This document shows positions 1-58,352 of a stretch of 58,352 nucleotides of DNA, in pieces. Positions within the stretch are counted from its first letter, which is position 1. Each line of letters opens with the position of its first letter. This DNA is from Rhodospirillales bacterium (GTDB lineage Bacteria > Pseudomonadota > Alphaproteobacteria > BOG-932 > Roseiterribacteraceae): assembly GCA_028291345.1 (NCBI GenBank), contig JAQGIF010000263.1, positions 1 through 58,352 of the forward strand, read 5' to 3'. The notes under the pieces were generated by a model. The model did not search any database, was not told the DNA's origin, and saw nothing but the letters and a program-made list of their open reading frames with translations. The translations under genes and the position numbers were made by a program.

Positions 1-1
1 G

Positions 2-175
2 GCACTGGGTTTCATGTATACCGCCATGTATATCGGCAATTTCCTCAACCCCCTGATCATGACGCCGGCGCGGGAGGCGATCGGCAATCATCAGGTTTTC
101 TTGACGGTCGGTCTTTTGCTGGCCGTCGCTGCCGCCGCGCAGGCGCTGGTCAAGCGTTCGGTCATCTCGGACTAG
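2..175 (+). CDS. MFS transporter, C-terminal end (partial)
   Basis: The window opens inside this gene; 57 codons and a TAG stop are visible. The peptide has two hydrophobic stretches separated by a short polar loop and ends in a basic tail (VKRSVISD), as in the last two helices of a major facilitator superfamily permease. The phrase GNFLNPLI resembles the helix 11 region of drug or metabolite efflux MFS proteins. The substrate cannot be told. The stop codon's T and A are the TA target of the adjacent IS element, and its G is the first base of the element. Removing the element restores the same TAG followed by TGA, so the protein is not shortened. Confidence 0.6.
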   Translation, partial: ALGFMYTAMYIGNFLNPLIMTPAREAIGNHQVFLTVGLLLAVAAAAQALVKRSVISD

Positions 176-190
176 TACCGCTGCACAGAG
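175..190. repeat. IS630 left terminal inverted repeat
   Basis: GTACCGCTGCACAGAG directly after the TA dinucleotide at 173-174. It pairs with the right repeat at 1643-1658 with one mismatch, at base 177. Confidence 0.85.
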
Positions 191-191
191 A

Positions 192-1307
192 TTATGACTC
201 TTTGACGGGATAGGCTTTGCGGAGTTTTTCGCGGGCTTTTTCGGTCGTGAACATCCAGTTGATTTGAGCTTTATCGGCGTTACGACGTCGCTCCCACGCG
301 GCGATTTCCGCGACGAGTTGATCCTTGTCGTCGATGCGACGGTCGAGGCACTGGCTTCTGAGGACGCCGATTTCGATCTCGACCATATTGAGCCAGCTGG
401 CGTGTTTGGGGGTGTGGTGGAACTCCAGCCGCTTGAGGACGCGTCGCGCTTCGGGAGCAGGAAAGGCGTCGTAGAGCGCGCCTGCAGAATGGGTCGAGAG
501 GTTGTCCATCACCACCCGGATGACCGGGGCGTCGGGATAAAAGACATCGACCAGATCGCGCATGCAGTGGGCGAAGTCCTGGTTGGTGCGTCGGTCTGTG
601 ACCTTCACCTTGCGCCAGGGCCGGTGGGCGTCGAGAAAGACGAACAGATTGACCGTTCCATTGCGGCGATATTCGCAATCGTAGCGCTCAAGCTGGCCCG
701 GCTTGGCCGGGATTGGTTCTCGCACCTCGCCGATGAGCTGGGTCGGGCTCTCGTCGAAGCAGATGACCGGCCGACTGGGATCGGGCGCTTCCGCATAGAG
801 GTCGAGCACGTCCTCCATCCGGGCGACATATTCGCCATCGACCTTGGGAATGCACCACATGTCTTTGCGCCATGGCTTCAGATCGTTCTCCGCCAGCCTG
901 CGGCGCACCGTCTCGCGGGAAAGTTCGTCATGCCCGGTGAGCCTGATCAGTTCTCCAGCTAAAAGCTCAAGGGTCCAGCGGGCTCGTCCTGGCGGCGGCT
1001 TGGAGCAGGCGGTCGCCACCAGCAGCGCTTCCTCCTTGCCGGACAGCTTGCGCATGGCTCCCGGACGCGGCTCCTCACTCAACGCGCCCTCCAGGTTGGC
1101 TTCCACGAAGCGGCGTCTGGTGCGGTAAATGGTCGATCCGCTGACCCGCAGGGTCGCGGCGACCTGCTCGTCGCCGGCGCCCGCATCGGCGGCCAGAAGG
1201 ATCTGTGCCCGCTTGAGCTTGCGCGCGGCGTGCCAGCCACCACTCAAAAGCGCGGCCAGTTCATCACGTTCCGGTTGGCTGAGTTCGACGCGATACCGTA
1301 TATTCAT
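192..1307 (-). CDS. IS630-family transposase
   Basis: A 371-residue transposase. The N-terminal third is a helix-turn-helix region (about residues 10-75, with the phrase VAATLRVSGSTIYRTRRRF) that would bind the element ends. The C-terminal half is a DDE-type RNase-H-fold catalytic domain. I assign the acidic triad to D in ICFDESPTQ, D in VVMDNLSTH and E in WLNMVEIEI, the usual IS630 positions; all three are present and the frame is unbroken. The stop codon lies one base inside the left inverted repeat. The gene starts 28 bases from a divergent small HTH ORF. Confidence 0.9.
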   Translation of the reverse strand: MNIRYRVELSQPERDELAALLSGGWHAARKLKRAQILLAADAGAGDEQVAATLRVSGSTIYRTRRRFVEANLEGALSEEPRPGAMRKLSGKEEALLVATACSKPPPGRARWTLELLAGELIRLTGHDELSRETVRRRLAENDLKPWRKDMWCIPKVDGEYVARMEDVLDLYAEAPDPSRPVICFDESPTQLIGEVREPIPAKPGQLERYDCEYRRNGTVNLFVFLDAHRPWRKVKVTDRRTNQDFAHCMRDLVDVFYPDAPVIRVVMDNLSTHSAGALYDAFPAPEARRVLKRLEFHHTPKHASWLNMVEIEIGVLRSQCLDRRIDDKDQLVAEIAAWERRRNADKAQINWMFTTEKAREKLRKAYPVKES

Positions 1308-1335
1308 CCGAGCCTCCTTGCGGTCGAAGGCCCAG

Positions 1336-1929
1336 ATGAATCCTAAAATGAATCAAATCTTTGGCGAAAACGCTCCAGCCACAGAGCCCCGCTTCAGCAC
1401 CACGCAGGGCCAATACTTAGCCTTCATATACGCCTATAGCCGCATCTTCAGACGGCCCCCAGCCGAAGCCGATATGCAGCGACATTTCCAGGTCACCGCC
1501 CCGTCCGTCCATCAAATGGTGCTCACCCTCGAACGCAACGGCCTCATCAAGCGCGAGCCAGGCGTCGCCCGCAGCATCCAACTGGTGATCGCCCCAGAGC
1601 ACCTCCCGATCCTCCGCGGAGACGCCGCAAACCCGTCAAATCCTCTGTGCAGCGGCACTAGTGAGAGCCGCGCGTCACCGACTATTGAGTGCCCGCGCGG
1701 CCGCCGTCGGCTTATCACACAGCTCCTATCCCTGAACGTGCGCCTCCAGGAACCACAGCGCCTTGTCAAGCGCCCGGGAATAGGCGGTGAAGATATCCGC
1801 CGTGTCGGCGTCGCCTGCTTCGTCTGCCTCATCGATCGCGGCCCGCACCTGGTTGGCGGCCTTGGCATAGCGTTCGATCAAAGCATTCAGATGGTCGTCG
1901 GATTTGTGGATATCGGTCGGATAGGCTGA
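1336..1929 (+). CDS. IS-borne winged-helix (LexA/MarR-like) small protein, reads out of the element
   Basis: The first 95 or so residues, from MNPKMNQ or the second ATG at 1348, form a compact winged-helix domain (QGQYLAFIYAYSRIF... VTAPSVHQMVLTLERNGLI), much like the LexA N-terminal DNA-binding fold. A small regulator of this kind is often found beside IS630 transposases. There is no stop before the right inverted repeat, so translation runs through 1643-1658 and ends at 1929 in DNA antisense to dps. The roughly 90 C-terminal residues are therefore flank-derived and probably meaningless. A role in controlling the divergent transposase promoter is inferred. The domain is likely real, the full length doubtful. 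Confidence 0.55.
   Translation: MNPKMNQIFGENAPATEPRFSTTQGQYLAFIYAYSRIFRRPPAEADMQRHFQVTAPSVHQMVLTLERNGLIKREPGVARSIQLVIAPEHLPILRGDAANPSNPLCSGTSESRASPTIECPRGRRRLITQLLSLNVRLQEPQRLVKRPGIGGEDIRRVGVACFVCLIDRGPHLVGGLGIAFDQSIQMVVGFVDIGRIG
1643..1658. repeat. IS630 right terminal inverted repeat
   Basis: CTCTGTGCAGCGGCAC immediately before TA at 1659-1660. It is the reverse complement of the left end apart from one base. Confidence 0.85.
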
Positions 1930-2208
1930 CAATGTGGAGGCCTTCGCGACAACCTGGGCAGTGCCGAGTGCGGTTCCACCCAGCTGTACGACCCGCTCGG
2001 CCATAGTATCGACATGAACGTCGATTTCCGTCCGGAAACCGTCGATCATCTCATGCAGCGCGATGAACTGCGGTCCCTTGATATTCCAATGCGCCTGCTT
2101 GGTCAGCAAGGCCAAGTCGATTCCATCGGCCAAGCGGGCATTCAGTAGCTCCACCGCTATTTTTTTTGAGTTGGAATTCAGATCGTTGCCTGTCGGGTAC
2201 AGTTTCAT
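1726..2208 (-). CDS. dps: Dps, DNA-binding ferritin-like stress protein
   Basis: 160 residues, very close to enterobacterial Dps along its whole length. The hallmark segment KQAHWNIKGPQFIALHEMID and the following FRTEID carry the ferroxidase-site His, Asp and Glu shared between subunits. TMAERVVQLGG and the C-terminal ALWFLEAHVQG are also typical. Dps forms a dodecameric shell that oxidises iron with hydrogen peroxide and, in many species, coats DNA in stationary phase. The short lysine-bearing N-terminus (MKLYPTGNDLNSNSKK) could serve DNA contact. A GAGG-type ribosome site precedes the ATG. The gene stands alone, and its 3' end faces the IS element. Confidence 0.95.
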   Translation of the reverse strand: MKLYPTGNDLNSNSKKIAVELLNARLADGIDLALLTKQAHWNIKGPQFIALHEMIDGFRTEIDVHVDTMAERVVQLGGTALGTAQVVAKASTLSAYPTDIHKSDDHLNALIERYAKAANQVRAAIDEADEAGDADTADIFTAYSRALDKALWFLEAHVQG

Positions 2209-2760
2209 CGTTACGCCTCAATTGGGTTTGGAAATATAGATGAAAGGTGGTTGCCCGACCGGGTCTCTTCAATGCGTGACCGGGGCTTGCCACGGCTCTT
2301 CCTTCGAGCTGTGTACGATTTGTCTTCGATGCCGCCACCCCGTCATTTCCTCGACCCTAGCCCTTGGCCCTTGGTACCAGCCGTAGGCCTCTGCCCCAGC
2401 CCCTTGGCCTTGGGCCCTCATCTCAAGCGCGAGCGGACGCACCATGGCGGTCACCGTTCTTACCTTTTTCTGATCGGTGCTCGCGATCTATCTCGCCTGC
2501 CTGCCGGATTGCCCGCTTTTTCTCGGGAGGTAAACGTTATCGATGGAAAAGCGTTTCAGCCGCAGGCCTGCACTTTTGAACTAAATCATAAGATTGCTTG
2601 AATTAAAGACCGACAACAACTCTGAATGGACCGTCCATCCGAAGGGGCAGGGCATCGGTCTTCCAATCGAGTCGAGTCAGGGAGCAAGTAGCTAGGTTTA
2701 CATAAATTTTAATAAAATTAGATAGATATGCGTTTCATGCGGATCGCCGTGTCGCTCGAC
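2209..2760. other. Long intergenic region between dps and the DSF synthase gene
   Basis: About 550 bases with no convincing gene. Open frames here lack ribosome sites and resemble no family. The 2209-2260 part should hold the dps promoter. A CCTTGG-rich stretch (about 2357-2410) has small direct repeats of no clear meaning. From about 2690 the DNA becomes strongly AT-rich (runs of AAATTTTAATAAAATTA), which stands out in this GC-rich genome and may be an upstream activating or protein-binding tract for the rpfF promoter. Confidence 0.5.
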
Positions 2761-2761
2761 C

Positions 2762-2830
2762 TTACAGCAATATCTTGTCATTATTATAATGGGCTATTGC
2801 AGTAAGCGTGGCATTCTTACTGCAATAGCC
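2762..2830 (+). promoter_or_regulatory. rpfF promoter and 15-bp perfect inverted repeat
   Basis: A perfect TATAAT lies at 2785-2790. A weak -35 candidate (TTACAG, 2762-2767) is 17 bases upstream. Two bases after the TATAAT begins an uninterrupted 15-bp inverted repeat, GGCTATTGCAGTAAG at 2792-2806 with its exact complement at 2816-2830 and a 9-base spacer. It covers the expected transcription start, so it is well placed for a repressor operator. As RNA, part of it could fold at the 5' end of the rpfF leader. There is no T-run typical of a terminator, only TGTTTT after the right arm. Confidence 0.5.
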
Positions 2831-2900
2831 TGTTTTATCAGCATGTTTCGCGTGCCGGAAATTTTCAATCCCGTCGATACCAACCCAAGGAGTCCCGTAA

Positions 2901-3893
2901 ATGACTTATCTGCAAAAGAAATTCGGTCTGCCCGCTCTCGTCTCCGACGCTTCCGCCCATCAGGCGTTCGGCGCCGATCTTGCCACGAATCAAAGCCTTG
3001 TTCCGGCGCATGTCGAAGTCGGCGCCCAGCATTATGACAATCTGGACGTCGAAATTGATCCAGAGGCGCGCACCTATTGGTGCTCGATGCTTCCGCAGGG
3101 CCGGGGCAGTTTTACACCCGGGCTGCTGCAAGACCTCATCGGCATGCAAAAATCCATCGAACGTATGTTTGCTGAACGCACCCATGAGGCAAAGCCTCCG
3201 TTCGATTATTTCGTCCTTGCGTCGCGTTGCCCAGGAATATTCAACCGAGGCGGAGATCTCGGGCTGTTCGCCGAGAAGATCCGCCTCGGTGAGCGCGATG
3301 CGCTTCGCAGCTATGCACATAGCTGCATCGAAGCGGTTTATAATGGTTATGTCTCTTTCAACTCTCCCGTGGTGACGATCGCCCTCGTGCAGGGCGAAGC
3401 GCTTGGCGGGGGCTTCGAAAGCGCGCTGGCGCTCGACCTGATCGTCGCCGAGAAAAGCGCACGGATGGGATTCCCGGAAATCCTGTTCAACCTCTTCCCG
3501 GGCATGGGCGCCTACAGCCTCCTGTCGCGCCGCCTCGGTGCCGCTCAGGCCGAAAAGATGATTCTGAGCGGTAAGATTTACACAGCTGAGGAGTTGCATG
3601 AGATAGGCATCGTCGATGTCTTGGCTGAAGACGGCGAGGGCGAGCTCGCGACGCGCGAATATATCGATCGGCATGCTTATCGGCATAATGCTTATCGGGC
3701 GGTGTTTCAGACGCGCAAGCGCGTGAACCCCGTCACGTTCAACGAGCTGCGCGACGTCACCGACATCTGGGTGGAGGCTGCGATGGGCCTCTCCGAGTCG
3801 GATCTGCGCCGGATGGGGCGCCTGACCGCGGCGCAGGATCGCCGCCAGACATCGCGGAACATGGCGATGGTCGCGTCCGTGTCGGCGGAATAA
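2901..3893 (+). CDS. rpfF: RpfF-type DSF (cis-2-enoyl fatty acid) signal synthase
   Basis: 330 residues of the crotonase (enoyl-CoA hydratase) superfamily, RpfF branch. RpfF proteins turn acyl-ACP into a cis-2-unsaturated fatty acid by dehydratase and thioesterase steps; the product diffuses between cells as a quorum signal. The two catalytic glutamates of Xanthomonas RpfF (E141 and E161) have counterparts E173 in LGGGFESALALD and E193 in MGFPEILFNLFPGMGAYS, with the same 20-residue spacing. The long N-terminal extension and helical C-terminus also fit RpfF rather than a metabolic hydratase. AAGGAG lies about 9 bases before the ATG. The gene converges on an rpfC homologue, the normal rpf partner, across a hairpin terminator. 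Confidence 0.9.
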   Translation: MTYLQKKFGLPALVSDASAHQAFGADLATNQSLVPAHVEVGAQHYDNLDVEIDPEARTYWCSMLPQGRGSFTPGLLQDLIGMQKSIERMFAERTHEAKPPFDYFVLASRCPGIFNRGGDLGLFAEKIRLGERDALRSYAHSCIEAVYNGYVSFNSPVVTIALVQGEALGGGFESALALDLIVAEKSARMGFPEILFNLFPGMGAYSLLSRRLGAAQAEKMILSGKIYTAEELHEIGIVDVLAEDGEGELATREYIDRHAYRHNAYRAVFQTRKRVNPVTFNELRDVTDIWVEAAMGLSESDLRRMGRLTAAQDRRQTSRNMAMVASVSAE

Positions 3894-3950
3894 CGCCGCC
3901 TTTGGGAAGTTATTGAAGGCCGGATACGGCTGGCCATCGATATTGGGGGC

Positions 3951-3983
3951 AACGGCAAGGGGTATACGGGACCCCTTGCCGTT
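3951..3983. terminator. Bidirectional hairpin terminator between rpfF and rpfC
   Basis: A perfect 13-bp inverted repeat (AACGGCAAGGGGT / ACCCCTTGCCGTT) with a 7-base loop, in the gap between two convergent genes. The stem is GC-rich with A/T ends and is followed by GTTCTTCG. The U-tract is modest, but position and strength fit a shared transcription terminator. Confidence 0.65.
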
Positions 3984-4127
3984 CTTCGTCCCGGATGTCT
4001 GTTCGATATAGAAGGAATCGAGCGCCCGAGTAGCCGGTGCGATGACGCAATGTTTCGCGCTTTTGTACCTTAAATGATTCCGGTCCAGCCGATCATCAGT
4101 TTTCCCGATATGCAATTCAGCCTGCAC

Positions 4128-6683
4128 TCAGTTCAGACCTTCTGACTGCTCGACGGTCGCCTGGTGCTGAAGCAGCGCGTGACAAACGCGCTCCAACTCC
4201 GCCGTCAGGCGTTCGGCATGCCGCCGCCCATCCAATTGAAGCTCGGTCTCGCCGATCTGTCGCCACTGCAGGCATAGATCGTACAGTCCTTTGGCGCCGA
4301 TATTGGCAGCGCCGCTGCGCAGCGCATGCGCCTGATCGCGGAACATCCGCACATCCACAGCTGCCGCAGCGTCTGCAATCTGTTGCAACAGCACGCCGGC
4401 ATCGCTGATGAATTCCTTGATCAAATCGGCGAGGAAGGCTTTGCCGCCGAGCGCTTCCAACTCGCTGAGGACACGCATGTCGATTGCCGGCAGGGCGATC
4501 GCCGGGCGGAACCTGGGATGGGCGGTAATGTCGGTCACCGGCTGCTTGTTGGTTTCGACGACAGACTCAGCCAGCGCCTTGTTCGGCACCATTGCCTCGA
4601 TGATTTCGATCAGACGCGACGGTTCGACCGGCTTCGTGATGCACGCGTCCATCCCGGCGTCGGTGCAACGCTGCGCCACTTCAGGCGTGATGTCGGCGGT
4701 GAGCGCGACGATCGGCAGATGCGGTAGTCCCAGGGCGGTGAAGCGGTACAGTTTGGTCGCCTCCAATCCGTTCATGATCGGCATATTAACGTCCATTAAC
4801 ACCAGATCGAAATTCGTCTGTTCTAGGGCGTCCAGTGCTTCCTCGCCGTTGCCGACCACCTCGGATTGATGGCCGGCGCGTTCGAGTATCTTGGCCAGGA
4901 CTCGCTGATTGGTGCGGTTGTCGTCGGCGACCAGGATATTCAGCTTGCGCGCCGGCCTTGCCGTTGGCGCATCGGCAACGGGGGCGACAGTGGGGACCAG
5001 TGCACTGCCGCGCTGGCCGCAGGCGATCAGCAGCGCCGCCTGCAATTCCCGCTCGTCGATCGCCGGCGACAGCAAGGAGGTGAAATGCCGCCGGACCGCT
5101 ATCTCGGGCAGGCCGGTGGCGTGGACGTCGTCGATGAGAATTATCGGCAGCCGGCCGGTCGGATCGAGTCCCAGCAATGCGGAGGCCAGCGCATCGGCAT
5201 CGGCGATCAGGCCTTCCTTGTGCAGGATAAGCGTCCGTGGTGTTCCGTCGGGCACGACGCGCAGCAGGTTGATTGCCTGCGCGGCGGTCGCGGCAATCTG
5301 GATGCCGGCCTTCCAAGGCGCAGCCAGATCGGTGATGCGTCGGGCCATGTCCTTGTCGGACGACAACAGGATGATCTTTGCGTCCGCAAAACTGATTTCG
5401 CGCTCAGTAGGCAGCTGACGGTCCAGGTCCAGCGTAAACCAGAAATTGCTGCCCACACCGAGCGTGCTGTTGACGCCGATCTCGCCGCCCAGCAATTCCA
5501 CCAGCCGGCGGCAGATGGCAAGGCCGAGGCCGGTTCCACCGAACCGATCGATGATGGTTTCATCGGCCTGTGTGAAGCTGTTGAAGATGCGCCCGACAGC
5601 ATCTTCGGCGATCCCGACGCCGGTGTCCGAGACCTCGAAGCGCAATCGCAGCCGCGTACTCGACAGTGGGGTCGCGTCGACCGAGAGGGTGACGCTGCCG
5701 GAGTCGGTGAATTTCACCGCATTGCCGGCCAGGTTCATCAGAATTTCGTGCAGATGGCGCTGGTCGCCGCGCAGGTTCAGCGGCGTGCGAGTCGTAATGT
5801 GGAGGCCGAGGCGCAGGTTCTTCGCCCTGGCCTGGGCGGTCACCATTCCGCGCACATCGGCCAACATCGCCGCCAGGTCGAAATCGACCTCATGCGTCGG
5901 CATATGGCCGGCTTCGATGCGCGACAGGTCCAATATGCCGTCGATGAGCGACAGCAGCGATTTGGCGGCGCCCTGGACCGTGCGGGCCATATCCTGCTGC
6001 TCGACATCTAATTCGGTGTCGGTCAGCAGCCAGCTCATGCCGATAATCGCGTTCAGCGGAGTTCTCAGCTCATGGCTGACACTGGCCAGGAACAGGCTCT
6101 TCGCCTGGTTCGCTTGTTCGGCCTGATGCTTGGCATGGGACAGTTTGCGGATCAGCGTGCCGGAATAAAGCGGAAGGACCAGCAGGCCGATGAGCAAGCC
6201 GATTGATAGATCGAGATGGTCGCTCCAGAATGAGGTGGTTGCAACGACGCCGCCGAATCCCGCTATGGCCACCGCCATGGAGGTGAAAAGAGTAGTGATG
6301 CCGAACCGAAAACCGTTGCCGAAGACGATCCATAAATACAGCATGAACAGGACCGTCGCGTTTTCGCCACCGACATGCAGTTGCAAGGACAACGTGCCCA
6401 CATCAACCAGCATCGCAATATGCCGGCGTATCGCCGATCGCTGGGGGCGGAACAATATGTGAAGGAAGATGGACACCGTTGCGCACGGGTAAAAGCACAT
6501 CACCAGCAGTTGCGCAGTGATGGCGCCAGATCCGTTGATGGCAAGATAGAGGACGATGATGAGACAGATCGCGAGCCGATTAAAGCTCATCTCAAGCTCG
6601 CTATCCGGCCTGCCGCGTATCGATGGCAAGACGCGGTTTAGGGCCGGAAACGATAAACGGCGGGTGAAATCACGCAAGCACAT
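4128..6683 (-). CDS. rpfC: RpfC-type hybrid sensor histidine kinase (DSF receptor)
   Basis: 851 residues, arranged like RpfC. A short cytoplasmic N-terminus carries RPDSELEM, matching the conserved DSE stretch before the RpfC sensor. Five or six membrane helices follow (about 38-178), then HisKA with H204 in [11 protein letters not shown], and HATPase with N-box [10 protein letters not shown]1 DTGVGI and G2 GGTGLGL. A second, degenerate receiver-like stretch (about 433-555) lacks the acidic pocket. A true receiver (about 581-700) has phosphoacceptor D631 in VLMDVNMP, and an Hpt domain has H786 in [14 protein letters not shown]. In Xanthomonas, RpfC senses DSF, binds and restrains RpfF, and passes phosphate to RpfG. 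The N-terminal motif supports the long start at 6683, which has no obvious ribosome site. Confidence 0.88.
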
Positions 6684-6746
6684 TGCTGTACTGTAACATT
6701 ATTTTGTTATCGCGGTCTTATCACCATCTCCTCGGAGCAGTCGCGG

Positions 6747-7316
6747 TTAGATGCTGCGTATTCCGGCGCGCCGGAAATCCAGATCATCCGCGGTCCGGGA
6801 TGTAAAAATTGATGTTCCATTGGGGCGCGCTATGCCTCGGGCGAGCGGTCGGATCGACACCCCGCCGAAAATATAGCTGAGCGATCGATCTTCGTCGGCC
6901 AGCGGCATCAGCGCGATCTCGACGCTGCAAAGTTCGGTCGCCTTGCGGAATGTTCCCGCCGCCAAAGTCGGTGCCGCGGATTGCACCACAAGCGCGAAGG
7001 CCTCCCGCCAGAATGGGGTGAATTCGCCGAATTCGATTTCGTGGATCAACTGGCCGCGCATTTCATGCCCATAGGCGTTCGTGGTCTCACTGCCGAGCAG
7101 CCGGATGCGCGGCCCGGCCGTCGTCATCTCGGCCATTAGCGCGACCGGCAGCAGACGCGGAATCTCGATTGGGTCGATTTGGCCACGGGCTGGCATCGGA
7201 CGATCCTGGCGTTTTTCGTTCCAGTAACGAAGCAGCGCCCGCAAACGGGCGCTTCTTAGCGTTTCGCCCGCCGTTTCCATCCGCAGCGGCTCAACCATGG
7301 ACATCCCCCCTCGCAT
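6747..7316 (-). CDS. PAS_5-family PAS-domain protein
   Basis: A single-domain protein of about 189 residues (or 183 from the later ATG at 7298, which has the better GAGGGGGG ribosome site). The sequence LLRYWNEKRQDRPMPARGQIDPIEIPRLLPVALMAEM, then RIRLLGSETTNAYGHEMRGQLI, is the alphaproteobacterial PAS_5 pattern. These proteins are usually stand-alone sensory or adaptor modules without an enzymatic output; the ligand is unknown. It lies 63 bases upstream of rpfC on the same strand and diverges from the REC-PAS-kinase gene, so a part in the same signalling circuit is plausible but inferred. Confidence 0.75.
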   Translation of the reverse strand: MRGGMSMVEPLRMETAGETLRSARLRALLRYWNEKRQDRPMPARGQIDPIEIPRLLPVALMAEMTTAGPRIRLLGSETTNAYGHEMRGQLIHEIEFGEFTPFWREAFALVVQSAAPTLAAGTFRKATELCSVEIALMPLADEDRSLSYIFGGVSIRPLARGIARPNGTSIFTSRTADDLDFRRAGIRSI

Positions 7317-7562
7317 TTGAACAACCCCACCGCATGGACGGCTTGGCAGTGGGAGAGGTCCGCGGATTTCCCTGCCAAAAGAGTCCCGACAGGGCGATGG
7401 CGTAAACCCCTTCAAGGATACTCGGAAAGCTGCTATTCATTAATAGTAACATTGCCGGTCTGAAAGAGATTTTTAATACTGGATTTAAACCTCGATTTTG
7501 CCGGCTAGAAGCAATCGCGAGCAGGCTTATCGGTGAAGGGATTGTAAAGGAAAGATTTTAAT
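7317..7562. promoter_or_regulatory. Divergent intergenic region
   Basis: 246 bases between the PAS_5 gene (leftward) and the REC-PAS-kinase gene (rightward). It becomes AT-rich from about 7430 to 7495 (ATTCATTAATAGTAAC, then TTTTTAATACTGG). It must hold the promoters of both units. I could not fix -10 and -35 elements with confidence. Confidence 0.4.
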
Positions 7563-9164
7563 ATGTCACCGGCACGAAGCACTAGCTTGGCGACCAACTT
7601 GGCCCGTACGCGACTGACCGCACAGTACAAAATGCGCATCATGATCGTGGACGATCAGCCGAGCAATCTGCGGATCATGAAGCAGCTGGCGCTCGGGCTC
7701 ACCGATGGCGGTGACGTCGATACGTTCCCGGATCCGGCGCTCGCCTTGGCGGCGGCGCGGGAGAATCCGCCCGATCTGGTCGTTTCCGATTACAGCATGC
7801 CCGGCATGGACGGCGCGGCCTTCGTCGCGGCGCTGAGGGAATTGCCCGAATGCGGCGAGATTCCGATCGTCATCGTGACGATCTATGAAGACAAGGATTT
7901 CCGCTATAAGGCGCTGCAGGCCGGCGCTACGGATTTTCTGCTCAGCCCGATCGACCATCAGGAATTCCGTATCCGGCTGCGCAATCTGCTTCAGCTGCGC
8001 GAACATCAGCGCACGGTCCGCAATCACGCGCTCTCGCTCGAACGCAAGATTGTCGAAGACAATTATAATTTCACGGTCAATATCCAGGAGCTTGAGGGGC
8101 GCCTTACTCAGCTTATCGACGCCGTTCCGGCTCTGATCAGCGTCAGCAACAGCCGGCGGCAGTATCTCTATGTGAATCAGGCATGGAGCGACACCTACGG
8201 ACTGGCGCGCGGCCACGCGATCGGGCGGACGCCCGAGGAGCTGTTCGCCGCGGAGCATAGCTATGCCCTAAGCCAGGCGGACCAGTCGGTTCTGAGCAGC
8301 GGCGTTACGATCAATCAGGTCGAAGAGGAGATTCGCGGCGCGGCGGGCGATCGCAAGGTCCTGTTCACGACCAAGCTTCCACTGCGCGACGCCGCCGACA
8401 AGATTTCCGGCATTATCACCGTCTCACTGGATATGACATCGCGCAAGCTGGCCGAGGAGCAACTGCTGTCGGCGATGTGGCGCGCGGAGGCGTCGGAGCG
8501 TGCGAAGCGCGCCTTCCTGGCGCAGATGAGCCACGAATTGCGGACGCCGCTCAACGCCATATTGGGTTTTTCGCAGGTCATTTCCGAGGAAGTCTTCGGA
8601 CCGGTGACGCCGCCGCGCTATCAATCCTATGCCCACGATATCAAGAGCAGCGCCGCTCATCTGCTGGAGATGGTTACCCATATACTGACGCAGGCGGACG
8701 AGGAGCATGTCCCGCTCGAGCCGCGCGGCGAGCCTGTACAGTTGCACAGCGTGGCGCTTGAGGCGGCGCAGGTTGTGCGCGATCGGCGGGGTTCGGCGCC
8801 GCGTATATTGTGTCGCATCGAACCAAACGTCCCGCCGATCCGCGGCGACCGGCGGATGATCGAGCGCATCTTCATCGACCTGTTGGACCATCTGGCGATG
8901 CTGGCCGGCCTAGACTGCGAATTCGTGATCTCGGTGAGGCTCGCAGCCGATCGCGGCGCGGAATTGGAGATTTTCGCCAATCAGCAGCTGGCCGACCGAT
9001 TCCAACCGTCCTCGGCTACGTCGGTCGATCTTCCCGAGGTGCCGCTCGTGCGTGCCCTGGTCGATCTGCACGGCGGGACGCTGACGATGACCAGCCGGGG
9101 CAACGGCGCGCTTTACGCGCGCGTCGTGCTGCCGGCTTGGCGTACATTGGCCGCCGGGACGTAA
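7563..9164 (+). CDS. REC-PAS-HisKA protein with RpfG-like receiver and degenerate ATPase domain
   Basis: 533 residues. The receiver (about 24-145) has phosphoacceptor D76 in VVSDYSMPGMDG and the GATDFLLSPIDHQEF segment, which resembles the RpfG receiver (GATDFLTKPIDH). A coiled linker (146-180) and PAS domain (about 183-292) follow, then HisKA with H324 in [20 protein letters not shown]. The C-terminal HATPase region (about 390-525) lacks a recognisable N-box (IDLLDHLAMLAG instead of NLLxNA) and a G1 DxGxG motif, so ATP binding is doubtful. It may act as a phosphate acceptor, scaffold or phosphatase, much as DivL departs from normal kinases. A ribosome site AAGGA precedes the ATG. The adjacent rpf genes suggest it takes the place of RpfG, though no HD-GYP domain is present. 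Confidence 0.8.
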   Translation: MSPARSTSLATNLARTRLTAQYKMRIMIVDDQPSNLRIMKQLALGLTDGGDVDTFPDPALALAAARENPPDLVVSDYSMPGMDGAAFVAALRELPECGEIPIVIVTIYEDKDFRYKALQAGATDFLLSPIDHQEFRIRLRNLLQLREHQRTVRNHALSLERKIVEDNYNFTVNIQELEGRLTQLIDAVPALISVSNSRRQYLYVNQAWSDTYGLARGHAIGRTPEELFAAEHSYALSQADQSVLSSGVTINQVEEEIRGAAGDRKVLFTTKLPLRDAADKISGIITVSLDMTSRKLAEEQLLSAMWRAEASERAKRAFLAQMSHELRTPLNAILGFSQVISEEVFGPVTPPRYQSYAHDIKSSAAHLLEMVTHILTQADEEHVPLEPRGEPVQLHSVALEAAQVVRDRRGSAPRILCRIEPNVPPIRGDRRMIERIFIDLLDHLAMLAGLDCEFVISVRLAADRGAELEIFANQQLADRFQPSSATSVDLPEVPLVRALVDLHGGTLTMTSRGNGALYARVVLPAWRTLAAGT

Positions 9165-9188
9165 ATCTGACCGGGTTAGGGCTGCGTG

Positions 9189-10391
9189 CTAAAGCAGCGT
9201 GTCCTGGCTTTCCAGCCCCATCATTACGCCGCCCCAATTGCGTCCGGCGGTTCGGAACGAATTGGCGACGTGGTTGCCCATTGCCAATATGTCGGTGTAA
9301 TAGCGCCCGAACGGCTGCGCCTCGAAAATGCCGGAACCGCCGGCCGCTTCGAAGAGCGGCAGTGCCAGGGTCGCACAGCGCTTGGCGACCGAGACGCACT
9401 GGAACTTGAACAGCATTCTGTCGTCCAGCGACGGCTTCTCGCCCATTTCAGCGAATATCGCCATGCGCTGAAAATTGCGGCGCAAGGTCGCCCGCATCTC
9501 GTCGATCCCGGCCCGCGCTTCAGCCAGCGCCAGGGTGGCTTCGGGATCGAACACGGTCTTGGCACCGGTGACCGATACCCGGCGTGAGCCATATTCGATG
9601 AAGGCATTGACCATGCCCTGCAGCCCGCCGATTGCCGCGGTCGAAACGGCGCGCAGGAAAATCTGCCAATAAGGGAAGCGATAGAGCGGACTGGTCGCCG
9701 GCGCGCTTCCAGGGTTCGTGCCCTCGGTCGCGTCCTTCATGAGGTGGGTCCGGTGTTCGGGCACGAAGGCGCCATCGACGACGATGTCCTGGCTACCGGT
9801 GCCTTTCAACCCCATGACCTTCCAGGTGTCGATGATCTCGTAATCCTTGCGTGGCAGCAGGAAGGTCCGGAAATCGGCATCCAGGAAGGAGTTGTGGCTT
9901 TCGCCGCGATCGACCACACCGCCCAGGAATATCCAGTCGCAGTGCTCTGTGCCGCTCGAGAACTTCCAGCGTCCGGTCAGCTTGTAGCCGCCTTCAGCCG
10001 GAACGGCCTTGCCCGGCGAATAGGGCGAGGCGATTAGCGAGTCGCGGTTCGTACCCCACACATCGTCGGCGGCACGGTCGTCGAACAGGGCCAAGTGGAA
10101 ACTATGCACGCCCAATATGCCGAAGACCCAGCCGACCGATGCATCGCCCTCGGCCAGCGCGATCTGAACGTCGAAGAAAGTCCGTGGCGCCAGTTCGTAG
10201 CCGCCATAGCGCTTGGGCTGGAGAATCTTGAAGAAACCGGCTGCCTTCAGCTCCGCCATTGTCTCGTCCAGGATCCGGCGGGCCGCCTGTTGGCGCGGGG
10301 CGCGTTCGATCAGAGTCGGGATCATGGCGCGGGCGCGGGTCACGAGTTCCTTGGGGGTCGGCATACCGGCTAGATTAAGGTCGTTGATCAT
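9189..10391 (-). CDS. HsaA-like flavin-dependent monooxygenase (acyl-CoA dehydrogenase fold)
   Basis: 400 residues. Similar from end to end to HsaA, the mycobacterial steroid A-ring hydroxylase oxygenase: GFFKILQPKRYGGYE, GDASVGWVFGILGVHSFHLALFDDRA, SSGTEHCDWIFLGG and the ending AMGNHVANSF all have direct HsaA counterparts. The family uses reduced FMN or FAD from a separate reductase to hydroxylate phenolic rings; HpaB/HpaC and DszC are relatives. No HsaB-like reductase is adjacent, although an FMN reductase lies at 17979. It is the last gene of a leftward cluster with RidA, SMP-30, an aminotransferase and acyl-CoA dehydrogenases. The true substrate is unknown. Confidence 0.75.
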   Translation of the reverse strand: MINDLNLAGMPTPKELVTRARAMIPTLIERAPRQQAARRILDETMAELKAAGFFKILQPKRYGGYELAPRTFFDVQIALAEGDASVGWVFGILGVHSFHLALFDDRAADDVWGTNRDSLIASPYSPGKAVPAEGGYKLTGRWKFSSGTEHCDWIFLGGVVDRGESHNSFLDADFRTFLLPRKDYEIIDTWKVMGLKGTGSQDIVVDGAFVPEHRTHLMKDATEGTNPGSAPATSPLYRFPYWQIFLRAVSTAAIGGLQGMVNAFIEYGSRRVSVTGAKTVFDPEATLALAEARAGIDEMRATLRRNFQRMAIFAEMGEKPSLDDRMLFKFQCVSVAKRCATLALPLFEAAGGSGIFEAQPFGRYYTDILAMGNHVANSFRTAGRNWGGVMMGLESQDTLL

Positions 10392-10415
10392 CTGTCCCCC
10401 TGGAACCTCCGGCTG

Positions 10416-10805
10416 CTATTGCGCTTGTCCGGTCCAGGCGACAGCCTCGACTTCCATCAGCAGGTCGGGCAGCAATAAAGCGCCAATCACGACACTTGTC
10501 GAGGCTGGCGGCCGGTCTGCGAACAGCACATTTTTGATTTCCGCATAGGCGGAATAGGCGGCCTTGTCGGTCAGGTAGCATCGCAGGCTGACGACATCCT
10601 CCAAGGTCGCGCCGGCCTCCGCTAGGGCAGACGCGATATTGGCGAAGCATTGTCGTGCCTGGGTCACGGCGTCGCCGATGCCGACAACCTCTCCCTGGTG
10701 GAGCGCGACCTGTCCGGACACCATGATCCAGTCGCCGCAGCGCACCGCCTGACTCATGCCGGCGAAGCGCATGCCCGGCGGATCGAAACGCTCTGCATCG
10801 TTCAT
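10416..10805 (-). CDS. RidA-family enamine/imine deaminase
   Basis: 129 residues from MNDAERF. The fold signatures are IMVSGQVALHQGEVV, the tandem QARQCFANIASALAEAGATLEDVVSLRCYLTD, and a C-terminal DLLMEVEAVAW with the family's acidic residue. RidA proteins hydrolyse reactive enamines and imines released by PLP enzymes. The conserved arginine of true RidA (…VARx…) is not obvious here, so it may belong to an Rid subfamily without deaminase activity. The upstream SMP-30 gene ends 10 bases before its ATG, and an aminotransferase is two genes upstream, a context that fits imine clean-up. Confidence 0.75.
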   Translation of the reverse strand: MNDAERFDPPGMRFAGMSQAVRCGDWIMVSGQVALHQGEVVGIGDAVTQARQCFANIASALAEAGATLEDVVSLRCYLTDKAAYSAYAEIKNVLFADRPPASTSVVIGALLLPDLLMEVEAVAWTGQAQ

Positions 10806-10815
10806 GGCGTCGTAC

Positions 10816-11664
10816 TCACGGCCAGCCCGCCGCAGCGGCCAGCGCGCGGGCGACATCGATCCGCCCGCTGCGGATTTGGACTGTCAGATGCGGTTCGTGG
10901 TGGGTTGCGCAGCAGATGAAGAGGTCGCGCCCATCGGCCCCGCCCAGCATGCAGGCATAGGGCGCCGCGCCTTGGATCGGCACGCTGTTCGCAATCTCTC
11001 CGCCTCGGCGGACGCGCAGCGCTGCTCCGGCAAAAGGCGCCGCGACCCAGACGCAGCCATCGGCGTCGAGACAGATGCCGTCCGGCACGCGGTCGTCCAG
11101 GTCGGCGAACAAGCGCCGGTTGGACAGGGCCCCATCCGTGCCGATATCGAATTCCGTCAGGCATTTCCCCATCGATTCCGCTACGATCAAGGTCCGTCCG
11201 TCCGGCGTGATGACCATTCCGTTGGGACAGGCGATATCGCCTGCCGCGATCGAAACCGCGCCGCCGGGTTCGATCAGCGCGATCACCGTCGGCGCGAACG
11301 GCTCCCCTGCGTCAAAATCGAAACCGATATTGCCGGCATAGGCGCGGCCGGACCGGTCGACCACCATGTCATTGCTGTTGCCGGGATGCAGCGCGCCCAG
11401 TTCGGCGTAGGGCGTCAGCGTGCCGTTATGCCGTCGATAAAGCCGGCGCTCCAGCATCGACACGATCAGCAGATCGCCATCGGGCAGCCAACCCATGCCC
11501 GAAGGCCGCCCCGGCACGGTGAAGGATTCGACCGTGGTGCCGTCGGGACTCAGGATATGAACTTTGCCGTCATGCTGGTCGGAAAACCAAAGCTGCCCGT
11601 CATGCCAGCGCGGCCCTTCAGGAAAGGCAAAGCCCGTCGCCACCGTTTTTGCGGTCAGTTCCAT
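10816..11664 (-). CDS. SMP-30/gluconolactonase-family lactonase
   Basis: 282 residues forming a six-bladed beta-propeller of the SMP-30 family. Visible blade and metal-site motifs are FAFPEGPRWHDGQLWFSD (metal-binding Glu), GRPSGMGWLPDGDLLI, NSNDMVVDRSGRAYAGNIGFD (Asn and Asp), CPNGMVITPDGRTLIVAES and VPDGICLDADGCVWVA (Asp of the site). The family hydrolyses lactones with a divalent cation. There is one base between the aminotransferase stop and its surroundings, so translation is coupled. A lactone intermediate in the local catabolic pathway is implied but unidentified. Confidence 0.85.
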   Translation of the reverse strand: MELTAKTVATGFAFPEGPRWHDGQLWFSDQHDGKVHILSPDGTTVESFTVPGRPSGMGWLPDGDLLIVSMLERRLYRRHNGTLTPYAELGALHPGNSNDMVVDRSGRAYAGNIGFDFDAGEPFAPTVIALIEPGGAVSIAAGDIACPNGMVITPDGRTLIVAESMGKCLTEFDIGTDGALSNRRLFADLDDRVPDGICLDADGCVWVAAPFAGAALRVRRGGEIANSVPIQGAAPYACMLGGADGRDLFICCATHHEPHLTVQIRSGRIDVARALAAAAGWP

Positions 11665-11665
11665 A

Positions 11666-12886
11666 TCAGTTGCGGGCGCAGGCGCGAAGGATGCCGCCCA
11701 GCTTGGCGATGCCGTCGGTGATCACCTGTTCGGAGACATGGCTATAGGCCAGCCGTAGGAATTGGCGTCCATTGGGCTCGCCCGCAAAGCGCTCGCCGGG
11801 GCGGAAGAATATGCCCTCGCGCTCCGCCAGCCGGGCGGCGCGGGCCCAGTCCACACGGTTGTCGATCTCGACCCATAGATAGAACGATCCGCGTGGCTCG
11901 CGGAACTTGACGTAAGGGGCGCAATGCTCCCGCATCGCTTTGACGGCGGTCATCGCCTTGGATTTATAGATCGCGCACGCCTTCACCAGATGCGGCTCGA
12001 GCAGGCCTTCGGCCAGATATTCGTCCATTACCCGCGCCAGCCACTGGCCGACGCCCAGGTCCTGCCGTACCGCCGCCAGCCCGCCAATGGCGCGCGGGTC
12101 TCCCGCCATCCAACCCAGGCGCAGGCCGGGCGCCACGATCTTGCTGAAGCTGCCGCATTGGATCACCAGGCCGCTATCGTCCATGCTCAACAAGGTCGGC
12201 AAGTCCTCTCCAGCGAAACGCAGATCGCCATAGACCTCATCTTCGACGATTACGAAGCTGTGCTCTTTCGCCAGATCCAGCAGGTGATGCCGGCGTGACA
12301 CCGACATCTCGGTGTTGGTCGGCGTCTGGAAAGTGGGGATTGCATAGACCATCTTGACCCGCTTGCCCTCCGCCGCGATTGCGTCGAGCATCATTGGGAT
12401 CGTCTCTACCTCCATGCCATTATGGTCGACCGGCACGCTGCGCACATCGGCGCCGGCCATGTTCATGAAGCGCAGCGCATAGGGGAAGGACGAGGCTTCG
12501 ACCAGCACGACATCGCCCGGATCGACATAGCCGTTGACCGCCAACGATATGCCCTGCACCGAACCTGAGGTCAGGATGATCCCCATCGGCCCCAGGTCCC
12601 GCGCTTGCCTCACCTTGATACGGTCGGCCAGCCGGATGCGGAGCTTGCGATAGCCGAACACCAACTCCTCATAGCCGGTGGCGGGGTCGAAATAATCCAG
12701 CACGTCCGGCCCGTCGCGCTCCAGCACCAGCTTGGTCAGGCGAATCAGGTCTTCCTTGGGAAAGCTTTCGGGGGCGGCGAGGCCTTGGTCGAAATTGAAG
12801 ACCGCCGGGATTTCCGGGTTGGGGAAGAATAAAGGCGGCCCGTCGCCGGCTACGGCTGAAAACAGCGATTCGATCTCGACGCTCAT
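11666..12886 (-). CDS. PLP-dependent class I/II aminotransferase (2-aminoadipate/MocR-type)
   Basis: 406 residues of fold-type I PLP enzymes. The Schiff-base lysine is in CGSFSKIVAPGLRLGWMAG. Other landmarks are GSVQGISLAVNGYVDPGD, YAIPTFQTPTNTEMS (Asn and Pro contacting PLP), IVEDEVYGDLRF and the C-terminal FLRLAYSH arginine that binds the carboxylate. It resembles the catalytic half of MocR regulators and LysN-type 2-aminoadipate aminotransferases, but there is no GntR DNA-binding domain, so it is an enzyme. The amino-group donor and acceptor are unknown. It sits inside a leftward catabolic operon, upstream of SMP-30 and RidA. Confidence 0.85.
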   Translation of the reverse strand: MSVEIESLFSAVAGDGPPLFFPNPEIPAVFNFDQGLAAPESFPKEDLIRLTKLVLERDGPDVLDYFDPATGYEELVFGYRKLRIRLADRIKVRQARDLGPMGIILTSGSVQGISLAVNGYVDPGDVVLVEASSFPYALRFMNMAGADVRSVPVDHNGMEVETIPMMLDAIAAEGKRVKMVYAIPTFQTPTNTEMSVSRRHHLLDLAKEHSFVIVEDEVYGDLRFAGEDLPTLLSMDDSGLVIQCGSFSKIVAPGLRLGWMAGDPRAIGGLAAVRQDLGVGQWLARVMDEYLAEGLLEPHLVKACAIYKSKAMTAVKAMREHCAPYVKFREPRGSFYLWVEIDNRVDWARAARLAEREGIFFRPGERFAGEPNGRQFLRLAYSHVSEQVITDGIAKLGGILRACARN

Positions 12887-12941
12887 ATTCCCCTCACACT
12901 CTAACCTTGGGCCGGATTAGGTCAGCACGGCTGGGTTCCGG

Positions 12942-13985
12942 TCAAGCAGACTTTGCGTCCGAGCGATCGGTCAGGTTCGGCCAGAACGCGTCGGCCCCCG
13001 CCGCGATGACCCATCTGCCCAATCTCTGCGACCAGAGTCTGTCATTGCCGAACTCCGATCGCCATGACCATAGGCGGCGGGTCAGCGGATGCAGGCCATA
13101 TTCGCGGGTAAAGCCGATCGCACCGTGCAGCTGATGCGCTGTCGATGTCCCGATCCCGATCGCCATATTGGCGCGCAGCTTGGCCGCCGCAACCTCGAAC
13201 CCTGCGTTACCGTCATATTTGTCAGCCGCCGCGAAGGCCGCCTGCCCCGCGCAATTCACCGCCGCTGCCTCTTCGGCGAATACGGCGAGGTTCTGTTGCA
13301 ACGCCTGGAATTTACCGATCGGCTTGCCGAACTGCACCCGTTCATTGGCATAGGCGATCGATTGCGCCAGCGCCGCGTCCATTGCGCCGGCGATCTGTGC
13401 GGTGCGGATGAGAGCGCCAAGCGCCAACAGGTCGGTGGTGCAGGGGGCGTACGCGACGGCGGCTTTGTCGAAATGAAGGGTGTCACGTGGTTCGTCCGCC
13501 GGATTTTCCTGCCGTGCGACACTGACGGCATCGTCGACTGACAACAGAATCAAATGCCCATCCAGCACCGCAACAATCCCGGCTGCCTCATGTCCCCAGG
13601 GCACGCCCGAGACCTGCCCGGTGAAATGGCCGTTCTTCAGCTTGCCTTCGGTCCGGGCCGCGATCGTCGCTAATCCGGCCGGTCGTTCCAACCCGCTTCG
13701 ATTCAACAGCCAAGTCGCGACCACGGATTCACCCACCGGCAGCGGCAGCGCGTGATAGCCCGCGAGGCGCAGAACGGCGAACGCGTCCTTCCAACTCCCA
13801 CCGAAGCCGCCATCGCCTTCCGGAACGAGTAGGAGGGGGAATCCCGCCTCATCGACCGATGGCCATAGGTCGGTGAACTCCGCATCGCGCCCGACGGCAA
13901 GATCGGCGAACAGCCGGCCGGCAGCGTCGGTCAGCAGTGACTGGTTATCATTCATCGTGTTGTCGCTCATCGTCGGGACGCTCAT
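12942..13985 (-). CDS. Acyl-CoA dehydrogenase, small subunit type
   Basis: 347 residues, shorter than the usual 380-400. The N-terminal helical domain is abbreviated and the middle beta-domain is reduced. The C-terminal four-helix part is recognisable (IAGAMDAALAQSIAYANERVQFGKPIGKFQALQ, then LHGAIGFTREYGLHPLTRRLWSW). It overlaps the preceding acyl-CoA dehydrogenase gene by 4 bases (ATGA). Such paired short and long subunits are known for heterotetrameric acyl-CoA dehydrogenases acting on steroid side chains and ring CoA esters, where one partner supplies most catalytic residues. A heteromer with the 13982-15160 product is inferred from gene order. Confidence 0.85.
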   Translation of the reverse strand: MSVPTMSDNTMNDNQSLLTDAAGRLFADLAVGRDAEFTDLWPSVDEAGFPLLLVPEGDGGFGGSWKDAFAVLRLAGYHALPLPVGESVVATWLLNRSGLERPAGLATIAARTEGKLKNGHFTGQVSGVPWGHEAAGIVAVLDGHLILLSVDDAVSVARQENPADEPRDTLHFDKAAVAYAPCTTDLLALGALIRTAQIAGAMDAALAQSIAYANERVQFGKPIGKFQALQQNLAVFAEEAAAVNCAGQAAFAAADKYDGNAGFEVAAAKLRANMAIGIGTSTAHQLHGAIGFTREYGLHPLTRRLWSWRSEFGNDRLWSQRLGRWVIAAGADAFWPNLTDRSDAKSA

Positions 13986-15160
13986 CGCAGGCCCAAATTC
14001 CGCGCGATGATCCCGCGCAATATTTCGCGCGTGCCGCCGCGCAGTGAGAAGGAGGGGGAAATTTGCAGCAGCAAAGCAAGCAGTCGGGCAAAATCCTCGT
14101 TTGCAGACAGGTCCATATCCGCGTCAGCTGCGGCCTGGACCAGCCGGGGCAGTTCCTGCTCGAAGCTGTTGCCGAGATCCTTGACGATCGCCGCTTCCAG
14201 CATCGGGTCGTTGCCGGCGGCAAGCTGCGCCGCGGCCGACATCGACATCTGACGCAAGGTCCACAGCTCGGCACTGAGCCGGCCTATCAGGCCGGTCATG
14301 GCGGCGTCCGGATTCGCGCCAGCCCGCTGGATCAGCGTCAGGAACAGGCCGAAGCACGACATATAGCGCTCGGGGCCGGACCGTTCGAGCGACAGTTCCG
14401 CGGTCACCTGCTTCCAGCCGTCGCCTTCGGCGCCGACCCGCATCGTGTCGGGGATCAGGACGTCATCGAAGAACACTTCGTTGAAATCGTGCCCGCCTGC
14501 CAGGTCGATGATCGGCCGCACGGTTACTCCCGGCGCGGTCAGGTCGACCAGGAACTGGGTCAGGCCTTCGTGCCGCCCGCCGGCTTCGCCGGTACGCAGC
14601 AGGGCGATCATCAGCCCGGCATTATGGGCGTTGGTGGTCCAGACTTTCTGGCCGTTAACCCGCCAGCTGTCGCCGTCGCGGACGGCGCGCATCCGCACCG
14701 AGGCGAGGTCCGATCCCGTTCCCGGCTCACTCATGCCAATGCAGCCGAACAATTCGCCGGCGGCGATGCGTGGCAGGAACTGCATGCGCTGTTCTTCAGT
14801 GCCGAACCGCAGAATCAGGGGGCCGCTTTGGCGGTCGGCAATCCAGTGCATGCCGACCGGGGCACCGGCGGCGAGCAATTCCTCGAGCACGATATAGCGC
14901 TCCAGCGGATGGCGGTCACGGCCGCCATAGCGCTTTGGCCAGGTCATCCCGATATAGCCGGCACGGCCCAGCGCCCGGCTGAACTCGCGATTGCCGACGG
15001 CCCAGCTATTCACCCGCTGCGGCGCATCCATGTGCGGCATATTCTCAGCGATGAAGGCCCGAATCTCCTCCCGCAATGCCACCGAACCGGGCGGCGGCGC
15101 GAAGGGGAGCACGCGGAATGTTTGCATGGCCTGTGTCGAGCCCGCCGTGCTTGCTGGCAA
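13982..15160 (-). CDS. Acyl-CoA dehydrogenase, large subunit type
   Basis: 392 residues of a standard FAD-dependent acyl-CoA dehydrogenase. FAD/substrate motifs include FGCIGMSEPGTGSDLASVRMRA, WRVNGQKVWTTNAH, and the C-terminal RGGTREILRGIIARNLGL. It introduces the first alpha-beta double bond in acyl-CoA degradation and hands electrons to ETF. The start is drawn at a TTG (15158-15160) because GGGAGGACGA stands just upstream; an internal ATG at 15127 is the alternative. Its last four bases are shared with the start of the small subunit gene. Confidence 0.88.
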   Translation of the reverse strand: MPASTAGSTQAMQTFRVLPFAPPPGSVALREEIRAFIAENMPHMDAPQRVNSWAVGNREFSRALGRAGYIGMTWPKRYGGRDRHPLERYIVLEELLAAGAPVGMHWIADRQSGPLILRFGTEEQRMQFLPRIAAGELFGCIGMSEPGTGSDLASVRMRAVRDGDSWRVNGQKVWTTNAHNAGLMIALLRTGEAGGRHEGLTQFLVDLTAPGVTVRPIIDLAGGHDFNEVFFDDVLIPDTMRVGAEGDGWKQVTAELSLERSGPERYMSCFGLFLTLIQRAGANPDAAMTGLIGRLSAELWTLRQMSMSAAAQLAAGNDPMLEAAIVKDLGNSFEQELPRLVQAAADADMDLSANEDFARLLALLLQISPSFSLRGGTREILRGIIARNLGLR

Positions 15161-15225
15161 ATCGTCCTCCCGAATATCAAAGGCTATGGCCGACGCTTAT
15201 AGCGCCGATATTCGGCGAAGCGCAG

Positions 15226-16344
15226 TCAAATGATGGCGTCTGTCTCCGCCAGCCGGACAACCTCCTCCGCGATGGCCAGCGATGCCGTCAGACCGGGCGA
15301 TTCGATGCCGAACAGATTGACGATCCCGCGAACGCCATGGGTCGCCGGGCCCTCGATGCGGAAGTCCGCCGTGGGTTCGCCGGGTCCGACAATCTTGGGC
15401 CTGACGCCAGCATAGCCCGGGCTGAGCCGCCCTTCGTCCAGCCCCGGCCAGTAGGCACGGATGGCGGTCGCGAATTTTTCCACTCGCCCCGGAACGACAT
15501 CGTAATCGGGCGCATCGACCCATTCGACATCGGGACCGAAGCGCGCCTGGCCTGCGAGGTCCAGAGTCAGATGGATGCCCAGCCCGCCGGGTTCGGGCAT
15601 CGGATAGATCAGGCGGCTGGCGGGCGACCGGCCGCTCAAGGTGAAATAGCTGCCTTTAGAATAATAGAGCCGCGGAATGAACTGCTTCGGGAATCCCGCG
15701 ATCATCTGCGCAATCGCCACGCTATTCAGCCCGGCGCAATTGACCACCAACCGGGCGGTCAGCGTGGGGGCGGAGTCGGCCCCGAAAGTCAACGCGACGC
15801 CATCCCGGCCGGCGTTCAGGCAGGAGAGTTCCGTTCCATAGGCGATAGTCGCGCCGTGCGCCTCCGCCTCGCCCAGAAGAGCCAGCATGAACGCATGCGA
15901 ATCGATAAGGCCCGTCGATGGCGAGAGCAGCGCTCCGGCCGAAAACAGTTCGGGTTCGAGCCGCTTGACCTCGACCGCGCTCAGCCAGGCAAGGTCGTCC
16001 ACCCCATTGGCGATCGCGTTCAGGCGGAGCGCTTCGGCCTTGCCGGCATGTGAATCGTCGGTAGCAACAATCAGTTTGCCGCAGCGCCGATTATCGATGC
16101 CGCGCTGGCGGCAATATTCATAAAGGAGGTCCCGTCCCGCGACGCACAGCCGTGCTTTCAGCGAGCCCGGCTGGGAATAGATGCCGGCATGGATGACCTC
16201 ACTGTTGCGCGCGCTGATGCCCAAGCCGAACTTGCGTTCGCGCTCGACGATCAATACCTCGCGCCCCGTCAGCGCCAGCGTGCGGGCGACCGCCAGGCCA
16301 ATAACACCGGCGCCGATCACAACGCAGTGGATTTCATCCGTCAT
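15226..16344 (-). CDS. FAD-dependent oxidoreductase, L-2-hydroxyglutarate oxidase-like (DAO family)
   Basis: 372 residues. The N-terminal dinucleotide-binding motif VVIGAGVIGLAVARTLALTG is followed by VLIVERE. GISARNSEVIHAGIYSQPGSLKARLC is a hallmark of the LhgO / YgaF and L2HGDH group within the D-amino-acid-oxidase superfamily, and GYAGVRPKIVGPGEPTADF with GIESPGLTASLAIAEEV closes the FAD site. LhgO oxidises L-2-hydroxyglutarate to 2-oxoglutarate, but related enzymes act on other 2-hydroxy acids, so the substrate is not certain. It lies 65 bases upstream of the acyl-CoA dehydrogenase pair and diverges from another acyl-CoA dehydrogenase gene 46 bases away. Confidence 0.8.
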   Translation of the reverse strand: MTDEIHCVVIGAGVIGLAVARTLALTGREVLIVERERKFGLGISARNSEVIHAGIYSQPGSLKARLCVAGRDLLYEYCRQRGIDNRRCGKLIVATDDSHAGKAEALRLNAIANGVDDLAWLSAVEVKRLEPELFSAGALLSPSTGLIDSHAFMLALLGEAEAHGATIAYGTELSCLNAGRDGVALTFGADSAPTLTARLVVNCAGLNSVAIAQMIAGFPKQFIPRLYYSKGSYFTLSGRSPASRLIYPMPEPGGLGIHLTLDLAGQARFGPDVEWVDAPDYDVVPGRVEKFATAIRAYWPGLDEGRLSPGYAGVRPKIVGPGEPTADFRIEGPATHGVRGIVNLFGIESPGLTASLAIAEEVVRLAETDAII

Positions 16345-16390
16345 GAGGTCGGTCTATAGATCAATTGTCCAATAGGGGGATAGGGCAAGC

Positions 16391-17575
16391 ATGATCGATT
16401 ATAGCCGCTCGGCGCTCGAACTCGAATTGGAAGCCAAGATCACGGACTTCATTCGCGATCAGGTCATTCCCTATGAACATGATCCGCGCATCCTGCCTCA
16501 TGGCCCATCCGACGATCTTAGGCGCGAATTACAGGCCAAGGCCCGCGCGGCAGGTCTGTTGGTGCCCCATCTGCCCCAGGCCTATGGCGGCCAGGGCCTG
16601 AACCATCGTCAGACGGCCACGGTCTTTCGCGCCGCCGGCTATTCGCTGTTGGGGCCGGTGGCGATGAATCTGATGGCGCCAGACGAAGGCAATATGTACC
16701 TGCTGGATCAGGTCGGCACGCCCGAGCAAAAGGCACATTTCCTTCGGCCGCTTGCCACTGGCGATAAACGCTCTGCCTTTTTCATGACTGAGCCGGGCGG
16801 CGGCGCGGGCTCCGATCCGTCACTGCTCGCCACCACCGCGCGGCGTGACGGCAATCACTGGGTCGTCAACGGCCGCAAATGGCTGATCACCGGCGCCGAA
16901 GGGGCTGGAATCGGCATCGTCATGGCGAAGACCGAAACAGCGGCGACGTTGTTCCTGATCGAGCTGCCGCATCCGGGTGTGGTGATCGAGCGGGTTCTCA
17001 ACACCATCGACCGGACGATGCCGGGCGGTCACGCCGTTGTCCGTTTCGACGATGTGCGGGTTACCACGGACCAGATATTGGGCGAGATCGAAGGCGGGTT
17101 CACCGCAGCGCAGATCCGCCTGGCTCCGGCGCGGCTGACCCATTGCATGCGCTGGTGGGGCGCCGCCAACAGGGCGCACGCTATCGCGATCGACTATGCC
17201 TATCACCGCCAGGGTTTCGGCAAGGCGCTCATTGACCACGAGGGCGTCGGGTTCATGCTGGCGGACAATGAGATCGACCTGCACCAATCGCTGCTGACGA
17301 TCGATCACGCTGCCTGGGTGCTGGACCAGCACGGTCCGCTCAAGGAGGATACCGCCGTATCGGGCCGCGCCAAGGTGGCGGTGTCGGAGGCCTTGTTCAG
17401 GGTTGCCGATCGCTCGGTCCAAGTCATGGGCGGCGCTGGCGTCACCGACGACTCACCGGTACAGCAGATATTCTGCGATATCCGCGCCTTCCGGATTTAT
17501 GACGGCCCGTCCGAAGTGCACCGCTGGTCGATCGCTAAGCGGATCAAAGCGACGATCCGAAACAGACAGGGCTGA
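16391..17575 (+). CDS. Acyl-CoA dehydrogenase (full length)
   Basis: 394 residues. FFMTEPGGGAGSDPSLLATTARRDG and WVVNGRKWLITGAEGAGIGIVMAKT form the FAD-binding middle domain. The C-terminal domain has FGKALIDHEGVGFMLADNEIDL, VQVMGGAGVTDDSPVQQIFCDIRAFRIYDGPSEVHRWSIAKR, the classic end of the family with the YDGPSEVH turn. The group resembles FadE-type enzymes for branched or aromatic acyl-CoA. It is transcribed away from the leftward cluster, sharing a short divergent promoter region (16345-16390), and probably belongs to the same regulon. Confidence 0.88.
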   Translation: MIDYSRSALELELEAKITDFIRDQVIPYEHDPRILPHGPSDDLRRELQAKARAAGLLVPHLPQAYGGQGLNHRQTATVFRAAGYSLLGPVAMNLMAPDEGNMYLLDQVGTPEQKAHFLRPLATGDKRSAFFMTEPGGGAGSDPSLLATTARRDGNHWVVNGRKWLITGAEGAGIGIVMAKTETAATLFLIELPHPGVVIERVLNTIDRTMPGGHAVVRFDDVRVTTDQILGEIEGGFTAAQIRLAPARLTHCMRWWGAANRAHAIAIDYAYHRQGFGKALIDHEGVGFMLADNEIDLHQSLLTIDHAAWVLDQHGPLKEDTAVSGRAKVAVSEALFRVADRSVQVMGGAGVTDDSPVQQIFCDIRAFRIYDGPSEVHRWSIAKRIKATIRNRQG

Positions 17576-17590
17576 CCCGCCATTGTTTTC

Positions 17591-17617
17591 AATTTCGAAA
17601 CGGTACGTCTCGAAATT
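17591..17617. terminator. Near-perfect palindrome after the acyl-CoA dehydrogenase gene
   Basis: AATTTCGAAACG-GTA-CGTCTCGAAATT: 12-bp arms with one mismatch and a 3-base loop, 16 bases after a stop codon. As RNA it makes a strong hairpin but lacks a following U-run (ACCCCC comes next). It could be a factor-aided terminator or an operator for the downstream unit. Confidence 0.4.
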
Positions 17618-17690
17618 ACCCCCTAATGCCCGGGTCGTTGCGTGATTACCTTCTGTCGGTCGGTGTGAGGCCGACTGAAAGGACTAGGTC

Positions 17691-17954
17691 ATGATACCGC
17701 TGGGATTGAACCATATTGGACACGCTGCTTCGGCGGTCTCTACCGTGTTGCATCTGCCGGAACACGGTCGAACCGTGGCGCCGGCGTTGCTGACATTGGC
17801 GGGCTTTACGCCCGTCCAGGTCGAACTGTTGACCAGCGGTTTTCTGCTGACAATCCAAGGCATTTATGTCGCGCTGCGGCGTTTCAGAAGCCATTTGCCA
17901 AACCACATAGCCTCACGGCAAAGTCCTTCGCACGGCTTCCTAAGCCGGCACTGA
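17691..17954 (+). CDS. Small hypothetical protein
   Basis: 87 residues, unrecognised. An AAAGGAC ribosome-site-like sequence stands 8 bases before the ATG. Residues about 38-62 (VELLTSGFLLTIQGIYVALRRF) could be one amphipathic or membrane helix. The C-terminal quarter (SRQSPSHGFLSRH) looks low in structure. It ends 24 bases before the FMN reductase start, so they may share a transcript. Coding status is uncertain. Confidence 0.3.
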   Translation: MIPLGLNHIGHAASAVSTVLHLPEHGRTVAPALLTLAGFTPVQVELLTSGFLLTIQGIYVALRRFRSHLPNHIASRQSPSHGFLSRH

Positions 17955-17978
17955 ACATTTCCTAAGGAACTTCACTTC

Positions 17979-18560
17979 ATGACGACTTCTACGAAGCCGC
18001 GGCTGCTCGGCATCTCGGGCAGCCTGCGCAAGGCATCGACGAACACCGCGGTATTGACCGCCCTGGCGGAGGCGGTGGTGGACACAGCGAGTTTGGAGAT
18101 TTTCCCGCTCAATAACCTGCCGCTCTATAACCAGGATATCGACGTCGATCCGCTGCCAGCGGCGGTGACCGCGTTTCGCGCCGCGGTCGGGGCGGCCGAT
18201 GGTGTCGTCATCTCTTCGCCGGAATATAATTACGGCATGTCGGGGGTGCTGAAGAATGCGCTTGATTGGGCGTCGCGGCCCTATGGCAAGTCCAACCTCA
18301 CCGGCAAGCCGGTGCTGACCATTACGGTGTCGGCCGCCAGCACCGGCGGCGTGCGCGCCCAGGGCCAGTTGAACGAGACGCTGACCGCCATCGCGGCTCT
18401 GGTCGTGCTGCGGCCGCAATCGGTGATCGGCAGCGTGTTCCAGAAGATGAAAGACGGAAAGTTTACCGACGAGGCCTCGATGACGTTCCTGACCGCCGGG
18501 ATCGACGACCTGCTGCGCGACATCGCCAAAACCCAGGCGGTCATCAAACAGGAAAGCTGA
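17979..18560 (+). CDS. NADPH-dependent FMN reductase (flavodoxin-like fold)
   Basis: 193 residues of the SsuE/ChrR/azoreductase group. The FMN phosphate loop is GISGSLRKASTNTAVL, and SSPEYNYGMSGVLKNALDWASRP is the classic flavin-ring segment. Such enzymes reduce FMN, quinones, azo dyes or chromate with NADPH. It might supply reduced flavin to the HsaA-like monooxygenase at 9189, but that is speculation from distance alone. The reading frame is clean and the length is normal for the family. The bases after the stop can pair (AGCGCCC at 18587 with GGGCGCT at 18608), a weak terminator candidate. Confidence 0.85.
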   Translation: MTTSTKPRLLGISGSLRKASTNTAVLTALAEAVVDTASLEIFPLNNLPLYNQDIDVDPLPAAVTAFRAAVGAADGVVISSPEYNYGMSGVLKNALDWASRPYGKSNLTGKPVLTITVSAASTGGVRAQGQLNETLTAIAALVVLRPQSVIGSVFQKMKDGKFTDEASMTFLTAGIDDLLRDIAKTQAVIKQES

Positions 18561-18650
18561 GCCAGTTCGCCCACCGCACATGCGTCAGCGCCCTGCGTCC
18601 GTGAGGTGGGCGCTAGCCGTAATAGTTGGGTTGAAAGTTTAAGCAAGACG

Positions 18651-18884
18651 TCAGATCGTCGAGTGACAGAGGCCGCTTGGCGCTAATTGCGGCGGCGCTT
18701 CCGCGCCCAGAATCCGGCGAATGGCCTGCGCCCATAGGCCCGGATCGTCCCGCCCGCCGGTCATGCGCCTGAATTCCTGCTCGGGCGACAGAAGCCCGGA
18801 CACCGCCGTCAGGCGCTCAGCCTGTTCGAGCCCAATGTCCCGCAGCCGATCCAGCTCGGCCAGCCGCTGCGCCGTGAGCGCCAC
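18651..18884 (-). CDS. Small unknown protein, possibly a fragment with an upstream CPYCG zinc-ribbon
   Basis: 77 residues from a GTG, rich in charged helix (LAELDRLRDIGLEQAERL). The same frame stays open upstream to about 18988 without an ATG. It includes a Cys-rich stretch ending NACPYCGTPEDV just ahead of the GTG, a rubredoxin-knuckle-like pair of cysteines. This suggests either an unusual start (ATT or GTG) or a gene that lost its 5' end. I recognise no family. It is the only coding signal in the 560 bases between the FMN reductase and the GlcD-like gene. Confidence 0.35.
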   Translation of the reverse strand: MALTAQRLAELDRLRDIGLEQAERLTAVSGLLSPEQEFRRMTGGRDDPGLWAQAIRRILGAEAPPQLAPSGLCHSTI

Positions 18885-19119
18885 GACATCCTCCGGCGTG
18901 CCGCAGTATGGGCAGGCGTTAGGCGGGATGGCTGAGGCGCATAAAGAATGTACGGGGGAAACGGAACAACACGGGACTATGTCAATGAACTTTTACCCTC
19001 GAACATTGGATGGATGAGCGAAGCATATCCACCGGTCTCGCATATCTATCCGCTTTCGTTTTTGGGTCCGGTCGTCGGAGCGATGGGTTCGCTGGCGCTC
19101 TACCAATCCTACGAAACTC

Positions 19120-20607
19120 TCAAAACCGCGGCAGTTCGGGGAAGGCCATCTTTCCGCCATGCACATGCATGCGGCCCATCTCGGCGCAGCGGTGCAGTTT
19201 CGGGAATACCTTACCAGGGTTGAGCAGGCCTTCGGGGTCGAAGGCGCATTTCAGTTGCTGTTGGCGCGTCAGGTCGGGTTCGTCGAACTGGTATTCCATC
19301 AGGTCGCGCTTTTCCACGCCGACGCCGTGTTCGCCGGTCAGCACGCCGCCGACATCAACGCAGAGGCGGAGTATGTCGGCGCCGAAAGCCTCGGCGCGTT
19401 CGGTTTCGCCATCGCGGTTGGCGTCGTAGAGGATCAGCGGGTGTAGGTTGCCGTCGCCGGCATGGAAGACATTGACCACGCCGAGCCCGTGCCGCCCCGA
19501 TAGGCGGCGGATTTCGCCCAGCACATGCGAGAGTTGATGCCGCGGGATGGTACCATCCATGCAGTAATAATCGGGCGCGAGCCGGGCAGTGGCGGGGAAG
19601 GCGGCCTTGCGGCCGGCCCAGAACAGCAGGCGCTCGGCCTCGGAGTTGCTGACGCGGATGCTTTGCGCACCGCATGTGGCGGCGATCGGCTCGACCAGCT
19701 TCAGCAGATGGTCGATCTCGGCATGCGGCCCGTCGAGTTCGACGATCAGCAGGGCCTCGACATCCAGCGGATAGCCGGCATGGACGAATTCCTCGGTCGC
19801 CTTGATCGAGGCCCGATCCATCATCTCCATCGCCGCCGGGATAATGCCGGCGGCGATGATCGCGGCAACGCAGTTGCCCGCGGCCTCGTCCGACCCAAAG
19901 CCGATCAGGGCGGCGCGGGCGCCCGGCGGCTTGGGCAGGATGCGGACCGTGACCTCGGTGACGATGCCGAGCATCCCTTCCGAGCCGATAACAACGCCCA
20001 GCAGGTCGTAGCCTTCGGGATCGAGATGCTTGCCGCCGAGGCGGACCACCTCGCCCGACATCAGCACCATTTCGACGCCCAGCACATTGTTGGTGGTGAG
20101 ACCGTATTTCAAGCAATGCACGCCGCCCGAATTCTCCGCCACATTGCCGCCGATCGAGCAGGCGATCTGGCTGGACGGGTCGGGCGCGTAATAAAAGCCG
20201 GCATCAGCGACGGCATGGGTCAGCCCCAAATTGGTGACGCCCGGCTGGGCCGTGACACAACGGTTGGCGTAATCAATATCGAGGATGCGGTTGAAGCGAC
20301 CCATCCCGACCACAACAGAGTCCGCCAACGGCAGCGCCCCACCGGAGAGCGAAGTGCCCGAGCCGCGCGGCACGACCTTCACCTGATAGCGCGCGCAAAA
20401 CCGCAGCACCGCCGCGACCTCCGCCGTGTTGCGCGGCAGGACAACGGCCAGCGGGCGCTGGCGATAGGCGGTCAGCGCGTCGCTTTCATAGACGCGCAGG
20501 GCGTCGGGCGCCGAAACGACCCCCTCGCCCGGCACGATGGCCGACAGCCCGGCGACGATCGCCGCGCGCCGATCCATCACCGTTCGGTCGGGTTCGGGCA
20601 TTTTCAT
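19120..20607 (-). CDS. glcD: FAD-linked oxidase, glycolate oxidase subunit GlcD-like
   Basis: 495 residues. The vanillyl-alcohol-oxidase-type FAD domain has VKVVPRGSGTSLSGGALPLADSVVV, then IACSIGGNVAENSGGVHCLKYGLTTNNVLG and GVVIGSEGMLGIVTEVTVRI. The C-terminal cap domain carries VVNVFHAGDGNLHPLI and LCVDVGGVLTGEHGVGVEKRDLM, the catalytic or metal-binding HGVG region of GlcD and D-lactate dehydrogenases. It oxidises 2-hydroxy acids to 2-oxo acids. GlcE and GlcF are not visible to the left on this strand, so it may work alone or the partners may lie elsewhere. A palindromic repeat lies immediately upstream. Confidence 0.85.
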   Translation of the reverse strand: MKMPEPDRTVMDRRAAIVAGLSAIVPGEGVVSAPDALRVYESDALTAYRQRPLAVVLPRNTAEVAAVLRFCARYQVKVVPRGSGTSLSGGALPLADSVVVGMGRFNRILDIDYANRCVTAQPGVTNLGLTHAVADAGFYYAPDPSSQIACSIGGNVAENSGGVHCLKYGLTTNNVLGVEMVLMSGEVVRLGGKHLDPEGYDLLGVVIGSEGMLGIVTEVTVRILPKPPGARAALIGFGSDEAAGNCVAAIIAAGIIPAAMEMMDRASIKATEEFVHAGYPLDVEALLIVELDGPHAEIDHLLKLVEPIAATCGAQSIRVSNSEAERLLFWAGRKAAFPATARLAPDYYCMDGTIPRHQLSHVLGEIRRLSGRHGLGVVNVFHAGDGNLHPLILYDANRDGETERAEAFGADILRLCVDVGGVLTGEHGVGVEKRDLMEYQFDEPDLTRQQQLKCAFDPEGLLNPGKVFPKLHRCAEMGRMHVHGGKMAFPELPRF

Positions 20608-20643
20608 ATCGGGCTGTCCTGCTTCATCCGCGCCGCTTTATGA

Positions 20644-20846
20644 AAGTTGAAACGCCAAGACACCAAGGCGCTCAGTAAATCCTGTTTGTCCACTCCTGTT
20701 TGTCCTGCAGATTACGCTGATTATAATTTTTCACGGCGCCGCTTACAGCGCCGAAGGCTGGGAAACTGGAATTCATCTGCGAAAATCTGCGTAATCTGCG
20801 GATAATTTCTTAACTTTAGCGCCTCGGTGTCTTGGTTTTTCAACTT
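20644..20846. repeat. Long nested palindromic repeat (MITE-like)
   Basis: The outer 29-bp arms (20644-20672 and 20818-20846) match with 3 mismatches as inverted repeats. A second nested pair around GCAGATTACGCTGATT (20707-20722) pairs with AAATCTGCGTAATCTGC (about 20782-20799). The centre has CGGCGC-CGCTTACA-GCGCCG (about 20734-20753). The whole 203-bp unit can fold into one long hairpin. Its word composition (CCAAGACACCAAGGCGC, CTGCGTAATCTGCGGATAA) is the kind met in dispersed intergenic repeats of many bacteria. It fills the gap between glcD and surE and may act as a terminator or mRNA-stabilising element. Confidence 0.75.
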
Positions 20847-20856
20847 CCACTAGAAA

Positions 20857-21645
20857 TCACGCCAGCAGCTCCGCGACCAGCGGAATCACCGCGTCGTTGG
20901 TGCGGTCGGCGCGCAGGGGCGTGACCGAGACGGCGCTGTCGCGCAGCGCCTGGATGTCGCTGTCGGGTGCCTGGTGGCCGCCGGCGCGGTCGAAATTAAG
21001 CCAATAATAGGGCTTCCCGCGCAGGTCGTCGCGCGGATCGATGTCTATGGCGCGGATCGAGCGGCTGCCCTGGCGGGTCGGGCGGATTCCGGTGACGTCT
21101 TCGGCGGCTATCGCCGGGAAATTGACGTTGAGGCAGAGATCGGCGGGCAGCGGGGCCGCCAGCAGGCGGTCGAGCAGACGGGTGCCGTGCTGCCGCGCAG
21201 TTTCCCAAGGCGTGTCGGCATTCCTGCGAAAGGCCTGGCTGAACGCGATCGCTGGAATGCCGCACAAGACCGAGGTCATTGCGCCGCTGACGGTGCCGGA
21301 ATAGGCGATGTCGTCGGCCAGATTGGCGCCGCGATTGACGCCGGAGATCACCAGGTCGGGCGGCGCATCCTTCATGATCAGGCGCACCGCCATGACGATG
21401 CAGTCGCTGGGTGTGCCGATGACGGCGAAGCGGCGAGGCCCGTGCTGAACGACGCGGATTGGGGATTGCAGCGACAAAGCGTGGGACATGCCGCTCTGGT
21501 CGGCGGCGGGCGCCACCACCCAGACCTCGTCGGCGAATTCGGACGCGATGGCTTCGGATATCTTCAGCCCCTCGGCATGGATGCCGTCGTCATTGACGAG
21601 CAGGATGCGGGACAGGTGCGGTCTTTTGCTCTCAGTATCAATCAT
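20857..21645 (-). CDS. surE: SurE, 5'/3'-nucleotidase
   Basis: 262 residues from MIDTESKR. The divalent-metal site residues are in RILLVNDDGIHAEGL (two Asp), the Ser of the ADQSGMSHALSL segment, and Asn in VISGVNRGANLADDIAYSGTVSGAM. SurE removes phosphate from nucleoside monophosphates and is linked to stationary-phase survival. A longer in-frame extension upstream exists but is antisense-like and lacks any SurE similarity. The ATG overlaps the stop of the upstream binding-protein gene (TGATG), so the two are translationally coupled. In many proteobacteria surE neighbours pcm or tatABC; that arrangement is absent here. Confidence 0.92.
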   Translation of the reverse strand: MIDTESKRPHLSRILLVNDDGIHAEGLKISEAIASEFADEVWVVAPAADQSGMSHALSLQSPIRVVQHGPRRFAVIGTPSDCIVMAVRLIMKDAPPDLVISGVNRGANLADDIAYSGTVSGAMTSVLCGIPAIAFSQAFRRNADTPWETARQHGTRLLDRLLAAPLPADLCLNVNFPAIAAEDVTGIRPTRQGSRSIRAIDIDPRDDLRGKPYYWLNFDRAGGHQAPDSDIQALRDSAVSVTPLRADRTNDAVIPLVAELLA

Positions 21646-23471
21646 CACTGTGCCGTTTTGAGTCCTGTGGGACAGCCGTCCGCCTTGGAATACCAGGTTT
21701 CGAACACCAGGCCCCAACTGGGGACGGCCTCCGGATGGCAGAGCGGCCGCCAATAGGCGACATGGTCGACCCCCAGATAGTAGAGCGGAATGACGTAGTA
21801 ACCCCAGGACATCACCCGGTCCAGCGCATGGGTGCGGTCGAGCAGCTGCTGTCGGTCCTTGGCGTCGGCGATCGCATCGGTCAACGCGTCGACCGCGGGC
21901 GATTTGATACCCGGATAGTTGCGGCTGCCTTTGACGTCCGCCTCCTTGCTGCTCCAATAGATCCTGGGTTCGGTGACCGGCGAGGGGGTCTGGTCCCAAT
22001 AATCCATGATCATGTCGAACGCGAACTGGCTGCGGCGCTGGATATATTGCGGCTCGTCGATCGTGCGCACCGTCGCTATGATGCCGATTCGTTTCAGCGC
22101 CCTTGCGAAGGGCAGCGCCATCCGCTCGTCATGCGGGTCGTGCAACAATATCTCGAAGGCGAAGGGTGCGCCGCTCTTGCCGTCGACCAGCCGCCCGTCG
22201 CGGATGACCCAGCCGGCGGCGTCGAGCAGCCCCATCGCGCGCCGCAGATTGGGCCGCAGCCCCTCGTCGCCGCTGCCGTCGGTGGGCCGGCTGTGGAAGG
22301 GCGGGCCGAAAACGTCGGACGGAAGCTGATCCTTGAACGGCTCCAGCAGCGTAAGTTCGCCATCAGTGGGGAAGCCACTAGCCGCAAGGTCGGAATTCGG
22401 GAAATAGCTCTGGATTCGGCGGAATGAATTGCGGAACAGGACCCGGTTCATCCAATCGAAATCGAAGGCGAGGTTCAGCGCCTCGCGCACCCGACGATCG
22501 GCGAATATCGGCTTGCGCAAATTGAACATCAGTGCCCGCATCCAATCGACCCGCGCCTCCGGGATGTCTTCGGCCACGGCACGGCCGTCCTTCACCGCCG
22601 GGAAATTATAGCCGGTCATCCATTTGGTGGCGTCGAATTCCTGCCGGAAATTGAAGGCCCCCGCCTTGAACGCCTCGAGCGCGACATTGTCGTCGCGGTA
22701 ATAATCCTCTCGCACGATGTCGAAATTATACTGACCGACATTGATCGGCAGGTCCTTGGCCCAATAATCGTCGCGCCGCTGATAGATCATCGAGCGGCCG
22801 GGATCGATCGCGGTGATGCGGTAGGGACCGCTGGTGACCGGTACCTCCAGCGTGGGGTGCCCGAAATCCTTTCCCGCCCAGTAATGCTTGCACAGCACCG
22901 GCATCTGGGACAGCGACATCACCACCTCCCGCTGGGTACCCGACAGCAGGTTGAAGCGCACATGCCGGTCGTCTATCCGCTTGACCTCCGCGACATGGCT
23001 GTAGGAGTTGCGGTAATAGGGCCGGCCGACCTTGCGTAGCGTCTCGTAGGAGAAAATCAGGTCGTCAGTGGTGATCGCCGTGTCGTCGCTGAATTTCGCG
23101 CGCGGGTCGATGGCATATTCGACCCAGGAGCGGTCTTCCGGCACGGTCACCGTCTGGGCCACCAGGGCATAGAGCGTATAGGGCTCGTTCTCCGCCCGCT
23201 GCATCAGCCGGTCATAGGTGAGCCCGATCCGCTCGTTCGCCGTGCCGAGCAGTATCCAGCGATTGACCGAATCGAAACTGCCGATCCGCGCCTCGATCAG
23301 GCTGCCGCCCTTAGGCGCGTCAGGGTCGACATAATCAACATAGGCGAAATCGCGCTGATAGCGCGGTTCGCCCTGCATCGACAGGGCGTAGCGGGGTTGG
23401 GGATCCTGGGCGGCGAGCCCCAGATCCGGACATAGGGCGAAAAGCAGGATCGCGACGAGCCCGCGCGCCAT
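21645..23471 (-). CDS. YejA-like periplasmic peptide-binding protein (SBP family 5)
   Basis: About 608 residues from MARGLVAILLFALCPDLGLAAQ, a clean Sec signal peptide. The family-5 solute-binding fold shows YVDPDAPKGGSLIEARIGSFDSVN, TYDRLMQRAENEPYTLYALVAQTV, FSDDTAITTDDLIFSYETL, VTSGPYRI, LMFNLRKPIFADRRVREALNLAFDFDWMN and AFDMIMDYWDQTPSP, matching YejA. In enterobacteria YejA works with the YejBEF transporter for peptides and microcin C; no permease gene is visible here. The frame can be extended to 23606, but that part is translated palindromic repeat. The chosen ATG is at the very edge of that repeat and has no clear ribosome site. Confidence 0.85.
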   Translation of the reverse strand: MARGLVAILLFALCPDLGLAAQDPQPRYALSMQGEPRYQRDFAYVDYVDPDAPKGGSLIEARIGSFDSVNRWILLGTANERIGLTYDRLMQRAENEPYTLYALVAQTVTVPEDRSWVEYAIDPRAKFSDDTAITTDDLIFSYETLRKVGRPYYRNSYSHVAEVKRIDDRHVRFNLLSGTQREVVMSLSQMPVLCKHYWAGKDFGHPTLEVPVTSGPYRITAIDPGRSMIYQRRDDYWAKDLPINVGQYNFDIVREDYYRDDNVALEAFKAGAFNFRQEFDATKWMTGYNFPAVKDGRAVAEDIPEARVDWMRALMFNLRKPIFADRRVREALNLAFDFDWMNRVLFRNSFRRIQSYFPNSDLAASGFPTDGELTLLEPFKDQLPSDVFGPPFHSRPTDGSGDEGLRPNLRRAMGLLDAAGWVIRDGRLVDGKSGAPFAFEILLHDPHDERMALPFARALKRIGIIATVRTIDEPQYIQRRSQFAFDMIMDYWDQTPSPVTEPRIYWSSKEADVKGSRNYPGIKSPAVDALTDAIADAKDRQQLLDRTHALDRVMSWGYYVIPLYYLGVDHVAYWRPLCHPEAVPSWGLVFETWYSKADGCPTGLKTAQ

Positions 23472-23575
23472 AGGGCGGAAAAGCGAAGCGCCTTCCGCCA
23501 AGCCGGTCACGACGCCTCGCCACTGCCGGCGACTGGGCCCGTGAATGGCGGAAAGCGCTTCGCTTTTCCGCCCTA
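23471..23575. repeat. Palindromic intergenic repeat abutting the yejA start
   Basis: 30-bp inverted arms, 23471-23500 (TAGGGCGGAAAAGCGAAGCG…) and 23546-23575, with one length-neutral mismatch and a 45-base middle. The word GGGCGGAAAAGCGAAGCGC is of the widespread GCGAAGCGC class of intergenic repeats. The outermost left base is the first base of the yejA ATG, so the normal ribosome-binding region of that gene is repeat DNA. Confidence 0.75.
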
Positions 23576-23583
23576 CGGGAGAT

Positions 23584-24576
23584 CTACGCCGAAATTGAAG
23601 CAACAAGCTCTCTCAACGACCGCTGCGGCCGGGGGCCGACATGGCTGATCGCCTCGGCCGCGGCCATGGAGCCAATGCGGCCGGCGGTGGGGAGGCTCAG
23701 CCCGGCAGTAATGCCGTACAGCATGCCGGCGGCATAAAGATCGCCGGCCCCTGTCGTGTCGACCAGCCGCTCGAGCGGCGCGGCTTCGACCTTGTATATC
23801 TTGCCGTCGGCGGCGATGACGGAGCCCTTGGGCCCGTGAGTGACGCAGACGGTGGGGCATTTTGCCGCCAGGGCGCCGACGGCGGAATCGAATGTCGCCT
23901 CACCAGTGAGCGCGAGCGCCTCGCCTTCGTTAGCGAACAGGATGTCGACCTGTTTGACCAGGTCGGTGAACTCGGCATGGTGGCGCGCGACGCAGAACGT
24001 GTCGGACAGGGTCAGCGATACCTTGCGGCCGGCATCATGAGCGATCTTCGCAGCCGCGAAGAAGGCCGCCTTCGCCTCGGGCCGGTCGAACAGATAGCCT
24101 TCAAGATAGGTCACCCTCGCCGAGCGGATCAGATCGGCATCGAGGTCGCTGGAGCTCAGGAACGAGCTGGCGCCGAGGAAGGTGTTCATCGAACGCTGGG
24201 CGTCCGGCGTGATCAGGATCAGGCAGCGTGCCGTCGGCTGGCCGCCGATCAGCGGCGCGGTGTCGAAGCCGACGCCGATGGCGCGTATGTCATGGGCGAA
24301 CACCTCGCCCAGCTGATCCTGCGCCACCTTGCCGATATAGGCGCAGGCGCCGCCCAGCGACGCGATGCCCGCCATGGTGTTGGCTGCCGACCCGCCTGAC
24401 ATCTCGATGCCGGCGGGCATACGCGAATAGAGCGACCCGGCGCGGTCGGTGTCGATCAGGGTCATGCCGCCTTTGGCGATGCCCTCTTTGGTCAGGAACG
24501 CGTCGTCGGTTTCCGCGAGCACGTCGACAATCGCATTGCCGACGCCGAGCACGTCGATGAGGGCAGGCTTATTCAA
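23584..24576 (-). CDS. PfkB-family sugar/adenosine kinase
   Basis: 330 residues of the ribokinase fold. The N-terminal signature is MSGGSAANTMAGIASLGGACAYIGKVAQDQLGEVF, and the C-terminal signature DTTGAGDLYAAGMLYGI carries the catalytic aspartate and anion hole. The family phosphorylates adenosine, ribose, fructose or related sugars. The overall phrase order fits the adenosine-kinase-like group common in alphaproteobacteria. It appears to start with TTG (24574-24576), overlapping the stop of the upstream glycosyltransferase by 4 bases. The substrate is inferred only at family level. Confidence 0.88.
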   Translation of the reverse strand: MNKPALIDVLGVGNAIVDVLAETDDAFLTKEGIAKGGMTLIDTDRAGSLYSRMPAGIEMSGGSAANTMAGIASLGGACAYIGKVAQDQLGEVFAHDIRAIGVGFDTAPLIGGQPTARCLILITPDAQRSMNTFLGASSFLSSSDLDADLIRSARVTYLEGYLFDRPEAKAAFFAAAKIAHDAGRKVSLTLSDTFCVARHHAEFTDLVKQVDILFANEGEALALTGEATFDSAVGALAAKCPTVCVTHGPKGSVIAADGKIYKVEAAPLERLVDTTGAGDLYAAGMLYGITAGLSLPTAGRIGSMAAAEAISHVGPRPQRSLRELVASISA

Positions 24577-25361
24577 TTCGCAGCTCCGATATCACTACGT
24601 GAAACTAGGGTGGGGCGGCGCATGCGGCGCTGCAGCCAGAACACGCCGAACAGATCGACGATCCCGACCCATAGGCGATTATTGATGCCGTATTTCGAGG
24701 TGCCGTGGGTTCGCGGCCGGTGATTAACCGCCTCGAGTCCGACGGCGAAGCCTTCGCGCCGCATCAGCGCGGGCAGGAAACGGTGCATATGATCGAAATA
24801 GGGCAGGCGCAGGAAGGCGTCGCGGGCGAATACCTTGAGGCCGCAGCCGGTATCGGGCGTGTCGTCACCCAGCATACCGGCGCGCACCTTATTCGCGATG
24901 CGCGAGGACCAGCGCTTGACCGTGCTGTCGCGCCGCCTGACCCGCTGGCCGGCGATCATGCCGAGCTCGACCGCGGAAGCCGGGTTGAGGAATGACGCGA
25001 TCAGGCGCGGCACGTCGGCCGGATCGTTCTGGCCATCGCCGTCCAGCGTGGCAATCAGTCGGCCCCGCGCACCCAGTACACCGGTGCGCAGCGCCGCGCT
25101 CTGGCCGCAACTGGCGGCATGATAGAGGACGCGCAATTCGGGGACGATCGCGGCGGCTTCGTCCAGCCGCTCGCGCGTCGCGTCGGTGCTGCCGTCATCG
25201 ATATAGATTATTTCATAAGCCGGCCCGTTGCCGAGCGCCGCGCGAATTTCGCCGATGAGCGGCAAAACATTGTCAGCCTCGTTCTTAACCGGCACGATGA
25301 CGGTAAGCACTATAGCGCCGGCATCGTCGATGGCAGGCGGATGGGAAGGAACGTCGGTCAA
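24573..25361 (-). CDS. Family 2 glycosyltransferase (dolichyl-phosphate mannosyltransferase-like)
   Basis: About 262 residues of GT-A fold: LTVIVPVKNEADNVLPLIGEI, IIYIDDGSTDATRERLDE, LIATLDGDGQNDPADVPRLI (DxD-type nucleotide-sugar site) and the C-terminal THGTSKYGINNRLWVGIVDLFGVFWL with a basic tail. The C-terminus may associate with the membrane. Such enzymes charge polyprenyl phosphate with a sugar. The start is uncertain: I place it at a TTG (25359-25361), but an ATG at 25461-25463, overlapping the divergent DUF423 gene, is possible. The gene is coupled to the PfkB kinase downstream. Confidence 0.82.
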   Translation of the reverse strand: MTDVPSHPPAIDDAGAIVLTVIVPVKNEADNVLPLIGEIRAALGNGPAYEIIYIDDGSTDATRERLDEAAAIVPELRVLYHAASCGQSAALRTGVLGARGRLIATLDGDGQNDPADVPRLIASFLNPASAVELGMIAGQRVRRRDSTVKRWSSRIANKVRAGMLGDDTPDTGCGLKVFARDAFLRLPYFDHMHRFLPALMRREGFAVGLEAVNHRPRTHGTSKYGINNRLWVGIVDLFGVFWLQRRMRRPTLVSRSDIGAAN

Positions 25362-25454
25362 TCTGGGGGCGTTCGGCGTATAAAGGGTTTTACGTATATG
25401 ACGGGCATCAGGGTCGCGCACTTTAGGCGAACGCAGTCTTAGGCTCCATACCCG

Positions 25455-25901
25455 ATGACGCATAGCAAAAACAACGGAGCGCCTATCTTGCATCAACCCG
25501 GCTTGCATCCATCCGGCAGCGCCAGCGGCTTCATCGCATTCGCGGCGGTGAGCGGCGCGATATCGGTGATCGCCGGGGCCTTTGCGGCCCACGGGCTGAA
25601 TGCCGAAACGCAGGGTGCGGAGATCGGCTGGCTGCATACCGGAAGCCAATATGAGGCGCTGCATGCACTCGCCATGCTGGGGGTCGCGGCGCTGGCGGGC
25701 ATGGGCTGGCTGAACGCCAGATGCGCGGTGGCGGCGCAGTGGCTGTTCTTGGTGGGCAGCGTGCTGTTTCCCGCCGCGCTTTATGGACTTGTATTTCACG
25801 GGCCGCGCCTGTTGGGCGCGGTTGCGCCGATCGGTGGAACGGCTTTCATTCTTGGATGGTTGATCCTCGCCGCCGGGGCATTGGTTCGGCGGGACTCATA
25901 A
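25455..25901 (+). CDS. DUF423 (YgdD-like) inner membrane protein
   Basis: 148 residues with four predicted membrane helices. FAAVSGAISVIAGAFAAHGL near the N-terminus, QYEALHALAML and a C-terminal APIGGTAFILGWLILAAGAL form the DUF423 pattern. The family is widespread and of unknown function; cysteine- and sulphur-related regulation has been noted for the E. coli member, but nothing here tests that. It is divergent from the glycosyltransferase gene and lies 11 bases before a TetR-like regulator gene on the same strand. Confidence 0.82.
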   Translation: MTHSKNNGAPILHQPGLHPSGSASGFIAFAAVSGAISVIAGAFAAHGLNAETQGAEIGWLHTGSQYEALHALAMLGVAALAGMGWLNARCAVAAQWLFLVGSVLFPAALYGLVFHGPRLLGAVAPIGGTAFILGWLILAAGALVRRDS

Positions 25902-25912
25902 GGGAGGAAGAC

Positions 25913-26650
25913 ATGGCCGAAACGAAAGAAAGCAGCGTCAACGACGCCGATATCATCGCCGCTGCTGCCATCCGACTTGCTGGCGAACGCGGCTGGCGCA
26001 ACCTGCCGATGGCGGATATCGCGGTCGAAGCCGGCATCGAGCCGGGAACGCTGATGCGCTATTATCTCTGCCGACCGGAAATCCTCGACGGCTTCGAACG
26101 CATGATCGACCGCCGCATGCTGGCCGGCGCGGCGGCGGGCGACATCGACGACAAGCCGCGCGACCGGCTCTTCGATATCATCATGGAACGCCTCGACGCG
26201 CTGCTGCCCTATCGCGACGGCGTGCGCCGGATCACGCGGGAGCTGCCGTTCGACCCGGCGAGCGCCATGGTGCTGGCAGCATCATTACCCCGGTCGGTGG
26301 CGCGGATGTTCGCCGGCGCACGCATCTCCATCGTCGGCCCGGCTATGCCGCTGAAGCTGGCGGTGCTGAGCGGTGTCTATCTCGCGACCTTCCGCGTGTG
26401 GCTCTCCGACGAGAGCCAGGACCTCGGCAAGACGATGGCGGCGTTGGACAGGCAGCTCGACCGGTCGATGTCGCTGATCTGCGGCACGTTCGGGCGGAGC
26501 AAGCCGTCTGAACCGGTTCATTCGGACGGTCCGCCCGATGTCGTGGAGCCCGAGCCGGTTTCGTCCAGACGCGCGCCCAGTGATCAGCCAAAAAACGCGC
26601 GCGCCCCGAGGGCAACGCGAACGCGGAAGAAACCGGCCACAGCAAAATGA
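25913..26650 (+). CDS. TetR-family-like regulator with basic C-terminal tail
   Basis: 245 residues from an ATG preceded by AGGGAGGAAG. The N-terminal helix-turn-helix is NDADIIAAAAIRLAGERGWRNLPMADIAVEAGIEPGTLMRYYLCRPEIL, with all TetR landmarks (residues 9-57). The ligand domain resembles the COQ9/TetR-like group seen in alphaproteobacteria. The last 45 residues are Pro/Glu-, then Arg/Lys-rich (RAPRATRTRKKPATAK), an unusual nucleic-acid-binding-like tail. It lies 86 bases upstream of the phasin gene, so it may regulate granule metabolism, as an inference from neighbourhood. Confidence 0.75.
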   Translation: MAETKESSVNDADIIAAAAIRLAGERGWRNLPMADIAVEAGIEPGTLMRYYLCRPEILDGFERMIDRRMLAGAAAGDIDDKPRDRLFDIIMERLDALLPYRDGVRRITRELPFDPASAMVLAASLPRSVARMFAGARISIVGPAMPLKLAVLSGVYLATFRVWLSDESQDLGKTMAALDRQLDRSMSLICGTFGRSKPSEPVHSDGPPDVVEPEPVSSRRAPSDQPKNARAPRATRTRKKPATAK

Positions 26651-26736
26651 CGCGCATGGGCGTTGACTTTTGCCCACCACAAGACCTATATCATTCCATC
26701 TATGCTGCACTGCAACATGAATGGAGGAAACGTATC

Positions 26737-27165
26737 ATGGCAAACGCAAGTTTTCCGTTTTTCGAGAACGACTTCACCAAGGTGTTCTCTGAGTTCAAGA
26801 TCCCCGGCTTCGACATGCAATCTCTAGTTGCCACTCAGCGCCGTAACATCGAGGCGGTGAACACGGCCAACCAATTGGCGGTCGAAGGCATTCAGGCCGT
26901 ATTCCGCCGCCAGACCGAGATCATGAAATCCATGGTCGAGGAAAGCTCAACCGTTCTGCGCGATCTGATGGCGCAGGGCGCACCCGAGCAGAAGATCGCC
27001 CAGCAGACCGAGCTAGTGAAGACGGCGTTCGAAAAGGCGCTTTCCAACCTGCGCGAACTGACCGAGATGGTCGCGAAATCCAACACCGAAGCAGCCGACG
27101 TCCTGACCAAGCGGATCGGCGAAAGCCTGACCGAGCTCAAAGGCTCGCTGCAGCGCACAAAATAG
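26737..27165 (+). CDS. Phasin family protein (polyhydroxyalkanoate granule protein)
   Basis: 142 residues, nearly all amphipathic helix, from the ATG at 26737, which has ATGGAGGAAA in front; a longer frame upstream has no support. FSEFKIPGFDMQSLVATQRRNIEAVNTANQLAVEGIQAVFRRQTEIM is the phasin_2 signature. Phasins coat polyhydroxybutyrate granules and control their number and size. No pha synthase or depolymerase gene is in the window. The gene is monocistronic or read with the TetR-like gene before it. Its 3' end converges on the sensor kinase, 8 bases away. Confidence 0.88.
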   Translation: MANASFPFFENDFTKVFSEFKIPGFDMQSLVATQRRNIEAVNTANQLAVEGIQAVFRRQTEIMKSMVEESSTVLRDLMAQGAPEQKIAQQTELVKTAFEKALSNLRELTEMVAKSNTEAADVLTKRIGESLTELKGSLQRTK

Positions 27166-27173
27166 GTCCTGCA

Positions 27174-28559
27174 CTAACCTGGCAAAGTGAGAACGACCCT
27201 GAGGCCTCCCGTCGGGCTGTCTTGGAGGTCGATCTCGCCGCCATGACCATGGGCGATGTCGCGGGAGATCGACAGGCCCAGCCCCACTCCGCCGGTCGCG
27301 GCATTGCGTGACGGATCCAGGCGGAAGAACGGCCGGAATACCTCCTCTCGGCTTTCCGGCGGGATCCCGGGACCGTCGTCGTCGATGACGATCGTCGCCA
27401 CGCGCTGGTGCCAGGACGCGCTGACATACACAGTCGTGGCATAGCGCAGTGCATTGCCGATGAGATTGCCGAGGCACCGCTTCATTGCCATTGGCCGCAT
27501 TTCCAGATCGATCGGCTCGCCGACATCGAGCGTTACGGCACTATTCCCCGGAAGCCCGTCGACAACATCGCGCAGTATCCGCACAAGATCCATCCGTTGC
27601 GGCGCCTCTCCGCCCTCGCCTCGGGCGAAGGCCAGATAGGCATCAATCATCGTCTCCATCTCGGTCACGTCGGCCCGCAGTTCGTCGGTATCGTCGCCAT
27701 CGGGCTGCAGTGCCAGCTGTAGCTTCATCCGCGTCAGCGGCGTGCGAAGGTCGTGTGAGACGCCGGCCAGCATCTCGGTACGTTGGACGATCTGCCGCCG
27801 GATGCGATCGCGCATGACGACGAAGGCCGCCGCCGCCTGCCGGACCTCGAGCGCGCCGGCGGGCTTGAGCCGCATCGTGTCGCGCCCCTTGCCGAAGTTT
27901 TCCGCGGCCAAGGCGAGACGGCGAATGGGCCGCACCTGGTTGCGCATGAATATCACCGCGATCCAGGTGAGCAGCAGCGAGGCGCCGATGACCCATAGGA
28001 TGAAGACAAAAGCCGTATAGCTGAACAGCCGGCGCTGGGGCGAGCGCACAACGAGTACGCCGTCGGGCAGCTGTACCTTGATTTCGACCCAGTTATCATC
28101 GCCATAGGCGCCGATGGTGAAAGGCCGGCCGACCCGCTCTTCCAACGCCGTAGCCAAGATCGGTTCGATCAGCGGATTCCAATGCGCGGCCGCTTCGGGT
28201 TCGAGCTTAGTAGCCGGCTCGAAATCGACCGACAGATCGAGCCTCTCGCTCGCCTCCGCGAAAACACGCACCCGGTTATCCCCATCTCGCTCCACCTCGT
28301 CGGCGAGCATCGCGATATCGCCAGCGACGGCGCGCGACAGTTCGACCGACAGCGCACTGAAATGCCGCTCGAAAAATACATAGACGGTGATCATCTGTGC
28401 GATGACAACCGGCACGACGAGGATCAGGATCGTGCGCCCTTCCAAGGTGCGCGGCAGGAGCCGCTTGATCCGTGCGCCGATGCCCTCGCGCCCTGGCGCC
28501 GCGGCAGGCATAGCGACAAGCGCAGCGGCTGGGGGAGCGTCAATCCGGTCTGAGGACAT
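27174..28559 (-). CDS. EnvZ-like HAMP sensor histidine kinase
   Basis: 461 residues. A first membrane helix (about 40-62) and a second (about 186-208) enclose a periplasmic domain of about 120 residues. A HAMP linker follows, with an arginine-rich start (RNQVRPIRRLALAAENFGKGRD). HisKA contains the phosphoacceptor in LAGVSHDLRTPLTRMKLQL (about H268). HATPase has N-box CLGNLIGNALRY, G1 DDDGPGIP and G2 GGVGLGLSI. This is the EnvZ/RisS family layout. The signal is unknown; the regulator gene overlaps its start by 20 bases, forming a response regulator-kinase operon. Confidence 0.9.
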   Translation of the reverse strand: MSSDRIDAPPAAALVAMPAAAPGREGIGARIKRLLPRTLEGRTILILVVPVVIAQMITVYVFFERHFSALSVELSRAVAGDIAMLADEVERDGDNRVRVFAEASERLDLSVDFEPATKLEPEAAAHWNPLIEPILATALEERVGRPFTIGAYGDDNWVEIKVQLPDGVLVVRSPQRRLFSYTAFVFILWVIGASLLLTWIAVIFMRNQVRPIRRLALAAENFGKGRDTMRLKPAGALEVRQAAAAFVVMRDRIRRQIVQRTEMLAGVSHDLRTPLTRMKLQLALQPDGDDTDELRADVTEMETMIDAYLAFARGEGGEAPQRMDLVRILRDVVDGLPGNSAVTLDVGEPIDLEMRPMAMKRCLGNLIGNALRYATTVYVSASWHQRVATIVIDDDGPGIPPESREEVFRPFFRLDPSRNAATGGVGLGLSISRDIAHGHGGEIDLQDSPTGGLRVVLTLPG

Positions 28560-29241
28560 AGCCCGACCCGCGAACGGTCTGGAGATAGCGCGGAGTCCTG
28601 GGATCGGCCTCGATCTTGCGGCGCAGGCGGTTCACCTGGACATCGATGCTGCGCGCATTGACCGCCACGCGGCTGCGATCGACTAGCTCGTCGCGGCTGA
28701 CGATGCCGCCCGGCGTCTGCGCCAGAACGCGCAGCAGGCTAGTCTCCACATCGGTCAGCCTGACGATCTCGGCCCCGGCCGACAGCACCGAGCGGTCGGG
28801 ATCGAAAATCCAGCGCCCCAGCCGGACCGGCGGCGGCCCCTCTGGCGGGCGCGGCGCGCGGCGCATGATGGCGGCGATGCGCAGCAGCAATTCGCGCGGT
28901 TCGAACGGCTTGGGTAGATAGTCGTCAGCGCCAGCCTCGAGCCCGGCAATCCGCTCCTCCGCCTCGCTGCGCGCCGTCAGCATCAGGATCGGCATGGTGC
29001 AACCTTCCGCGCGTAGAGCCTTCGCGAAATCGATCCCGCTCTGGCCGGGCATCATCACGTCGAGCACCAGAAGATCGAAGGCCAGGGACCGCATGCACGC
29101 GCGCGCTTGCGCCGCCGACGCCGCAGTCGTGACGACATGGCCCTGCCCCCCCAGATAGCGGGCGAGCAGGGCGCGCAGACGGGTATCGTCATCGACGACC
29201 AGAAGATGGGGCAGATCGGCCAAGGCAGGCGTGGCATTCAT
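28540..29241 (-). CDS. OmpR-family response regulator
   Basis: 233 residues. The receiver domain (about 12-125) has the acidic pair in LLVVDDDTRLR, phosphoacceptor Asp in FDLLVLDVMMPGQSG and the Lys of YLPKPFEPRELLLRI. The C-terminal winged helix (about 140-230) ends with TRDELVDR… SIDVQVNRLRRKIEADPRTPRYLQTVRGSGYVL, as in OmpR. It would be phosphorylated by the adjacent EnvZ-like kinase. The close similarity to the OmpR/ChvI/FeuP group suggests a role in envelope or osmotic control, but target genes cannot be read from this window. Confidence 0.9.
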   Translation of the reverse strand: MNATPALADLPHLLVVDDDTRLRALLARYLGGQGHVVTTAASAAQARACMRSLAFDLLVLDVMMPGQSGIDFAKALRAEGCTMPILMLTARSEAEERIAGLEAGADDYLPKPFEPRELLLRIAAIMRRAPRPPEGPPPVRLGRWIFDPDRSVLSAGAEIVRLTDVETSLLRVLAQTPGGIVSRDELVDRSRVAVNARSIDVQVNRLRRKIEADPRTPRYLQTVRGSGYVLRPD

Positions 29242-29257
29242 GTGAGCACGGCCATGC

Positions 29258-29845
29258 TCAGCCGGTGACGCGCAGGCCGTTCGCGCCGCGGGAGCGTCCT
29301 ACCGTCTTGGCCGCCGCAGTCTTGGCCGCGACTGCCTTGTGCGCGGGCGTCTTGGGTGCTGCCGTCTTGGGCAGGCGCGGGCGGTCCGCATCATCGATCA
29401 CGCCGAGCAAGACCTTGTGGAAGATCTTGACCCCGTCCGCTCCGGCCTGGGCATAGGCGCGGCCGAGCCGCCTGCGCTGCCCTTCGGTCAAAAGCCGCTC
29501 GAGCGATTCGCCCCGCGCGGTCAGCTTCAGCCGGCGCTCCCGACGGTCGGTCGTGCCCTGGGTCTGCAGCACATAGTCTTTGGCGACCAGCTCCTGCAGC
29601 ACGCGCGAAAGGCTTTGCTTCGTGATCTTCAAGATGGATAATAGCTGGCTGACCGACAGCGACGGATTGCGGCCGATAAAGTAGATCGCCCGATGATGCG
29701 CGCGGCCCAGCCCGAGCTCGGCCAACTGCCGGTCAGGCTCACCGGTGAAGTCACGATAGGCGAAAAAGAGCAACTCGATGCCCTGGCGCAGATCTTCTTC
29801 GGACAGGAATATCGGATTGACCGCGGTCTTTAGGTCAGCCATCAT
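29258..29845 (-). CDS. MarR-family transcriptional regulator with histone-H1-like tail
   Basis: 195 residues from MMADLK (start at 29845 or 29842). The winged helix runs about 30-145: AHHRAIYFIGRNPSLSVSQLLSILKITKQSLSRVLQELVAKDYV, with the wing GTTDRRERRLKLTARG. The protein then ends in about 40 residues of Ala/Lys/Pro repeats (KTAAPKTPAHKAVAAKTAAAKTVGR), like histone H1 tails, which could add sequence-independent DNA contact. It is divergent from ilvE (122 bases apart) and lies 16 bases upstream of the OmpR-like gene on the same strand, so it may sit at the head of that operon. Confidence 0.82.
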   Translation of the reverse strand: MMADLKTAVNPIFLSEEDLRQGIELLFFAYRDFTGEPDRQLAELGLGRAHHRAIYFIGRNPSLSVSQLLSILKITKQSLSRVLQELVAKDYVLQTQGTTDRRERRLKLTARGESLERLLTEGQRRRLGRAYAQAGADGVKIFHKVLLGVIDDADRPRLPKTAAPKTPAHKAVAAKTAAAKTVGRSRGANGLRVTG

Positions 29846-29966
29846 GACCCAAGTTTGACATGGAACGACGGGTTGCGCCAGCCTGAAAGGTGAGGCGCCG
29901 GTCCCGTCTTGTCTCATTTTTCAGGCAAGAGGCCCGATTAATGGGATTGCGTGGGAGATTTTCGAA

Positions 29967-30854
29967 ATGATTCCGATGGACGATCGCGACGGCTTTATGT
30001 GGTTCGACGGCAAGATGGTGCCGTGGCGCGATGCGAAGATTCATGTGCTCACCCACGGGCTGCATTATGCCAGCGCAGTTTTCGAGGGCATGCGCGCCTA
30101 TGGCGGTAACATCTTCGAACTGACCCGTCATAGCGAGCGCCTGGCCAATTCCGCCAGCCTGCTGGGCTTTTCCCTGCCTTTTACCACCGCGGAACTCGAC
30201 AAGGCCTGCAACGATGTGGTCGCTGCCAACGGTGTCATGGATGCCTATGTCCGCCCGGTAGCGTGGCGCGGTTCAGAGCAGATGGGCGTCGCGGCGCAGC
30301 TGAGCAAAATTCACGTCGCCATCGCCAGCTGGGAATGGCCGAGCTATTTCTCGCCGGAGCTGCGTGAGAAGGGGATCAAGCTGACCATCTCGAATTGGCG
30401 CCGCCCGGCCCCCGACACCGCGCCGACCGCATCGAAGGCCGCCGGTCTCTATATGATCTGCACCCTGTCGAAGCACGCGGCCGAGGCTGAGGGCTGGCAC
30501 GACGCGCTAATGATGGATTATCGCGGCCAACTGGCCGAAGCGACCGGCGCCAACCTGTTCCTGATCAAGGATGGCGTCATTCACACCCCGACGCCCGACT
30601 GCTTCCTGAACGGCATTACCCGGCAGACGGTGATGGCGCTCGCCGCCGCGCGTGGCATCAGGGTCGTCGAGCGTTCGATGTTCCCGGAGGAGCTGGCGAC
30701 CGCCGACGAGATCTTCATCACAGGCTCGGCCGCCGAAGTGACCGCGATCGGCCAGATCGCCGACTATCACTACACGGTCGGCCCGATCACCCGGCAACTG
30801 CGGGATGATTATGAGGCGCTGGTGCGCCAGCCGGCGAAGGCCGCGGCGGCTTGA
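29967..30854 (+). CDS. ilvE: Branched-chain amino acid aminotransferase
   Basis: 295 residues of PLP fold-type IV. MWFDGKMVPWRDAKIHVLTHGLHYASAVFEGMRAYGG is the typical N-terminus. The PLP-lysine is in the DTAPTASKAAGLYMICTLSK segment, and EATGANLFLIKDGVIHTPTPDCFLNGITRQTVMALA and DEIFITGSAAEVTAIGQI close the cofactor site. It interconverts leucine, isoleucine and valine with their 2-oxo acids. GGGAG lies 9 bases before the first ATG; MDDRDGFM four codons later is a second option. It is divergent from the MarR gene, so MarR control is conceivable. Confidence 0.93.
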   Translation: MIPMDDRDGFMWFDGKMVPWRDAKIHVLTHGLHYASAVFEGMRAYGGNIFELTRHSERLANSASLLGFSLPFTTAELDKACNDVVAANGVMDAYVRPVAWRGSEQMGVAAQLSKIHVAIASWEWPSYFSPELREKGIKLTISNWRRPAPDTAPTASKAAGLYMICTLSKHAAEAEGWHDALMMDYRGQLAEATGANLFLIKDGVIHTPTPDCFLNGITRQTVMALAAARGIRVVERSMFPEELATADEIFITGSAAEVTAIGQIADYHYTVGPITRQLRDDYEALVRQPAKAAAA

Positions 30855-30959
30855 GGTTTGTCTGATCTCCTGGCGTGGGTGGAACACAGCGAAACCAACG
30901 GCTATCGCACCCTAAGATGATGGGTATCGCTTCGCTTTACGTCATCCACAGTCTCAGCC

Positions 30960-32834
30960 TCACACCTCCTTGATGAAACGCTCGATCACGCCGTCCAGCA
31001 CCGTCAGCGGCAGGCTGCCTGAGGTCAGCAGGGCGTCGTTGAAGGTGCGCAAGTCGAAGCGTGCGCCCAACGCCGCCTTGGCCTTGGTGCGCAACGCATC
31101 GATATGGAGATGGCCGATCTGGTACCCGCAGGCCTGGCCGGGCCAGGCGCAGTAGCGGTCGATTTCGCCGCGGGCGGAATCGACCGGGTTACCGTTCTGC
31201 TCGACCATCCACTGGATCGCCCTGTCGCGGGTCCAGCGTTTAGCGTGCAGCCCGGTATCGACCGCTAGACGACAGGCGCGGAACTGGATCGATTGGAGAT
31301 AGCCAAGCTTTCCGACCGGGTCGTCCGCATAAATTTCGAGCTCGTCGCCCAGCTGTTCGGAATAGAGCGCCCAGCCCTCGACATAGGCGTTGAACATCAG
31401 TTGCGACCTGATGGTCGGTAGGGCATGGACGAACGAGCCCTGCCAGACATGGCCGGGGATGCCTTCATGGAAGGTCAGAGTCGGCAGGCTGAATTTCGGC
31501 CAATTGCCGGTATCGCGCAGGTTGATGTAGTAGGAGGCCGGGCGGCTGCCGTCGATCGTACCGTCCTGCTCGTAACCGTCTGGGGCGCCGGCCTCAATCT
31601 CGGGCGGGACGCGCTTGATGAACAGATCGGCCTTTTGCATCGTGGCGAAGGCCTTGGGCAGGCGCTCCCGCATTTTGGCGACATTGGCGTTCAGATAGGC
31701 GATAAGGTCGGCCCGCCCGGCGTCGGTGTTGGGGAATAGATAGCGCGGGTCTTTACTGAGGGCATCCATGCGCTGTCCCACCGTACCATTGGTTAGCCCC
31801 TGCTTTTGCAGCAGCACATCCATCTGCGCGCTGATCGACTGGACCTGTTCCAGGCCGAGCTTGTGCACCTCATCGGGAGACATAGGGGTGGTGGTGCCGA
31901 CCTTGAGCAGCCAGTCGTAATAGGCCTCGCCGTCGGGCAACTTCCAGACGCCAGCGTCCGGCTTGGCCTTGGCGCGCAGGTCCTTGAGGATCGCGATCTG
32001 GCGGGCGAGCGCGGGCGCGACCTTCTTTTCGCAGACATATTTGGCCTGGCCTTCCCAATCGCCCGCGATCCCCTTCGCATTGGCCCGCGTCGCCAGTGAG
32101 GTCACGAGGCCCCAGTCCGCGATGGACCGCGCCTGGAAATCGGTCATTTGCTTCAATGTCAGGTCGAGCAGGAAATCGGGCGCGATCGAGCCAAGCGCGG
32201 CATCGCGCGTCAGCCGCGCATTCTCGGCGTCGAGCCCGCCCGCAAAGACATCCACGCGAGCAAGATAGGCATCGGCGTCGGCCTTCCCTTGGATCGGATG
32301 TTGGCTGTTCAGGAAATCCGGGACGGTGGCGAAGAAGCCCGAAGCCTGGCTGACCGCATAGGGCGTGTTGCTTTCGGCCTGCCAGACATTGAGCACGGCG
32401 TTGTCGCCGTAGTGGAAACGGCGATAACCTTCATCCGCCAGTGCATGGGCATAGGTCACGACTTCCAGATTGACTTGGTCGATGCCGGTCAGCTGTGCCG
32501 GGTTGATGGATTTCAGATCACCCAGCCGCTTGGCGCAAGAGGCGGCGCGGGTGGCGTCCGCCTCCATCGACCTATCCGGAAGTCGGCTGCGCAAGGCAGT
32601 GCGCGTGCCTGTGTCCAAACCCAGGAAGGTGGCGTCGTCGGGATATTCCGACAGCAGCTCTTCCGACGCGGCGGTCAGCTTGTCCCTGGACAGCTGCGTC
32701 ATCTGGGACGTCACGAACGACCCGAGCTCGGTCGCCTTCCTGGCCAGATCGGAAGCGGGATCGCCAAACGCCGGCAGAGCGGCCGAAAATCCAAAGGCTG
32801 TGCTGCTTGTGAGAACGTCGCGGCGAGTGAGCAT
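30960..32834 (-). CDS. Tat-exported DUF885 family protein (putative metallopeptidase)
   Basis: 624 residues. A twin-arginine-type signal, MLTRRDVLTSSTAFGFSAALPAFG, starts the protein, so export in folded form is likely. The C-terminal half has TLTFHEGIPGHVWQ (about residue 455), the zinc-site-like HExxxH stretch of DUF885 proteins, plus AYVEGWALYSEQLGDE further on. Members are thought to be peptidases but few are tested. It is monocistronic, with short gaps on both sides. The gap 30855-30959 downstream holds nothing I recognise. Confidence 0.85.
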   Translation of the reverse strand: MLTRRDVLTSSTAFGFSAALPAFGDPASDLARKATELGSFVTSQMTQLSRDKLTAASEELLSEYPDDATFLGLDTGTRTALRSRLPDRSMEADATRAASCAKRLGDLKSINPAQLTGIDQVNLEVVTYAHALADEGYRRFHYGDNAVLNVWQAESNTPYAVSQASGFFATVPDFLNSQHPIQGKADADAYLARVDVFAGGLDAENARLTRDAALGSIAPDFLLDLTLKQMTDFQARSIADWGLVTSLATRANAKGIAGDWEGQAKYVCEKKVAPALARQIAILKDLRAKAKPDAGVWKLPDGEAYYDWLLKVGTTTPMSPDEVHKLGLEQVQSISAQMDVLLQKQGLTNGTVGQRMDALSKDPRYLFPNTDAGRADLIAYLNANVAKMRERLPKAFATMQKADLFIKRVPPEIEAGAPDGYEQDGTIDGSRPASYYINLRDTGNWPKFSLPTLTFHEGIPGHVWQGSFVHALPTIRSQLMFNAYVEGWALYSEQLGDELEIYADDPVGKLGYLQSIQFRACRLAVDTGLHAKRWTRDRAIQWMVEQNGNPVDSARGEIDRYCAWPGQACGYQIGHLHIDALRTKAKAALGARFDLRTFNDALLTSGSLPLTVLDGVIERFIKEV

Positions 32835-32915
32835 GGCGGACTCCGTTTATGGAGCCGTCAACCTAATGTGCGGGACCGACAGACACCAGACGGGGCCGCG
32901 GGCGCCGCATGTGCG

Positions 32916-34052
32916 TCAATGCATAAGCGACAGGACGATCTCGATGGCGATCAGCACAAGGATCGCTATTTCGAGCAGTTCGGCCCGCGCTCCGGCGGCG
33001 TCGCTTTGCAGAGCGGTATAGATTTCACGGATGATCGCCAGCTTGCGGTCCACGGCCGTGGTAACGTTGGGGACGCGGAACAGCTCCATAGCTGCCGCGT
33101 AAACCCGGGCGAGGTACACGTCCTCAGTCACCTGGAGGGCATTGTCGACCCGTTCGGCCAGAACAGTAACTTCGGCTACCAGCGCGTGCAGCCGCCGCGC
33201 CAGCTTTGCATAGCGCCGGGAGGCAATGACGGTCGTGCGCCGCCGCGCCGCCTCGACCAGATCGTGCATGCGCGGCAGCTCGTCATCCAGCATCTCATCA
33301 TAGACGCGCATCTCCAGGAGCTGGGCGTTGGCCATTTCCAGCACGTCAGCGACGTCGGTCTCCTGCTGCGGCTCATAGATGAAGGCGCGATCCCAGGTGA
33401 TCACCACCAGATCGTCCGGATGATAGGAGAAGCGGTGCCGCAGCAGGTCGTGCTGAGCGCCCCCGGACAGCGGCCTCGCCTCTCCCGAAAGCAGCGGGAC
33501 GAGGTCAGCGCGCAGTTGCAGCGCCTCGGCGGTCATCGGCTTGTCGAAAGCATCGACCTGAGCGATTAGATAATCCTCCTGCAATGGTGCCGTCGTCGGG
33601 CCGTCCAGCGCCTCGCCCAGCAATTCGCGCAGCTGCGCTAGCAACTCGCCCCAGACAGGGGTTGCGGAGGCCGGTCCGATCGCGTCATTGGTATCGTTGA
33701 CTAGGCGGGTGAAGTCGGACCAGCCGAGGTCGTGCGCCGGCAGACGCAGGGTCAGAACCGCGATGCCGAAATCGTAGAGACGGACGCTGGCAGCGGCGAT
33801 CATTGTTACATCGCCGGCATCGAACTGGACGGGATCGAGCGCTAATGCGAGCGGTGGAACCCCGAACGACACGGCCTTGTCTGGGGTTCCGACCAGACGG
33901 CTGCGAGCGGTTGCCCTTTGAGCGCGGCGTGCCCAAAGCTGCTCGGCCCGGCCCAGATCGATCTCGTTCGCCAGGTCGAACAGGCGCAACGCGATGACAT
34001 GCCCCGCGCTGACCTTGAGTTCATCCAGTGGAGATTGGATCAAAAGCGTCAC
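32916..34052 (-). CDS. RMD1/DUF155-like protein with a C-terminal membrane anchor
   Basis: About 378 residues from a GTG (34050-34052), or up to 399 if an ATG at 34115 is used. The family is inferred from its layout: a beta-rich N-terminal part, the segment HRFSYHPDDLVVITWDRAFIYEP, a long helical bundle (residues about 260-360) and a final hydrophobic helix (LLEIAILVLIAIEIVLSLM), as in RMD1/Sif3/YagE-type DUF155 proteins. Their role is poorly known; the yeast and animal homologues are mitochondrial. The gene overlaps the upstream MFS gene by 32 bases, so both must be expressed together. Confidence 0.6.
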   Translation of the reverse strand: MTLLIQSPLDELKVSAGHVIALRLFDLANEIDLGRAEQLWARRAQRATARSRLVGTPDKAVSFGVPPLALALDPVQFDAGDVTMIAAASVRLYDFGIAVLTLRLPAHDLGWSDFTRLVNDTNDAIGPASATPVWGELLAQLRELLGEALDGPTTAPLQEDYLIAQVDAFDKPMTAEALQLRADLVPLLSGEARPLSGGAQHDLLRHRFSYHPDDLVVITWDRAFIYEPQQETDVADVLEMANAQLLEMRVYDEMLDDELPRMHDLVEAARRRTTVIASRRYAKLARRLHALVAEVTVLAERVDNALQVTEDVYLARVYAAAMELFRVPNVTTAVDRKLAIIREIYTALQSDAAGARAELLEIAILVLIAIEIVLSLMH

Positions 34053-35553
34053 CTTTCCCGCCGCCACCCGCGTGACCGTCGTGCCGCTCCAACAGCCGCG
34101 GGTCCGGCCCCTCATTATCTACCGTAGCCAGCGGCGGCGCGACACTCTCCAGCGACTGACGCTCGGACTTGATGCCGATCGCCAGTTCCACCAAGGCCGC
34201 GCCGATCATCAGGGCGGCGGCGAACAGATAGCCGTGGAACAGCTGGTCTCGGCCGCCCAGGCCGATCAGATGGCCGAAAACCAGCGGCCCGGCGATGCCG
34301 CCAAGCGCGGTCCCAAGCGCGTAGAACAGGGCGATGGCGAGCGCCCGTGTTTCCACCGGGAAGCTCTCGCTTACGGTGAGATAGGCCGCGCTGGCGGCGG
34401 GCGAAGCGAAGAAGAAGACGGCGGCGAAGATCAAGGTCAGGCTTGCCGCGGTGAGGCCGCCCTGCGCGAACATCCACCCGCCACCGGCCAGCAGCAGCCC
34501 GGATATCGCATAGGTGGCGGTGATCATCGGCTTGCGCCCTACCGTATCGAACAGAGGGCCGAGAACGAGTGGGCCGAGGGCGTTGGTAATCGAAAAGGGG
34601 AGCAGATAGAGGCCGATCTTGCCGGCGGGGACTTGGAAGAACCGGTTCAAGACCAGCGCATAGGTGAAGAAAATCGCATTATAGAGAAAGGCCTGCGCGG
34701 TCATCAGCACGAGGCCCAGCAGTGCGCGGCGAGGATAGGTGCGGAACAGCGCGACGGCCACCGCACCCAGCGCGACATGACCCCGGGCGCGAAAATACAG
34801 ATGGCCGGCGGGAACCGGCGGAAGGCCGCCTGGGCGGGTTTCTATCCGGCGCTCGATCTCCCCCACGATGTCCTCAGCAGCCGGAACCTGGCCATGCACG
34901 ATCAGCCAGCGCGGGCTTTCCGGCAGGAAGCGGCGCAGCCCCAATATGCCAAGCCCAAGGACGGCGCCGGTGCCGAAGGCCACGCGCCAGCCGATATCGG
35001 GCGGAAGGAGACGCGGATCGAGCAGGAAAACGGTGACACCTGCTCCGGCGGCGGCCCCGAACCAATAGCTGCCATTAATCGCGAGATCGGTACGGCCGCG
35101 ATAACGTGCGGGGATCAGCTCCTGGATCGCCGAATTGATTGCGGCATATTCGCCGCCGATACCGGCCCCGGTCAGGAAGCGGAAGACCATGAAACTGGCG
35201 GCGTCGAACGACAGGGCCGTCGCGGCGGTGGCGGCGAGATAAAGGCCGAGCGTGATAAAGAACAGTTTTTTCCGGCCGAGTCGGTCTGTCAGATAGCCGA
35301 AACCGAGCGCGCCCAGGACCGCGCCGGAAAGATAGGAACTCGCAGCCTCGCCGATCTGAACGTCGCTGAGGTTCAGCCCGTCACGATTCTGCAGCGCGCC
35401 CGACACCGCTCCGGTCAAGGTGACCTCGAGCCCGTCGAGAATCCAGGTGATACCGAGAGCCACGACGACCAGCGAGTGGAAGCGGGACCACGGCAGCCGG
35501 TCCAGCCGCTGCGGAATGTTAGTTTCGACGATACCGGGTGCGGCCTGATGCAT
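34021..35553 (-). CDS. MFS transporter, sugar porter/aromatic acid symporter type
   Basis: 510 residues with twelve predicted helices. The loop-2 signature is GYLTDRLGRKK, with FLTGAGIGGEYAAINSAIQELIPARYRGR after helix 4, LPESPRWL after helix 6 and LFDTVGRKP in loop 8. These fit the metabolite:H+ symporter and sugar porter MFS branches. The C-terminal tail after helix 12 is long, polar and ends in a glycine-rich run. The substrate is unknown. It precedes the RMD1-like gene with a 32-base overlap. Confidence 0.87.
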   Translation of the reverse strand: MHQAAPGIVETNIPQRLDRLPWSRFHSLVVVALGITWILDGLEVTLTGAVSGALQNRDGLNLSDVQIGEAASSYLSGAVLGALGFGYLTDRLGRKKLFFITLGLYLAATAATALSFDAASFMVFRFLTGAGIGGEYAAINSAIQELIPARYRGRTDLAINGSYWFGAAAGAGVTVFLLDPRLLPPDIGWRVAFGTGAVLGLGILGLRRFLPESPRWLIVHGQVPAAEDIVGEIERRIETRPGGLPPVPAGHLYFRARGHVALGAVAVALFRTYPRRALLGLVLMTAQAFLYNAIFFTYALVLNRFFQVPAGKIGLYLLPFSITNALGPLVLGPLFDTVGRKPMITATYAISGLLLAGGGWMFAQGGLTAASLTLIFAAVFFFASPAASAAYLTVSESFPVETRALAIALFYALGTALGGIAGPLVFGHLIGLGGRDQLFHGYLFAAALMIGAALVELAIGIKSERQSLESVAPPLATVDNEGPDPRLLERHDGHAGGGGKGDAFDPISTG

Positions 35554-35639
35554 GAGGTCCCCTTCCCGGGACTAACGCGTCAGAGCGGCGACAGTTCAAA
35601 AATATCCATCCTCGCTGTGCGGGAGAGGAGCTTTGCTGT

Positions 35640-36536
35640 TCAGACCTTGAAGTTGAACAGGTTCTGGTCGAAGTCGTTGTAACGCTCGTACTGCAGCAGC
35701 TCGTACAGATCCTTGCGGGTCTGCATCTTGCCGAGCGAGCTATCGAGATTGCCTTCGACCTTCAGCGCGTCGAACGCGTCGATCGCGGCCTTCATCGCCA
35801 GGCGGAGCGTCGAGACCGGCCAGATCACCAGGTTGAAGCCGAGATTTTCGAGTTCCGTGGTGGTCAGCAGGCGGGACTTGCCGAATTCGGTGATGTTGGC
35901 GAGCAGCGGGGTGTTCGGCAATGCCTTGCGGACCGCCTCGAACTCGCTCTCGTCCTTCATCGCTTCCGGGAAAATCGCGTCGGCGCCGGCATCGACATAG
36001 GCCTTCATCCGGTCGATCGATTCGTTCAACCCTTCGCTGGCCCGCGCATCGGTGCGGGCCATGATGACGAAGTTCGGATCGCGCCGGCCGGCGACCGCCG
36101 CGCGGATGCGCTGGACCATCTCGGCGGTCGAAACCACCGACTTGTTGTCGAGATGGCCGCAGCGCTTCGGCATCACCTGGTCTTCGATATGGCAGCCGGA
36201 AACGCCGGCATCTTCCAGCAGCTGAATGGTGCGGGCCGCGCTCATCGCCTCGCCGAAGCCGGTATCGGCATCGATCAACACCGGCAATGACGTGACGCGG
36301 GCGACCTGATTACCGGTCGTTGCGACTTCGGTCAGGGTGGTGAGGCCGATGTCGGGCAGGCCCAGCGCGGCCGACAGGGCCCCGCCCGACACATAGACGC
36401 CCTCGAACCCCGCCTTCTCGAAATGCATCGCCAGTAGCGGGAAAAACGCGCCGGGGAAGCGCAGCAGCCGCCCCGACTTCAGGTCGGCCCGGAACTTCGC
36501 GCGCTTGTCGGTTGCCTGCGTCTTCTCGAACAGCAT
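35640..36536 (-). CDS. prpB: 2-Methylisocitrate lyase
   Basis: 298 residues of the isocitrate-lyase/PEP-mutase superfamily. The catalytic loop is MPKRCGHLDNKSVV (Cys of KRCGH), with the metal site in PVLIDADTGFGEAM and EDQ. It cleaves 2-methylisocitrate to pyruvate and succinate in the methylcitrate cycle of propionate oxidation. The ATG overlaps the prpD stop (TGATG), so the order is prpD-prpB. prpC and a PrpR regulator are not in this part of the window. Confidence 0.93.
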   Translation of the reverse strand: MLFEKTQATDKRAKFRADLKSGRLLRFPGAFFPLLAMHFEKAGFEGVYVSGGALSAALGLPDIGLTTLTEVATTGNQVARVTSLPVLIDADTGFGEAMSAARTIQLLEDAGVSGCHIEDQVMPKRCGHLDNKSVVSTAEMVQRIRAAVAGRRDPNFVIMARTDARASEGLNESIDRMKAYVDAGADAIFPEAMKDESEFEAVRKALPNTPLLANITEFGKSRLLTTTELENLGFNLVIWPVSTLRLAMKAAIDAFDALKVEGNLDSSLGKMQTRKDLYELLQYERYNDFDQNLFNFKV

Positions 36537-38056
36537 CAGAAGATTCCTTTTTGATCCGCCGTCGCCGATACGAGCTTGCCCTCCGGCAGTTTGACGGTGA
36601 GACCGGTCAGCTCTTCCGCCGTCAGATCAGGCAGGCGCTGTACCAACGACAGGAAACGCTCCTGCTCGGCCGGATCGACGATGCCGTCGGCGAGGATCTT
36701 GAACTTGCGGACATAGTTCGGCCGCGTCCAGGGCGTGGCGCCCAGCGGGTGAGCGTTGGCGACGGCACGTTCGTCGGCGATCTTGGTGCCGTCGGTGAAG
36801 GTGATCTCAACCTTGCCGCCGAACGCCTTCACGTTCGGGTCGATCGAGTGATAGCGCGCGGTCCAGGCCTTGTCCTCAACCGTGCTGATCTTGTTCCACA
36901 GCGCGACCGTGTCGGGACGCTGCGCCCGCTCGGGCGCGTAGGAGCGGACATGGTGCCACTCGCCGTCCTGCAGCGCGACCGCGACGATATACATGATGGA
37001 ATGGTCGAGTGTTTCACGTGAGGCGGTCGGGTCGAACTTCTGCGGGTCGTTGGAGCCGGTGCCGATCACGTAATGCGTGTGATGGCTGGTCGAGATCAGG
37101 ATGCTGGCGACATCATCCCAGCCATGACCTGAAGCCTTCACCGCCTTGCCCATGTCGAAGGCGAGGTCGATCAGGGCCTGGCTCTGATATTCTGCCGAAT
37201 GTTCCTTGGTATAGGTGTCGAGGATGGCGCGCTTGGCCTCGCCGGGGGCGGGCAGCGGCACGTGATATTCGGCCTTCGGCCCGTCGAGCATCCAGGCGAT
37301 GACCGAGTCCTCGCCTTCATAGATCGGCGACGGGGCGCCTTCGCCGCGCATCGCGCGATCCACCGCCTCTACCGCCAGCTTGCCGGCGTGGGACGGGGCA
37401 TAAGCCTTCCAGCTGGAGATTTCGCCCTTACGCGACTGGCGCGTGGCGGTCGTCACATGCAGCGCCTGCTGCACCGACTGATAGATCGTGTCGGTGTCGA
37501 GGCCCAGCATGGTACCGATGCCCGCGGCGGCCGACGGACCCAGATGAGCGACATGGTCGATCTTGTGGGCATGGAGCGAGATGCCCTTCACCAGATCGAC
37601 CTGGATTTCGTAACCGGTGGCGAGGCCGCGAATCAGGTCCGCGCCGTTCTTGCCCAGCTGCTGCGCGACCGCGAGGATCGGCGGAATATTGTCACCCGGG
37701 TGGGAATATTCGGCCGCCAGGAAGGTGTCGTGATAATCCAGTTCACGCACCGCGGTGCCGTTGGCCCAGGCCGCCCATTCGGCATGGACTCGGACATCGG
37801 GGCCCAGCCCCATTACCGTCGCGCCGTTCGTGCGCGGATGGGCCAAGGCCATCGCCCGGGCGCTGGCGACCGGGTGGCGGTTGATTGCAGCGATGGCGAC
37901 CGACGCATTGTCGATGATGCGGTTGATGATCATGTCGACCACTTCCGGCTGCACCGCGACCTTATCGGCGGCGACGCTGGCGATCTTCCACGCGAGCTGA
38001 TCGGTTTTGGCCAGACGGTCGCTCTCGGGATGGACCCGTACGGAATGCGTGATCAT
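36536..38056 (-). CDS. prpD: 2-Methylcitrate dehydratase
   Basis: 506 residues from [13 protein letters not shown]; a longer frame to 38164 is not supported. The MmgE/PrpD fold is recognised by [54 protein letters not shown] and the repeated substrate-site segment [30 protein letters not shown], then [26 protein letters not shown]. It dehydrates 2-methylcitrate to methylaconitate. Propionyl-CoA from odd-chain or branched acyl-CoA degradation, of which several local dehydrogenases are hints, would feed this route. Coupled to prpB. Confidence 0.93.
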
Positions 38057-38227
38057 GGATCTGGGGAACCTTTTTTGCGGCTTTGAGATATGGGGTCGGA
38101 AAAAGCCGTCGCGCGCGGAAAAGTCAAGTCCTAGAGGCGTATTACGGGGACTCCACAACGTCACTCCGCTCGAAAGTTGTCCTCGATGTGTATAATTCTA
38201 TCAAAAAATGCACATCGGGAGTTGGAT

Positions 38228-38429
38228 ATGCGCCCCAACATCGAAATCGACGATGCGCCGATGGCAAAGCGCTCGTCGCCACCGGCCTAAAAACCATACG
38301 CGCTGCGGTTGAAGAGGGGCTGCGGACGCGGATTCGGCTGATGAGCAGAAGGCAATACTCGGCCTAGCCGGAAAGGTCCGCTGGTCGGCCGACCTTGATG
38401 AAAACCGCACCGGAGCCAATACGCGGTGA
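38228..38429 (+). pseudogene. vapB: Decayed VapB-type antitoxin gene
   Basis: The frame starts MRPNIEIDDAPMAK, the typical N-terminus of a VapB antitoxin. A base is missing around 38265, after which the frame moves to KALVATGLKTIRAAVEEGLRTRIRL, the standard middle of this family. A second missing base near 38341 shifts it again to the KVRWSADLDENRTGANTR end. Read through both shifts, the product would be about 66 residues. A GGGAG-like site precedes the ATG. It overlaps the vapC start by 4 bases (GTGA), as in intact pairs. At least two frameshifts mean no functional antitoxin. Confidence 0.8.
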
Positions 38430-38795
38430 TTTTGATCGATAGGTCTGTTTGAGTGGATCACCTGAACGACAATATGACAGATCAGGTTCGTACCTTGCGA
38501 AATCTTGTCGGCCGCGAACCTCTGTTGGTCGGTGATTTGGTCTGTGCGAGATTCCGAAGGAAGCCGCGATATTGGATCAAATGTTACGCCTCTTCGATGT
38601 CGTTCCGCTGAACAACCCCAACTTGGCTGCGCGCGCACCAGCGAACTATCGGTTCCTGCGCGGAAGGGCGTGACGATCCGGAGGACGATCGACCTGCTGA
38701 TCCGCACCTTCTGCATCGAACACGGCCACACACTACGGCATGCCGACCGCGATTTCGAACCGATGGAGCTTTATATGAGTTTGCAGGTGATCTGA
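38426..38795 (+). pseudogene. vapC: Decayed VapC-type PIN-domain toxin gene
   Basis: From a GTG overlapping vapB the frame reads VILIDRSV, then TGA at 38450 where the family has Trp (SVWIDHL). The next segment DHLNDNMTDQVRTLRNLVGREPLLVGDLV is VapC-like. After frameshifts it continues as LRLFDVVPLNNPNLAARAPANYRFLRG and finally RTIDLLIRTFCIEHGHTLRHADRDFEPMELYMSLQVI. PIN-domain landmarks (ILID, the Glu region after GDLV, and HADRDF) survive across frames, but the gene has at least one nonsense codon and several shifts. Confidence 0.8.
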
Positions 38796-38805
38796 TTTCA
38801 GCGCC

Positions 38806-39597
38806 TTAGCCTTTCGCCAATTCCTCCGAGCGTGCCGTCGCCGCCGCAACCGCGCGTTTCATCAACGCCAGCAAACCGTCTTCGGCCATCAGCACAGTCA
38901 GCGCGGCGGCGGTGGTGCCTGCGGGGCTGGTGACGTCGGCGCGGAGCTTGGCGGGGTCGTCGGGCGATCGGCGGGCGAGTTCGCCTGAGCCGGCGACGGT
39001 CTGGCGGGCCAGTTGCGCGGCGAGGTCCGGCGGCAGGCCGGACGCTTCACCGGCTGCTTGCAGCGCCTCGATCAGCAGGAAGACATAGGCAGGACCGGAG
39101 CCGGAGACGGCAGTTACGGCGTGCATCAGCGATTCGTCTTCGGTCCAGGCGACCTGCCCCACCGCAGCCAACAGCCGGTCGGTCGTCTCGCGCTGCTGCG
39201 CGCCGACTGTTCCGTTGGCGCAGCAGACGGTGATGCCGCGGCCGATGGCGGCGGGCGTGTTTGGCATGGTGCGCACGACGGCGGCCGAGGGGCCGAGGCG
39301 GTCGGCGAAATAGGCCAGGGTTTTCCCGGCGGCGATCGAGATGACCAGCGCACCATCGGGTAGGCGCTCCTTCAGGCCCGGGAGCACCTGGTCGAGCATC
39401 TGCGGCTTGACCGCCAGCAGGATGGTTTTGGGCAGTGGCCCGGCGACATCGGACAATGAGGCGACGATGGTCGTGCCCGGCAGAAACGGCATCGCCGGAT
39501 CGACGACGATCGCTCGGTCGACAACGCCGGATTCGCGCCAGCCTTTCAGCAAGCTGCCGCCCATGCGACCGCAGCCGATCAGAAGGACCTGGGTCAT
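38806..39597 (-). CDS. proC: Pyrroline-5-carboxylate reductase
   Basis: 263 residues. The NAD(P)-binding start is LLIGCGRMGGSLLKGW, with AVKPQMLDQVLPGL and the conserved C-terminal domain LMHAVTAVSGSGPAYVFLLIEALQAAGEASGLPPDLAAQLARQTVAGS, ending SPAGTTAAALTVL. It makes proline from pyrroline-5-carboxylate. Last gene of a leftward group with the YbjN-like gene 74 bases upstream. The gap carries a CCGGCCCTCTCCC-type repeat fragment (about 39620-39660). Confidence 0.93.
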   Translation of the reverse strand: MTQVLLIGCGRMGGSLLKGWRESGVVDRAIVVDPAMPFLPGTTIVASLSDVAGPLPKTILLAVKPQMLDQVLPGLKERLPDGALVISIAAGKTLAYFADRLGPSAAVVRTMPNTPAAIGRGITVCCANGTVGAQQRETTDRLLAAVGQVAWTEDESLMHAVTAVSGSGPAYVFLLIEALQAAGEASGLPPDLAAQLARQTVAGSGELARRSPDDPAKLRADVTSPAGTTAAALTVLMAEDGLLALMKRAVAAATARSEELAKG

Positions 39598-39671
39598 TGT
39601 TTGGTCCTGAAAGAGATATGAGGCCCCTTCACCCCGGCCCTCTCCCAGAAGGGACGAGGGAGTATGAAAGA

Positions 39672-40175
39672 TCAGGCTTCGCCGACCGGGTCCAGAATGG
39701 CGGCGGTCATAGCTTCGTCAGCGGTTTTACCGCCCCAGATCACCAGCTGGAAGGCCGGATAGAAGCGCTCGCACTCGACCAGGGCCAACTCGACCAGATC
39801 CTCGACCTGCTCGGCACTGACGCCGGAGACGCCGCGCAGCAGCAAGGCATGGCGGAACATGATCGATTCTTCTTCGGCCGACACGTCGAAATGCCCGACC
39901 CACAGCCGCTCATTGATCCGCGAGAGCAGATCGTTGATCGAGCCGCGGACCTTCGTCGGAACTTTGGCGTCGAGGCGGCAGCAGAATTGCAGCGCGCTAG
40001 CCTCTTCCTGCCAGACGAAGAACAGGCGGTAATCGGTCCAGCGGCCGCCGATTTCCACCAGGATTTCGTCGTCTGCCGCCCGCTGGAACGGCCAGTCGTT
40101 CGCGATCACCAGCTCCTCGATCAGGTCGAGCGGGTTGATCTGCGTAGTCGAGGTTTCAAGGGAGGGTAAGGTCAT
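39672..40175 (-). CDS. YbjN-domain protein
   Basis: 167 residues from MTLPSLETS, chosen because GGAGACGAGG stands just before this ATG; four codons upstream is another ATG. The YbjN fold resembles type III secretion chaperones: LIEELVIANDWPFQRAADDEILVEIGGRWTDYRLFFVWQEEASALQFCCRLD, then LLSRINERLWVGHFDVSAEEESIMFRHALLL. The family is widespread in alphaproteobacteria next to proC. Its role is unknown beyond putative stress or regulatory chaperoning. The same order (ybjN-like, proC) is common, so the pair is probably one operon. Confidence 0.85.
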   Translation of the reverse strand: MTLPSLETSTTQINPLDLIEELVIANDWPFQRAADDEILVEIGGRWTDYRLFFVWQEEASALQFCCRLDAKVPTKVRGSINDLLSRINERLWVGHFDVSAEEESIMFRHALLLRGVSGVSAEQVEDLVELALVECERFYPAFQLVIWGGKTADEAMTAAILDPVGEA

Positions 40176-40299
40176 CCTCGTCTCCATGGGGCCGGGAAGA
40201 GCAGCAAAAGTGGCAGGCCTGTCGTCCCGCCAGGTGAAGACGTGAAAATGATGTCGATGAGATCGCGATCAAGCGCCAGCCGAGAAAAGGGCGGCATCA

Positions 40300-40623
40300 T
40301 CAAGCCTCGCGCCGCCGCCGCACCGTTTTCGGCTTGGCGACAGATGAGGATGACGATACGGCAGGTTCCGGATTATGGGCAACAAGTTGCGCCTCAAGCG
40401 CGGCCAGCCGTTCGGTCAGGATTTCCTGCTCCGCCCGGGCTTTTTGCGCCAATGCCGCAACCACTTCGAATTCTTCTCGGGTGACCAGTTTCATCCGGAG
40501 CAGAAGCCGCTCGACGTGGTCGCGCAACTCGCCCTCCATGCGGGAACGTATCCCGCCCAAAGCCCCAGCCGCGCCGTTCGCGACGCGCGCCATGTCATCA
40601 AACAATCGTCTATCACCCAGCAT
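40300..40623 (-). CDS. ubiK: UbiK-like accessory factor (BMFP/DUF526)
   Basis: 107 residues, mostly a trimeric coiled coil. IRSRMEGELRDHVERLLLRMKLVTREEFEVVAALAQKARAEQEILTERLAALEAQL is the BMFP/YqiC pattern. The rest is a basic, serine-rich tail ending VRRRREA. In E. coli UbiK helps the ubiquinone biosynthesis complex under aerobic conditions. The divergent gap to 40892 (268 bases) must hold promoters on both sides; I see no clear motif in it. Confidence 0.85.
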   Translation of the reverse strand: MLGDRRLFDDMARVANGAAGALGGIRSRMEGELRDHVERLLLRMKLVTREEFEVVAALAQKARAEQEILTERLAALEAQLVAHNPEPAVSSSSSVAKPKTVRRRREA

Positions 40624-40891
40624 TCAAGCGACCTCTTGGACGCCAACCGGCGAGCCCGTATCGACTCGGCGGTAATTTTGGGTAGCACGCCCTGCCTGCA
40701 TGTCGCAAGCGAGAGTGGTAAAACCGGGGTACCCAAACGAGTCTCGGCATTATCCTACAGCGACATTGTACCGCGCGAAGTACCGCGCAAAACTCCAGCA
40801 AATCTGGCCGGGTCGGAACTCATTTCGAGAATTCCGGTTGTGAAGTGAACATGATCGGGGGAAAAGTACGCGTCATGATGTCTCTGGCCCT

Positions 40892-41566
40892 ATGTCTTTA
40901 ACTCTCCCGCGTTTGCATCCTGCGTCCGCTGAGCGTTCAGGCTTCATCGTAATTAGCCTCGGCCGCGCCGCGGCCTTGGTCACCGCCTGTCTTGCCATAT
41001 CACACCCGCCGGCCGCCGCCTCGACCATCCAGCGCCAAAGCCTGTCGGATCTGGTGAAGGGTGCCGAACTGGTCTTTGAAGGGACGGTGACGTCAAGCGC
41101 GGTTGTTCCGGGGGTTGGCAACGGGCCGCCGCATACTTGCGTCACTTTCGATGTCACCGACGTCATTGCCGGCCAAAGCCCCGGCAGAAGCGTCCAGCTC
41201 TGCTTTCTGGGCGGAGAGGTCGATGGCGTACGAACTGTCGTCACGGACATGCATTATCCGGTGGTTGGGGAGCATGGGATTTATCTGGCGGAGTCCACCC
41301 ATCAAGCGATGGTCAATCCTCTCATCGGATGGGACCAGGGCCGGTTCCTGGTGGAGAAGGATCCAGTCAGCGGCGCCAGCAAGGTGCTGACCGCGCGGCG
41401 TCACCCCGTAACGGGTATGGCTGCTGAGGCACGGCTGCCGACAGCCAATATGGCAATCTTATCCGGCGAGGAGACAGCCGCCGGCGTGACGTCAAGTGAT
41501 CGGCCCGATATGACCGGAGCCATGGCAAAAGAGGATTTCAAAGCCTGGTTAAAGTCGGCGCGATGA
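40892..41566 (+). CDS. Putative secreted protein of unknown function, paired with a matrixin protease
   Basis: 224 residues. A hydrophobic stretch (about 18-40: FIVISLGRAAALVTACLAISHPPAAAS) looks like an internal or late signal peptide, so the true start may be later than the drawn ATG, which has no strong ribosome site. The mature part has LSDLVKGAELVFEGTVTSSAVV and DVTDVIAGQSPGRSVQLCFLGGEVDG, a beta-sandwich-like pattern seen in secreted proteins beside matrixins; no family is certain. It ends 7 bases before the protease gene, so they are co-transcribed. A role as inhibitor, propeptide-like partner or substrate is speculative. Confidence 0.6.
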   Translation: MSLTLPRLHPASAERSGFIVISLGRAAALVTACLAISHPPAAASTIQRQSLSDLVKGAELVFEGTVTSSAVVPGVGNGPPHTCVTFDVTDVIAGQSPGRSVQLCFLGGEVDGVRTVVTDMHYPVVGEHGIYLAESTHQAMVNPLIGWDQGRFLVEKDPVSGASKVLTARRHPVTGMAAEARLPTANMAILSGEETAAGVTSSDRPDMTGAMAKEDFKAWLKSAR

Positions 41567-41573
41567 TGGTCCC

Positions 41574-42923
41574 ATGATCAAAACACGGCTTCTGGTTGCG
41601 GCCTGCGTGCTTGCCGCCGCAATGGCGCGGCCCGCCGCAGCCTATTCAACCGAAGGGCCGGTCTGGCAGAGCGGAACGACGACCTTCAACTCGTTCATGC
41701 CGAACATGAGCCTGATCTACTCGACCGACGTCTCGCTCTCAATTGCGAGCTGGAACAATGTCTCAGGATTCAAGTTCGTCGATACCGGCAATTCGGCGGA
41801 CCCTTGCAACAATAGCGGGCCGAACGGCGCGACTTTCGGTTCCACCGATTGCGGGAGCGCTTTCGGCGCGACCACCTTGGCAGTGACGACCTATACGACC
41901 ACCGGGCGCGGTTTTTTCATCCATGCGGGGATAGTCTTTAACTCCAGCACCCCGTTCGGCAGCTATGACGGCCCATTGCGGGCGAATGTGGATTTTAAGC
42001 GGGTCGCGCTCCACGAACTCGGCCACGTGCTGGGGCTGGACCACGAAACCGATCCCAATATACCGGCGATCATGGCCCCCAATGTCAGCAACCTCTATCA
42101 GTTGCAGTCAGATGATATCGCCGGGGCCGTGTCTCTTTACGGCCAGCGCGCCTTCTCGAGTGTGTACCCTATCGTGTCGGCCATCCTGCCCTCCAGCCGA
42201 TCGGTCCGCGTGAACGCCACGGCCACTGCCTTCGCGACGATCATCAATACCGGATCGCAGCCCGCGACGAGCTGTGCGATCGCCCTGGCGACCCCGATCG
42301 GCGCGACATTCAGCTATCAAACGACCAGCGCGGCGACCAACCAGCCGATCGGGGCGCCGAACACACCGGTCAACATAGCGGGAAACGGGTCGCAGAGCTT
42401 TATAATCAGCGTGACGCCGACGGCGCCCCTGAGCGCGATCGATGTCGCGTTCACGATGCAATGTACCAACACATCGGTCGCCTCAAGCACGACGGGACTC
42501 AACACGCTGTTGCTGTCGGCTTCGACGACACCGGTGCCTGACATCGTCGCGCTTGCCGCGACCAAGCGTAGCGATGGCTATGTCGGCGTCATCACCGGCA
42601 CGGGCGCGTTTGCCGTGGCGACGGTCAATCTAGGGGCAACCGGCGATCTGATCGTTTCCGCCGATACGGGTTCATCGACAGTGCCGGTGTCGATGATGCT
42701 GTGCCAGACGGATCCAGTGTCCGGTCAATGCATCTCGCCGATCGTGACTTCGCTCCCCGTGACAATCACGACGAATGCCACGCTGACATTCGCGGTCTTC
42801 GTCACCGCAAACGCCTCCTTTACACCGGACCCGGCGAACAAGCGGATATTCTTGCGGTTCCGGGACAACCCGGGCGGTGTGACCCGAGGCGCAACGAGTG
42901 TGGCCGTCAGCAACGCTGAATGA
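41574..42923 (+). CDS. Secreted matrixin-type (M10) zinc metalloprotease
   Basis: 449 residues with a Sec signal peptide (about 1-23). The zinc-binding motif HELGHVLGLDH (H147, H151, H157) is followed by the Met-turn AIMAPN (M167), which defines metzincins of the matrixin type. The catalytic domain is about 25-190. Residues 195-449 form Thr/Ser/Ala-rich beta-sandwich domains (repeats of TATAFATIINTGSQPATSCAI type), likely for attachment or substrate binding. No calcium-binding RTX repeats are present, unlike serralysins. Transcribed with the preceding secreted protein. Confidence 0.85.
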   Translation: MIKTRLLVAACVLAAAMARPAAAYSTEGPVWQSGTTTFNSFMPNMSLIYSTDVSLSIASWNNVSGFKFVDTGNSADPCNNSGPNGATFGSTDCGSAFGATTLAVTTYTTTGRGFFIHAGIVFNSSTPFGSYDGPLRANVDFKRVALHELGHVLGLDHETDPNIPAIMAPNVSNLYQLQSDDIAGAVSLYGQRAFSSVYPIVSAILPSSRSVRVNATATAFATIINTGSQPATSCAIALATPIGATFSYQTTSAATNQPIGAPNTPVNIAGNGSQSFIISVTPTAPLSAIDVAFTMQCTNTSVASSTTGLNTLLLSASTTPVPDIVALAATKRSDGYVGVITGTGAFAVATVNLGATGDLIVSADTGSSTVPVSMMLCQTDPVSGQCISPIVTSLPVTITTNATLTFAVFVTANASFTPDPANKRIFLRFRDNPGGVTRGATSVAVSNAE

Positions 42924-43024
42924 TCCGCCGGCGCGCTCAGTAACTTTCGCTGCCGCCGCCCCCCGGCTATACACTGGCCGTTCCAACCGGTCGCGAAACC
43001 CCCAAGCCACGGACGAAACCGCTG

Positions 43025-43849
43025 ATGGCCTTAACTTATCCTGAAATCGACCCCGTCGCGATCAGACTGGGACCGCTGGCGATCCGCTGGTACGGGCTGG
43101 CCTATATTACCGGGCTGGTGCTCGGCTGGCGCTATACCGTCTGGCTGGCCCGGCAGAAGCGGTTCAACGGCCCGGATAGCCGGCCCACCGCCACCGACCT
43201 GGACGATTTCCTGTTTTGGGCGATGGCCGGCGTCCTGATCGGCGGGCGGCTGGGGATTGTCCTGTTCTATAAGCCCCATGAATATTTCGCCGATCCCGTG
43301 AGTATTCTGAAAATCTGGGAAGGCGGCATGTCTTTCCATGGCGGTATGCTGGGCGTCGTCGTCGCGTTGATTCTGTTTGCCCGGCGCCGGCACATCGAAC
43401 TGCTCAAGATATCGGACCTGGTCGCCTGCGCCGCGCCGATCGGTCTGTTCTTCGGCCGTCTGGCGAATTTCGTGAATGGCGAGCTGTGGGGGCGGGTCAC
43501 CGATTCGCCACTGGGCATGGTGTTCCCGACCGGCGGCCCCGAACCGCGCCATCCCAGCCAGCTTTACGAGGCGGCGTCCGAGGGCGTGATCCTGTTCTTG
43601 GTACTGGCGATCTTGGCGCAGCAGCCGGCCATTCGGCGCCGCCACGGACTGCTGACCGGACTTTTCCTGGTCGGCTATTCCATCGCCCGTTCCACCTGCG
43701 AGTTGTTCCGCGAACCCGATTCCTATCTGGGCTTTATCGTCGGCGGCATCAGCATGGGGCAGATTCTGTCTTTTCCCATGCTGCTCGTCGGCCTGGGCCT
43801 AGTGATCTATGCGACCCGCAGGCCGGTGCGGGCAGCCGTCCAACCTTGA
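43025..43849 (+). CDS. lgt: Prolipoprotein diacylglyceryl transferase
   Basis: 274 residues, seven membrane helices. The Lgt signature GRLANFVNGELWGRVTDSPLGMVFP is complete (essential Asn and Arg), and SFHGGMLGVV carries the catalytic-region His. Lgt transfers diacylglyceryl from phosphatidylglycerol to lipobox cysteines, as in the MlaA lipoprotein encoded at 47190. The stop overlaps the TTG start of the next gene (TTGA). Confidence 0.94.
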   Translation: MALTYPEIDPVAIRLGPLAIRWYGLAYITGLVLGWRYTVWLARQKRFNGPDSRPTATDLDDFLFWAMAGVLIGGRLGIVLFYKPHEYFADPVSILKIWEGGMSFHGGMLGVVVALILFARRRHIELLKISDLVACAAPIGLFFGRLANFVNGELWGRVTDSPLGMVFPTGGPEPRHPSQLYEAASEGVILFLVLAILAQQPAIRRRHGLLTGLFLVGYSIARSTCELFREPDSYLGFIVGGISMGQILSFPMLLVGLGLVIYATRRPVRAAVQP

Positions 43850-44961
43850 ATCCGCTCGCCGCGCGCCTTGCCAGACGCATCGTCCGTGGCGGACCGATCA
43901 CCGTCGCCGACTATATGGCGGCGGCGCTGACCGATCCCGATCACGGCTTTTACCAGCGGGCCGATCCGCTCGGGTCCGGTGGGGACTTCACGACTGCGCC
44001 CGAGATCAGCCAGCTTTTCGGAGAGTTGATCGGCGCATGGCTGATCGATTGCTGGACGCAAAGCGGCCGGCCGGCCAAGGTGAATCTCGTGGAGCTGGGT
44101 CCCGGGCGCGGCACGCTGATGGCCGACGCCTTGCGCATCGGCCGGCAGATGCCCGATTGGCTGAACGCCATCGAACTTCACCTGGTCGAGATCAATCCCG
44201 CGCTTCGCAAACTCCAGCTCGAGGCGCTGTCGCCCTATGGGCCGCAGTGGCACGACAGTCTTGGCACCCTGCCGCAGGATGGGCCGGTCATGCTGGTGGC
44301 AAACGAGTTCTTCGATGCGCTGCCGATCCGGCAACTCGTCTTTTGGGACGGGACGTGGCGCGAACGGCTGGTGGACTGGACGGCGGAGGCCGGGTTTTTT
44401 TTCGCGATCTCGCCAAAGCCGAGTTCGCTGGCATTTCTGGTCCCAGCCGGCCTTTTCGCCGAACAGGGCAGCCTCTACGAGCTGTCGCCGACCGTCATCG
44501 CCGTCGGCACCGAAATCGCACAGCGGATCGCCGCCCAAGGGGGTGCCGCGCTGCTGATCGATTACGGAAAAACGGAAAGCGGGCTCGGCGAATCACTGCA
44601 GGCGGTGAAGGCGCACAGAATGGTCGCGCTCCTGGACGATCCCGGCAACGCCGACGTGTCCGCCCATGTGGATTTCAGCGTGCTGCGCCGGCTTGCGGAT
44701 GACGCCGGGGCGCGGCCCGCCGGACCTGTGACACAGGGCGAATTTCTCAACGCGCTCGGGATCGGCGTGCGCCTCGAACGGCTAAAACGCGACCTGCCTA
44801 CCGGCGAATCAGACGATACCGCGGCTGCGCTCGATCTGGCGGTCCAGCGGCTGACCATGCCGGCGGCCATGGGGCGGCTATTCAAGGCGCTGGCGATCAC
44901 ATGCCCCGCAATCGTTCCCGCGGGATTCGTGCCCACCGCATTTGGGCCGCCCTCATCTTAG
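43846..44961 (+). CDS. SAM-dependent methyltransferase of the MidA/NDUFAF7 family
   Basis: 371 residues from an apparent TTG that overlaps the lgt stop by 4 bases. The signature is YMAAALTDPDHGFYQRADPLGSGGDFTTAPEISQLFGELIGAWLIDCW, then ELGPGRGTLMADALRI (SAM-binding GxG) and PVMLVANEFFDALPIRQLVF. In animals NDUFAF7 methylates an arginine of complex I subunit NDUFS2. The bacterial homologue's target is unproven, though alphaproteobacterial complex I is a natural candidate. The lgt-MidA order is common in alphaproteobacteria. Confidence 0.88.
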   Translation: MNPLAARLARRIVRGGPITVADYMAAALTDPDHGFYQRADPLGSGGDFTTAPEISQLFGELIGAWLIDCWTQSGRPAKVNLVELGPGRGTLMADALRIGRQMPDWLNAIELHLVEINPALRKLQLEALSPYGPQWHDSLGTLPQDGPVMLVANEFFDALPIRQLVFWDGTWRERLVDWTAEAGFFFAISPKPSSLAFLVPAGLFAEQGSLYELSPTVIAVGTEIAQRIAAQGGAALLIDYGKTESGLGESLQAVKAHRMVALLDDPGNADVSAHVDFSVLRRLADDAGARPAGPVTQGEFLNALGIGVRLERLKRDLPTGESDDTAAALDLAVQRLTMPAAMGRLFKALAITCPAIVPAGFVPTAFGPPSS

Positions 44962-44971
44962 CGCAGACGGC

Positions 44972-45160
44972 CTAGCGGTTATTCTTCAGCCGCTTATCCG
45001 TGTCCGGGTTCTTAACCCGTCCCTGGCCGCCGTGCTGTATATTCGAGCGGGCGCCAGAATTTTTCGACGTCCCGTTCTCGCGGTTGTGTTTCAGGCGTCC
45101 ATCGGATTGCGGGTTGCGAACGGCACCCCTATGTCCGGGTGATGATGATGTATTTGGCAT
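44972..45160 (-). CDS. Small basic protein with two copies of an NPxxDxRLKxNR motif
   Basis: 62 residues from MPNTSSSPGH, with GAGG about 6 bases before the ATG. Two copies of a motif, VRNPQSDGRLKHNR (about 14-27) and VKNPDTDKRLKNNR (about 49-62), frame a Gly/Ser/Asn-rich centre. The make-up is strongly hydrophilic and disordered, like small stress or KGG-type proteins. It is convergent with the MidA gene (10 bases) and divergent from the PgeF gene. I recognise no named family. Confidence 0.6.
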   Translation of the reverse strand: MPNTSSSPGHRGAVRNPQSDGRLKHNRENGTSKNSGARSNIQHGGQGRVKNPDTDKRLKNNR

Positions 45161-45310
45161 GCTGATCCTCGGCGTTTGCATGTCGGTTAGCGCGATCAAT
45201 CTCGCTATAGATAAACCGCCCAGATTTCGGGCAGTTCCCTGGCCCTCCTGACCGCGGTTGTGCAGGTGGCTGTTGTTAATTACGCGCGCGACTGAAGTGG
45301 ATTTCACGCT

Positions 45311-46072
45311 ATGATAAAATCTGGGGTGATCGGTTCCGCCGACGGTCTTCGCCACGGGTTCTACACCCGCCAAGGGGGCGTCAGCACGGGTCTCTATACC
45401 TCGCTCAATTGTGGACTCGGGTCGGCCGACGATGCCGGCAATGTGGCGGAAAACCGGGCGCGTTGCGCGGAAACGCTGGGTGTCGGAGCGGGGGCGCTGG
45501 TCACCGCCTTTCAAGTGCACGGCACGACAGTGACTGACGTGGCCGTGCCCTGGAGCGAAACCGCGCGGCCCAAAGCGGACGCCCTTGTGACATCCCGTCG
45601 CGGCATCGCCATTGGCATTCTAACCGCGGATTGTACACCTGTGCTGCTGGCCGATCGTGAGGCCGGCGTCATCGCGGCGGCGCATGCCGGCTGGAAGGGC
45701 GCTAAGGCCGGCGTGATCGATGCCGTCGTCGCGGCGATGATCCGACACGGCGCGAGCGCGACGAATATCGTGGCCGCGATAGGCCCGACGATCGGCGCCG
45801 CTTCTTATGAGGTCGGCCCGGAATTCCGGCGGGCTTTCCTTGATGACGATCCGGCGGCCGACCGTTTTTTTAGCACGGGCTCGGACGGGAGGCCGCATTT
45901 CGACCTGCCCGGGTTCGTGGCTGGGCGCCTTGGAATGTTGAACCTCGCCGCCATAGACGTGATAGCCGCCGATACCTACGCCGATGCAGAACGATTCTTC
46001 AGCTACCGCCGGTCGTGCCATGCCGGCGAAGGCGATTACGGCCGGCAATTATCAGCGATTGCCCTGGCCTGA
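45311..46072 (+). CDS. pgeF: Polyphenol oxidase / purine nucleoside-type multicopper oxidase PgeF (YfiH)
   Basis: 253 residues. The Cys/His metal and catalytic site is in FQVHGTTVTDV, GILTADCTPVLLADREAGVIAAAHAGWKGAKAG, and the C-terminal FFSYRRSCHAGEGDYGRQLSAIAL. This is the laccase_domain (YfiH) family. Members act on peptidoglycan-related or purine nucleoside substrates, and earlier work called them laccases. The ATG is 150 bases from the small repeat protein's start, so promoters are divergent. It is followed by prs on the same strand. Confidence 0.88.
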   Translation: MIKSGVIGSADGLRHGFYTRQGGVSTGLYTSLNCGLGSADDAGNVAENRARCAETLGVGAGALVTAFQVHGTTVTDVAVPWSETARPKADALVTSRRGIAIGILTADCTPVLLADREAGVIAAAHAGWKGAKAGVIDAVVAAMIRHGASATNIVAAIGPTIGAASYEVGPEFRRAFLDDDPAADRFFSTGSDGRPHFDLPGFVAGRLGMLNLAAIDVIAADTYADAERFFSYRRSCHAGEGDYGRQLSAIALA

Positions 46073-46158
46073 CCGGGATTCACAAAATGGACACTGGCGT
46101 GGCGGCGCATCCGGCTTTATGGTCGCCGGCTCAGTCCCGCCGCTCGGCCCGATAATCC

Positions 46159-47094
46159 ATGAAGCTACTCTCCGGAAATTCCAATAAACCGCTCGCCGAA
46201 GCGATTGCCGCCGAGCTGGGCGTGCCGCTGACGAAGGCCAATATCCAGCGCTTCGCCGACCTGGAGGTCTTCGTCGAAATTCTGGAGAATGTCCGCGGCG
46301 AAGACGTCTTCCTGATCCAGTCGACCTCGTTTCCCGCCAACGACAATCTGATGGAGCTGCTGGTCACGATCGACGCGCTGAAGCGCGGGTCAGCGAGGCG
46401 CATCACCGCGGTTCTGCCCTATTTCGGCTATGCCAGGCAGGACCGGAAGACCGGACCACGCACGCCGATCTCGGCCAAGCTGGTCGCCAATCTGATCACC
46501 GTCGCCGGGGCCGACCGGGTTCTGACGATGGATCTGCATGCCGGCCAGATCCAGGGATTTTTCGATATTCCGACCGACAATTTGGTGGCCGCGCCGGTGT
46601 TCGTCGCGGACATCAAGAGGCATGCGGCGGGCTATGCCACGCCGATCATCGTGTCTCCGGATGTCGGCGGCGTCGTGCGCGCCCGCGCGCTAGCCAAGCG
46701 CCTGGATGCGGACCTCGCCATCATCGACAAGCGCCGCGAGCGGGCGGGGGTGTCGGAAGTCATGAATATCATCGGGGACGTCGATGGGCGCGCCTGCATC
46801 CTGGTCGACGATATCGTCGATTCGGCCGGTACGCTGTGCAACGCGGCGGTCGCGCTCGCCGAAGCGGGGGCAAGCTCGGTTCGCGCCTATACCACCCATG
46901 GTGTCTTGTCGGGCGGAGCCGTGGCCCGCATCGCCGCCGCTCCGATGGTCGAACTAGTGACGACCGACAGCATCCAGGCGACCGAAGCCGTGGCGAAAGC
47001 CGGTTCCATCCGTCAATTGACTGTCGCCCCTCTGATCGCCGAAGCGATCCTGCGGATCACCGAGGAACGCTCGGTCTCGAGTCTGTTCGACTGA
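46159..47094 (+). CDS. prs: Ribose-phosphate pyrophosphokinase
   Basis: 311 residues, intact. [38 protein letters not shown], the flexible catalytic [40 protein letters not shown], and the PRPP-binding loop [18 protein letters not shown] are all present. Prs makes PRPP for nucleotide, histidine and tryptophan synthesis. It is followed by a hairpin terminator. Confidence 0.96.
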
Positions 47095-47101
47095 GCGAAA
47101 A

Positions 47102-47128
47102 AGGATCGGCCTGCGCGAGACCGATCCT
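47102..47128. terminator. Hairpin after prs
   Basis: AGGATCGG pairs with CCGATCCT across an 11-base loop, 8 bases after the prs stop, followed by CATTTCACC. The gap lies between convergent prs and mlaA, so it may serve both. Confidence 0.5.
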
Positions 47129-47189
47129 CATTTCACCTTACGGCTATTTTTTCCGTCAGGCTCTTTTTGCCTTTCGGCCGATTTTTTCG

Positions 47190-47975
47190 TTAAGGATGGG
47201 CGTCCGTGTTGGCGGGAACGTCATACAGGCTCTCGTCCGAGCCGGGAGCCTGCCCCAGATCGAACCGACGATTCTGGCGGTAGGAGCTGCGCAGGAACGC
47301 ATAGAAATCGAGTGAGGTTTTCTTGGCCTGCTCGTAATCGGCCACCTTGGTCGACAGCAGATCGATACCCTTGCCGAAAGCGACACCGAACTGCTCCGGA
47401 TAGGTCGTGTAGAGAACCCAACCCCAGGGATCGGCCACGCCGTCCACCGCCGTTCCGACGGTGTCGCGCGGATTGCTGGGCCCGAACAGCGGTAGGACCA
47501 GATATGGCCCTTCGCCCACGCCGTATGTATACAGCGTTGCACCGAAATCCCCAGCCTTTGGTTCCTGGATGTTATTATGGGACGCTACGTCGATGAGACC
47601 TCCGAAGCCGAAGATCGTGTTGACCACAAACCGCGCCGCCGTGGTGCCGGCCGACGAGAGATCGCCCTGCAGGCCCTTGTTCATGAAGACGATGGGTTCG
47701 TTCAGATTGTCGATGACATTATGAATGCCGGTGCGCGCCGGGGCCGGCAGATCGTTGTAACCCTTCGCGATCGGGAACAGGACGTAGGTATAGGCCTTGT
47801 CGTTGAAATCGAAGATCGCCCTGTTCATCGGCTCGAGCGGATCGTTCGTCTGGTCGAACGCAGCGCGCTGGGCAGGATCGGTCGGCGGCGTGGCGCAGCC
47901 GGCGAGCAACATGGGCAAGGACGCGGCAAGCACGACGGTCGCGCGCATTGCGGTGGAACTTATAAATTCATTCAC
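47190..47975 (-). CDS. mlaA: MlaA (VacJ) outer-membrane lipoprotein
   Basis: About 261 residues from a GTG (47973-47975) with AGGAG upstream; the drawn ORF runs to 48035. The lipoprotein signal ATVVLAASLPMLLAGC ends at a lipobox Cys. The MlaA fold starts FDQTNDPLEPMNRAIFDFNDKAYTYVLFPIAKGYNDLPAPARTGIHNVIDNLNEPIVFMNKGLQGD. MlaA moves stray phospholipids from the outer leaflet of the outer membrane into the Mla pathway. Its place just upstream, divergent from hpnI, fits joint control of outer-membrane lipid order with hopanoids. Confidence 0.9.
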   Translation of the reverse strand: MNEFISSTAMRATVVLAASLPMLLAGCATPPTDPAQRAAFDQTNDPLEPMNRAIFDFNDKAYTYVLFPIAKGYNDLPAPARTGIHNVIDNLNEPIVFMNKGLQGDLSSAGTTAARFVVNTIFGFGGLIDVASHNNIQEPKAGDFGATLYTYGVGEGPYLVLPLFGPSNPRDTVGTAVDGVADPWGWVLYTTYPEQFGVAFGKGIDLLSTKVADYEQAKKTSLDFYAFLRSSYRQNRRFDLGQAPGSDESLYDVPANTDAHP

Positions 47976-48097
47976 TACTAAATGCTCCTCAACAATATGC
48001 GGTGGCGGTCGGTGAAACCCCTGTCGCCCCAGCACCCAACGTCTAAGATGGTACGTTTGTTCTGTTTGCCCGGATTTAATGCCCCATTGCGGTAAAA

Positions 48098-49270
48098 ATG
48101 ATACTATTTCTTAGAATTTGCACAATTTTGTCATGGCTTTTCATCGCATCCGCCGTTCTTGGATCATTGTATCAGCTACTGGCTGCCTATGCCGTCCGGC
48201 GTTTTGCCGCGCAGCCTGTGCCGAAGCCCGAGGCGAGGCCGCCGGTTACGCTGCTGAAGCCTCTATGCGGCGACGAGTCGGGACTATACCAGAATCTCCG
48301 ATCGTTCTGCGAATTGGACTATCCGGACCTGCAGATTGTCTGCGGCGTGCGCCAACCGGATGATCCGGCGATCGGCGTGGTTCGCAAGCTGCAGGCCGAC
48401 ATGCCGCATGTCGATCTCGTGCTTATCTCGAATCCGGCCCTGTATGGAACCAATTACAAGGTCAGCAATCTGATCAATATGATGACGGTCGCCAAGCATG
48501 ACGTGCTGGTGATGTCGGACAGCGATATGCTGGTCGAGTCCGCCTATCTCGACGCGGTTGTCGGCACATTACAGCGCCAGGGTGCGGGGCTGGCGACCTG
48601 TCTCTATATCGGCAGGCCGATCACCGGCCTGTGGTCGGCCATCGGCGCGGCAGGAATCAATTTCTGGTTCCTGCCTTCAGCCACCGTTTCGAAGCTGCTG
48701 GGGGGGAAGAACGGCTGCTACGGCGCGACCATCGCGATCCGCCGTTCGACCTTGGAGCGCGTGGGTGGTTTTGCCGCGCTCAAGAACCAGCTCGCCGACG
48801 ACTACGCGCTGGGCGCCCTTGTCGAGCGCGGGGGCGAAGATGTCGTCGTCGTGCCCTATTTTCCGTCCACGATCGTGGACGAGCCGAGTTTTCGGGCGCT
48901 TTTCCGCCACGAACTGCGTTGGGCGCGGACAATTCGCAATACCGCGCCCGCCGGCTTTGCAGGCTCGGCCATAACCCATCCGCTGCCATTGGCGCTGCTG
49001 GGTGCGATTCTGGGATCGGTTGCCCGTGTGCCTTGGCAAATGCTATTATTGCCATTGGTGCTAGCCGGTCTTTGTCGCTTTGCGCTGGTTGCCAGCGTAT
49101 TCGGCGCAGTCGCGGCGCCAAAACCACGCTGGTGGCTTTTATTGCCGCGAGACGTGCTATCATTGGCGATTCTCGTCCTCGCGTATTTTGGACGATCGGT
49201 ATCTTGGCGCAACAGCGCCTTCCGTGTGGACAGCGTCGGCGCGCTGTCCGAAGAGACAGATGGAATCTAG
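48098..49270 (+). CDS. hpnI: Hopanoid-associated glycosyltransferase HpnI
   Basis: 390 residues of the ceramide glucosyltransferase (GT21) family. Membrane helices lie at the N-terminus (about 3-30) and near the C-terminus (about 290-360). Catalytic landmarks are VMSDSDMLVE (D,D), QLADDYALG and HELRWARTIR, the D1, D2, D3, (Q/R)xxRW pattern. In Burkholderia, HpnI adds a GlcNAc to bacteriohopanetetrol. It heads a hpnI-hpnJ-hpnK set with only 3 bases before hpnJ, diverging from mlaA. Confidence 0.88.
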   Translation: MILFLRICTILSWLFIASAVLGSLYQLLAAYAVRRFAAQPVPKPEARPPVTLLKPLCGDESGLYQNLRSFCELDYPDLQIVCGVRQPDDPAIGVVRKLQADMPHVDLVLISNPALYGTNYKVSNLINMMTVAKHDVLVMSDSDMLVESAYLDAVVGTLQRQGAGLATCLYIGRPITGLWSAIGAAGINFWFLPSATVSKLLGGKNGCYGATIAIRRSTLERVGGFAALKNQLADDYALGALVERGGEDVVVVPYFPSTIVDEPSFRALFRHELRWARTIRNTAPAGFAGSAITHPLPLALLGAILGSVARVPWQMLLLPLVLAGLCRFALVASVFGAVAAPKPRWWLLLPRDVLSLAILVLAYFGRSVSWRNSAFRVDSVGALSEETDGI

Positions 49271-49273
49271 CGC

Positions 49274-50710
49274 ATGATGAAGACCCTGTTCCTCCAGCCG
49301 CCCTCGTTCGACGGGTTCGACGGCGGCGCCGGTTCCCGTTACCAGGCGCGCCGCGAAATCAAATCCTTCTGGTTCCCGACCTGGCTGGCCCAGCCCGCTG
49401 CCTTAGTTCCTGGGTCGAAGCTGATCGACGCACCGCCCGCCAAGCTGGGCATGGACACGGTGCTGCCGATGGCCAAGGATTACGAGATGGTCGTCATCCA
49501 CACCTCGACCCCGTCCTTCGCCTCGGACGTCAAGGTCGCGCAGGCGATGAAGGACACCAACCCGAACCTGAAGATCGGCTTCGTAGGCGCCAAGGTCGCG
49601 GTCGATGCCGAGGGTAGCCTGAAGAACGGCGCACCGATCGATTTCGTCGCCCGCAACGAGTTCGACTTCACTCTGCTGGACGTCGCCGAGGGCAAGGATT
49701 TCAGCGGTATCGACGGCATCAGCTTCCGCAATGAATCCGGCGTGATCGTCCATAACAAGGACCGCGCCATGATCGAAAACATGGACGATTTGCCGTTTGT
49801 AACCGAAATCTATAAGCGCGACCTGAAGATTGAAGATTATTTCATCGGCTATCTGAAGCATCCGTACGTGTCGATCTATACGGGGCGCGGCTGCAAGTCG
49901 CGCTGCACCTTCTGCCTGTGGCCGCAGACGGTCGGCGGCCATCGCTACCGCACGCGCAGCGTCGGCCATGTCGCGGAGGAAATCCGGCTGGCCAAAAGCT
50001 ATTTCCCGCAGGTGAAGGAATTCTTCTTCGACGACGACACCTTCACCGACGATCTGCCGCGCGCCGAAGCCATCGCCAAGGAATTGGGCAAGATGGGCAT
50101 TATGTGGTCATGCAACGCTAAGGCCAACGTACCGCGCGAGACCCTCAAGGTGCTGCGCGACAACGGCCTACGCCTGCTACTGGTCGGCTACGAATCCGGG
50201 AACCAGCAGATCCTTTACAACATCAAGAAGGGCATGCGGATCGAGGTAGCGAAGAAGTTCACCAAGGATTGCCACGAATTGGGCATCCAGATCCACGGCA
50301 CCTTCATCATGGGCCTGCCGGGTGAAACCCAGCAGACGATCGAGGAAACGATCAAGTTCGCCACCGAGATCAACCCGCACACCCTGCAAGTTTCGCTGGC
50401 AGCGCCCTATCCGGGCACGTTCCTGTATAATCAGGCGGTCGAGAATAACTGGCTGGACGCGGCGCATGCCGAGCTGATCGACGATCACGGTGTCCAGATG
50501 GCGCCGCTGCATTACCCGCATCTGTCGCACACCGAAATCTTCAATTCTGTCGAGACCTTCTATCGCCGATTCTATTTCCGCGCGCCCAAGATCGCCTCGA
50601 TCGTCGGCGAGATGGTGCGCAGCCCGGACATGATGAAACGGCGGCTGCGCGAAGGCGTCGAGTTCTTCCAGTTCTTGCGGGAACGCAAGGGCGGCGTCGC
50701 GCAACACTGA
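49274..50710 (+). CDS. hpnJ: Hopanoid radical SAM protein HpnJ
   Basis: 478 residues. The N-terminal B12-binding-like domain (about 1-165) is followed by the radical SAM core with the [4Fe-4S] motif YTGRGCKSRCTFCLWPQ (C207, C211, C214). HpnJ turns the glucosaminyl head group into the cyclitol ether of bacteriohopanetetrol, probably by radical ring contraction. It has the hallmark FDDDTFTDDLPRAEAIAKELGK and FIMGLPGETQQTIEETI of the B12-binding radical SAM group. Immediately downstream of hpnI. Confidence 0.92.
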   Translation: MMKTLFLQPPSFDGFDGGAGSRYQARREIKSFWFPTWLAQPAALVPGSKLIDAPPAKLGMDTVLPMAKDYEMVVIHTSTPSFASDVKVAQAMKDTNPNLKIGFVGAKVAVDAEGSLKNGAPIDFVARNEFDFTLLDVAEGKDFSGIDGISFRNESGVIVHNKDRAMIENMDDLPFVTEIYKRDLKIEDYFIGYLKHPYVSIYTGRGCKSRCTFCLWPQTVGGHRYRTRSVGHVAEEIRLAKSYFPQVKEFFFDDDTFTDDLPRAEAIAKELGKMGIMWSCNAKANVPRETLKVLRDNGLRLLLVGYESGNQQILYNIKKGMRIEVAKKFTKDCHELGIQIHGTFIMGLPGETQQTIEETIKFATEINPHTLQVSLAAPYPGTFLYNQAVENNWLDAAHAELIDDHGVQMAPLHYPHLSHTEIFNSVETFYRRFYFRAPKIASIVGEMVRSPDMMKRRLREGVEFFQFLRERKGGVAQH

Positions 50711-50733
50711 ACGGCTGAAACGGTCGACGGGGA

Positions 50734-51624
50734 ATGCCACCCAAAGGGTCACCCCCTATCAGCGCGCCGCCTGGGAAGCGATTGATCGTTACCGCCGACG
50801 ATTTCGGCGTCGATGTTGCCGTCAACGAGGCGGTCGAACTCGCCTATAACGAGGGCATCCTGACGTGCGCCAGCCTCATGGTGGGCGGCCGCGCGGTGGT
50901 GGACGCGGTCGACCGGACACGGCGGATGAAGGGCCTTGGCGTTGGTCTGCACATCACGCTGGCCGACGGCCGGCCAGTGTCGCAGCGCCGGAATGTGCGA
51001 AGCCTGATCGACCATGAGGGGCGATTCAAGAACACCCTGGTGTCCTCCGGCGTCAGTTGGTTTTTCAACCCGATCGTCCGGCATCAGCTGGCGCGCGAAA
51101 TCGACGCGCAATTCCGGGCCTTCATCGCGACCGGGCTGGTGATGGACCATGTCAATGTCCACAAGCATCTGCATTTCCACCCGACCGTCGCAGCGATGAT
51201 CATCAGCATCGGTAGGCGCTATGGCATGTTGGCTGTACGTGTGCCCGACGAGCCACGGGACATATTGATGAAGGCGGAACCTGGGGTCGACGTTCCCAAA
51301 TCACGCCTTAAGCCGCTGCTGTGGCTGCTGCGCCGGCGCATGACCCGAGCCCGTCTGCTGCAGAACGATAACGTCTTCGGATTGGCCTGGACCGGCGCGA
51401 TGACCGAGGACCGGCTGCTGGCGCTGATTACGCATCTACCGGAGGGGCTGAACGAGATCTACAGCCACCCGGCGACTGCGGATGCCAAAGATATGAGGCG
51501 CGGTGTCCGTGGCTATAAGTACCGCGAGGAATTGGCAGCCCTGATGAGTCCGAGAGTGCGGCAAGCGCTGATCGCCAATAACGTGACCTTGGCGCGGTTT
51601 TCGGGGTCGTTGAACAAGGGCTGA
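50734..51624 (+). CDS. hpnK: Hopanoid deacetylase HpnK (YdjC family)
   Basis: 296 residues. VTADDFGVDVAVNEAVELAYNEGILTCASLMVGG has the metal-binding Asp of the YdjC-like carbohydrate deacetylase fold, with the conserved His in GVGLHITLADGRPV and DHVNVHKHLHFHPTV. In the known pathway HpnK removes the acetyl group from the GlcNAc-bacteriohopanetetrol made by HpnI. Starts 24 bases after hpnJ, completing the head-group set. Confidence 0.88.
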   Translation: MPPKGSPPISAPPGKRLIVTADDFGVDVAVNEAVELAYNEGILTCASLMVGGRAVVDAVDRTRRMKGLGVGLHITLADGRPVSQRRNVRSLIDHEGRFKNTLVSSGVSWFFNPIVRHQLAREIDAQFRAFIATGLVMDHVNVHKHLHFHPTVAAMIISIGRRYGMLAVRVPDEPRDILMKAEPGVDVPKSRLKPLLWLLRRRMTRARLLQNDNVFGLAWTGAMTEDRLLALITHLPEGLNEIYSHPATADAKDMRRGVRGYKYREELAALMSPRVRQALIANNVTLARFSGSLNKG

Positions 51625-51634
51625 CCGGCGTCCC

Positions 51635-53240
51635 TCACGGCGGACCGAAATCGCCGGGTTTTCGAACGGCGAATAGCGCAGTGAAATGCGAGCGATTGAG
51701 CAACCGCAGCCGGTCCGGAAGAAGGTGCGAAAGCTCGCCGGCCCCATCCGCATCCAGCACCAGCACGAAATCGAAGTTCTCCGGCCAGTCCCTCAGATAA
51801 GCGGCGGACCAATGCGGGTCGAGCGAGCGACCAGCGACAAGAGATTGTACCGTCGGCGGTTCCCCGTCGCCCGAGATCACGTCATAGGGAGGCCGAACGG
51901 CGATCGGATGTTGTGACGGGTCACTGAATAGGAACGGCCAGAAGGCGCGCCGATCGATCGCGAGCAAGGCCGGGAGATGAGAGTCGATTCGGAAAATTCC
52001 GAACGCCGTCAGTCCGGGCGGTGCTGCCTGCCAGTAAGGAGCGGCCGGATCGAATGGTGCCGAAACCGTCAGCACCTTGCTTCCGGGCGGTACCGCGGCA
52101 ACGCTCGCCCGTAAGTCGGCGACAACCGCCTCATGATCGTGCCAGACGGTACCGATAGAAATCACCTCGGCGATCAAGGCCGCCGCCAACGGCGCCGCGA
52201 TACTCCCGAGCTGCCACATCGACATGGCGGGCGGCTGAAGCCCGGCAGCCACAACGAGAGCCAGCATCAGCGATACACGGCTGTCGAGATATGTCGCGCC
52301 GCCGGCGCTGAACGGAAGACAGATATAGGCCGCAAGAAGCGCACGCGCAGCGAGCGCAATGCCCGGGCCGGTGTGGCCTGTCGCGTCGCCAACGAGACGA
52401 ATGCGGCGGAGAAAAACCCGGCTGCGACCAGAAATCCGGGCAACGGCCGGTAGGCGGCGAATGTTGCGGCCAGATAGAAGACCTTCGAGATCGCCGACCA
52501 TCCAGCGATCCAGGCCACGGCGTTGTGTGGCGGGATCAGGCACCACAAGAGCCCGGCGCGACAAAGCTAGCACCAAGCAAGTCCGCGCTCCGAGCGCCGG
52601 CGGCCAATCTGTGCGGCCGGTCGCGGCAGGCGATCAGCTCCGCTGCCTCCGCCGCTCCTACTAGCACGCCAAAGAACGCAAGCCCCATCAGGTGCGTGAA
52701 AAAAAGCGCGCAAGCGCAGGCCGCGCCGGCAAGGGCCCGGACGAATATCGGCCGGCCACGCAGATGGAGCCATAGCGCCGCCGCCATCAGCGCGACACCG
52801 AGCGCGATCAGATAATTGATGAAACCAAACACAACAATGATGTTGCAGGCCATCAGCCCCGCAGTATCGGCCAATAGAGCCGGCGGCCGAACGCGCACCG
52901 GCTATAAGCGACGGCGCCCACAAGCGGCATCAGCAGCGCCAGAGCCAGCATGATCTTGCCGGCCGCGAACGGCGTCATGAAATGCATCAGCGGAGGGATC
53001 AGTATATCGATCGCAAGATCGGGAACGACCGCCCAACTCGGTTGCCAAATTCTATCCAGCACCGGGTCTCGGCCGGCATGGGCCAGAATCACCAGCCGCG
53101 CGAGGTGATTGGGATAATCGACGATCGGCGGCAAACAGGCCAGCAAAAAGGGGTGCCAGCAGAAGGAGGCAGAGCGCCGTGAAGATCGTCCACCAGCAAG
53201 ACGAACGCGCGGCGATTTGCTCACACTTCATCGATAACAT
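51635..53240 (-). pseudogene. Frameshifted GT-C-like integral membrane protein gene
   Basis: Consecutive pieces in three frames join into one membrane protein of about 500 residues. They run: TM helix from MLSMKCEQIAARSS (53240), PPIVDYPNHLARLVILAHAG (to 52853), LMACNIIVVFGFINYLIALG to 52536, WCLIPPHNAVAWIAGWSAISKVF to about 52370, then PGIALAARALLAAYICLPFSAGG to the end at 51635. The VDYPNHLARL loop occurs in glycosyltransferase-C-like integral membrane proteins. The frame changes near 53130, 52860, 52550 and 52370, at least four times. It lies between hpnK and hpnN, on the strand of hpnN. A pseudogene is likeliest, since genes on both sides are intact; sequence error is the alternative. Confidence 0.72.
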
Positions 53241-53290
53241 CTCGGTGCTGATTGATTCACGAAGATGCCGGGTTTGCGGCCGAATCGGTC

Positions 53291-55894
53291 CTAAGCCTCC
53301 GGCACCCGATGCAGGAGCCGGCGCTTCGGCGTGCCCAGCAGCGACGGCATGACCAACAGGACGCAGACCAGCGTATAGAACATCTCGATCGACAGCAGCC
53401 GACCCATTTCGGAGGTTCCCGGGTGGGATGACAGGATCAGGCTGCCAAAGGCCGATGCGGTGGTCAGAGTGCTGAACACGATCGCCCGCGCGGTTCCCGA
53501 TTGCAGCGGATTCGGCCGACCGGCGCGCCAGTTCATGACGAAGTAGATGTCGAACGCGACACCGATACCTAGCAGCAACGGCAGAGCGATGATATTGGCG
53601 AAGTTAAGCGGCATCCCGATGATCACCGTCGTCGCCAGGGTGAACAAGGCGGCAAGCAGCAGCGGCACCAGCGCCACCAGCACGTCGTAGAACCGCCGCA
53701 AGGTCAAGGTGAGCAGAATGGTGATGCCCAAGGTCGCCAATATGCCCGCGGTCAGGAAGGCATTCACGATGGTGTGGCTGGACTCCTGAATCGAAACCGG
53801 GGTGCCCGTAGCATCCGGCGCGATCGTACGCACGGCGGCCACGAAGCGGCGCAGCACGTCGTTATTATTGGCATCTCCGGCCGGGAACACCACGACGCGC
53901 GCCTTCCCATCGGGCGCGACCCAGGAGCGGACGAGATCGGGCGGCAGATCGGCCATCGTCACCGGCGTCGCCGACAAGACTAGGCGCAGCTGCCGCAGTT
54001 GGTTGGTCAGGCCGCTTAAAAGGACATTCTGTATCCGGTCGAGCATGGCGTCCGACGAAGCCGCCACCTTCTCAAACAGAGACGCGAGCCGCTGTTCCGG
54101 CGCATCCTTCTCGCCCGCCGGAACCACGGCCCGCAGCGCCGTGGCGCTTTTGAGAATGGTCGATCGCATCGCCGCCGCATCGGGCGGCGGCTGGATATCC
54201 GGTGGATCCAAAGTCGGACCGATCAGCGAGGCGGTATCGTGAAGAATCTCGAGCTTTTCCGGCTGATCCTCGGGGATATAGCTGAGCAAGCTCACCGCCC
54301 GCGACACCTCTGGCAGTTTGGCCAGCCGGTCGGCGAGCTTGCCCGCCTCGTCCAATGTCGGCGCCAGAATGTCGATCGTGTTGGGCGTGGTATCGGGGTT
54401 TTTCATCAGCTCCAACATGACCGACACAGCTTCGGTGTGCGGATCCATGAGGTTCAATGGATTGAAGTCGAAATTGAGCCGAGGAAGTAGCACGATGGTG
54501 CCAACCCCCAATACCGCGGTTATGCCGAGCACCAGCCGGCGGCGGCGGAGCAGGAAATCATCCAACCCGGCCAGGACGCTGAATCCGACCGGGCGGGGTT
54601 CAGGGCCTAGACGCATGACGGTCATGAGTGCCGGCAACACGGTCAGGTTGAAGAAAACCGCGATCATCATGCCTACGCCGGCGATGATGCCCAGTTCCGA
54701 GACGCCGCGGTAAGCGGTCGGCAGGAACGAAAAGAACCCCGAGCTGGCGGCCAATGCGGCCAGAATCAAAGCGGGCCCGACCAGATGCGCGGTCGCGTCG
54801 AGCGCCTTGCGAAAATCGTCGATGCGGTGGCGCTGAGTGCGATAGCGGACCGAAAACTGAATGCCGAAATCCACTGCGATCCCGACGAACAGTATGGCAA
54901 AGGCGACTGAGATCAGGTTTAGCGTACCGACTGCAAGCGCGGCGAAGGCGGCGGTGGCCAGCAGCCCGATGACGAGCGTCGCCAGAATCGCCAGCGCCAT
55001 CCTGACCGAACGCAAAGCGCCATACAGCAAGAGAGCGACCAACGTCATCGCGACGACCATCGACACGCCCAGCCCCTGGCTGACCGTGGCGAACTGCTCG
55101 TCGTTCAGCGGCACATCGCCGGTCAGCTTGATCGTCACGCCATTGGCTGGCGCCAGCCCAAGATCGGCCGCGGTCTTGCGAATGAAATCGGTCGCAGCCT
55201 TGCCCGGTGTAAGCGAGCTGAAATCGAGCACCGGCTTAGCCTGAATGAAGCGCTGGAGATCCGTCGGGGACGGCTTGCGCCCGGTCAGCATCGACTGCCA
55301 GGAGAGCGGGCGCAGCGGTTTGGCCGGATCGAGATTGTCCTCGATGGCGCCGCTGATCGCCGTCAGCGCAGGGGCAATGTCCGATCGCCGGGCGTCGCCA
55401 CGCTTCACGCCCTCTAGAAACAACGACAACGTGTTCGCCAGGCCGCGCAGACTCGGGTCCGCGGCGATATTGCCTATCAAGCCCTGCGCCTTGATCATCG
55501 AATCCGCGAGATTCTGCACCTCGGCGACAGGCAGGAGCAGCAGTCCATTGCGATCGAAGAACGGCCCGCCATCGGGCCGGACCACGCTGGTGAACAACGG
55601 CGATTCCTTCAGCTTGCCAGTCAGCGCTGCGGTCGCGCTTTCGGCCTGCTCGGGAGTCGAGCCGTTGACGACGACGGCTATCAAGTCGGAGTTCTGGGGA
55701 AACTCCTTGTCGAACGCGATCTCGCGCTGCCGCCAGGGCAGTTTCTCCGACAGCAGCCGGTCAGTATCGGTGTCGATGCTGAGGCGATTGACCGATACCC
55801 AGCCAAAGCCCGACCCAGCCAGAATAGCCAAGGCGATCACGAGCCAGGCGTTGCGGCTGCACCAGCCGACGACCGCAGCCGTAAACTCGCTCAT
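53291..55894 (-). CDS. hpnN: HpnN, RND-family hopanoid transporter
   Basis: About 867 residues from MSEFTAAVVGWCSRNAWLVIALAILAG; a longer frame upstream is unsupported. The layout is RND: a first helix, a large periplasmic loop, a cluster of helices (about residues 270-420, with VALLLYGALRSVRMALAILATLVIG and ISVAFAILFVGIAVDFGIQFSVRYRTQR), a second periplasmic loop and a final helix set (GIGVAFDIYFVMNWRAG, FSTLTTASAFGSLILSSHPGTSEMG). HpnN carries hopanoids from the inner to the outer membrane in Rhodopseudomonas. It stands 396 kb-independent of hpnF here: only hpnI-J-K are adjacent, with the broken membrane gene between. Confidence 0.88.
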   Translation of the reverse strand: MSEFTAAVVGWCSRNAWLVIALAILAGSGFGWVSVNRLSIDTDTDRLLSEKLPWRQREIAFDKEFPQNSDLIAVVVNGSTPEQAESATAALTGKLKESPLFTSVVRPDGGPFFDRNGLLLLPVAEVQNLADSMIKAQGLIGNIAADPSLRGLANTLSLFLEGVKRGDARRSDIAPALTAISGAIEDNLDPAKPLRPLSWQSMLTGRKPSPTDLQRFIQAKPVLDFSSLTPGKAATDFIRKTAADLGLAPANGVTIKLTGDVPLNDEQFATVSQGLGVSMVVAMTLVALLLYGALRSVRMALAILATLVIGLLATAAFAALAVGTLNLISVAFAILFVGIAVDFGIQFSVRYRTQRHRIDDFRKALDATAHLVGPALILAALAASSGFFSFLPTAYRGVSELGIIAGVGMMIAVFFNLTVLPALMTVMRLGPEPRPVGFSVLAGLDDFLLRRRRLVLGITAVLGVGTIVLLPRLNFDFNPLNLMDPHTEAVSVMLELMKNPDTTPNTIDILAPTLDEAGKLADRLAKLPEVSRAVSLLSYIPEDQPEKLEILHDTASLIGPTLDPPDIQPPPDAAAMRSTILKSATALRAVVPAGEKDAPEQRLASLFEKVAASSDAMLDRIQNVLLSGLTNQLRQLRLVLSATPVTMADLPPDLVRSWVAPDGKARVVVFPAGDANNNDVLRRFVAAVRTIAPDATGTPVSIQESSHTIVNAFLTAGILATLGITILLTLTLRRFYDVLVALVPLLLAALFTLATTVIIGMPLNFANIIALPLLLGIGVAFDIYFVMNWRAGRPNPLQSGTARAIVFSTLTTASAFGSLILSSHPGTSEMGRLLSIEMFYTLVCVLLVMPSLLGTPKRRLLHRVPEA

Positions 55895-55952
55895 CGGGCG
55901 CGCGACATCGTCTCCCTTCAAATTGGGTCCGGTCAATTCGGGTGCCGTCGGG

Positions 55953-56333
55953 TTAGGGCGTTTTGACACTGAACCGGATGTCCCCTCGGGTGAGATGCCC
56001 GTCAATCGCCAATACCTGCCAGCGTAGGCGATATTGACCGGTACCCAGACCGGACATTTTGGCGGCGACCACATCCGGAGCACTGTCCGGCACGATCGCA
56101 AGCGAACTGATTGTACCGTCGGGCGCCACCAAAGTCAGCCGCGACCGCTGATGATCGATACGACTATTGAAGTGAAGCGTCACATCGCTGTCGCCAGGCG
56201 CGACGGTATCGTCGACCGCCGGAGTCGATCCGATGATGACCGCATGCGCCTGGACCGCAGGCGCAGTGACGGTCTGTGCCAGGGGCATTATGAGGGCGGC
56301 GACGATGAAGCGCGAGAAGAGCGGTGACGGCAT
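55953..56333 (-). CDS. CopC-domain periplasmic copper protein
   Basis: 126 residues with a Sec signal (about 1-29, ending AVQA). The mature protein begins HAVIIGSTPAVDDTVAPGDSDVTLHFNSRI, the CopC/YobA fold with the N-terminal copper-binding His. DTVAPGD and LRWQVLAIDGHLTRGDIRFSVK are the family's C-terminal pattern. CopC proteins bind copper in the periplasm. No CopD membrane partner is visible. It is 58 bases upstream of hpnN on the same strand, an odd pairing of a copper protein with a lipid transporter. Confidence 0.85.
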   Translation of the reverse strand: MPSPLFSRFIVAALIMPLAQTVTAPAVQAHAVIIGSTPAVDDTVAPGDSDVTLHFNSRIDHQRSRLTLVAPDGTISSLAIVPDSAPDVVAAKMSGLGTGQYRLRWQVLAIDGHLTRGDIRFSVKTP

Positions 56334-56506
56334 GGCCTATCCTGTTCCGCGAGGCTGGGGCAGTCCCATACCAAACCCCCTCCCAAACGCCAAGTCGGGC
56401 CGACCGTTCCCCGGCCGATAACTGTAACATTGATCATAAAGCCCTTGGCCTCCCTCCGAGCCCTGGCGCCATCGACGCCCCCGGCCTATTTGGCTATAGA
56501 ACGCGT

Positions 56507-57547
56507 ATGTCGACCGACGAGTTTCTGAAAAACGACGCTTTCCTGACAACCGAGCTTTTGAAGCTGGCGGTCGAGTCGGCGGGGATCGGCGTCTGGAGGG
56601 TAAATCCGCAGACGCGCGGCGTCGAGTTGAGCGCCGCCCTGAAGCAGATGCTCGGCATTCCCGTTGAACAGGCGGTCGATTACGCCACATTCCTCGCCCT
56701 GCTGCATCCCGAAGATAAGGAGCGGACGCGGCGAGAGCTGGCCGCGGCGCTGACATCGGTGGAAGGCAAGTGCGAGCTCGAGTTTCGCATCATCGCCCCG
56801 CCAAACGGAGTCGGCCAGGGCGACAACATCAGATGGATGTCCGCCAGCGGCCGCGTCTTTTTCGAGGGCGAGACGCGCAAGCCCACCTTGTTCATCGGCA
56901 CGATACGCGACGTCACCGAGGCGAAGGCCGCCCTGGAACAGCAGCAGATGCTGCTTCACGAGGTGAATCATCGCGTCAAGAATAGCCTTCAGCTCGTCTC
57001 CAGCCTACTGCGCCTGCAGGCGCGGCGGATTCCCGATTTGGCGGCCCGACGGCAGCTTGAAGATGCCACCACACGCATCTCGACGATCGCGCATATCCAT
57101 CAGCGGCTGTATCGCGATCAGGATATTCAGCGGATCAATTTCGGGGCATTCCTATCGGAACTGTGCGCCGACCTGCAAGGCTCGGCCCCGCAATGCTCGC
57201 TCGATGTCCGCGCGCCCGATTTCCGGGTGACGACCGACCGGGCCATTCCGCTGGCGCTCGTGGTCAACGAATTGGTGACCAACGCGTTCAAATACGCGTA
57301 TCCGGCCCTGAATGGTGAAGTCGCGGGGGGCCGGGTGGCCGTCAGCGTCGATCTGCTTGATGCCGGCGAGATCGCGATCACGGTACAGGACGATGGCGTT
57401 GGCCTGCCGGAGGATTTCACCATTGCCGGCGGAAGCAATCTCGGAATGCTACTAATCGGAAGTTTGCTCGCACAGCTTTCCGGAAAGCTCGATGTCCGGC
57501 CGGGCGGCGGTGGCACCTGTTTTGTGGTGACCGCCCCGATCGACTGA
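56507..57547 (+). CDS. PAS-domain sensor kinase of the HisKA_2/HWE type
   Basis: 346 residues from MSTDEFLKND; upstream frame to 56324 has no support. The PAS domain is about 18-140 (LLKLAVESAGIGVWRVNPQTRGVELSAALKQMLG, with DVTEAKAAL linker). The phosphoacceptor region is LLHEVNHRVKNSLQLVSSLLRLQ with H155, typical of HisKA_2. HATPase has N-box ALVVNELVTNAFKYAYP, G1 DDGVGLPED and a G2-like SNLGMLLIGSLLAQ. These kinases often control general stress response or light signalling. The next gene downstream is a broken receiver. Confidence 0.87.
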   Translation: MSTDEFLKNDAFLTTELLKLAVESAGIGVWRVNPQTRGVELSAALKQMLGIPVEQAVDYATFLALLHPEDKERTRRELAAALTSVEGKCELEFRIIAPPNGVGQGDNIRWMSASGRVFFEGETRKPTLFIGTIRDVTEAKAALEQQQMLLHEVNHRVKNSLQLVSSLLRLQARRIPDLAARRQLEDATTRISTIAHIHQRLYRDQDIQRINFGAFLSELCADLQGSAPQCSLDVRAPDFRVTTDRAIPLALVVNELVTNAFKYAYPALNGEVAGGRVAVSVDLLDAGEIAITVQDDGVGLPEDFTIAGGSNLGMLLIGSLLAQLSGKLDVRPGGGGTCFVVTAPID

Positions 57548-57639
57548 GAATTCCGGTCGAATGGCGAGTTGTCGCCTGCCACCGATCGTTATAGTATCGC
57601 GCTGCATCGCTGTGCGGGGCGGCGTGATGTGAGACGGTC

Positions 57640-57953
57640 ATGGAACCCGCCACCCCGATCAATATATATATTGATCGTCGACGACGGCCCCGAAACCCGC
57701 CTGCTGCTGACGGGTTTCTGGAGAAGAACGGGTTTTGGGTAACCGGCGGAGGCGAAGGACGCGCCATGCGCCGGATATCGGCCGAAGCGCGGATAGACTT
57801 GATCCTGCTGGACCTGAAGCTGCCTGGCGAAGATGGCTTGACTGCCGCGGTGGATTTCGGGCGCGCCATGGGCTGCGGCCGGCACGCCGCACCGCACTGG
57901 AAGCCGGAACCCTTTTCTCGGTTCGGCGTAGCGGCAGCGGACCGCCGCTCCTA
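57640..57953 (+). pseudogene. Broken response-regulator receiver domain
   Basis: In one frame the text reads MEPATPINIYIDRRRRPRN..., in another ILIVDDGPETRLLLTGF, and then LEKNGFWVTGGGEGRAMRRISAEARIDLILLDLKLPGEDGLTAAV. Joined, these give a receiver with its acidic pair and phosphoacceptor Asp, but two frameshifts split it (near the TATATATA run at about 57665 and near 57713), and the remainder is lost before the output domain. It lies 92 bases after the HWE-type kinase, so a kinase-regulator pair has decayed. Confidence 0.7.
57657..57676. repeat. 20-bp perfect AT-rich palindrome
   Basis: GATCAATATA followed by its exact complement TATATTGATC. It lies over the first codons of the broken receiver frame, at the point where one frameshift occurs. 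It could be an operator or a slippage site. Confidence 0.6.
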
Positions 57954-58003
57954 ATACGGCACGCCTGTCATTCAGTCTATATTTGCGCTGTACCGTGCCC
58001 GTT

Positions 58004-58081
58004 TCAGATTACATGGAACAAATACAGCAGGATAATTACAGGAATCGGAATTCCAAGAAACCAGAGAAGCATACCGCGCAT
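58004..58081 (-). CDS. 25-residue single-helix membrane protein
   Basis: MRGMLLWFLGIPIPVIILLYLF, then HVI and stop. The protein is one membrane helix with a central IPIP break. A perfect GGAGG stands 5 bases before the ATG (AATGGAGGTTGAA), unusually strong for a gene this short. Tiny single-helix proteins of the WFLGIPIPxII kind recur in alphaproteobacterial genomes, as far as I recall, but none has a known job. Hydrophobic peptides of this size can act on membrane complexes or as toxins. Confidence 0.6.
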   Translation of the reverse strand: MRGMLLWFLGIPIPVIILLYLFHVI

Positions 58082-58148
58082 TTCAACCTCCATTCGTTGG
58101 TTGACCAACGCGGGGTGCGGTTTGCTTGTTCCGAGGCGGACATAAAGC

Positions 58149-58176
58149 GGCCCCTGCCGCTAAAACGGCAGGGGCC
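58149..58176. terminator. Strong hairpin terminator for the rightmost leftward gene
   Basis: GGCCCCTGCCG pairs with CGGCAGGGGCC over a 6-base loop (CTAAAA). On the minus strand it follows the OmpA-family stop codon by about 33 bases. Confidence 0.6.
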
Positions 58177-58208
58177 GAAAGGTCAGAGCCGGTCGGTCGC
58201 GCAGCGTC

Positions 58209-58352
58209 TTACGACGTGGGGGCTCCCTCATAGACGATCTGGACACGCCGGTTCTGCGGTTCCCGTACGCCATCTGCAGTCGGGACCAGCAGGTCGCGCT
58301 TGCCCTTGGCGACGATCTCGATGTCGGAAGAGGAAATGCCGTCCTTTTCCAG
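58209..58352 (-). CDS. OmpA-family protein, C-terminus (partial)
   Basis: The last 47 residues, cut by the window edge. The end GVREPQNRRVQIVYEGA is the NRRVxI motif that closes OmpA-like peptidoglycan-binding domains. SSSDIEIVAKGKRDLLVPTADG matches the preceding strand and helix, where the diaminopimelate-binding residues lie. It probably anchors the outer membrane to peptidoglycan. The N-terminal part, such as a barrel or lipoprotein signal, is outside the window. Confidence 0.8.
   Translation of the reverse strand: MEKDGISSSDIEIVAKGKRDLLVPTADGVREPQNRRVQIVYEGAPTS

Follow-up and report, generated by a model that had tools for sequence, protein, structure and literature searches.

A perfect 15-bp inverted repeat upstream of an rpfF-like gene in a Rhodospirillales bacterium resembles an RNA stop-or-go hairpin, or a recent replication accident, more than a standard protein-binding site

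In transcription attenuators, such as those of amino acid operons, one leader strand has an upstream and a downstream pairing partner, and a U-rich tract lies between the downstream hairpin and the gene. Intrinsic (rho-independent) terminators likewise have a long perfect stem, a short loop and a T-rich tail directly after it. Palindromic operators that overlap a promoter provide another setting for an inverted repeat; most operator half-sites are shorter than 15 bp. Finally, an imperfect palindrome can be corrected by template switching during replication (PMC8794818, PMC7202029), a process reported both to create and to repair RNA stems (PMC8794818). The locus described here shares features with all four. 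Little is known about the control of rpfF-type synthases outside Xanthomonas and Burkholderia, and an open literature search turned up no article describing hairpins or terminators in rpfF leaders.

The window, meaning the whole 58,352-nt stretch of DNA that was analysed (contig JAQGIF010000263.1 of assembly GCA_028291345.1; C16 in our numbering), belongs to a genome of 5.63 Mb in 401 contigs. The order is represented by five genomes in our collection. One of them, the metagenome-assembled genome (MAG) bog_932 of the same genus (G001, locus L033), has a close rpfF (74% identity) and is the sole close relative in the collections; it is called the relative below. The features of the locus are as follows.

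2713-2718, plus strand: TAAAAT in the AT-rich block 2701-2725, a weak candidate upstream -10 element with no good -35 in the window; the block is kept in the relative
2761-2774, plus strand: segment 1, CTTACAGCAATATC, which copies part of the right arm and could base-pair with the left one; a candidate anti-terminator strand
2785-2790, plus strand: TATAAT, promoter-like; TACCGC in the relative
2792-2806, plus strand: left arm (segment 2) of the perfect inverted repeat
2807-2815, plus strand: spacer or loop; together with the first bases of the right arm it is kept as CGTGGCnTTCTTAYTG
2816-2830, plus strand: right arm (segment 3), which closes a strong predicted hairpin
2831-2838, plus strand: T-rich tail directly 3' of the stem, terminator-like
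2887-2892, plus strand: ribosome-binding site AAGGAG, in the strongly kept stretch 2868-2903 (17-19/20 identities per 20-nt window)
2901-3893, plus strand: rpfF-like gene (DSF-synthase/crotonase family)
3951-3983, no strand assigned: terminator-like perfect hairpin of 13 bp downstream of rpfF; the relative has a similar, GC-rich hairpin behind its rpfF
4128-6683, minus strand: hybrid histidine kinase (HisKA-HATPase-REC-Hpt by domain matches), convergent, with an RpfC-like layout

The product of the rpfF-like gene is an enoyl-CoA hydratase-family protein (ECH_1). It passed the PRK08788 model with a score of 371 against a cut-off of 177, and it matched the RpfF structures in the PDB with an E value of ~1e-58. 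The GGGFE and FPE motifs, which we take to carry the two glutamates of RpfF, were kept in the alignment to 5fus. Its score was under the curated RpfF equivalog cut-off (221 vs 550 bits). The assignment to rpfF made by an earlier sequence-only reading is reasonable given the PRK08788 and structure matches, and the gene downstream of the repeat probably makes a fatty-acid cell-to-cell signal. The domain order of the convergent kinase is the layout known for RpfC. A Dps gene lies upstream of the rpfF-like gene in divergent orientation, and an IS630-family transposase gene is found at 192-1307 on the minus strand, near the contig start. The stretch at 2868-2903 (ATCCCGT..TACCAACC.AAGGAGTCCCG.AAATG) shows more conservation than translation initiation by itself would require, and may be a target of translational control. 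The relative has a second, truncated rpfF, a 3' part at a contig end (L042/L122; PLTD01000252, G001:C69) that is 77% identical over residues 252-330. The GC-rich hairpin CCGGCAAGGGAC follows both copies, and the second copy reflects either a paralogue or a mixed population.

The left arm, GGCTATTGCAGTAAG, is the exact reverse complement of the right arm, CTTACTGCAATAGCC, and the 9-nt spacer CGTGGCATT separates them. G2791 is the only base between the TATAAT and the repeat, and 70 nt separate the end of the repeat from the rpfF-like start. The sequence-only reading had described the exact arms, the 9-base spacer and the single base after the TATAAT, and had called such a repeat rare by chance. 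Both statements held. When the 692-bp intergenic region was dinucleotide-shuffled 1000 times, perfect inverted repeats (spacer 3-20) reached 11 bp at most, so that a 15-bp repeat is not explained by chance. In a 628-kb sample of the genome, about 5 places (~1 per 125 kb) carried a perfect repeat whose arms were 15 bp or longer and whose spacer did not exceed 30; several other perfect hairpins of this genome also have T-rich tails. The repeat is therefore rare in its genome, yet not unique in kind. The genome-wide search that had been proposed for the palindrome revealed no recurrence of the arm: 65 matches were found at up to 3 mismatches vs 248 for the reversed control, and the next-best match had 2 mismatches. 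The 201-bp region around the repeat had no second copy in the genome either, and a mobile-element copy (MITE or IS end) was rejected since neither the arm nor this region occurs elsewhere in it.

As RNA, positions 2786-2842 were predicted to fold at -26.7 kcal/mol (z = -6.2). The tail TGTTTTAT has 6/8 T (P ~0.007 by composition) and ties for the richest in T among 21 sampled perfect hairpins of this genome (arms of at least 12). A stable predicted hairpin and a T-rich tract directly after the stem, two marks of an intrinsic terminator, are thus both present; the tail would pass the rule of a terminator scanner, and the 9-nt loop is one base above its limit. The locus differs from typical terminators in lying upstream of a gene and not after it, in a stem of only 47% G+C and in a loop whose sequence is kept. 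According to the fold prediction, the hairpin does not cover the ribosome-binding site.

The left arm has a second potential partner. Segment 1 matches the right arm at 12/15 positions (P ~0.002 in the flanks) and could pair with the left arm at 13/15 (P 0.007), with a predicted energy of -12.1 kcal/mol for the 1:2 hairpin. When the upstream flank was shuffled, an equally strong fold was obtained in 11% of cases (energy P 0.11). For a growing RNA that starts at 2726, the 1:2 pairing was predicted until ~2825 and a flip to the 2:3 pairing from 2828.

The leader alignment with the relative gave a mixed picture. The perfect repeat and the TATAAT were both absent from the bog_932 leader, so for the perfect palindrome itself the finding was one of those that the sequence-only reading had named as speaking against it, no conservation in close relatives. 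Four blocks were kept at fixed spacing: TTGnCATTATTA, CGTGGCnTTCTTAYTG, GTTTTATC (2832-2839, identical at 8/8 positions) and the ribosome-binding region. The loop/right-arm block has a single 0-mismatch match in each of the two genomes. The relative's leader contains its own perfect hairpin of 9 bp, GGTAATAAT-ttgac-ATTATTACC (z = -4.6). It also has a second, weaker one (-12 kcal/mol, z = -0.6) whose base ends in CGG followed by UUUUAUC, at the same tail. Ten of the 15 stem pairs were kept when G-U was counted, which is no better than random substitution between these two sequences (P 0.28), and a stem conserved by covariation was rejected. No comparable repeat was found in ~30 more distant rpfF leaders; those of 49-58% identical proteins gave neither an alignment nor a repeat. 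Viral contigs contained no relative of the locus, and plasmids only distant ones.

We tentatively read the repeat as the terminator-like one of two alternative states of a leader RNA, a transcription attenuator before rpfF, a reading in which our confidence stays somewhat below even. Transcription would start upstream of 2761, perhaps in the kept AT-rich block near 2701-2725. In the nascent RNA, segment 1 would pair first with the left arm; once the right arm is made, the left arm would switch to it and form the long perfect hairpin. This hairpin, directly followed by UGUUUUAU, would stop RNA polymerase before rpfF, and a factor that holds the 1:2 pairing or blocks the 2:3 pairing would allow rpfF expression, in response to some signal. 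The perfection of the stem possibly came from a recent replication template switch on an imperfect repeat. Observed are the repeat, its T-rich tail, the alternative pairing with the predicted energies, and the keeping of tail and loop in the relative; the upstream start, actual termination and any signal are inferred. The relative also lacks the TATAAT by which transcription would begin within the stem, which favors the attenuator reading. Against this reading stand a comparison with one close relative only, in which the 2:3 hairpin is weak and covariation is absent, and a kept loop, which one would not expect in a plain terminator. The energy control with the shuffled flank, the absence of an Rfam match at the gathering score and the lack of a convincing upstream promoter in the window also weigh against it. 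Unlike described attenuators, the leader has no conserved leader peptide (the 25-aa ORF at 2728-2805 has no in-frame counterpart in the relative, and was rejected as such a peptide) and no known effector; its U tract is interrupted and its stem is not rich in G+C, and its architecture has support from a single genome, to which the one relative adds an outline only. The sequence-only reading had offered an operator or a leader hairpin. The leader-hairpin half gains support because of the U-rich tail, the alternative partner and the relative's hairpin that ends at the same kept tail.

CTTACA-18-TATAAT is one sigma-70-like match where 1.0 is expected by chance, and the start that the sequence-only reading had put within the repeat is an inference only from this TATAAT, a hexamer that is not kept. 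Upstream, 2706-2725 has 16/20 identities with the relative by pairwise alignment, and TTGAGC-17-TAAAAT is the relative's only sigma-70-like match. A search for sigma-70-like matches found no convincing upstream promoter in the window, so the evidence for one consists of the kept AT-rich block and a promoter-like match in the relative only. Should the TATAAT nevertheless be used, the mRNA would start at about A2796 and begin with an 11-bp hairpin that might protect it from decay. The spacing of the TATAAT puts the start at 2796-2797, and RNA from 2796 was predicted to fold without free 5' bases (-13.8 kcal/mol); with a z of only -2.1 and a TATAAT at chance level that the relative lacks, we find such a stabilizing 5' hairpin very unlikely. 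A sigma-54 promoter is more improbable still. TGGCAT-N5-CTGCA (GG-N10-GC) across the loop and right arm could serve as a -24/-12 element; with a matrix written from the consensus it scored 12.1 bits, the best in the intergenic region, where 0.06 are expected on both strands, and rpoN is present in the genome. The relative has GG-N10-GT at 3.8 bits, which is at chance level, and the other rpfF leaders had nothing consistent at this position. The sigma-54 promoter was rejected because the good score here falls to a chance score in the relative and GG-N10-GC is not kept.

The two arms and the upstream partial copy could also be three sites (CTTACWGCAATA) for a pathway-specific DNA-binding regulator that covers -35 to +30 of a sigma-70 promoter and blocks rpfF. 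Such an arrangement would resemble known promoter-overlapping operators, because a promoter-like sequence is surrounded by an inverted repeat and one more, incomplete copy. The three copies lie within 70 bp, the third unlikely by chance as noted above, and overlap CTTACA-18-TATAAT; by inspection, each is a near-palindrome around TGCA. The third copy is the one fact in favor of the operator half of the sequence-only reading. Against that half, the arm does not recur in the genome, and neither the site nor the promoter is kept in the relative. The 15-bp arms are longer than most half-sites, and of the neighbors scanned, none next to rpfF encodes a transcription factor. We consider an operator doubtful. 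About as doubtful, in our view, is the repeat being nothing but a by-product of replication, in which a recent template switch between imperfect arms gave perfect pairing that has no present regulatory role. The arms are perfect here and imperfect in the relative, whose ACAAT/ATTGT outer pairs could be the imperfect substrate. The left-arm changes are clustered (all of 2800-2803 and 6/7 of 2787-2793 differ), as in the correction of quasipalindromes by template switching, and most differences in the right arm are transitions. With two sequences and no outgroup the direction of change is not readable, and a switch does not explain why tail and loop are kept or why a second partner strand is present. 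A template switch can also coexist with function, as in the attenuator reading above.

Several other interpretations of the region were rejected. A small ORF across the repeat (2789-3037, MGYCSKRGILTAIACFI...) has similar residues in the relative, yet no ATG, GTG or TTG precedes the similar stretch in frame, and the substitutions show no third-codon-position bias. No Rfam family was found at the gathering score in the window, which had sub-threshold microRNA-type matches only, or in the relative. A trans-acting small RNA that ends at the hairpin was rejected because its upstream body (2726-2765) is not kept.

The rpfF leaders of other Alphaproteobacteria were rich in TTAACCAT, TTAA-N7-TTAA and the related GTTAAC/TTAACC; we take the first two to be CtrA-type sequences. 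TTAACCAT was present in 8/18 rpfF leaders vs 5/119 leaders of other genes in the same genomes (Fisher P 1.6e-5), and in 10/30 leaders of rpfF homologues vs 0.3 in shuffles. The enrichment concerns the rpfF leaders L034, L036, L037, L040, L144, L147, L150-L157, L159, L160, L162, L163, L166 and L170, together with genome stretches L192-L211. This distribution suggests cell-cycle (CtrA) control of the DSF-type synthase in much of the Alphaproteobacteria; CtrA-type sites were absent from the rpfF leaders of the window and its close relative. In the two rpfF leaders of the sister genus (L144 and L145, from G003 and G004), TTTATTGTGYTTATCATC lies a short way upstream of the start codon; it is similar to CTTATTGTGATTGTC in the relative's leader (L033) and is possibly a shared promoter element.

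If the template-switch reading is true, the locus is an example of a perfect hairpin that arose in regulatory DNA and distinguishes two congeneric species. If the attenuator reading is true, the leader would give rpfF a specific control point that is easy to test. A further step, that a leader RNA which responds to a signal, as a riboswitch-like element or as an attenuator under the influence of a protein, sets the level of the DSF-family signal synthase in this alphaproteobacterial lineage, is one we hold to be quite unlikely on present evidence. If it were true, signal production in these bacteria would be gated by RNA folding and not by the promoter alone.
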